A stretch of 34,366 nt of DNA from Candidatus Zhuqueibacterota bacterium (lineage in GTDB: Bacteria; Zhuqueibacterota; Zhuqueibacteria; Residuimicrobiales; Krinioviventaceae). A model generated the notes under the pieces. The model was not told the DNA's origin and ran no database searches. It saw nothing but the letters and a program-made list of their open reading frames with translations. Positions 1-34,366 of the stretch are shown here, piece by piece; position 1 is the first letter of the stretch, and every line of letters starts with the position of its first letter. The DNA lies in contig JAFGSB010000137.1 of NCBI GenBank assembly GCA_016934825.1, positions 1 through 34,366 of the forward strand. The letters run 5' to 3'. Position numbers and translations under genes: made by a program.

Positions 1-52
1 CGTTAACCGGACACCAGTGATATTTAGTAAATAATTACAAATGAGGAAAGAA

Positions 53-2122
53 ATGAAAAAAACTCTATTTCTTTTTTTACTTGTTTTACTGCCGTCGCTG
101 ACATTTGGCGCCGGAATTATTAAAAACACGGAGCATTCGTATACGTATTTGCGGCCTCACTCAATTCAGGTGGATGTGGAAATAAATAATCAGGTATCCA
201 TTACAACTGTAAAAGAAACATACAAAAACAAGGGTGCGGTTCCGTTATTTATGAAATACGGTTTCCCCCTGGATATAAACGCGAGCGCGACGGAATTTAT
301 TTGGACGATGAACGGCGTTGCGTTAAAAGCAGTGCTTACCGGTCAAGCCCCGGATACAACCGCTGCGAATCCCGGCGGGTCGGTTGATTACATTTTAAAA
401 GAATATTTGGGTGAAAGTCCGTTTTATTTTAGCTTTTCCGATTCCCTGCCTCCCGATTCATCCATTATTATACAATTGACCTACATTGAACTGCTGAAAT
501 ACAGCGCGGGTGAAATTTATTATACCTTCCCGCTTGATGCCAAAGGGCTCGAACAGACAACACTCAATAAATTCACCGTAAATGTAAATATTAATTCGGA
601 AAGGACGCTTGAAAATATTGAGGCGGTTTCACATTCAGGGATCCAAACGAATATATCCGCACATAACGCGACAGCCAGCTATAACACGAGCAATTTAAAT
701 CCGGATAAGGATTTCACAATCAAATATACAGTATCACAGAAAGACCTGGGCGTATTTTTACTCAGCACCAAACCGCAGGATGAAGACGGTTTTTTTATCA
801 TGCTGGCCGAACCCGATCCCAAAACGGGACAGTCGGAAATTTTATCCAAAAACTTTATTTTTGTCATGGACCTTTCCGGCAGTATGTCCGGTATAAAAGT
901 ACAACAGGCCAGGGAAGCCGCAGTTTATTGTTTAACTCATTTGAACACGCGTGACAAATTCAATATAATCACATTTCGCGATGTGATCACCAAATACAAA
1001 TCCGGTTTGATCGATGCCTCACCAGGAGAAATTCAGGATGCCATTAATTTTGTAAACCAGCAATACGCCATCAAAGGCGCAACAACGAATATTAACGACG
1101 CGTTATTGTCGGCCCTGTCCCAATTCAATGATCCCAATGCCGCCAATATTATTATCTTTTTGACGGACGGCAGGGCTTCTGTCGGCGAGCAAAACAGCGA
1201 CGCCATACTTCATAATATCGGAACGGCAAATACGACCCACACGCAAATTTACGTATTCGGAATAGGCAGTGACGTGGAAAGATACCTGCTGACTTCATTA
1301 TCCGAGCAAAATAACGGCATCACGGAATACCTCGAAAATGAAGAGGTAAACGAAAAGATTTCGGAATTTTTTTACAAAATCAGGGATCCACTCATTCAGG
1401 ATATAAACATCACGTTTTCTCCAAATGTCGTGAATGAGACCTATCCGATGAATTTAATGGATATTTACGTCGGCGAACAACTGGTGCTTTTAGGCCGTTA
1501 TACAACGCCGGGAGATGTTTTACTTTCGTTGTCAGGACGAAGATATGACGAACCGCTGGATTATACCTATAATGTAAATTTTACAGCGGCGGCGGACACG
1601 AACTATTTTATTCCGAAAATGTGGGCAAAGGAAAAAATTAACGCTTTATTGATCCTCATAGACCTGGTTGGCGAAGATTCCAATCCGGGCCGGGAATATA
1701 TTAAAGAAATAATCCGCCTGAGCCTGAAATATGGTATAACAACCAAATACACCAGCTTTGAGGAACCTGCAACCGGTATTGACAATGAGGACGGATTAAC
1801 AGAGGACGAACAGGGACAAAAAACACCGCAGGGATTTATATTGCACCAAAATTACCCGAATCCCTTTAACCCGGTTACAACGATCAGTTTTTCTTTGCCC
1901 GAAAACGGTTATGTTCTTATAAAAATCTACGATATTACCGGCCGGCTTGTAAAAGTATTAATCGCAAATCAATTATCCGGCGGCGTTCACCAGTTCGCCT
2001 GGGACGGATCCGATTCGAACGGCCAACCGGTCGCCGCGGGAATTTATATCTACCAGGTTGAATTCACAAATATGAAAGGTGAAACATTTATCCGAACCAA
2101 AAAGATGAGTTTAGTGAAATAA
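53..2122 (+). CDS. VIT/VWA domain surface protein with T9SS sorting domain
   Basis: Exported protein of 689 aa. I place the start at 53 because a GAGGAAAG ribosome site precedes it; an in-frame ATG at 41 has none. A signal peptide (KKTLFLFLLVLLPSLTFGA) is followed by a VIT-like beta domain (about residues 30-235) and a VWA domain (about 265-445). Counted from the ATG at 41, the VWA has a complete-looking MIDAS: Asp277-x-Ser279-x-Ser281, Thr348/349 and Asp376 in LTDGR. The last ~95 residues are a type IX sorting domain starting at NYPNPFNP, so the protein is probably passed through the outer membrane and kept on the surface. The VIT+VWA order is that of inter-alpha-trypsin-inhibitor heavy-chain-like proteins, usually linked to metal-dependent adhesion. 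Ligand unknown. First of three related tandem genes. Confidence 0.9.
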   Translation: MKKTLFLFLLVLLPSLTFGAGIIKNTEHSYTYLRPHSIQVDVEINNQVSITTVKETYKNKGAVPLFMKYGFPLDINASATEFIWTMNGVALKAVLTGQAPDTTAANPGGSVDYILKEYLGESPFYFSFSDSLPPDSSIIIQLTYIELLKYSAGEIYYTFPLDAKGLEQTTLNKFTVNVNINSERTLENIEAVSHSGIQTNISAHNATASYNTSNLNPDKDFTIKYTVSQKDLGVFLLSTKPQDEDGFFIMLAEPDPKTGQSEILSKNFIFVMDLSGSMSGIKVQQAREAAVYCLTHLNTRDKFNIITFRDVITKYKSGLIDASPGEIQDAINFVNQQYAIKGATTNINDALLSALSQFNDPNAANIIIFLTDGRASVGEQNSDAILHNIGTANTTHTQIYVFGIGSDVERYLLTSLSEQNNGITEYLENEEVNEKISEFFYKIRDPLIQDINITFSPNVVNETYPMNLMDIYVGEQLVLLGRYTTPGDVLLSLSGRRYDEPLDYTYNVNFTAAADTNYFIPKMWAKEKINALLILIDLVGEDSNPGREYIKEIIRLSLKYGITTKYTSFEEPATGIDNEDGLTEDEQGQKTPQGFILHQNYPNPFNPVTTISFSLPENGYVLIKIYDITGRLVKVLIANQLSGGVHQFAWDGSDSNGQPVAAGIYIYQVEFTNMKGETFIRTKKMSLVK

Positions 2123-2131
2123 GATCCAATG

Positions 2132-2162
2132 ACCTCCGGGAGGGGTGATACCTCCCGGAGGT
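2132..2162 (+). terminator. Intercistronic hairpin between VIT/VWA genes 1 and 2
   Basis: A perfect 12-bp inverted repeat (2132-2143 with 2151-2162, 7-nt loop) lies between the stop of the first VIT/VWA gene and the ribosome site of the second. The downstream flank is AT-rich but has no clean T run, so it could be a weak terminator, an attenuator or an RNA-stabilising element between cistrons. It ends 26 nt before the GGAGGT ribosome site of the next gene. Confidence 0.55.
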
Positions 2163-2200
2163 ATAAACAGATTATATATTATTTAATCGGAGGTAACATT

Positions 2201-4396
2201 ATGAAAAAAATTGTTACTGTTTTGTTTTTATTATTTTTAACAACACAGGGATTCAGTTATTATATGACAGCCCGGGGATTGACGGATCCGGGCGAACAGT
2301 GGACCTGCTTCCGCACCACAGGCTTTGTAACCGAATCCGAAAGCTTTTACGGTTTCACACGTCATACAGTTGAATGTTCATATAAAATATACGATTGCAG
2401 CGATTATCGGAATCCCAGCAATCAGCCGTTTGAAATTATTTGGGTATTGCGCATGCCCGTTGATGCGGTCATCACAGAAGCGTATTTACGCAGCGATGGT
2501 GTATGGATAAAGGCCGATCCTGAAGACGTGCTGGACGCCGAAAAAGCATACGAGGACGAGGATTACAAAAAACCGCGGTTTTTGATCCGCGAAATGGTGT
2601 CCCGCGACTATAATGGCAACCAGAGGAAAACTCATCAAATGAATTTCGGGCCTGTATATTACCCTAATTCATTCGCCGTGAAATTCACGTTTATCACTAA
2701 AAACAAGATCGACATCCATGCCATGCGCGAGACTATTTTATTAAATCAATTTTTAATTGATGACGATTCCAATATTCAATTTACCGTCAAATTCCGCGAC
2801 TACGACCATCCGCAGAACAAACCATTTATCGTATCAGGGTATCAAAATGATATGATGAATTTTACTTTGGACAATGGCTGGTGGAAAATGGTTGTACCCT
2901 TTAAGAACCAGAATCAATATAGATATTATTCTGATATTGAACTAAAATGGGATCGTCCGTTCACAACGGAACCTGAGCTGAGGTTGTTCGATGGCAAGGA
3001 CAACAAGTTCTACCATATACTGATGCTTCCGCCGGTCACGCCGGAGGACAGGCAAACCAAAAGTGTCTTATTGCTGTATGATCTGGGGTCAAAAGTTCCA
3101 TCCCGTCATTCAAGATATGATATTATCGAAAAGTACCGGCGAATGACCAAACTCACACTCGCGCCGACCGATTCTATCAACATGATCTTTTTCGACGGAT
3201 TCGCGCCGGCCGTTTTTACGCCTGCTTTTGTACCGGCCACACAGGCCAATATTGACGCTGTATTCGACAAGCTCAAATCCATGATGAGCGTGCAGATCAG
3301 CGGACTGCCGCAGCTTCTGCGCGCCACAAAGGATTATTTTAATGATTCCGGCAGCGGCGGCGAATTGTGGGTCCTTTCCAACGCCCAAAAACACAGCAAC
3401 CCTCCATCCGTTGCAAATGAGATCATGCAGTTATCCTATTATCAACTCGACGTTCCGGTCACATTCAACATATTTGACTGCCGGGAATATGACGATTGGT
3501 ATACACGCATCACCATTAACGGTCAAACCTATTACGGTAACGAATACCTGTATCAGAACCTGGCGAGATTAAGCGGCGGCGGACTTTTAACAGCATTCCG
3601 CATTCCCACACTGGATCTGGAACTGGAAATCGCGGAAGTTTTCGCGCCGGCGGCCGATCTCGTCAAAGTGGAAATGATGCCGACGGGAGGTTACTTTTTT
3701 ACCAAATACGACCTCAATGACGGCCGCACACATTATCCCGTTACTTTCCCGGTGCAGGAACTTGGCCGTTATGAAGGCGGACTGCCGATGGAAACCGTTT
3801 TTTACGGCCAGGTAGACGGACAAACGCTGCGAAAAGATATATCCGTTGCCGATACGATAGACTCGAAAAACAATTCAAAAATAGAACAACTCTGGCATGT
3901 TAAATACATTGAAGACTTGCTGAAACAGCCGCAGAGTTTTGTGACAATTGAAAAAATAGCCCGACTGTCAAAGGAGAACCACATTCTCACACCCTATTGC
4001 GGATTTGTCATCCCGTCGCCCTCCGGTTACAAAGGCTTCAAACGCCTGGTCGAAGTGGATACCACCGATTTTCAACAGGAAGAGCCCCCTGCGGATGTTA
4101 TTTTGCCCGATGATTTCACATTTACCGCGTTCCCGAACCCGTTTAACGCGCGAACCACACTGCAGATTGAACTGCCGCCAGCCGACCATGTCCGTCCCGC
4201 GGAAATCCGTATTATTGACGTGCTGGGACGGATAGTCAGGGAAATAAATCTTGATGTATCGTCGGATCAGCATCTGTTGAAAATTTTCTGGGACGGCACC
4301 AATGATCAGAATATTCAGGTCAGCACAGGGTTATACTTTGTGCAGTGTGTGATCGGCAATTTTAATCAAACTTTAAAAATCACCTTATTAAAATAA
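2201..4396 (+). CDS. VIT-like / degenerate-VWA surface protein with T9SS sorting domain
   Basis: 731 aa from the ATG at 2201, chosen because it has a strong ribosome site (GGAGGT at 2189-2194) and opens with a signal peptide (MKKIVTVLFLLFLTTQGFS). The open frame runs back to 2129 but that part crosses the intercistronic hairpin. Residues ~25-260 are VIT-like, with the DAEKAYEDE segment typical of the 'A..Y' VIT signature. Residues ~285-480 resemble a VWA fold, but the MIDAS position reads Asp294-Leu-Gly-Ser-Lys instead of DxSxS, so metal binding is probably lost. Residues ~640-731 are a type IX sorting domain (FPNPFNAR). Distant paralogue of the flanking genes; likely a partner in one surface assembly. 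No enzymatic motif seen. Confidence 0.85.
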   Translation: MKKIVTVLFLLFLTTQGFSYYMTARGLTDPGEQWTCFRTTGFVTESESFYGFTRHTVECSYKIYDCSDYRNPSNQPFEIIWVLRMPVDAVITEAYLRSDGVWIKADPEDVLDAEKAYEDEDYKKPRFLIREMVSRDYNGNQRKTHQMNFGPVYYPNSFAVKFTFITKNKIDIHAMRETILLNQFLIDDDSNIQFTVKFRDYDHPQNKPFIVSGYQNDMMNFTLDNGWWKMVVPFKNQNQYRYYSDIELKWDRPFTTEPELRLFDGKDNKFYHILMLPPVTPEDRQTKSVLLLYDLGSKVPSRHSRYDIIEKYRRMTKLTLAPTDSINMIFFDGFAPAVFTPAFVPATQANIDAVFDKLKSMMSVQISGLPQLLRATKDYFNDSGSGGELWVLSNAQKHSNPPSVANEIMQLSYYQLDVPVTFNIFDCREYDDWYTRITINGQTYYGNEYLYQNLARLSGGGLLTAFRIPTLDLELEIAEVFAPAADLVKVEMMPTGGYFFTKYDLNDGRTHYPVTFPVQELGRYEGGLPMETVFYGQVDGQTLRKDISVADTIDSKNNSKIEQLWHVKYIEDLLKQPQSFVTIEKIARLSKENHILTPYCGFVIPSPSGYKGFKRLVEVDTTDFQQEEPPADVILPDDFTFTAFPNPFNARTTLQIELPPADHVRPAEIRIIDVLGRIVREINLDVSSDQHLLKIFWDGTNDQNIQVSTGLYFVQCVIGNFNQTLKITLLK

Positions 4397-4406
4397 AGAG
4401 GGTGTC

Positions 4407-6575
4407 ATGAGAAAAATAATATTCCTGATAATCGTTATTTGCCTGCCATATATCCTGCCCGCCGCGAATATCAGCATCTACGAGGCCGGGTACTCGCAAC
4501 ATCGTGATACCAATGTTCGCGTTGAATGGGTTACGGATGTGATTCACCGTCGTGGTGTTTATATTGAGCATAACATTTATGTTACTTTTGCCTATGATTT
4601 TAACAGTTGGTTCTTTAAAAACTACGATGAACTGGAGCTGGAATGGGAATTCAGCATGCCGGAACAGGTCATCATGTTCGATTTGTTTTACTGGTTTAGT
4701 ACCGACTCTGTGTACCAGGCCGATATTCTGGACAAGTGGACCGCCGCGCAGATGTTCAACGAAAAAACCAGTCCATATCGTGAACCGGCTTTGTTCACCC
4801 GTTCACAGCCGGACCGCAACGGTCAGGTTAATTATAATCTCAAACTGTTCCCCATTAAACGGGACAAACCACAACGCATTATGATCAAATATCTGGTGCC
4901 GGCAACGTCAACAAGCGGCAAGATCAGAACCTGGCTGCCCATTAATCAGGTAACCTTTGAAGGCGGCGGCGCAGATTCACTCCGAGCGCTGTATTATTAC
5001 CAGGATGAAAGCGACCTGCCGGAACTAATCGGTAAAGAAGGTTACACTTTCAAACAATATGAGGAACACGGCACCTATGAGGTGATACTACCGGTGCGCC
5101 ATGGCGAGTTTGTAGAGTTTGTTCTGAACTCACCCATCAAATCGGATTTCTTTATTACCACTTTTGAAAATGAAAAGGACAAATTCTATCAATTGGCTAT
5201 ATATCCGCCGCAGGTGGAGCAAACCCATCAAAAACGAAAAATGCTGATCCTTGTCGATTACAGCACCCAGAATACGGACAATCTCACCAGCGAATTGCTG
5301 CTGACATCGATAAAGGAAACCATGGAACGATCTCTCACCCATGAAGATTCCGTGGCTATTATCATCGGATTCGAGCAGGTACTGGAAAGCAGCGATTCCT
5401 GGCTGCCTTGTACACCGGAAAACCTCGATCTCATGTTCGGCAAATTTTTCGGCCACCGTTTCCTGCAGATCAGCACTTCACAGGAGGTGTTGTACCGTGG
5501 CGCGGAGTATCTCAGGGAAAACGGCAACGCCGAAGTCCTCTGGATCACCAACCGCAATGATTTTCCGGTCGTGCGCGACGAGGCGAGACAGTATGCCTAT
5601 GAACTGATCAATTTTTACCCGCCGGGAATAAAATTTCACGTCCTCGACCTGGAAAACAAACAGTCATTATTTTCTTACCTGGACTTTGGTTACGTGGCTA
5701 TCAATTTCCCGTTCACCCGGGAACTCACGCGCGAAACGCAGGGCAACCTGTTCTTCATGCGTTTTCATCCGCTGAAAACGGCCCTGGCCGCGTTGTTCTT
5801 TGAACAGGCGGCGCATTTTGAAGAAATCGAAGTTTACATAGAAATGCAGAGCGGCTATACGTTTCAGCAAAAATCATTTTCATTGTTCCGGGGTTATTAT
5901 CCGCTGGACTTTCCGGTCATCCAGACCGGCAAGTTCAAAGGCGATTTCCCGATGCAGGTTTCGATTGTTGCCCGCTTTAATGAAGAGCAGATCAAAAAAG
6001 ATCTGGTCATACAACCATCCGACGTCGTAACCGGCAGCGATAAAATCGCGACCGCCCAGTATGGTCAATATCTGCAGGACTTGGCGCACCAGTACCAGGA
6101 CAACTGGCTGATCAATGAAATGATCGATTTCAGCATCGAGTCCCGAATATTGACCGCCTATACGGCTTTTATGGTGCCGGATATTGAAAAAGCGGAAATA
6201 GAGTCCGAATTTGGAGATGAATCCAACGGCGGCGATGAAGGCTGGGATAACGGCGGAAAAACCGGTATAGAAGAGACAGCGGATCAGGATACGGCGCTCA
6301 CTTTCTTTGCCACACCAAATCCGTTCAACCCGGCCACGACATTCAAAATATACGTTCCGGTAAAATATGCAGGCGGCGAGATGACCGTTACGATTTATAA
6401 TATTCTGGGACAGCAGGTGGCATCATTGCGTCAGGATACTCCTGCAGCGGGCGAGTACAAGGTACATTTTAACGCCATGTCCGATGCGCAAATACCCATA
6501 TCCAGCGGCACATATTTCGCAGTTTTACAAATCAAGGATCTAACCAGAAAATTGAAATTATTATATATAAAATAA
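4407..6575 (+). CDS. VIT-like / degenerate-VWA surface protein with T9SS sorting domain
   Basis: 722 aa, starting 10 nt after the previous stop with AGAGGG just upstream, so probably co-transcribed. Signal peptide MRKIIFLIIVICLPYILPAA. A VIT-like region (about 30-245, with WTAAQMFNEK in the A..Y signature position) is followed by a VWA-like region (about 277-460) whose MIDAS is replaced by Asp284-Tyr-Ser-Thr-Gln, so only the first Asp and Ser remain. An acidic, Gly-rich linker (about 600-630) precedes the C-terminal type IX sorting domain (631-722, TPNPFNPATT). Closest in layout to the second gene of the set. Presumably surface-anchored; ligand or partner unknown. Confidence 0.85.
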   Translation: MRKIIFLIIVICLPYILPAANISIYEAGYSQHRDTNVRVEWVTDVIHRRGVYIEHNIYVTFAYDFNSWFFKNYDELELEWEFSMPEQVIMFDLFYWFSTDSVYQADILDKWTAAQMFNEKTSPYREPALFTRSQPDRNGQVNYNLKLFPIKRDKPQRIMIKYLVPATSTSGKIRTWLPINQVTFEGGGADSLRALYYYQDESDLPELIGKEGYTFKQYEEHGTYEVILPVRHGEFVEFVLNSPIKSDFFITTFENEKDKFYQLAIYPPQVEQTHQKRKMLILVDYSTQNTDNLTSELLLTSIKETMERSLTHEDSVAIIIGFEQVLESSDSWLPCTPENLDLMFGKFFGHRFLQISTSQEVLYRGAEYLRENGNAEVLWITNRNDFPVVRDEARQYAYELINFYPPGIKFHVLDLENKQSLFSYLDFGYVAINFPFTRELTRETQGNLFFMRFHPLKTALAALFFEQAAHFEEIEVYIEMQSGYTFQQKSFSLFRGYYPLDFPVIQTGKFKGDFPMQVSIVARFNEEQIKKDLVIQPSDVVTGSDKIATAQYGQYLQDLAHQYQDNWLINEMIDFSIESRILTAYTAFMVPDIEKAEIESEFGDESNGGDEGWDNGGKTGIEETADQDTALTFFATPNPFNPATTFKIYVPVKYAGGEMTVTIYNILGQQVASLRQDTPAAGEYKVHFNAMSDAQIPISSGTYFAVLQIKDLTRKLKLLYIK

Positions 6576-6599
6576 ACCTTCCCCCCACCCGCAAGCGGT

Positions 6600-6626
6600 A
6601 AACGGGACCAGACACCGGTCCCGTTT
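6600..6626 (+). terminator. Hairpin after the VIT/VWA operon
   Basis: A perfect 10-bp stem (6600-6609 with 6617-6626, 7-nt loop) lies 24 nt after the third VIT/VWA stop and between two convergent genes. No strong T run on either side, so it may end transcription from both directions weakly or act with another factor. Confidence 0.6.
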
Positions 6627-6672
6627 GCCGTGTTATATTTAATCAGATGAAAAATAATCTCATATCGATTCT

Positions 6673-7320
6673 CTATATTTTACATTCAAATACAAGCTGT
6701 CCGGTTGAGAACAATTCCTCAAATTCGCCGGGGCGGAACAGACCATCCTTCGGACGCCGTTCGCGCCGCTCGCGGTCTGCATACAGATAATCACACTTGA
6801 TCCCGTTAATGCGCCAGTTTATCGCCGAACAGCAGGCAAAGGTAATACCGGTAATGTCCGCCTTTTCAAGATCGGCGTCATTCAGGTTGGTTGTAATCAT
6901 TACCGCGTCCCGGAGCCGTGCGCCCTCCAGATGCGCACCGGTAAAAACAGCATTCAAGAGTACGGCGCCGGTCAGGTTTGTTTGCTGTAGGACCGCGTTG
7001 AACAAATTGGCATTCTCCAGGTTTGCCCGTGTTAAATTTGAAAGGGACATCAGCGCTTCTTCAAGATCGGCCTCCCAAAGAACCGCTTCCTTCAGGTTGG
7101 CGTTCATTATATTCGCCCTTGCCAGTTTGGCTTTGCCAAGATTTGTTCCTTTAAAATCAGCGCCGGAGAGATTTACACCCCCCAGATTAATATATTCCAG
7201 ATTTTTATTGTGCAAATCCGCATTTGTCAGATCAATCGAAACATCGGGATTACTCATTCGCCATTCATTCCAGGCTTTAACACCCATGTTTAATATTTCT
7301 ATATGTTTCGCTTCCGCCAT
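6673..7320 (-). CDS. Pentapeptide-repeat protein
   Basis: 215 aa with a good ribosome site (AAGGA about 8 nt before the ATG). From about residue 30 to 165 it is built of A(D/N)Lxx-type pentapeptides (TNADL, SGADF, MNANL, WEADL, TRANL, ENANL, NDADL, EKADI), which fold as a right-handed quadrilateral beta-helix. The first 28 residues (MAEAKHIEILNMGVKAWNEW...) form the leader often seen in stand-alone pentapeptide proteins. No signal peptide or other domain, so it is probably cytoplasmic. The Qnr/MfpA subgroup mimics DNA and binds gyrase, but nothing here shows that role; function unknown. The ~20 residues after the helix have no clear motif. Confidence 0.9.
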   Translation of the reverse strand: MAEAKHIEILNMGVKAWNEWRMSNPDVSIDLTNADLHNKNLEYINLGGVNLSGADFKGTNLGKAKLARANIMNANLKEAVLWEADLEEALMSLSNLTRANLENANLFNAVLQQTNLTGAVLLNAVFTGAHLEGARLRDAVMITTNLNDADLEKADITGITFACCSAINWRINGIKCDYLYADRERRERRPKDGLFRPGEFEELFSTGQLVFECKI

Positions 7321-7404
7321 AATTATATCCTTAAAAATATATTACTACAATATGATCAAGCTAATGTATAAACAGCACAAAGATACTGATAATTTCAAAA
7401 AATG

Positions 7405-7418
7405 TGTATCATAATACA
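7405..7418. promoter_or_regulatory. Candidate operator (inverted repeat TGTAT-N4-ATACA)
   Basis: A 14-bp inverted repeat sits in the AT-rich divergent region between the pentapeptide gene and the MerR-like regulator. It could be a binding site for the MerR-like protein, but it lies about 80 bp upstream of that promoter's -35 and may be chance in AT-rich DNA. Confidence 0.2.
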
Positions 7419-7495
7419 TATTCTCATATACCGGATTAATATTGATTTTAATGGTTTATATAATCTGCCCCGATTTAAAAAATTTAATTTTTTTG

Positions 7496-7524
7496 TTGAC
7501 AAATACAAAAATTATTATTATAAT
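7496..7524 (+). promoter_or_regulatory. Sigma-70 promoter of the MerR-like/radical SAM/TrhA operon
   Basis: Exact TTGACA (7496-7501), exact 17-bp spacer and exact TATAAT (7519-7524), with the start codon of the first gene 55 nt past the -10. The 17-bp spacer is normal, unlike the long 19-20 bp spacers of promoters that MerR proteins classically activate, so direct MerR-type untwisting is not needed here. The region 7321-7495 upstream is very AT-rich with no gene. Confidence 0.75.
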
Positions 7525-7579
7525 CATACACGTTCACTGATTATTATAAATAAAATTAAACTATACGTAAAGGTATACT

Positions 7580-8317
7580 ATGAACGAAAAAGCCTATATT
7601 CTGAATGAATTTTTAAAAACCGCGGGTATCACAAAGGATGATATAGAATTGTGGGAAAAATTAAAGCTGTTCAAACCCATCGGTTTTACGGAAGATAAGG
7701 TCCCGTTTTACGCCAATGAAACCCTGGAAGAAGTCGGGAATATTAAAAAACTAATCGAACTTGGATACCGGCCGGAAGAAATTCAAAAGATCATCAAAAA
7801 AATAGGGCTTCCGCAGAAAAACGGAAAACCCGCAAAAATCAAAAAACCGCAGTATTTGACCGTCGGCACACTCGCCGAAAAGGTGAATGTTAGTCCGAGA
7901 ACAATCAAACACTGGGAGGACAAGGGCATTCTGGAACCCGATATGCGCAGTGAAGGCGGTTTTCGCATGTATTCAGAGCAATATGTTTTTTTCGGCCAGC
8001 TTATTAAGGATTTACAGCTTTTTGGTTACTCCCTGGATGAAATAAAAACAATTTCCGATTACTTTCGGGATTTTATCACAATTCAAACCAACATTGAAAT
8101 TCATGGTAAAGAGGAAACGGAACAAAAATTGGAAACCATGAACGGTGAAATACAAAGTCTGTTAGAAAAAACTAATTTGCTCAAAGAGGGCATCCAGAGA
8201 TGGGAAGCCCTGCTCAGGAAAAAGAAAAAAGAATTGGCCGGTTTGAAAACATTAAACCAAAAACGAAATCACGACGATAAAGAAGGAAATATAAATGCAA
8301 AAGATGATATTCATTGA
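7580..8317 (+). CDS. MerR-like transcriptional regulator with two HTH domains
   Basis: 245 aa. Residues 91-160 are a canonical MerR winged-helix domain (LTVGTLAEKVNVSPRTIKHW, then GFRMY, then LFGYSLDEIKTI). Residues 6-78 look like a second, diverged MerR domain: helix-turn-helix-like TAGITKDDIELWEKLKLFKP followed by a wing and LIELGYRPEEIQKII, which matches 'LGfs.eEI..i'. A charged helical region (175-225) probably forms the dimer coiled coil. There is no C-terminal cobalamin or metal-binding domain and no Cys cluster, so the inducer is not evident. It heads an operon and its last 23 nt overlap the next gene. The start has only a weak AAAGG ribosome site. Confidence 0.85.
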   Translation: MNEKAYILNEFLKTAGITKDDIELWEKLKLFKPIGFTEDKVPFYANETLEEVGNIKKLIELGYRPEEIQKIIKKIGLPQKNGKPAKIKKPQYLTVGTLAEKVNVSPRTIKHWEDKGILEPDMRSEGGFRMYSEQYVFFGQLIKDLQLFGYSLDEIKTISDYFRDFITIQTNIEIHGKEETEQKLETMNGEIQSLLEKTNLLKEGIQRWEALLRKKKKELAGLKTLNQKRNHDDKEGNINAKDDIH

Positions 8318-9749
8318 GCCCAAGGCTCCCAATTTTCATATTTTCTCACAGTTTCAAATTCCCAGGTTGGGAAGTTTTATTCTGGGAGCGCTGATGAAGC
8401 AAAGAGGCTGGGATGTTGAAATTTTTGTTGAGGAAACCGAAACAATAAACTATGAAAAACTTACCTTGGCGGATATTGTGAGTATTTCCACAATTACACC
8501 AACCGCACCGCGGGCGTATGCAATTGCCGATAAATTACGAAATATGGGCATTACTGTCTTAATGGGCGGTCCGCATGTTACGTTTTTGCCGGATGAGGCC
8601 CTGCGGCACGCGGACTATGTAATCCGGGGAGAAGGTGAAGAAGCATTGTCCCGGTTTATCGACTGCTGGGAAACGGATAAAGATTTTTCCACGGTGCCGA
8701 ATCTGTCTTATAAATCGAACAATAATAACATTCATAATCCGCAGACCGCGTTTACAAAAGACCTTGATACGCTCCCTTTCCCGGATTTTTCGCTGTTACA
8801 AAGCAAAGTTAAAAAGATTGCCGGCAAACGAATTATCCCGGTACAGACGTCCAGGGGGTGTCCGTTTGACTGTTCTTTTTGTTCCGTGACGGGTATGTTC
8901 GGCAAGCGCTACCGTTACCGGTCGACGGAAAAGATTATGCAGGAATTACGAATGTACAACAGCAGTAAAAATTTCCTGTTCTTTTATGACGACAACTTTA
9001 CGGCAAATCCCAAAAGGACCAAAGAACTGATGAAAGCCATGATCCGGGAAAAGCTGCAATTCAAATGGTCAACCCAGGCGCGTGTGGATATTACTGAGGA
9101 TATCGAATTGGTTCGGCTTATGAAAAAAGCGGGGTGTCATACATTATTTATCGGTTTCGAATCCGTCAATCCGTTAAGCCTGAAAGAAATGAAAAAAAAG
9201 CAAACTGTACGGGATATGATGAACGCGATCAAAATTCTCCGTAAAAACCGGATACATATCCACGGTATGTTTGTGTACGGATTTGACAATGATAACTGGC
9301 AGACAGTGAAAGAAACGGTTAAATTTGCCAGGAAAGCAAAATTAACCTCCACACAATTTTTGATATTAACTCCTCTGCCGGGCTCGGAATTGTACAACAC
9401 CCTGAAAGCCGGGAACCGCTTAAAATTTGATGACTGGTCATTATATGACACTCATCACGTCGTTTTTGAACCGGAACATTTTTCATTATCCGAACTGCAA
9501 TATGCGCAAATTTACAGTCATAAAAAATTCTATTCGGTCTATGAAATTATCAAAAAATTCATAACCGTGAAATGGGTGGCATTGGGGCTTGCGCATTATG
9601 CCCGGCACTTAAACAGATCATGGCAAAAGAAAAATAATACATTTATCAAAATACTCGAACTTTTATCGCTCAGAAGCAAAGCAATATTGACAATTGATTA
9701 TAGAGAAAAAATACTGCTTGAAGAAGAACGAATGGTACTACACTCATAG
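8295..9749 (+). CDS. B12-binding-type radical SAM protein
   Basis: 484 aa. The N-terminal ~150 residues have the Rossmann-like layout of cobalamin-binding radical SAM enzymes (GGPHVTFLPDEAL, ADYVIRGEGE). The catalytic core carries the 4Fe-4S triad Cys189-x3-Cys193-x2-Cys196 in TSRGCPFDCSFC, followed by the usual FxDDNF segment and a C-terminal helical extension of about 100 residues. Family members (BchE, HpnP and many methylases or lipid and cofactor enzymes) do methyl transfer or other radical chemistry on unactivated carbons. Substrate unknown. An AAGGAA ribosome site lies 6 nt before the ATG, inside the regulator gene, so translation is coupled. A membrane-lipid role is possible because the next gene encodes a PAQR-like membrane protein, but that is inference. 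Confidence 0.88.
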   Translation: MQKMIFIEPKAPNFHIFSQFQIPRLGSFILGALMKQRGWDVEIFVEETETINYEKLTLADIVSISTITPTAPRAYAIADKLRNMGITVLMGGPHVTFLPDEALRHADYVIRGEGEEALSRFIDCWETDKDFSTVPNLSYKSNNNNIHNPQTAFTKDLDTLPFPDFSLLQSKVKKIAGKRIIPVQTSRGCPFDCSFCSVTGMFGKRYRYRSTEKIMQELRMYNSSKNFLFFYDDNFTANPKRTKELMKAMIREKLQFKWSTQARVDITEDIELVRLMKKAGCHTLFIGFESVNPLSLKEMKKKQTVRDMMNAIKILRKNRIHIHGMFVYGFDNDNWQTVKETVKFARKAKLTSTQFLILTPLPGSELYNTLKAGNRLKFDDWSLYDTHHVVFEPEHFSLSELQYAQIYSHKKFYSVYEIIKKFITVKWVALGLAHYARHLNRSWQKKNNTFIKILELLSLRSKAILTIDYREKILLEEERMVLHS

Positions 9750-9758
9750 GAGAAAAAT

Positions 9759-10409
9759 ATGGCAAAATCACTCAGGGAACCGGTTATCGGTTTGACCCAC
9801 TGTATCGGAACCGGTCTGGCAATAACCGCTTTGGTTTTACTGGTCGTAAGAGCCGGTCTGCATGGCACAGCCTGGCATGTTGTGAGTTATTCTATTTTTG
9901 GAACCGGGCTAGTTCTATTATATACTTTCAGCACATTATATCATTGGTTGAACCTGTCTGAAAAAGGGATCAAATTCTTCCGTAAAATGGATCATATTAT
10001 GATTTTTGTTTTAATTGCGGCAACCTATACGCCGATTTGTCTTGTCCCCCTGCGCGGCGGATGGGGCTGGAGTTTTTTCGGCGTTGTCTGGGGGCTCGCG
10101 ATTATGGGTATTCTTTTATCAATATTCTGGATCCATGCTCCGCGATGGTTTTCGACCTCCCTGTACATTCTGTTAGGCTGGATAGTCATTATCGGATTTA
10201 TCCCTCTGGCACAGGCAATGCCGTTGAACGGTTTGTTATGGCTTTTCCTCGGCGGTTTACTTTACACCATCGGAGGATTGATTTATAATTATAAAAAACC
10301 GGATCCGTTTCCGGGTATATTCGGATATCACGGACTGTTTCATATTTTTGTTGTCTTTGCAAGCATAACCCATTTTATTGTAATGTATTTTTATGTGATA
10401 AGTCTATAA
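9759..10409 (+). CDS. trhA: TrhA/hemolysin III family (PAQR-like) membrane protein
   Basis: 216 aa, about seven membrane helices. It keeps the PAQR/hemolysin III metal-site motifs: Ser58-x3-His62 (STLYH), Asp78-His79 (KMDHIMIF) and His191-x3-His195 (GYHGLFH), with a further His205. Relatives include bacterial TrhA/YqfA and eukaryotic adiponectin/progestin receptors; the family is linked to lipid amide hydrolysis or membrane homeostasis, and 'hemolysin' is a historical name. It begins 9 nt after the radical SAM stop with an AGGAGA ribosome site, so it is the third gene of the MerR-like operon. Confidence 0.9.
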   Translation: MAKSLREPVIGLTHCIGTGLAITALVLLVVRAGLHGTAWHVVSYSIFGTGLVLLYTFSTLYHWLNLSEKGIKFFRKMDHIMIFVLIAATYTPICLVPLRGGWGWSFFGVVWGLAIMGILLSIFWIHAPRWFSTSLYILLGWIVIIGFIPLAQAMPLNGLLWLFLGGLLYTIGGLIYNYKKPDPFPGIFGYHGLFHIFVVFASITHFIVMYFYVISL

Positions 10410-10476
10410 TCAATTCAAAAATTGTTTTCTCAACAAGAAAGTATTTATTCATCTCCAAGATTGTTTCATAAAAAAA

Positions 10477-10501
10477 ACCGGGCTATGCTTTATAGCCCGG
10501 T
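10477..10501 (-). terminator. Rho-independent terminator (chemoreceptor gene; possibly bidirectional)
   Basis: A perfect 10-bp GC-rich stem (10477-10486 with 10492-10501, 5-nt loop). On the minus strand the stem is followed by a T run (the A run at 10470-10477 on +), the standard layout for the chemoreceptor gene ending at 10590. It also lies 68 nt after the TrhA stop and may serve that operon. Confidence 0.8.
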
Positions 10502-10589
10502 ATCTTCCCTCCCCTTGTGTAGATTTTTCATATTAAGCGCTAAAATTTATTCCTTTCAATACTGAGAATGAGTGTCAAATTCCTTACTA

Positions 10590-12977
10590 CTATTTTCCAT
10601 TTTTGTCATCAAGATTAAATTTGGCCAATAATTCTTTTTCACTCTTTGCCATGGAGCGGAATGAACCGGCAAGAGAAGTTACATATTGTAATTGCGAACT
10701 CATAGTTTGGGTTGAAGCGAAAACTTCCTCCACAAATGTTGCGTTCCGTTCGCTAACCTCGGCAACATTTTCTATGGCGACCCCTACATCGTCGGAGAGC
10801 TGCTGCATCTTTAAAATGGCCATAGCAATTTCATGAACACGGTCCTGGTCAACTTTAACTGATTGCTGAATATGTGCAAATGTACTTTTGACTTCATCTG
10901 TCAACACGGTAATATTTTTTACTTTGGTCAAGTCATCTTCCATTAAATTATTTACTTTTTTGATATCGGAAAGTATAAGTTCAACGACATTCGCAACATC
11001 CTTGGTAGCATTTGCCGTATTATTTGCTAAGGAACGAATTTCATTTGCCACAACCATAAATCCTTTACCATATTCGCCGGCACGGGCGGCTTCAATTGAT
11101 GCATTCAGGGACAAAAGATTGACCTGAAACGCAATATCGTTTATCATTTTCAGTATATCATTAATCTTTTCGGAATGTCCTTCAAGTTCTTCAACAATGT
11201 GCCAGGTTTCAGTTACGGATGACTCTATAGACCTCATGCTTTCAAGTGTCTTTTCGAGACTCAATGTGCCGGTGTTAAATACCTTGCCTGTTTCCTCAGC
11301 GGCAATGACACTTTCCTTTGCCTGGACAGAAATATTATTAATATTTCCCAGCAAAGATTTAACGACGCCACGGGTGTGATGTACCTGGTTGCTTTGAATT
11401 GTCGCTCCCTGAGCCATATCATTCATCGAAGTGTTAATTTGTTTCGTGGCATTATTTACTTCCTGGGCGCTGTCGGTCAAATTATGACTTGATTGCAGCA
11501 AATCTCCCGATTGATCAGAAATGATCTGTACGAGGCTTCTCAGGCTGGTAGGTTCACTGTTGGCGGTAATTACGGGAATCCCGGACTTGACCGCCCGGTT
11601 GATATACGGCACGATTTTACGGTCGACAGCAACAATCGCAAAAGCATCGTATTTTTTAGATATGAGTTCCTCAATTGCCGGACCGTATACCGCAGCGCTG
11701 AAATCTTTATTGACTCGTGATGCTTCCGGTATTATCCAATCCACCGTAACATTGTATTGAGATAATTTGGCCGCCGCTTCCTGACAACCTTTTTTTACGG
11801 GAATCCAAAAATCAGAATCCTCCCGCCCCAGAACCGCAATTTTTAAATGCTTTTCGGATCTTTTATTCACCGGTTTTGCAAGTCGTTCGATACTTTCCTG
11901 TGATTGTACCAGACCGATCCCTTCCCGCCAGTAATTTTCATAATTTTGTATTGTAACAACTTCTCTTTTCGTGAGTAAACGCGGTGAAGCCGGTTTCCAG
12001 CCGTCAACCAGATGATTGAATAAATGAATGACCGGATCGTGACCCTGGGCAAACGGGTCCTGTCCAAGCGTAGCAGTGATAACTCCCATTTTTAAATACT
12101 TCATTGTCTCATCCGTCATGTCGTGACCGATCACTTTAATAGTGCCGGTTTTCCCCGCATCCACTATTGCGCGGGCAACACCTGAAGGAGTTGCCCCCTC
12201 AGTAACATAAACACCTGCCAGAGCAAGATATTTTTTGATGGCCTCAGCTATATGAAGATTGGCCAATTGTCCATCTTCCTTATTTTCAGCAATGTCAACT
12301 ATCTCAATAGCCGGAAAATTATCTAAAATATAACTCTGAAATCCCTTTCTGCGTAAATCAAGTCCCGAAGCATGGAACGAACCGGTACTGATAAAAACTT
12401 TTCCGCGGCCTCCAATAGCTTGAGCCAGCACTTCTCCGCATTTCCTTCCTTCCAGGAACGAATCCGCACCAACATAACACAATCGTAAACAATGAATATC
12501 GGTTAACTTGTTAAACTCCTCCGCTGTGTTATTAAGACTTTGAATGATTGTATTAAATGCTTCAATAAACTCATTCAAATCACCGGCATCTGTTAGCTCT
12601 ATAGGTTTTGACTGAATTGCAAGATGCACTGATAAATTCCCCTGCGCAAGCTCTGTCATAGCAGCCGATAAGGCCTGACAATCCTTGGTTATCACCGAGT
12701 TATCAATGTGGATCGTTTCATATACTGACTCCTTCCCCGAAGATATTAACCGGTATAACAGGTATATGGCAAATAATGTTAAAGCAAAAAAACCTATTAG
12801 TAACATTAACTGCGGCAATACAGTATTTTGTTGGCGGGATACAGATATTGATTCATTCACAACTTTTAATAAAGGAACTAAACCTATAAGACCTGAAACA
12901 AAAGAAATGAATACTATCACAACCCCCCAAAACCGGAACCTTTTGTCCTTTGAGAGTGATACAAAATTCCCTGTCAT
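10590..12977 (-). CDS. Methyl-accepting chemotaxis protein with cytoplasmic, circularly permuted sugar-binding-protein domain
   Basis: 795 aa from the ATG at 12977 (AAAGGAAC ribosome site); the frame can be extended 10 codons to a TTG at 13007, and residue numbers here count from that TTG. Two membrane helices (~26-46, ~64-86) are joined by a short ~17-residue loop, then a HAMP-like segment (108-165). Residues 174-345 match the C-terminal half of a ribose/galactose-binding-type PBP ([30 protein letters not shown]). Residues 387-487 match the N-terminal half ([39 protein letters not shown]). This is the reverse of the normal order. The MCP signalling domain follows (490-790) with the conserved hairpin tip around 622-672 ([20 protein letters not shown]...). 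With two helices and no real periplasmic domain, sensing should be cytoplasmic, on the same side as CheA. Likely ligand a sugar or phosphosugar (inferred). Confidence 0.88.
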
Positions 12978-13731
12978 TTCAAGTTCCTTTTGTTTAATTA
13001 AAAACAAAATTTAGGTATGAATTATAATAAATATCAATATTTGTAAATAGATCCTGTTTTTTAGTTTAAACACCTTTATATCGCAATAGACTCAATACAT
13101 AGCATAAAATGTTAAATATTAACAAGTTGAACATACAACTTGAAAAAATAACGGCAATATTACCACGTTCTTATAAGAAAATTATTTCAAAATCATTCGG
13201 AAGAATTTGTTGATACATCATATTACGACATTGTATCAACATCTCAGTACCAGACACAAAATATATCTAATTCCACATGTTTTATATCATATAACAAAAC
13301 CCATGCCAGTTTAAAAAAATTCTTCTGTTTTGTCATTATTATTTTTAATTACTGCTCTCCCGTTAACGGTTACCTCTAACCGATACGAATTGCATATAAA
13401 TAAAATCAATCAATTAGTTGAATGAGGTATTTTCACTGTTAATTGGATTATAATAAAAATTCTCTAAAATTCAGGAGTATGAAAAAACCGGAACAGCGTG
13501 ACCGGGCCGTTCGGAAATGTATTAAAAATTCAAAATATTTGTTTTTGCTAATTAATGAGATCAAAAAATTGATACTTTTGTTGCGGAAATATCATTATTG
13601 CAGATATATTGGAGGAAAATAATCATGGCACTTAACCTGCCATGATTATGAAAAAAAACAGCTTAATGTGCCCTATTTTTTGATTCCGATTACATTACAA
13701 TGATGTCAGCTTACCGGACACCAGCATTACA
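12978..13731. other. Intergenic region between chemoreceptor and GH97 genes
   Basis: About 750 nt, AT-rich, with no convincing gene. It holds a possible minus-strand chemoreceptor promoter (TATAAT read from 13026 to 13021, TTTACA from 13047 to 13042, only a 15-nt spacer), a 10-bp palindrome CCGTTAACGG at 13360-13369, a 47-codon + strand frame at 13479-13622 (MKKPEQRDRAVRKC...) whose AGGAG lies too close to its ATG, and the GH97 terminator hairpin at 13619-13649. Confidence 0.5.
13619..13649 (-). terminator. Terminator of the GH97 gene
   Basis: A perfect 12-bp stem (13619-13630 with 13638-13649, 7-nt loop), about 85 nt past the GH97 stop on the minus strand. On that strand it is followed by TTTTCC, a short T run. 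The + strand flank is also A/T-rich. Confidence 0.6.
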
Positions 13732-15729
13732 TTAAATTTTTTCTATTTTCAAAACAAAACCACCTCGGGCGTGCATATCCACTTTTACCGATTCACCGGC
13801 AATAACGGATTCTTCATTAATATCAAAGCTTTTGTTTTTTTGTCCGTCACCGATAAATGTCATCGAATAAGCGCCCTCTCCAAGAAAAGACATAACGGCA
13901 TTTATGGTTAACGGTTCATTTTGTCCGTTAATACCGCCAACATACCAGTTTTCCCCATCTTTTCTGGCAATAACCGTATATTTTCCTGGATAGCCGTCCA
14001 CAAAATGAATATCATCCCAAGCAGCGGGGACCTGTTTAAGAAATTCTTTTACCGTCTCCGGCAATCCGAGATATGCTTCACACCGGTCCGCCATATGCAC
14101 CCAGCCCGATTCAAATACAACAGATAATGCGAGTTCATGAGCCCATGTTGTTAAATGCGGATAGGTTACATCCGAAAATGTAACCGGTGTATAATCCATT
14201 GGTCCAACAACATTGCGTGTGAAAGTTAAAATGGTATTATGCCAGGGGCTTTTTTCAGGATACCGGGCATCGAATTTATAACATTCCGCGCCCCGAACCG
14301 CTTCCATTGACATCAGGTGGGGATAGGTCCGCGACCAGCCCCTGGGAAGCGTACAGCCATGAAAATTTACCATCATTTCAAAATCAGCGGCATCCTGTAA
14401 AATATCATGGTAAAGAGAGATTATATTTTGTTTATCACTTTGAAAAAAGTCCACCTTAACACCTTTAACACCTATTTCCTGCAACTTTTTAAACTCGCTG
14501 CGGCGGACTTCCCGGTCGAACATCAGGTCCCGGGGTTGTTCGGTTACAATATTATGACTTCCGCCCGAATTGTACCACAGCAGGATCCCGACACCTTTTT
14601 TATTCGCATAGTTTACGAGGTCCCGTATCATCCCGTAACCTTCCAGGTTCCAGTTGGCGTCTACCAGCGAATATTCCCACCCCATTTCAGCCGCCAGATC
14701 GACAAAGGACATTAATGTTTCAAAGTTACGGGGACTATCGCTTTCGGACCACCAGCTCCATGATACATGACCGGGCCTTATCCAGTCCGTTTCCTGAACG
14801 CTTGAGGGTGGACTCAAATCCGTTACTATTGAGGTTTCAACAACCTGCGCCAGTGTTGAACCGGTAATAATCACTCTCCATGGTGTTTGCCACGGCAGGG
14901 ATGAAGAGGGTATGACGTCGCCGGTTCCATATCCCTCACCTTCATCCGGCATGCGGATCCGGTATATATTATTTGACACCTGTTGATGTAATCTCGCGCC
15001 GAAATAGGTCCCGTCCAAAGCCGACTCGGTGATGAGAACCCAGTTTTGACCATCATTGATTCGAAACAACACGGGCAGCGCCCATCCCGCGTTTATAGGC
15101 GAAGGCGTACCCACTTTGACATCCCGCATATAAAAATTCTCATAAGCCGGCGTCCACATTGTCGGATCATCATAGGGGAGCATAAAACCAACTGCATCGA
15201 CCGGCAGCCGGAACCCGGTCAACTCATCCGTAACGGTATACAATTCCGTGCTTTCTTCCGGGAACTGGTAGCGAAACGCAATACCGTCATTATAAGCGCG
15301 TAACACAATACTTAACTGCGCCGCATTCTCATTTTCGAAAAAAAGTGTTATTTCGTTCGCATAATTCCGGTTTTCTTTACGCTTGCCGTGCACCAGGGTA
15401 TATTTCTCATCGATGGTCTTGACTTCACTTTTGGACTTGAATATTAAACTGTCCACAAAAGACTGATCATTACGTTTTATGCCCAAAGGCGAATTCGGGA
15501 TTATCGTTTGTTTTCCGTTTTGCCCCCTGTATTCCACTTTATAATATAAACGCGTTTGCCCGGCGGGATATCCGGCCTCGTCCAAAGCACCCAATTGAAC
15601 AGATATACTGGCTTTACCGTCCGGTGATTTTACCGACCACCTGTTTCCACCAACAGTGCAGGAACTAAAAATAACAATGGACATGATCAAGGGGAAAATA
15701 TATATTAAACGATTTAAAAAATTTTTCAT
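13732..15729 (-). CDS. Glycoside hydrolase family 97 (alpha-glycosidase, retaining-type)
   Basis: 665 aa, the usual GH97 length. The N-terminal signal ends in a lipoprotein-like Cys24 (IFSSC), so it is probably a lipoprotein in the cell envelope. Layout is GH97: N-terminal beta-supersandwich (~30-300), TIM barrel (~315-590) with VSWSWWSES, and a C-terminal beta domain ending ARGGFVLKIEK. In the barrel, VKVDFFQSD places Asp427 where retaining GH97 enzymes (BtGH97b alpha-galactosidase type) have their nucleophile, and Glu476/Glu482 in MSMEAVRGAE are acid/base candidates. The inverting SusB alpha-glucosidase type uses a Glu-based site instead. I therefore favour alpha-galactosidase-like activity, consistent with the GH36 and galactokinase-like genes in this island. 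Exact substrate not proven. Confidence 0.92.
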   Translation of the reverse strand: MKNFLNRLIYIFPLIMSIVIFSSCTVGGNRWSVKSPDGKASISVQLGALDEAGYPAGQTRLYYKVEYRGQNGKQTIIPNSPLGIKRNDQSFVDSLIFKSKSEVKTIDEKYTLVHGKRKENRNYANEITLFFENENAAQLSIVLRAYNDGIAFRYQFPEESTELYTVTDELTGFRLPVDAVGFMLPYDDPTMWTPAYENFYMRDVKVGTPSPINAGWALPVLFRINDGQNWVLITESALDGTYFGARLHQQVSNNIYRIRMPDEGEGYGTGDVIPSSSLPWQTPWRVIITGSTLAQVVETSIVTDLSPPSSVQETDWIRPGHVSWSWWSESDSPRNFETLMSFVDLAAEMGWEYSLVDANWNLEGYGMIRDLVNYANKKGVGILLWYNSGGSHNIVTEQPRDLMFDREVRRSEFKKLQEIGVKGVKVDFFQSDKQNIISLYHDILQDAADFEMMVNFHGCTLPRGWSRTYPHLMSMEAVRGAECYKFDARYPEKSPWHNTILTFTRNVVGPMDYTPVTFSDVTYPHLTTWAHELALSVVFESGWVHMADRCEAYLGLPETVKEFLKQVPAAWDDIHFVDGYPGKYTVIARKDGENWYVGGINGQNEPLTINAVMSFLGEGAYSMTFIGDGQKNKSFDINEESVIAGESVKVDMHARGGFVLKIEKI

Positions 15730-15766
15730 TTTGTTGTCTCCCTTTTAGCTCAAAACGACTGTCAAT

Positions 15767-16189
15767 TTATGTCCGGCATTGAGTATTATTATATCTTTCA
15801 ACAGGCGGTAATAGGTAATAGCCGCCGTTCCAAAGTATTTTTTCTAAAAGTTGACCGTTCTTTTTCAAAAGGACAGGTATTGTTTCTCCGCTTTTTTTAT
15901 CAATTTTCACTTCTGCCGCCAAAGCCGCCCCGGTCATAACGGCGAGCCATTGTGATACAAAGCACGGGGCCATTCGAAACCCGGGAAACTATCGAAACTG
16001 CATTCAACACACCGCATTGTGGGTAATCTTACCTTGGGACTTTGCCTGCTGCTTTTGTGAGGGCGCATTGTCGCTTTTTACGGTTCCGGGAACATAGCTA
16101 AGACCAGCGCCGAGCCATATAACATGACATCGATCTCTGCAACCGGGCCCCAAAGTTACGGTTGATAAAAACTCTCTCCTTTTCATCAA
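15767..16189 (-). pseudogene. Decayed TAT-signal exported protein (remnant)
   Basis: One minus-strand frame opens with a twin-arginine-type start (MKRREFLSTVTLG) and runs to 15767, but is broken by TGA (16004-16006) and TAG (15989-15991). A neighbouring frame carries protein-like sequence across the break (CSFDSFPGFEWPRALYHNG), which suggests frameshifts as well. The distal part (AEVKIDKKSGETIPVLLKKN) again looks coding. I do not recognise the family. It lies between the GH109-type and GH97 genes and fills what would otherwise be a ~580-nt gap. Being noncoding AT-poor DNA is the alternative reading. Confidence 0.4.
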
Positions 16190-16224
16190 ACATTCTGATG
16201 TTTAAACAAAATATTTCCAAACCG

Positions 16225-16234
16225 ATAACGTTAT
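16225..16234. promoter_or_regulatory. Candidate LacI-type operator half-palindrome ATAACGTTAT
   Basis: A perfect 10-bp palindrome with central CG, the style of LacI-family operators, lies just upstream (minus strand) of the decayed TAT-signal gene and downstream of the GH109-type gene. Not repeated in front of the intact genes I checked, so weak. Confidence 0.2.
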
Positions 16235-16269
16235 TTACAGGACTAACTCCCGACAAAATATAACCACAC

Positions 16270-16295
16270 GGGAAAGGCCGCATTTGGCCTTTCCC
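16270..16295 (-). terminator. Hairpin after the GH109-type gene
   Basis: A perfect 10-bp stem (16270-16279 with 16286-16295, 6-nt loop) 17 nt past the stop of the GH109-type gene. The minus-strand flank is GT- then AT-rich without a clean T run. Confidence 0.6.
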
Positions 16296-16311
16296 TGCTA
16301 TAAATTTACTG

Positions 16312-17685
16312 TTAAGCTCCAACAATACCCAGCGGTTCTTTTGTCTTCCAGGCGCCCCTGGTAAAATCCGGGAAATCGATGGGCTTGCTTTTATTCGCCA
16401 CGGACCATTCGCTTAAAGGTCCGATCGCACTCCAGGTTACCGCGTCGTACACGTCGAAATCGGTTGGTTTGCCTTCACGCAGGCATTTAATTAACCGGTA
16501 ATCCTCGATAAAATCCATACCGCCGTGAGATGCGCCTTCAGCAGCTTCGTTCAACTGTTTCCACAACGGGTGTTCATATTCCGCACGGTATTTATCAAAT
16601 TCTTCCCATTGATGAGCAGGACTCAAGCCTTCAATATAGATCCTGTCCGGCCATTTTTCCGCGATACCCTTTGTACCCTGAATTACATTTTTCCTGCTGT
16701 AAGGACGGGGTGAAGAACAGTCGTGGTAAACCGTCATGGTGTGCCCCAGTTTTGTATGAATCAGGCTGACATTTATATCGCCGAGCGCGTATTTCTGCTT
16801 TGCCCATTTGCTGTCCGGCCCGAATTTTTCGGCCGCATAAAGATTCATACCGATGGATTTTGTACTCATGGAAACCATAAAATCGAACCGGTCTCCCCTG
16901 TTAATATTCATGCATTGCGCGGCCGGGCCGACACCGTGTGTGGGATACAAATTGCCGTCCCTTTTTATTGCATGCTGCGGACGCCATAATGCCTCGCCTT
17001 TTCTTTCAAAATCAAACTTGACTTCGCGCAAATCATGCAAATAACCTACTTCGGCGTGAATGATCTCTCCCAGCATACCATGGCGCACCAAATTCAATAC
17101 CATTAATTCAATCCTGTCGTAGGCGCAGTTTTCCATCATGACGCAATGTTTTTTCAGACGTTCCGATGTTTCTACAAGTTTCCAGCAATCATCGATAGTA
17201 TACGCCGCGGGCACTTCCGAAGCGGCATGTTTCCCGGATTCCATTGCGGCCAGCATAACCGGCACATGCCATTCCCATGGTGTTGCCGTATATACAAGGT
17301 CCAGATCATCCCGCTCACAAAGCCGTTTAAAATCGTTTTCACCGCGGGAATATCCGTCCGGTTTTCGTTTACCGGCTTTGACCGCCATCTGCTGCGCCCG
17401 TTCCACACGCTCCGGAACTATATCACAGACGGCTCGGAGCTCCGCGCCTTCAATTTTTAATAAATTCCGCACATGTGAGGAACCCATTCCTCCGACGCCG
17501 ACATAACCGATACGTACGGTTTCCATTGGTTTTACAGTAAACGGTATCGGAGCTTCTTTTAGCGCTTTAGCATTAGCCGTTTTTGCTACGCCGCTTAATG
17601 CAGCGCTTAATGGTACTGCCGCCCCGACTTTAAGAAAATCCCTTCGATTATATCCTTTTTTTGTCGTTTCATCATGATTTGCCAT
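16312..17685 (-). CDS. GH109-type NAD-dependent glycosidase (Gfo/Idh/MocA fold; alpha-N-acetylgalactosaminidase-like)
   Basis: 457 aa. A twin-arginine signal (RRDFLKVGAA) sends the folded, cofactor-loaded protein out of the cytoplasm. Residues ~56-180 form the Rossmann NAD domain (RIGYVGVGGMGSSHV, ATPWEWH, SGKHAASEVPAA). The rest follows the GH109 pattern closely: MMENCAYDR at ~184-191, LHDLR at ~216-220, GNLYPTHGVGP at 244-254, NRGDRFD, then SPRPYSR. GH109 enzymes use tightly bound NAD in an oxidation-elimination-reduction route to cleave alpha-GalNAc. It lies 35 nt after the GHMP kinase gene, as second gene of that operon, which fits release of a galactose-type sugar followed by phosphorylation. 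A plain Gfo/Idh dehydrogenase is the alternative; other sugar linkages are possible. Confidence 0.85.
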   Translation of the reverse strand: MANHDETTKKGYNRRDFLKVGAAVPLSAALSGVAKTANAKALKEAPIPFTVKPMETVRIGYVGVGGMGSSHVRNLLKIEGAELRAVCDIVPERVERAQQMAVKAGKRKPDGYSRGENDFKRLCERDDLDLVYTATPWEWHVPVMLAAMESGKHAASEVPAAYTIDDCWKLVETSERLKKHCVMMENCAYDRIELMVLNLVRHGMLGEIIHAEVGYLHDLREVKFDFERKGEALWRPQHAIKRDGNLYPTHGVGPAAQCMNINRGDRFDFMVSMSTKSIGMNLYAAEKFGPDSKWAKQKYALGDINVSLIHTKLGHTMTVYHDCSSPRPYSRKNVIQGTKGIAEKWPDRIYIEGLSPAHQWEEFDKYRAEYEHPLWKQLNEAAEGASHGGMDFIEDYRLIKCLREGKPTDFDVYDAVTWSAIGPLSEWSVANKSKPIDFPDFTRGAWKTKEPLGIVGA

Positions 17686-17720
17686 TTTACTTCTCCTGTG
17701 TCTAAATAAGAGTTAATCCT

Positions 17721-18812
17721 TTAATGCTGTGAATTGTGAACGGTTACACCCATACCAACATCGATAATATAAGGTTTACCTCCTGCTTTTAAAATCGCTT
17801 CGGCAACCTGTTCCGTTGAATCCGGGGCATAGGCAAACATACAACCGCCGCCGCCCGAACCGTTTATTTTTGCTCCGAGCGCCCCGGCTTTCAGGGCCAT
17901 ATCGATCATGTTATCTATTTTTTTCGTAGATATTTTCAGCCGGTCCCGGAGTTCGGCCTGATGCAGGTTTAAAAGCTGTCCGATCCTGTTATGATCAAAA
18001 GTCTTTTTTTGCAGCTCTTTTTTTGCCTGTTGAGTAAACTCGCGGTTCTTAATATTGGCAAAAAGTAAATTATATTGCTCCTGATCCAGCAGGTTCTTCA
18101 TATTGTCCAGTTGATCGGGACCAATTGTCTGCATAGTTACATTGTGATCTTTTTGTTTCAATATCGATAACGCGTTTAAAGTACCGTCTTTCACCCTGTG
18201 TAATATTCCCTTGGTATCTTTGGGCTGTAAAGAATCTCCCAGCACAAATTTTCCCAATTTAACATTTACCGGTTCATGACCATTTGTCTTACTAAAATCA
18301 ATATACAAAATTGAACCGAAACTACAGGCAAAATGGTCCATCATCCCGCCGGGTTCTTTGAATTCGAGCACTTCAGCCTCATGCGCCAGCCGGGCAATAT
18401 TATACGGATCATTATAAGCGCTGTTTGAAGCCGTCGTCAGAAGAAATTTGATCCACGCAACGATCAAGGCGGATGAGCTTGATGTCCCCGAATTGATAGG
18501 TATGTTGCCGGTAATCGTACAATCATAACCGTTGCCAAGTTTCACACCATGCCGTAACAATACGTTTAGTGAGCTTTTAAAATAATCTCTTTCCTTATCA
18601 TAGGATATTGGTTCCGCCACATCGATAATTTCTTTATCGTCGATATCCGGCATATTCAAAATATATTTCCGGTCTTTTCTTTTTACGCCATGAATTGAAA
18701 TTCGCAGATTGATAGCCGCCGTGATAACGGGCAGGCCCAGATAATCCTGATGTTCGCCAAACAGGCATATTCGCCCGGGCGCGGAAATTGTTAATTCGTT
18801 CAAATCAATCAT
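17721..18812 (-). CDS. GHMP family kinase, galactokinase-like
   Basis: 363 aa from the ATG at 18812 (AGGAAA just before it); an upstream ATG at 18836 adds 8 residues but has no ribosome site. Residue numbers count from 18836. The galactokinase-type N-terminal signature is clear (APGRICLFGEHQDYLGLPV, 19-37), followed by the GHMP ATP loop (NIPINSGTSSSSA, 111-123), a catalytic-Asp candidate Asp167 in GGMMD, and the C-terminal KINGSGGGGCMF motif. It should phosphorylate a sugar at C1 with ATP in the cytoplasm. Galactose or GalNAc is likely, given the alpha-galactosidase-type and GH109-type enzymes nearby, but a mevalonate- or heptose-kinase-type substrate cannot be excluded from sequence alone. 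First gene of an operon with the GH109-type gene. Confidence 0.85.
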   Translation of the reverse strand: MIDLNELTISAPGRICLFGEHQDYLGLPVITAAINLRISIHGVKRKDRKYILNMPDIDDKEIIDVAEPISYDKERDYFKSSLNVLLRHGVKLGNGYDCTITGNIPINSGTSSSSALIVAWIKFLLTTASNSAYNDPYNIARLAHEAEVLEFKEPGGMMDHFACSFGSILYIDFSKTNGHEPVNVKLGKFVLGDSLQPKDTKGILHRVKDGTLNALSILKQKDHNVTMQTIGPDQLDNMKNLLDQEQYNLLFANIKNREFTQQAKKELQKKTFDHNRIGQLLNLHQAELRDRLKISTKKIDNMIDMALKAGALGAKINGSGGGGCMFAYAPDSTEQVAEAILKAGGKPYIIDVGMGVTVHNSQH

Positions 18813-19491
18813 TTTCCTTTCTTTTTTAAGATCCATCAGCTTGTGTTTTTTACTCTTTTACCCGGAGTTCATCACTAGTCAAAATTCCCGTATTGGTATT
18901 GCTACCCATACAAGTTGAAAGATAAAACCGGCAAGCCGGACACGCCATATTATCCAGTTAAAATAAATTGTTACTCCATGCCAATATACAAAAAATCAAC
19001 CAAAAGACAAACATAAGAGTTCGCCGGAAAAAAAATATGACGCACATCACCGAAACCAAACCCGCGTGCGACAGCCCCGGACTGCCGGGGTAAATGCCGC
19101 TGTAGCAGTCCCTGGTGAACTCATGCCCGCTGAATGCCAGGGATCCGAATGGCCATGACAATTTTCCAGTAGTAATTACAGGCTTGTACGGTCAATTGTA
19201 AATGGATTTATGCAATTTTCCCACCGGCCCCGGCCGAAGCCGGCGAAAAAATATGGAACAGAACCAAAACGGGAACAGCATAAAGACAAGATCAACTGCT
19301 TATTCGATGAACTCCAGGTTCTGGTTCATTATGTTTTGTTATGATTCTTTCGTCTATATATTCCTTATTCACGTTCAATTTTTTTAAGATCACAGAATAT
19401 AGCTGTTCACAAACAGGCAGCCGACAGGGCGCCCAAAGTTTTGAAAAACTGCCGCCCGGTCTTGTTTTGTATTTTATTAACCATTTTTCAT
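18813..19491. other. Intergenic region between GHMP kinase and AAC(3)-like genes
   Basis: About 680 nt with no gene I can support. Two short GC-rich hairpins (19075-19090, 6-bp stem; 19230-19243, 5-bp stem) lack T runs. A minus-strand 67-codon frame (18958-19161) reads CYSGIYPGSPGLSHAGL and then becomes hydrophobic; it has only a TTG start and no ribosome site, so it may be a gene remnant. The GHMP kinase promoter should lie near 18840-18960. Confidence 0.4.
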
Positions 19492-20253
19492 TCAGCGCCT
19501 GTCGACAAAATACAAAGGATTTGCTCTTAAAGCAGCCAATGACTTTTCCCATAATAAATCCGCCTCTATCAACATGGACGGCGCTTTTAAAATAGTGCCT
19601 TTTTTAATTCCGCTAATATCTAAAATATTTTCGACACGGTCATAGCGCTGTTCCCAACCAATAAAATTATGCGGGCGATACTCTTTCTCGGCTGTATTTC
19701 CTTTACCGTCAATCAATCGGTAAATCATTCCGGGATTAAATAAATAAGGGGGCAGGACCAGTTCTTCAACGCCGTGCATGGAGGTATTCGGCTTCAAACC
19801 GCAACCGAGCATCAGTATCTGTCCATACCGGTCCCTGAGTTGGAAAAACGGGGAGTTGGGTCCGCACGGAGTGGTGTCATGTATGTGTTTTTCAAGGATT
19901 TCCTGCGCAAAACGTCCCACACCGCAAACGGAATGCGTGGGATGCATGCTTCGTATGGTACCGTTACGTTTACGAAAGAATTCCGTAACGGCGCCGACGC
20001 ATGACGGCGTTTCAGCTATATCAAATACAGAATTGTCCGGGGTTACGGTTTCATAACTCAACGCCGGCATGAACAGGGTGCCATCCGGACCGAGCGCTTC
20101 CAGCAGGCCCCGTATTATTGTCTCGGGTCCGCCGGGCACATGTCCCATGGATTTCATGGACGAATGCACCAAAAGTATTCCGCCGGAGCGGACGCCGATC
20201 CGTACCAGGTCATCGGCTATTTTTCTTACTGTTTCTGGTTGTTGACCAAACAT
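19492..20253 (-). CDS. AAC(3)-family N-acetyltransferase-like protein
   Basis: 253 aa, the normal length for the aminoglycoside 3-N-acetyltransferase / YokD family. Family motifs present: LLVHSSMKSMG (27-37), GTLFMPALSYE, RSMHPTHSVCGVG (101-113, with the catalytic-type His104/His107), and the C-terminal GCGLKPNTSMHGVEE (150-164). Members use acetyl-CoA to acetylate amino groups on sugars. It starts 7 nt after the epimerase stop and is the third gene of the DUF4434/AGE operon, so a role on a catabolic amino sugar or glycan fragment is more likely than antibiotic resistance. Start codon has only a weak ribosome site. Confidence 0.85.
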   Translation of the reverse strand: MFGQQPETVRKIADDLVRIGVRSGGILLVHSSMKSMGHVPGGPETIIRGLLEALGPDGTLFMPALSYETVTPDNSVFDIAETPSCVGAVTEFFRKRNGTIRSMHPTHSVCGVGRFAQEILEKHIHDTTPCGPNSPFFQLRDRYGQILMLGCGLKPNTSMHGVEELVLPPYLFNPGMIYRLIDGKGNTAEKEYRPHNFIGWEQRYDRVENILDISGIKKGTILKAPSMLIEADLLWEKSLAALRANPLYFVDRR

Positions 20254-20260
20254 ATTACAC

Positions 20261-21436
20261 TCAACTCTTGTTTAACTTTTCGAAACATGTCCAGCATAAA
20301 TACAGCGCACGAGGCAGATGAAAACATCCCTTCCACTTTCCGCCTTTTAATGGCAACAGCACTTCTCCCTGCCTGTTCAAATATCCGTACCATTCGCCAT
20401 AAACCGGGTCAGGATAACGATACCAGCAGTAATCATGTACCAGTTTATACTTTTCCCACACATCCGCTCGCCCGGTAAGCCGGTATCCCTTTGCCAAAGC
20501 GACAAGCGTTTCCAACTGCACCCACCACAATTTTTGATCCCATTCAAGCTGCTGCGGCGGATGCCCCTGCGCATCGAGAAAATAATAGATGCCGCCGTGT
20601 TTTTTATCCCAGCCGAAATCAAATATATCCAGTACAATCTGTACTGCTTTTTCCCAAAGCTGCTTTTGTTCACGCCTTTCGGCGATATCCATGATGAACC
20701 ACATCGCCTCGAAGCCATGTCCCGGGTTTATGAGCCTGCCGTCAAAACAGTCCGATAAAGAACCATCGGGACAAACATTTTCAAATATCAACTTTTTCCC
20801 GGGTTGATAGAATTTTTCCATGACCTGATGGACACAATTGTCTATGGTTTGTTCAACCACCCCTTTATCAAGCAAAAATTCGAGCTCCAGCGTCACATTA
20901 CACAGGATCATCGGTAATGTAATATTAACAAGCGGCCTTGTACCGGGATAAATTTTATTATATTCACCTTTCGGATTTGTTTGTCTTTTTAATATATTAT
21001 TAAACGTGTTTACAGCCAGGTCTGCCACCTGACTGTCCCCGGTTGCTTTGGAATACTGCCCCAGCGCCATAGCCGCGAAACAATCGGAAAAGATATTATA
21101 GGGTTGGATCAGGGGCCTGCCCTGCTGATCCAACGCAAAATACCAGTTACCCTGCCCGTCCATACCGTATTTTGTCAGGAAATCCACGCCGCTGCGGGCG
21201 ACATTCAACCACTTTTCTTTTTGCCGAACATGGTTATATAACATGGAAAAGGTCCAGATCTGACGGGCCTGCAACCATATGAATTTATCCGTATCGTAAA
21301 CATTTCCCGCCCGGTCAAGGCAGGTGAAATATCCACCGTACTCTTTATCGATTGAATACTTTATCCAGAACGGCATAACGTCCTTCAGCAGGGCATTCTT
21401 ATATAACAACGCCAGTTCTTTAAATCGTATTTTCAT
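20261..21436 (-). CDS. AGE-family sugar epimerase (N-acylglucosamine 2-epimerase-like)
   Basis: 391 aa with the (alpha/alpha)6-barrel pattern of the AGE/RnBP family. The catalytic residues expected for this family are visible: Arg58 (LQARQIW), His240 in [10 protein letters not shown] and His373 in [10 protein letters not shown]. Members epimerise at C2 or isomerise free sugars (GlcNAc/ManNAc, mannose/glucose/fructose, cellobiose); which one applies cannot be read here. Cytoplasmic, no signal peptide. Its ATG overlaps the TGA of the DUF4434 gene by ATGA, so the two are translationally coupled. Confidence 0.9.
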
Positions 21437-22359
21437 GATTTTGCTCCGGTGTTGATTGTAAAATGTTCACAGTAACGGTTGTAAAGGTGACGGGCCTGCA
21501 GATAACATGAATTTGGACTCATAAAATGGGAAAATTCAAAAGTGATAACTTTTTCAATACCGGCCTCTTTAGCGGCCTGCAATTTTAATAAAAGTTTTTC
21601 CCATTTAATAGGTAAAAATTTAATCGGCATATCCCGATCAAACGATTCACTGTTGCTCCAGCTTCTCATGCCGTGCTTTTCGGCCAACTTTTTGTTTATT
21701 TCCAGATAACCGGCAAGTTCAAAAAATTCCACATGTCCATCCTGAAACGCAACGATATCCACGGAATCACGAATACCCGCCAGAATATCATTCCATTCTT
21801 TTTCGTGTTGTTCGGGAGTGACTCCCAAAGCTTTATGTATATCCGGATTCGCGGAAGAAACATTCTTGGGGCCGTCAATATAAGGTGAAATCAATACCGG
21901 TAGTCCTCCCGATACGTCTTTACAATGCCGTCCCATCTTTGCATATAAATCGATGATGGAACCGGTTTTACGGCTCTCCTCCTGTGACAGGTACCACCCT
22001 TTAAAGGCTTTACGGGAACCGAATTGTCCCCACACCTCATCAATGACCTGAATGTTTATATCAACTTCTTTCCCGAATTGGCCCCGGGTCCAGTATTTCC
22101 CTGAATCATACAGCCCACAGTAAAAACTCATACCGTATTTTTCACTCAACTGTAAAAACAGATCAATCAGGTCGAACGGGGGCCTGTATCCGTCCTGTTT
22201 TTTGGAGAGAACTTTTGACGGATAGGTCATCCAGCGCCGGTAACCGCAGCGAATAAGGATCACGGTATCGATACCGGTTGCCCGCATTACCGCGAAATCA
22301 CGCTCCCATTCGGTTTTTCCCCAGTTCTGGTGCGGGATATCGTGACTGATCTCGTCCAA
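21433..22359 (-). CDS. DUF4434-type TIM-barrel protein
   Basis: 308 aa from a TTG at 22359. It resembles DUF4434 proteins, glycosidase-like TIM barrels: [56 protein letters not shown]. The Glu/Asp in YLSQEE and FQDGH are candidate acids. Oddity: the conserved frame continues upstream of the TTG ([11 protein letters not shown] is usual in this family) back to a TAA near 22430 with no ATG, so the true start is uncertain (TTG, or an ATT/ATC upstream) or the 5' end has been lost. No signal peptide is seen. First gene of the operon with the epimerase and acetyltransferase, so probably acts on the same sugar. Function unproven. Confidence 0.75.
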
Positions 22360-22808
22360 AAATGTGCCGGTAATTTTTATTTTATGCTCCCGTATCTCAT
22401 CAGGAAGATCTGTTTTAATGATTTACAATATTTTTTTGTTATTTACAACATTTTTCCTTGCGATCCAGCGCTGTTTTCTTTTAACCGTTATTCAACACAT
22501 ACAAATAAAGCAGATTTCATCGGCTGTGACCCGGTTTCCGATCCACCACCAGCAGTAAAAAGGGCGCGCCGGAAAGAGAGGATTTATTAATGTTATGTAA
22601 AATAGATCGGTAGTTACTTTCACGATTGTGGATTTATAACCAGCGTTATAAAAAAAAGTACCCCCTGCTGCCAAAACTCTTTGTAAAAAACTTTTACAAC
22701 TGCTAACAAAGTTCATAACTTTTCACCATAATATCATATTGTTATGAATTTACGGATCCAAAACAACAGTGTCCCCAATAATTGTATATTATGAATTCAA
22801 AATAATAC
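22360..22808. other. Intergenic region upstream of the DUF4434 operon
   Basis: About 450 nt, AT-rich. The first ~70 nt carry the upstream in-frame extension of the DUF4434 protein. Beyond that I see no gene. On the minus strand a very short frame (MKSALFVCVE then stop, around 22465-22530) could be the relic of a lost signal peptide. No clear promoter or terminator stands out. Confidence 0.4.
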
Positions 22809-25460
22809 TTAAATCGTAAACCAGTAATTAAATTTGATCATAAAAATATTCTGGGGTTCGATGTTCCATAATTTATCAAAATTTTTATCAATAGTAACTA
22901 TATCTTCATTTTCATAACTGGATCGCCCGTGAGTCCAGACGAAATAAAATGTCGAACCGGGTTTATATTCCCAGCGCAGCACCAGGTTGGACCGGAATTC
23001 CTGGAAATTGAAATCAGGTCTGTCAAAAGTATAATCAGACAAGCCGTCCAGGTTTTCATCTACATGATAAATGTTATCCTTTTGGTCATATACCAATTCC
23101 GCTCCTTGCATTGTATGGAAGCGATTATTATAATCTTTCGCCAAAGGATTCGTAACGCGTTTCAAGTGGGAATATTTGCCCGAGGAAATATACGGACTGC
23201 CGTAATACTGAATGGAAAAATCGGGCGTCAAACAAATATCCATCCGGAATGTAAAATTGACTGTTTCCTGTTCGATACGGCCGAGGATATAACGATTTTC
23301 ATTCCCGAATGATTCCGTTGTTACATACTGCATATCATTCAGATTTTTCGTGTATGATAAATTAGAGGATAAATTGAAACGGGTTCCCAGCCGCAGGGTT
23401 ACTCCGGTTGATGGTCGAAAATTAGTCGAAATATTATCATCATAGACAATATATGTTGAATGCAGGTCATAATAAAGATTTTTACGATTATCGGAATGGA
23501 TACCAAAAGAGTAATCGTTCCTCCCCTTTAACTTCATGGCAGGTCCGCCACGCAAAATTCTATTATCCACTTCATCCAAACTCTTTGTAATACCAAAATG
23601 GAATACCCAGTTATTCAAAAAATTAAACATATTAAAAGTCCCAAATTCCTTTTCCAGCATATTACCGCCAAAATCCCATTCATTTGATTGTTGAAAACTT
23701 AATGAATAGTTTCGGAATAATTTATTGGGATTTTGCATCTCATACGACAATTGAGTTTCCTGGTTTATTATATCCGCGGTCCGCAAATAACCGAGATCAT
23801 TCAAATCCAGACCCGGCGATCTCCAGCTTATCTGTTCCGAATACAGCCATTTTCCGTTGCCACCCTTACCGAATGCCAGGTGTCCGCCGCTTCCGGCAAG
23901 ATGTGTGAGGGTGGAATCCGGTTTCAAATAATCAGCATCCGGACGTTGATAATAATGCCGTGAATTTTGCTGCAGCTCATAAATCGCCTCACCGTCACCA
24001 TTAATCTGGCTAAAAATCGATTTGACATCAATAAAATATGTTTTATTCTTCCAATAATGTTTGAGGTCAAAACCGGCGGTATAGGCGCTCTTGCCCAAAT
24101 AATTGAGATGTGAATCGGATATAAAACGGTTGGTCGACGTTAATATTCCCCCAACGGACGTATTGCCTTTATCAAAGTCTTTTAAAATCCGTGTGACAAA
24201 ATAGTTGGACATGGGTTCAACCGTAAGTTTGTTTGTCCCTGCCGCTGTAGATATTTCACATGATTCTTTTGATGTAATGCTCTGCAGAATACCCAGCGAT
24301 AATCCATTCCGGGACTTGCCGGACAGCTTTACGGCATTTAAAATGGTTGAAACTTCGGGATATTTAGAGTATTCATCGTCATCCAAATCCAGATCATAGG
24401 ACGGCCGTTGACCGATCCTTCTGGTATAGAACATTCGGTCTCCGTTCAGTCTGAAATCAAATATGTTCTCACCTTCCAGGAAAAAAGGACGCTTTTCTTC
24501 GTAAAACGTTTCAAATGCTGTTAAATTTAAAGTGGAAGGATCGGCTTCCACCTGCCCGAAATCGGGATTTATGGTAAAATCCATGGTAAAATCACTTGAT
24601 ATACCAATTTTGCCGTCCAATCCCATATTAAAATTAAAATCACGGCCATCCGCGAACGGATTACCCGTCTCTTTTGGATAAATTTTCTGCCGGGAAAGAC
24701 TGTAGGGAAGTAATTCAATCCGCCGTACGTTCTTTAAATTTTTTATACCATGCAATTCACCGAACTGATCCACCACGGACGGCGTATCGATCCTGTACAC
24801 ATTCCACTGATCTTCTTCACTATATCGTTTAATCTGTCTCCACACCTGCATACCCCATACATGCTCATCTTTATTGGCAAAACGCAATTGACTGAAAGGG
24901 ATTTTCATTTCCGCGGTCCAGGCGGAATCTTCCAGTGCGGTTCTGCCGTACCAGACAGCATCCCAGTTCCGATACATAGTTTTATCAATCAGCATAAGGT
25001 CGACCTTACCACCGGCGGCAGTGAGATTGAACTCAAAGGATGTACGCAGGTCATGATAACTATCTATACTTATTCCTGCAATATCACCGCTGAAAACATC
25101 GCGTCTGCTGGCCTGGCGTTCTATTTTATTTATATCGTCAAATGACCGGATCGCGACATAAAGATATGTATCATCATATAATATTTTAAACTCTGTTTCA
25201 CAGGAAGGTTCGGCATAATTATAGGGTGTAAACTGGGTAAATTGTGCCGCCCAGTTCCCCTCCTCCCAGCATTTATCATTTAAACAGCCGTCTATTTTCG
25301 GCGGTTCCGCTTTAATTCGCTGAGTGTAATATATACGCTTTGGTCGATTATCGCGGTTAAGGCGTGTTTCCGGCTGCGCAAAAAGACCATTGTAAAGACA
25401 GTTATTTAACAACAAATAAAAAAATATACATCCCCATATTATTTGCCTAGCCCGTTTCAC
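22809..25460 (-). CDS. DUF5916 outer-membrane protein with CBM9-like N-terminal domain
   Basis: 883 aa. A signal peptide (to about residue 29, GLFAQ) is followed by a CBM9-like beta-sandwich (about 50-235: PKIDGCLNDKCWEEGNWA, TEFKILYDDTYLYVAI, WTAEMKIPFSQLRF) and then the DUF5916 region to the C-terminus, including the conserved FTINPDFGQVEADPSTLNLTAFETFYEEKRPFFLEG. The last ~400 residues alternate polar and aromatic stretches and end in ...FNYWFTI, typical of an outer-membrane beta-barrel. The family is common in FCB bacteria and has no established biochemical role; glycan binding by the CBM9-like part is plausible. It stands alone, 450 nt upstream of the DUF4434 operon. Confidence 0.88.
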   Translation of the reverse strand: MKRARQIIWGCIFFYLLLNNCLYNGLFAQPETRLNRDNRPKRIYYTQRIKAEPPKIDGCLNDKCWEEGNWAAQFTQFTPYNYAEPSCETEFKILYDDTYLYVAIRSFDDINKIERQASRRDVFSGDIAGISIDSYHDLRTSFEFNLTAAGGKVDLMLIDKTMYRNWDAVWYGRTALEDSAWTAEMKIPFSQLRFANKDEHVWGMQVWRQIKRYSEEDQWNVYRIDTPSVVDQFGELHGIKNLKNVRRIELLPYSLSRQKIYPKETGNPFADGRDFNFNMGLDGKIGISSDFTMDFTINPDFGQVEADPSTLNLTAFETFYEEKRPFFLEGENIFDFRLNGDRMFYTRRIGQRPSYDLDLDDDEYSKYPEVSTILNAVKLSGKSRNGLSLGILQSITSKESCEISTAAGTNKLTVEPMSNYFVTRILKDFDKGNTSVGGILTSTNRFISDSHLNYLGKSAYTAGFDLKHYWKNKTYFIDVKSIFSQINGDGEAIYELQQNSRHYYQRPDADYLKPDSTLTHLAGSGGHLAFGKGGNGKWLYSEQISWRSPGLDLNDLGYLRTADIINQETQLSYEMQNPNKLFRNYSLSFQQSNEWDFGGNMLEKEFGTFNMFNFLNNWVFHFGITKSLDEVDNRILRGGPAMKLKGRNDYSFGIHSDNRKNLYYDLHSTYIVYDDNISTNFRPSTGVTLRLGTRFNLSSNLSYTKNLNDMQYVTTESFGNENRYILGRIEQETVNFTFRMDICLTPDFSIQYYGSPYISSGKYSHLKRVTNPLAKDYNNRFHTMQGAELVYDQKDNIYHVDENLDGLSDYTFDRPDFNFQEFRSNLVLRWEYKPGSTFYFVWTHGRSSYENEDIVTIDKNFDKLWNIEPQNIFMIKFNYWFTI

Positions 25461-25657
25461 GTTTCGTCAATTTCCTTAACTTAAATATTTTAAGATAACA
25501 CAAGTATTAATTTCCAGGGAGAATTATCCAATTAACATCAAATTAAATATAAATTCCCCTCTATTCCAAGTAAAAGAATGTAACATTTTCCCCGGGTAGA
25601 AAAATCATTTTAGTATTGGTGACGAAAATGATCCCCCATTTTTTACCGTAACGGCAA

Positions 25658-26048
25658 TTATAATCCTTTTAACGGCCAGATTTCATGCGGAGTCTGGGTT
25701 TCATTGAACAGTGTTCTCATCTGTTTCACGATTTGCGGAAACTGTTCAGCTACGCTATGTTTTTCAATTTTATCCCTTTTCAAATCATACAATTCTATCG
25801 GGCCGTCCGGACTATGTCGAACCGCTTTCCAGTTACCCTTTCGTATAGCCTGGTCCGTAGTTTTATTTTCATGAAACTCCCTGCACAAATAGTCATGTTC
25901 CGGTTGTTTTTCTCCAGGGAGTTCCGGTAAAAAAGATATTCAATCAATATTTTCCGGCGCCGGTATTCCGGCGATGTCACAGGTCGTCGGCAAAACATCC
26001 CGAAATGCCGACACGTGCCCGGACACCCTCCCCGGCTTGATTATATTA
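25658..26048 (-). pseudogene. Arylsulfatase C-terminal remnant
   Basis: The minus-strand frame reads as the C-terminal ~130 residues of a type I sulfatase: KPGRVSGHVSAFRDVLPTTC, DIAGIPAPENID, then an in-frame TGA where family members have Gly (DGIS), then ISFLPELPGEKQPEHDYLC, RKGNWKAVRHSPDGPIELYDL and a normal end at WPLKGL. The catalytic N-terminal three quarters, including the CxPSR site, is missing and the GH36 gene starts within ~110 nt. It is therefore both truncated and interrupted. It shows that the island once had a second sulfatase. A complete intact sulfatase gene lies 2.6 kb upstream. Confidence 0.8.
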
Positions 26049-26160
26049 TACTTGACCGGTGAAGAACAAGACGACAGCCCCCTATGCCATCAAACCGGAT
26101 AGTTTTAAAATCTGTCGTCTTTTCACCAATTTATATTTCTCCCTATCTGCAACACATTAG

Positions 26161-28314
26161 TTATTCCAAAGTTACCTCGAACAAAATCCCGTCGTATTTT
26201 TCATTCAACTGCACCGGCAGGCCTTTTTCAACCAGCGCCCTGCCCGTTGATTCAAGGATTTCATCTCCTCCGGGGCCTTTTTTTACCGAATACACCGCAT
26301 CCGGCAGTAAACCCGGTATCGTAACGATTCTCGAGTTTTCAATACCGCCCTGCCGGAACACGCCCACAAGTCCGCCGGATTTTGTATCGGTATTGATCCG
26401 CATCCAGCCGTCCCATTGATTTTCCAGCGGTTCACCGAATCCCGGCAGGTCCTGCCGGTACATCATATAATCATGTTTTTTCTGCATATCCCGAAGCCAG
26501 TCGGCCCATTGTTTCAAACGGCTTTGTTTTTCCTCACTTAGCTTTCGCGGATCGCCAAGCATGATGGGTAAGGTACCCGCCAAAGATTTAAACGACAACT
26601 CGGAACCCGGGTCGTCCAGAGTGAGGTTACCGATCACCAGCGACGCCGCCGGCATTGCGGGGGAACGCCACCAGGCCAGATTCCTGATCCGAGAACTGCC
26701 GAGCGGTACGGGCTGTTCAACATTGACGAGCCAATCTCCTTCGGCATGTTTAACCAGTGCGTAATCGACAAGCTGTAATGTTCCCCATGTCTCAAACGTA
26801 CAATCGATAAACAACTCGGGCGCCGTTTTATGCAGATCATCAAACAAGTCCATACATCTCCTGTATATAACAAGAAAAGATTCGTTCCGGTCCCTGTGCA
26901 GAGGATGGTCTTTTGCGTAACAACCCGATACTTCACGATCATAGATATACGCACTGGTGACAATTGTCAGATCAAGCTTGAAATAAGCCAGCCCGTGCTC
27001 CCGGATCAAATCCAGCAATATTTTTTTGATATGGTCGTACCAGCCGGTGGCGAAACAACCGGTAACATACTCCTGCGTGTAAGCTCCGTGCAGGTTCTCC
27101 GGGTCGCCGTTTTTGTCCTGTACAAACCATTCCGGATGCTGTTGATATACCCGGCTGATCGTATCCGCCGTGGTCAAACTGATCCATAGTCCGGGTTTCA
27201 TCCCCAGTGAACGGATATAATCGAAAACCGGTTTCAGGCCGTTGGGAAATTTTTGGGTGTCGATCTCCCAATCTCCCCTGTTGGTCTGCCAGCCGTCGTC
27301 GATAATGAATTCCTCCACGCCGCAGGCGGCCGCGGCGCGCGCCAGTTCTTTGACCAGTTCCTCATTGACATTTGTACGGAACGGGTTCCATGTGTTATAA
27401 ACAAAAACCGGTTTTTCCTGTTTTTTCGCCAGACGGATACCCATATGTTTACGGACAAAATCATTTACCGGTCCATTCATGACTGAAAAGGGATCATCAG
27501 TATCGGAATATAGCGCGATAAAGACCCAGGGACTTTTCCATTCCTCGCCGGGTTTCAGCCATTTCCGGAAAGCATAATCCTGTCCCGTGTGCGTCAAGCC
27601 AATCGTTGCGGAACTGCCGTCGACATATGCAGAGGTTCTTTTGATCACACCGGGGGCCTCATTACCCAGAACAATCCCCTTGCGGCCCCTTATATCGTGG
27701 ACAATGACCGCCGGATCGTTCCAGTTGCCCACGTATGGCCCCAATCGTCTTTGCCGTGCATAGTTGGTCATAATCCAGGAGTGGGTATCGCCCCGGCGTA
27801 ATTTAAAATATTCCACATCCAATGACTCAATTTTTATATCATCCTTTCCTCTATTCAGAAAAGCTATATTTTTTCGTATCACCGGTAACCCAGGATATAA
27901 TAAATAGGTGATTGTAACTTCAAGGTTCTCCAATTCATTTTCCAAACCACGAATTGTAACGGCGGCACCCTGACCCATATTTTCATCCTGTACCGATTCC
28001 TGTTTGACAAGCTGCCAGGGCCCGGAACCGGCAACGCCCTTTTCGTTGAGCTCAAAATAAAACTCATCCGCGCCGGACCCGATAAAACCAGGATCACTTC
28101 CAAGGGCCAACTCTGTGGTTGATACTGAATTCCCAGAAAACACAACCGTTCTCCGGACCACATCGTTATCGATGGTCAACGTATCGCCGTCCCATTTTAC
28201 AACACTTTTACCCTGACAGGGCAGAGTGAGAATCAAGAGCAATAAAACACATTGGATTTTTAGAATATATCGATTGGTTTGCGTAATTTTAATAAAAAAT
28301 CGTTTAACATTCAT
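26161..28314 (-). CDS. GH36-type alpha-galactosidase
   Basis: 717 aa from the ATG at 28314, chosen for its GGAAAGGGA ribosome site and because it opens a signal peptide (ILKIQCVLLLLILTLPCQG); the frame is open 32 codons further up. An N-terminal beta-supersandwich (to ~300) precedes a TIM barrel. Barrel motifs match GH36: FVYNTWNPF, IIDDGWQTNRGDW (Asp339-Asp340-Gly-Trp), GMKPGLWIS, and the nucleophile Asp448 in YFKLDLT. The acid/base is probably Asp527 in HAEGDW. A small beta domain ends the protein. Retaining hydrolysis of terminal alpha-galactosides outside the cytoplasm is expected; alpha-GalNAc activity occurs in the same family. It fits with the GH97, GH109-type and galactokinase-like genes. 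Confidence 0.9.
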   Translation of the reverse strand: MNVKRFFIKITQTNRYILKIQCVLLLLILTLPCQGKSVVKWDGDTLTIDNDVVRRTVVFSGNSVSTTELALGSDPGFIGSGADEFYFELNEKGVAGSGPWQLVKQESVQDENMGQGAAVTIRGLENELENLEVTITYLLYPGLPVIRKNIAFLNRGKDDIKIESLDVEYFKLRRGDTHSWIMTNYARQRRLGPYVGNWNDPAVIVHDIRGRKGIVLGNEAPGVIKRTSAYVDGSSATIGLTHTGQDYAFRKWLKPGEEWKSPWVFIALYSDTDDPFSVMNGPVNDFVRKHMGIRLAKKQEKPVFVYNTWNPFRTNVNEELVKELARAAAACGVEEFIIDDGWQTNRGDWEIDTQKFPNGLKPVFDYIRSLGMKPGLWISLTTADTISRVYQQHPEWFVQDKNGDPENLHGAYTQEYVTGCFATGWYDHIKKILLDLIREHGLAYFKLDLTIVTSAYIYDREVSGCYAKDHPLHRDRNESFLVIYRRCMDLFDDLHKTAPELFIDCTFETWGTLQLVDYALVKHAEGDWLVNVEQPVPLGSSRIRNLAWWRSPAMPAASLVIGNLTLDDPGSELSFKSLAGTLPIMLGDPRKLSEEKQSRLKQWADWLRDMQKKHDYMMYRQDLPGFGEPLENQWDGWMRINTDTKSGGLVGVFRQGGIENSRIVTIPGLLPDAVYSVKKGPGGDEILESTGRALVEKGLPVQLNEKYDGILFEVTLE

Positions 28315-28599
28315 TTCAAATCCCTTTCCATTAATGACACGTTCATATAAAAAACAGTTTATTACATTAAAAGAAATTATGGTTTTATTTGTTTTGTTCA
28401 ATTCATTCACTGTAAAAGGAATATCCTGCTCTTCAGAATCGACAATCCGTATTTTAACGCCCTTGTATAATTTTCAAATACCCTTTGCTCGGGTACCGGG
28501 CTGAAAAGCTTTTAGCTGTGGCTTCCATTCCGTTTTTCGCAATAAAATAGTACGGTCATTAATGAATAAATCCTAATCCATATTAACAGTATAACAAAT

Positions 28600-29973
28600 C
28601 TATCCCGCGATGTTTGCGTTCAGCTCTTTCGCCATAGCCTTTAATTTTTGATCCAGTTTCGCGGCCAGGTCCGGAAACCTGTCCACCACATTATATTTTT
28701 CAGCCGGGTCGACATCCAGGTCATACAATTCACGAAGCGGTTTGTTGTTTTTATCATTCTCCTGCCCGGTCAGACGGTATTTCCACTTTCCTTCCCGAAC
28801 CGCCTGTAAATTATAGCCGGTCATATAATAGAACACTTTCATCGGGGAGCCGGTTTCACCTTTGAGCAGCGGTAAAATATCCAGGCCATCGATCACGCGG
28901 TCAGCAGGCACCTCAGCGCCGCAAACCTTGAGTATCGTCGTGAACAGGTCCATCGTATTGGCCGGTTCGGCTATTTCCTGGTCCGCCGGTATGACGCCCG
29001 GCCATCTTGCGATGCCCGGAACCCGGTGCCCGCCCTCATAGGTTGTTCCCTTGGCCCCGCGCAGCAAACCGGGTGAACCGGCATGCCATTTCTCGATCCC
29101 CTGTTGCAGCATTCTGGGCGGCATATTGCACCAGGGACCGTTATCACTGGTAAATATAACGAGCGTATTGTTATCGATCCCAAGTTCTTTTAATGTCTGC
29201 AAGATTGTCCCGGCGCTCCAGTCAATAGTCTCGATCACATCCCCGTATAAACCGGCCCGTGACGTGCCGCTGAATTTCCCGGACGCCCGAACCGGCAGGT
29301 GCGGCATGGTATAGGGCAGATACAGAAAAAACGATTCATCCTTTGCCGATCTGATGAATTTGACGGCCTCCTCCGTATAACGTTCCGTCAGGGTTTCCTG
29401 TTCTACCGGATGTTCGATGGGTTCCAGATCACGGTACAACTGCAGCGGCTTGTCCGTTTTGACCCAGGGCGGCATCATATCATTGCTGTATAACAGCCCG
29501 TAATATGAATCAAATCCACGCGACGTAGGCATGAACTCTTTTTTGGCATGGCCGATATGCCATTTGCCGATAGCCATTGTCCTGTAACCGGCTTTTTTAA
29601 GCGCTTCGGGCATAGTAATTTCCGATTCGGGGAGCCCGTTTTCCGAATCCGGACCAAGCACACGCGGCATCCCGCAGCGCAGGGGATATCGTCCGGTCAA
29701 CAATGCGGCCCGCGACGGGGAACACAACGCGGCGGTCGAATAAAATGAGGTCATGCGGATACCTTCACGGGCCATTTGGTCCAGAAAAGGTGTCTTAATG
29801 GTGGGATGGCCGTAGCAGCCCAGGTCGCCGTAGCCCAGATCGTCCGCGAACAATAAGACGATATTCGGGGTCCCGGTTCTTTTCCGCGTGCAACTCAAAC
29901 CGCCCATGACAACAGCCGCGGTTCCCGCGGCAATTAAACTCAAAAACTGACGACGTTCAAATGTTAAAGACAT
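28600..29973 (-). CDS. Type I sulfatase (arylsulfatase A-like), exported lipoprotein
   Basis: 457 aa. The N-terminus has a twin-arginine-like ERRQFLSLIAAG signal and a lipobox (GGLSC, Cys28), so it is likely an envelope lipoprotein. Sulfatase motifs are complete: NIVLLFADDLGYGD with metal-binding Asp44/Asp45, Cys84-Ser-Pro-Ser-Arg (the Cys to be converted to formylglycine), LLTGRYP, IGKWHIGH and TSDNGPW. The C-terminal subdomain ends LYDLDVDPAEKYNVVDRFPD. It should remove sulfate esters from a glycan; the position attacked cannot be read from the sequence. A maturation enzyme (anSME or FGE) must be encoded elsewhere. Upstream of the GH36 gene with a 285-nt gap that I see nothing in. Confidence 0.93.
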   Translation of the reverse strand: MSLTFERRQFLSLIAAGTAAVVMGGLSCTRKRTGTPNIVLLFADDLGYGDLGCYGHPTIKTPFLDQMAREGIRMTSFYSTAALCSPSRAALLTGRYPLRCGMPRVLGPDSENGLPESEITMPEALKKAGYRTMAIGKWHIGHAKKEFMPTSRGFDSYYGLLYSNDMMPPWVKTDKPLQLYRDLEPIEHPVEQETLTERYTEEAVKFIRSAKDESFFLYLPYTMPHLPVRASGKFSGTSRAGLYGDVIETIDWSAGTILQTLKELGIDNNTLVIFTSDNGPWCNMPPRMLQQGIEKWHAGSPGLLRGAKGTTYEGGHRVPGIARWPGVIPADQEIAEPANTMDLFTTILKVCGAEVPADRVIDGLDILPLLKGETGSPMKVFYYMTGYNLQAVREGKWKYRLTGQENDKNNKPLRELYDLDVDPAEKYNVVDRFPDLAAKLDQKLKAMAKELNANIAG

Positions 29974-30081
29974 GATCGAACCTCCCAGGTATTTTTCAAA
30001 TTTAAAATAATCTCCCGGATTGTAATCCTAAAAACCTTACACAACTCTATTCCCCGATTTAAACTCCTGCCCATTTAAAAT

Positions 30082-30128
30082 AAAAAGAGGTGGACGAGAA
30101 TTTTCATATCTCTTAATCCACTCTTTTT
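30082..30128 (-). terminator. Terminator of the LacI/rhamnose isomerase/transporter operon
   Basis: An inverted repeat AAAAAGAGgTGGA (30082-30094) with TCCACTCTTTTT (30117-30128), one bulged G, 22-nt loop. On the minus strand the stem is followed by TTTTTATTTT. It lies about 90 nt past the last gene of the operon. Confidence 0.65.
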
Positions 30129-30216
30129 AAATATAACCTAAAATTATAAACGGGACAATATAATCATATATAAATTATCATATATAAACGCAGGAAATTT
30201 ACAAAAGCAGCACAGA

Positions 30217-30417
30217 TCAAACATTCTCTTTACGGTTTCGGGGAATCAACCAGAATGGAGAAAAAACAAACCAGACAACTGTAAAAACATTTGTCCATGC
30301 TATGTAGATTTCTTTGCTTTGATGTCCGCGAAACACCTGAATCGCAAAAAAAATAATAACCAACAACGACAGCGATGAAATATATGGCGCTACTTTTCTT
30401 AATATTTTTTCTGTCAT
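30217..30417 (-). CDS. Small two-helix membrane protein (possible transporter partner)
   Basis: 66 aa from the ATG at 30417 (GGAG ribosome site 6 nt upstream); the frame is open further but those ATGs lie inside the transporter gene without ribosome sites. Two predicted membrane helices: APYISSLSLLVIIFFAIQVF and IYIAWTNVFTVVWFVFSPFW, then a basic tail (RNRKENV). It starts 16 nt after the stop of the NCS1-type transporter and is the last gene of its operon. I do not recognise a family. Context suggests a small accessory subunit of the transporter, as seen for other solute symporters (inference). Confidence 0.7.
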   Translation of the reverse strand: MTEKILRKVAPYISSLSLLVIIFFAIQVFRGHQSKEIYIAWTNVFTVVWFVFSPFWLIPRNRKENV

Positions 30418-30433
30418 AATATTCTCCATTCGC

Positions 30434-31813
30434 CTAAGAAGTTTTATCACTTTCTTTACCTGATACGACAAAAGTCAGAGTGATATATAGTATTTGGGCA
30501 ATAAAATAACCCGGCAGCCATTTAAAGAACATATGAATAGGTAATAAAAATACAATAACCAGCGACCCGATCCATGCGATCAGCGAGGGCCAGTTAATAA
30601 ATAATTTCATTTTTTCCGCCCTGTATTGCTGCAGCCCCAGTCTTGGAATGATCCAGTGCTCGGCAAACACTACGGCGCCGATCGGCATGAGGATCAAACC
30701 GTACAGCGCGACAAAGTCCAAAAGCCGCATAAAAACAACCGGGAAACAGGCCACAATGGATGTGACCACTCCGGCAACCAGAGTGACCCGCCAGCGCGCC
30801 CAGTTGGGTGTGACCACCTGCAGCGCCAGCCCGGCCCTGTACATGGTGGGATTGGACGTCGTCCATCCGGCGATAACCACGGCAACAGCCCCGGCAAAAC
30901 CCGCGGCCGTGAATGCCATCATTCCGGGGTTCATTTCACGGGCCACGGCGGCCACCATAATACCGGAACACACCCAGGCCAGAAAATGTCCAGGGTACAT
31001 TCCGAAAGCGCTGAAAAATCCGTATTTCCAGTTTTTGGCGTATCTCAGTGTGGCCATATCCGACAAACCGACATGCATCGCCAGGTTCGCAAACCAGGCG
31101 AAAAACATGATGTGCCAGAAGGTATATTTTTCCTGTCCGGCCTCGGGAATGCCGGTCCAAATTTTGGTTTTTGCGACATGCCAGAAATCACCCAGGCTGT
31201 TGACCTGCCCGAGGCTCGGCAGTAAAGCCAGGGCTCCGGCAATAAATATCGCAAACAGCCAGGGCGAACAAACCGAAGAAAATTTACTGACTTTATCAAA
31301 TCCCCAGATAGCAAAAAGCGTCACAACTCCGCCTACGATCAGGGTGATAACGACCCAGCTCACGCTGTTCGGTAATACATCCGTAAGCGCCGGAGTGGGA
31401 GTATTAAACGCCAGACCAACGGCTGTTGATGATACCGAGATCATCGCCCCGGCAAGTATACAATAAAGAAACGCATTGGCAATATTGTAAATAAAAGTAA
31501 CACCGGGACCGCAAATCTTTTTCAAATACCAGTAAAGCGTTAAACGTGTCCGCACCGCAATCGGTGCAACGAGAAAAGCCCATGACAATACGGCCATCAG
31601 GTTGCCCAGCAAAAGACCCCAAAACAGATCCGCCGCGGCAACGCCGTGGATGACAAACATGGGGCCAATGACAAATTCCGTGGCCGCCACATGTTCTCCC
31701 GCGAACAGTCCGATAAATTTACCCGGACCTTGTAATTTATTCTCGGTTACCGGTTGACGATCAAATTCAAACAGCGCATCCAGTCTTTGTGTCAAAGTTT
31801 TAGAAGCTGCCAT
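30434..31813 (-). CDS. NCS1-type (purine/cytosine permease-like) secondary transporter
   Basis: 459 aa, about 12 membrane helices. Start ATG at 31813 with GAG about 9 nt upstream. N-terminal FIGLFAGEHVAATEFVIGP and the helix 1/6-8 pattern (TFWHIMFFAWFANLAMHVGLSD; AGWTTSNPTMYRAGLAL) resemble the NCS1/LeuT-fold cytosine-purine permease family, which couples solute uptake to H+ or Na+. In this operon it follows L-rhamnose isomerase by 60 nt and a LacI regulator, so the cargo may be L-rhamnose or a related sugar rather than a nucleobase. That is an inference: known NCS1 members move nucleobases, vitamins, hydantoins and similar solutes. Confidence 0.8.
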   Translation of the reverse strand: MAASKTLTQRLDALFEFDRQPVTENKLQGPGKFIGLFAGEHVAATEFVIGPMFVIHGVAAADLFWGLLLGNLMAVLSWAFLVAPIAVRTRLTLYWYLKKICGPGVTFIYNIANAFLYCILAGAMISVSSTAVGLAFNTPTPALTDVLPNSVSWVVITLIVGGVVTLFAIWGFDKVSKFSSVCSPWLFAIFIAGALALLPSLGQVNSLGDFWHVAKTKIWTGIPEAGQEKYTFWHIMFFAWFANLAMHVGLSDMATLRYAKNWKYGFFSAFGMYPGHFLAWVCSGIMVAAVAREMNPGMMAFTAAGFAGAVAVVIAGWTTSNPTMYRAGLALQVVTPNWARWRVTLVAGVVTSIVACFPVVFMRLLDFVALYGLILMPIGAVVFAEHWIIPRLGLQQYRAEKMKLFINWPSLIAWIGSLVIVFLLPIHMFFKWLPGYFIAQILYITLTFVVSGKESDKTS

Positions 31814-31873
31814 TCCTAATTCTCGCGTTATGTTAGTAGCTCTGCCATTTAAAAGAAATTTTTTGTTTTTGGA

Positions 31874-33097
31874 TCAAAAACGTTCTTTTTCAATTTGCTG
31901 CTGATAACCGCTTTCCACATAAGCCATAACCGGATCGAAGGGCAGGTTTTTCTCCTGCCTGACAGCGAATAATATAGGCCGAACATCGGCATTTAAAATG
32001 GCGTTATTAAAAAAACGATTGGCAAGAATAATTTCATCATTTTTTTGAAATTCCTCAAGCCGGGCAGGATCAACAAGCGAAGCCCGGGCAAGGGCAATCT
32101 GTAACGAATCGACCGTATGCAAAATAGCATGTATCCGGTTCTCCCTGCTGCTGCATTGATCTATCATAAAAGCCCAGTTCTTCTGTGAATTTTGGTTAAA
32201 AATAACATCCCCCGTCACGAGTTCATAAAATATTCTGGCTATTTCACCGTTTGGTTCAACAGCATGGTCATCGTCGGCGGCATAGCGGGTATTAAAATGA
32301 AAACCGCATTTCATTCCGGAACAGATCAGGCGGGCAACAATCTGTTCAATATTCGTACCATGATGATGGTGTCCCAGGTCTACGAGTACGCCGGCATTAT
32401 CGCCCATTTTCATGGCCGCCATATACGCGCTGCCCCAATCGGACAAAACCGTACTGTAGGTCCCCGGCTCAAAAACTTTATATTCAATAAGGATCGTCAC
32501 GTCCTTATCGATCTTTTGCCGGATGTCCTGCAATGAATCGAATAAGATTTCCTGGGCTTTTTTCAATTCAACCTGTCCGGGATATAATGAACCGTCCGGC
32601 AGCCAGAGTGTTATTAATTTATTCCCGAATTTACCGGCAATTGTCCCGGCTAAAATTGTCTGGTTAATATATCTTTGTACGGTCTGTTTTTCAGTCGCAG
32701 ATAAACTGCCGCGTTCCGATCCCTTTAAAAAGTAGGTCGGATTGATCGCCCCGATTTTCATTCCCCGAGAGCGGGATTCTTTGGCCACCTCTTCAGCAAC
32801 GGCTATATCACCCTCTTTACCGTCACGGGAGAAATCCCATAAAATGTGCATGGCCACGGTATCGGTCGCGCCGGTTAACTTGTGCACTATCGCGGCATCA
32901 TCCAGTTTTTCCCGAACATTACGCGCGGCGCCGGGCGGCATATAATCGCCGAAACGTCCCCCGCCAAACCGGCCGAATATCCAGCTTGGAATTTCCACTT
33001 TAAAATTTCTAACATTTTCAATTGCTTTTTTTACAGTTAAAGTCCCAAACTCCGATTCCAATGACTGCATACCAAAATTCATGTGCTTTTCTGTCAT
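31874..33097 (-). CDS. rhaI: L-rhamnose isomerase (RhaI, Pseudomonas stutzeri-type)
   Basis: 407 aa TIM-barrel sugar isomerase of the xylose-isomerase-like superfamily. It matches the P. stutzeri-type L-rhamnose isomerase rather than the E. coli RhaA family: LWLPDGSLYPGQ (164-175), Glu205 in IEYKVFEP, TVLSDWG, Asp240 in LVDLGHHHHGTNIEQ, His267 in GFHFNTRY and the DDD at 275-277. Those Glu/Asp/His/Asp positions are the family's two-metal site. It interconverts L-rhamnose and L-rhamnulose in the cytoplasm; these enzymes are promiscuous and also take L-lyxose, D-allose and others. AGGAAG ribosome site. It follows the LacI gene by 42 nt. No rhamnulose kinase or aldolase gene is seen inside the window. 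Confidence 0.92.
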   Translation of the reverse strand: MTEKHMNFGMQSLESEFGTLTVKKAIENVRNFKVEIPSWIFGRFGGGRFGDYMPPGAARNVREKLDDAAIVHKLTGATDTVAMHILWDFSRDGKEGDIAVAEEVAKESRSRGMKIGAINPTYFLKGSERGSLSATEKQTVQRYINQTILAGTIAGKFGNKLITLWLPDGSLYPGQVELKKAQEILFDSLQDIRQKIDKDVTILIEYKVFEPGTYSTVLSDWGSAYMAAMKMGDNAGVLVDLGHHHHGTNIEQIVARLICSGMKCGFHFNTRYAADDDHAVEPNGEIARIFYELVTGDVIFNQNSQKNWAFMIDQCSSRENRIHAILHTVDSLQIALARASLVDPARLEEFQKNDEIILANRFFNNAILNADVRPILFAVRQEKNLPFDPVMAYVESGYQQQIEKERF

Positions 33098-33139
33098 CTG
33101 TCTTCCTGTTTGAATAATAACATTTCTGTCAATTGACTT

Positions 33140-34201
33140 TCAATCTATCCCGCTATCATGGATATTGCTGATAATACGACTTTTTACTCCGATTTCATGG
33201 TATATTAATTTTGTCTGAATGATTTTATGTTCAGGTTTTTCCAACAATGACGGATTTTTTATAAGATTTATCACCATTTGAACTGCGGTTAACCCCATTT
33301 TATAAGGGAATTGATATACGGTTAAAAAAGGGACGCCAAGCCTTGCGACAATATCATTATCGCCAAATTCCGCCAGGGCAATATCTCCGGGAATGGACAA
33401 TTGGGAATTCAAAATAGTCCGGCCTGCCCCATAAGCGACCAGTCCACCTATACACATAACAGCATCTACGGGTATCTTGGAGTCCAGCACCTGCTGCATT
33501 TTACGGCTCGAGTCATTTTCTTCAATTTCACACGCGACAACACGTCTGGGTTCAAAATCGATATTAAAATGTTTGAGCGCTTTCCGATACCCGCGATAAC
33601 GCCCTTTTGCCACCGACAACGTATCCGTCGGACCCAGAAAAAGAATATTTCTTCTGCCGTCCTGAACAAGATGTTCTATGACTTTAAAAGCCGCGCCTTC
33701 ATCATCGATCGTTACGGAATGAAAATTAAAATTATCCACAAAACGGTCGTAACTCACAAAAGGGACTCCGCGTTCTGCAATCCGGGTCAGTATATTATGG
33801 TTTTTTATACCGGGAACGGCATTTATCAAAATTCCATCAACCGCAAGCGCGGACAAAAATTCAAGATTTCGTCTTTCATTATCAAAACTTTCATCATTCA
33901 CAACAATAATCGCTTCGTATCCCTGACGCCGTGCCTCTTCATAAATACCGCGAGTGACCTCTGAAAAAAAGGATATTCTTAAATTTGGCACAATTACTCC
34001 CAACATGAAACTGCGCTGGCTGACCAAACTCCGGGCCATCAGGTTGGGCCGATAACCTAATTCTTCAGCCAGTGCTTTTACTTTTTTTCGTGTGGTTTCG
34101 GAAATATCATCACTATCCCGTAAGGCCTTTGAAATTGTTGCCGGAGTCATACCCATTAATTTGGCGATATGTTTCAGAGTTACTTTTTTATTAAAAGACA
34201 T
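33140..34201 (-). CDS. LacI-family transcriptional regulator
   Basis: 353 aa. N-terminal helix-turn-helix VTLKHIAKLMGMTPATISKAL (7-27) and hinge region LGYRPNLMARSL (48-59), then a periplasmic-binding-protein-type sensor: LGVIVPNLRISFFSEVTRGI (67-86), VDGILINAVPG, GVPFVSYDRFVDN, DAVMCIGGLVAYGA, LAEFGDNDI. A GAGGA ribosome site lies 12 nt before the ATG. First gene of the operon with rhaI, the transporter and the small membrane protein, so it probably represses this operon in response to rhamnose or a downstream metabolite. No clear operator found in the 165 nt upstream that I can see; an AT-rich palindrome lies near 34285. Confidence 0.93.
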   Translation of the reverse strand: MSFNKKVTLKHIAKLMGMTPATISKALRDSDDISETTRKKVKALAEELGYRPNLMARSLVSQRSFMLGVIVPNLRISFFSEVTRGIYEEARRQGYEAIIVVNDESFDNERRNLEFLSALAVDGILINAVPGIKNHNILTRIAERGVPFVSYDRFVDNFNFHSVTIDDEGAAFKVIEHLVQDGRRNILFLGPTDTLSVAKGRYRGYRKALKHFNIDFEPRRVVACEIEENDSSRKMQQVLDSKIPVDAVMCIGGLVAYGAGRTILNSQLSIPGDIALAEFGDNDIVARLGVPFLTVYQFPYKMGLTAVQMVINLIKNPSLLEKPEHKIIQTKLIYHEIGVKSRIISNIHDSGID

Positions 34202-34366
34202 CTATTTTTACAATCCTCTATTTTTGTTCACATTTCAGCCATTACATTCCATTACTTCAGATTCAATCATTCGAGACCGGGTAAAAATATTTTCACTGAC
34301 CGCTTTTGAAAAATTTACCATGTTCTATACAAATTATTAACCGGGGTGTAAATCCAAACCCGGTAA

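Follow-up and report, generated by a model that had tools for sequence, protein, structure and literature searches.

The receptor gene and its neighborhood

The window analyzed here is a whole stretch of 34,366 nucleotides from a Candidatus Zhuqueibacterota bacterium (contig JAFGSB010000137.1), and it carries on its minus strand an intact gene for a membrane-anchored receptor. From N- to C-terminus, the product has two membrane helices, a HAMP-like region, the C-terminal half of a periplasmic binding protein (PBP) of the ribose/glucose type, a linker, the N-terminal half of that PBP and a methyl-accepting (MCP) signaling domain. An AAAGGAA sequence lies a few bases upstream of the ATG at 12977, and an alternative in-frame TTG at 13007 would give a product of 805 aa; residue numbers throughout refer to this longer version. 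The features are as follows.

10590..12977, minus strand: whole receptor coding sequence, ATG at 12977, stop at 10590, 795 aa
12864..12920, minus strand: membrane helix 1, residues 30-48, hydropathy 2.7
12750..12806, minus strand: membrane helix 2, residues 68-86, hydropathy 2.41
12510..12698, minus strand: HAMP-like region, about residues 104-166, sub-threshold in Pfam
11928..12488, minus strand: PBP C-terminal half, residues 174-360 (Pfam, 2h3h 97-253, PBP HMM, C-lobe fold match)
11847..11927, minus strand: linker from the old C-terminus to the old N-terminus, residues 361-387
11550..11846, minus strand: PBP N-terminal half, residues 388-486 (2qvc 3-96, PBP HMM)
10593..11549, minus strand: MCP signaling domain, residues 487-805 (Pfam MCPsignal, 2ch7)
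10938..11192, minus strand: MCP hairpin tip region, residues 606-690, 86% identical to the congener
13732..15729, minus strand: GH97 glycoside hydrolase (Pfam)
16312..21436, minus strand: GH109-type oxidoreductase, galactokinase-like GHMP kinase, Antibiotic_NAT protein and GlcNAc 2-epimerase-like protein (Pfam)

A congener carries a full-length copy (L001) that is 59% identical overall, and it provides a view of which neighbors are maintained. The initial annotation had set the receptor beside a carbohydrate island, and sugar genes do adjoin it both here and in relatives, but GH97 is not conserved among them: that gene adjoins the receptor in the window's species and is absent beside the congener's copy. 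The set at 16312..21436 is retained in synteny with the congener's receptor. Many receptors of the family have carbohydrate genes next to them, and several stand beside genes for GH31 and GH13, for GH2, for GH3 or for glucan phosphorylase. The Antibiotic_NAT gene (aminoglycoside 3-N-acetyltransferase family; 19492-20253) lies within the sugar cluster and has a congener copy 63% identical to it; it is perhaps a sugar N-acetyltransferase. On the other side, window positions 7580-10409 hold a regulator-like gene followed by genes for a B12-binding radical SAM protein and for a small protein of the membrane that by eye resembles hemolysin III and is integral to it, and their order is likewise kept beside the congener receptor.

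The PBP domain is circularly permuted

Both lobes of a type I PBP are present in the receptor and match the Pfam profile Peripla_BP_4 (PF13407) in two stretches, with 145.8 bits against a cut-off of 35.1 (E 2.3e-42); the better stretch pairs residues 173-325 with profile positions 93-246. Canonical proteins of this family have the N half followed by the C half, whereas the C half comes first in all 18 members of the receptor family described below. The same arrangement emerged from phmmer comparisons, in which residues 175-331 aligned to positions 97-253 or 98-254 of the Thermotoga maritima glucose-binding protein (97-253 in 2h3h) and the later segment aligned to about residues 2-96 of the same chains (2h3h, 2qvc), such that the two matched ranges abut and do not overlap. 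The first segment comprises the C lobe, the second and third hinge crossings and the original C-terminus, and the second stops at the severed first hinge crossing, at the motif NSEP.

An HMM trained on 25 canonical PBPs of related genomes gave a consistent picture: across all 18 family members, columns ~131-313 are taken up by the first segment and ~33-126 by the second, the ranges in the window's receptor being 132-313 and 34-133. When the window's receptor was rotated in silico, the two HMM matches (123.8 and 44.6 bits) fused into a single match of 183.9 bits, and swapping the segments produced one continuous match in every member tested. A profile of six rotated sequences matched residues 2-256 of 2qvc with an E value of 6e-46. 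Because the halves are complementary and fuse upon rotation, we regard them as one circularly permuted domain, as had been proposed from the initial reading of the locus. The two cover a single profile with no overlap and share their closest structure, and the possibility that they are remnants of two different PBPs was rejected on these grounds. As judged by these profile comparisons, the C-half-before-N-half order is far beyond chance and is kept across phyla.

The alignments place the cut in the loop of the first crossing from the N lobe to the C lobe, at about 2h3h residue 96/97. For comparison, the hinge of the T. maritima ribose-binding protein (RBP) comprises residues 102-105, 244-249 and 271-275 (PMC2630998). 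The location of the cut at the first hinge crossing had been anticipated, as had the attachment of the two new ends, both at the hinge, to HAMP on one side and the MCP helix on the other; the residue ranges of the halves agree with both. The linker that joins the old termini is 26-27 residues long in all 18 members, and this constancy points to a single origin of the permutation and to a structural constraint. In a comparison of a predicted model with solved structures, the C lobe gave a fold match with Z of 11-12. AlphaFold, given two sequences, produced models of low confidence (pLDDT 48.8 and 57.6) in which a closed two-lobed clamp was not seen. Among the matches listed by Foldseek and VIA, all were to the C half, and as one half can fill such a list, the result is uninformative about the N half.

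Topology and distribution of the family

Hydropathy places the membrane helices at residues 30-48 and 68-86 with a 19-residue loop, close to the ~17 residues first estimated, and the scan found no membrane-helix candidate downstream of residue 86. All family members have two helices with a loop of 0-25 residues, and in none does hydropathy indicate a further helix before the MCP domain. With no membrane helix between them, clamp and MCP domain should lie on one side of the membrane, which places the clamp almost surely in the cytoplasm, where the initial annotation had put it. The Pfam HAMP score of the window's receptor is 14.5 bits against a cut-off of 25 (E 0.045), and a relative (L041) exceeds that cut-off with 33 bits. 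Cysteine content was considered as a hint to the location of the clamp and proved uninformative (1.26% vs 1.02%).

A search for homologues with the same domain order yielded 17 relatives from at least three phyla, making 18 members in all, and every relative shares the architecture and the cut point. Scanning the genome contigs with the single receptor sequence had returned the congener as the sole full-length relative. Among 82 genomes of the window's own phylum, full-length relatives occur in nine others and are 39-63% identical over the query. Two more, 45-46% identical, come from genomes of the phylum to which a Bacteroidales MAG belongs, and one that is 33% identical lies on a plasmid of Leptolinea sp. 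HRD-7 (Chloroflexota). The plasmid copy (L062:8764-11283) is annotated as a hypothetical protein, and its MCP domain has a symmetric 28-residue insertion in each arm relative to the other members. In genome G036, which has four copies in all, two permuted receptors stand in tandem (L071:6820-11597), and the R normally present in the EAxRAGE tip motif is missing from both. The permuted receptor was found in 0 of 398 genomes of the phylum of Faecalicatena (a Firmicutes sample searched without a positive control), and viral contigs and phage records contained no full-length relative. A FastTree phylogeny of the sensor region placed the window's genus among members from other families of its phylum, and the receptor is absent from 20 of the 22 genomes of the window's own order; acquisition by transfer in this genus is possible.

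A model for signaling through a looped-out clamp

We propose that the gene encodes an MCP-type receptor that is anchored in the membrane and senses through a cytoplasmic, circularly permuted sugar-binding domain of type I, with movement of the lobes shifting the MCP helix, and we assign this reading a probability of roughly two-thirds. According to this model, the natural ends of the PBP would be joined by the conserved 26-27-residue linker and the chain reopened at the loop of the first hinge crossing. The exit helix of HAMP would continue into the C lobe. A few residues from that entry point, the final N-lobe strand would lead into the MCP helix, so that the clamp would in effect be looped out of the HAMP-MCP helix. 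Since HAMP and the MCP helix are joined to different lobes a few residues apart, lobe closure should shift one helix against the other; opening and closing of the clamp on a cytosolic sugar would thus be expected to move the MCP helix relative to HAMP, with output to CheA/CheW in the relatives. Both clamp junctions are well conserved, being 89% and 85% identical to the congener versus 59% for the protein overall. Severing the chain need not abolish binding, because the separated lobes of T. maritima RBP reassemble and bind ribose with an affinity comparable to that of the full protein (PMC10601554).

Output domain and chemosensory partners

The output domain is a recognizable MCPsignal domain (PF00015, E 4e-35), and residues 502-797 match 2ch7 residues 13-308 over equal lengths (296 vs 296 residues; phmmer). 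Tip positions N635, A636, E639, A640 and R658 are nearly invariant in the family alignment. A single strict consensus methylation site (757-766) is present in the window's receptor, and most relatives have none. CheW and CheR were found in all nine relatives' genomes searched. In genome G030, which is one of these nine, gene lengths and openings suggest a cluster of response regulator, CheW, CheR, CheW, MCP, CheA and CheB, with the MCP confirmed by Pfam and CheW and CheR by domain searches. FliG was found in the congener only, and because eight of the nine relatives' genomes have no FliG match, the target of most of their chemosensory systems is probably not a flagellum.

The window's organism itself is another matter. 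A role in chemotaxis had been suggested for it, but the receptor is the sole MCP of a genome that is 95.4% complete and in which no CheW domain (which is also part of CheA), no CheR and no FliG was found, and for this organism the suggestion is not supported. The congener has seven CheW and three CheR matches plus FliG, distributed over several loci. The che genes could be missing from the assembly, although several separate loci would have to be missing together; given the separate loci in the congener and the completeness of the genome, we consider an assembly gap unlikely. It is therefore a real possibility, a little short of an even chance, that a chemosensory system since lost has left the gene behind as a relic, still intact because the loss was recent, a scenario compatible with the model we favor for the family as a whole. 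The intact 795-codon frame and the conservation of the tip and junctions speak against a relic. In the window's genome the receptor would be either a recent orphan or a protein with another partner. We think it improbable that it still works in the absence of CheA, CheW and CheR, its cytosolic sugar clamp signaling via a Che-independent partner.

The binding pocket and its probable ligand

To examine the pocket, the contact list of ecRBP (PMC2630998) was mapped onto the 18-member alignment. The equivalent of R141 is R in 18/18 members, and D215 and Q235 are each kept in 17/18, with one member having D at the Q235 position. F15 is likewise F in 17/18, F16 is replaced by W in 17/18, and the position of D89 is N in 16/18 and H in one member. 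The residue preceding the D215 equivalent is H in every member. The N190 position is variable across the family (E, D, T, C, S, Q, Y, F). By this mapping the pocket is of the sugar type, with a His-Asp family signature at 295-296 and a variable specificity position at N190. Among solved structures, the T. maritima glucose/xylose-binding protein comes closest to the rotated domain, and the nearest relatives of the sensor are named as binders of glucose, xylose, galactose or arabinose. We infer that the most economical prediction for the ligand is a cytosolic sugar.

A folded, cytoplasmic, permuted domain might instead sense a sugar phosphate, an AI-2-like furanose, a nucleoside or a protein partner. 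Such a ligand would fit with the variability at N190, the replacement of D89 by N, and the fact that cytosolic sugars are often phosphorylated. A HAD phosphatase-like gene also occurs at five receptor loci, its nearest named family being glucose-1-phosphatase at a score well below the cut-off, and the structures tied as matches to the C half include chains of LsrB and LuxP. However, the LsrB matches are tied with those of sugar PBPs and are not better, the nearest relatives bind glucose, xylose and arabinose, and the family retains equivalents of R141, D215 and Q235, the residues with which RBP binds neutral sugar hydroxyls. We therefore view a ligand other than a free sugar as rather unlikely.

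Less likely still is a clamp that has ceased to bind any ligand and serves HAMP and the MCP domain only as a spacer or scaffold. Some pocket positions do vary, including the D at the Q235 position and the H at D89 in one member each, but most are nearly invariant over three phyla and as conserved as the MCP tip, which is unexpected of a spacer. Finally, although no sugar PBP of an ABC transporter is known to be other than extracytoplasmic, a periplasmic clamp would require the topology reading to be wrong in a family whose members all have two helices, loops of 0-25 residues and no further helix, and would leave the MCP domain outside the cell with no partners; we consider it very improbable.

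Relationship to known systems

By its output domain the receptor is an MCP, with the same hairpin and conserved tip as other MCPs and the T. maritima 2ch7-type signaling domain, and by the ancestry of its sensor it is a type I PBP that lacks the defining order of that class. MCPs usually have a periplasmic sensor between their membrane helices, whereas the PBP domain here follows HAMP and is predicted to be cytoplasmic. The T. maritima glucose/xylose-binding protein (2h3h, 2qvc, 3c6q) is the nearest solved relative of both halves, with 33-35% identity in the C half, but it is periplasmic, canonical in order and free-standing, unlike the permuted and fused sensor of the receptor. The BT1754-type hybrid two-component sensor (2x7x) resembles the receptor in having a PBP-type sugar sensor fused to a signaling protein, and differs from it in being periplasmic, canonical in order and coupled to a histidine-kinase output.

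The closest precedent for the permutation is Treponema pallidum Tp0684/TpMglB-2, proposed as a "Type Ic / Cluster Bc" permuted PBP, which binds glucose with a change of shape and is a free lipoprotein of an ABC transporter (PMC4990184). Both proteins are natural circular permutations of a type I sugar PBP. However, in Tp0684 the cut separates strand 3 from strand 4 in the N lobe and the protein is unfused, whereas the receptor is cut after the last strand of the N half, at the first hinge crossing, and its permuted domain lies within an MCP. Given the different cut and the location in an MCP, the permutation in the receptor is probably an event independent of that in Tp0684. A search of the open-access literature, which leaves most subscription journals uncovered, turned up no description of a chemoreceptor with a permuted PBP, and Tp0684 was the only natural permuted sugar PBP found. 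The design, which recurs in at least three phyla, thus seems to be undescribed so far, and it adds to Tp0684 a second natural permuted sugar PBP with a different cut.

PBP biosensors have been engineered by domain insertion or permutation (e.g. PMC6335823, PMC3265398), and in them closure of the lobes is meant to move a fused effector much as we propose for the receptor, the one being man-made and the other a natural family. If our model is correct, the family represents a natural answer to the problem that biosensor engineers face of converting closure of a clamp on a sugar into motion of a fused signaling helix, the solution being to cut a hinge strand and to join one end to HAMP and the other to MCP. 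The model would further mean that chemosensory arrays can read intracellular sugar with a fold otherwise used outside the cell or in repressors. The family makes the role of the hinge in PBP signaling directly testable.

Two other MCPs came to light as well: L076:1112-4594 and L077:1423-5079, both on the minus strand, encode proteins of ~1,160-1,220 aa with a Reg_prop propeller and Y_Y_Y domains, so that a sensor layout known from the hybrid two-component systems of Bacteroides is here coupled to an MCP output.
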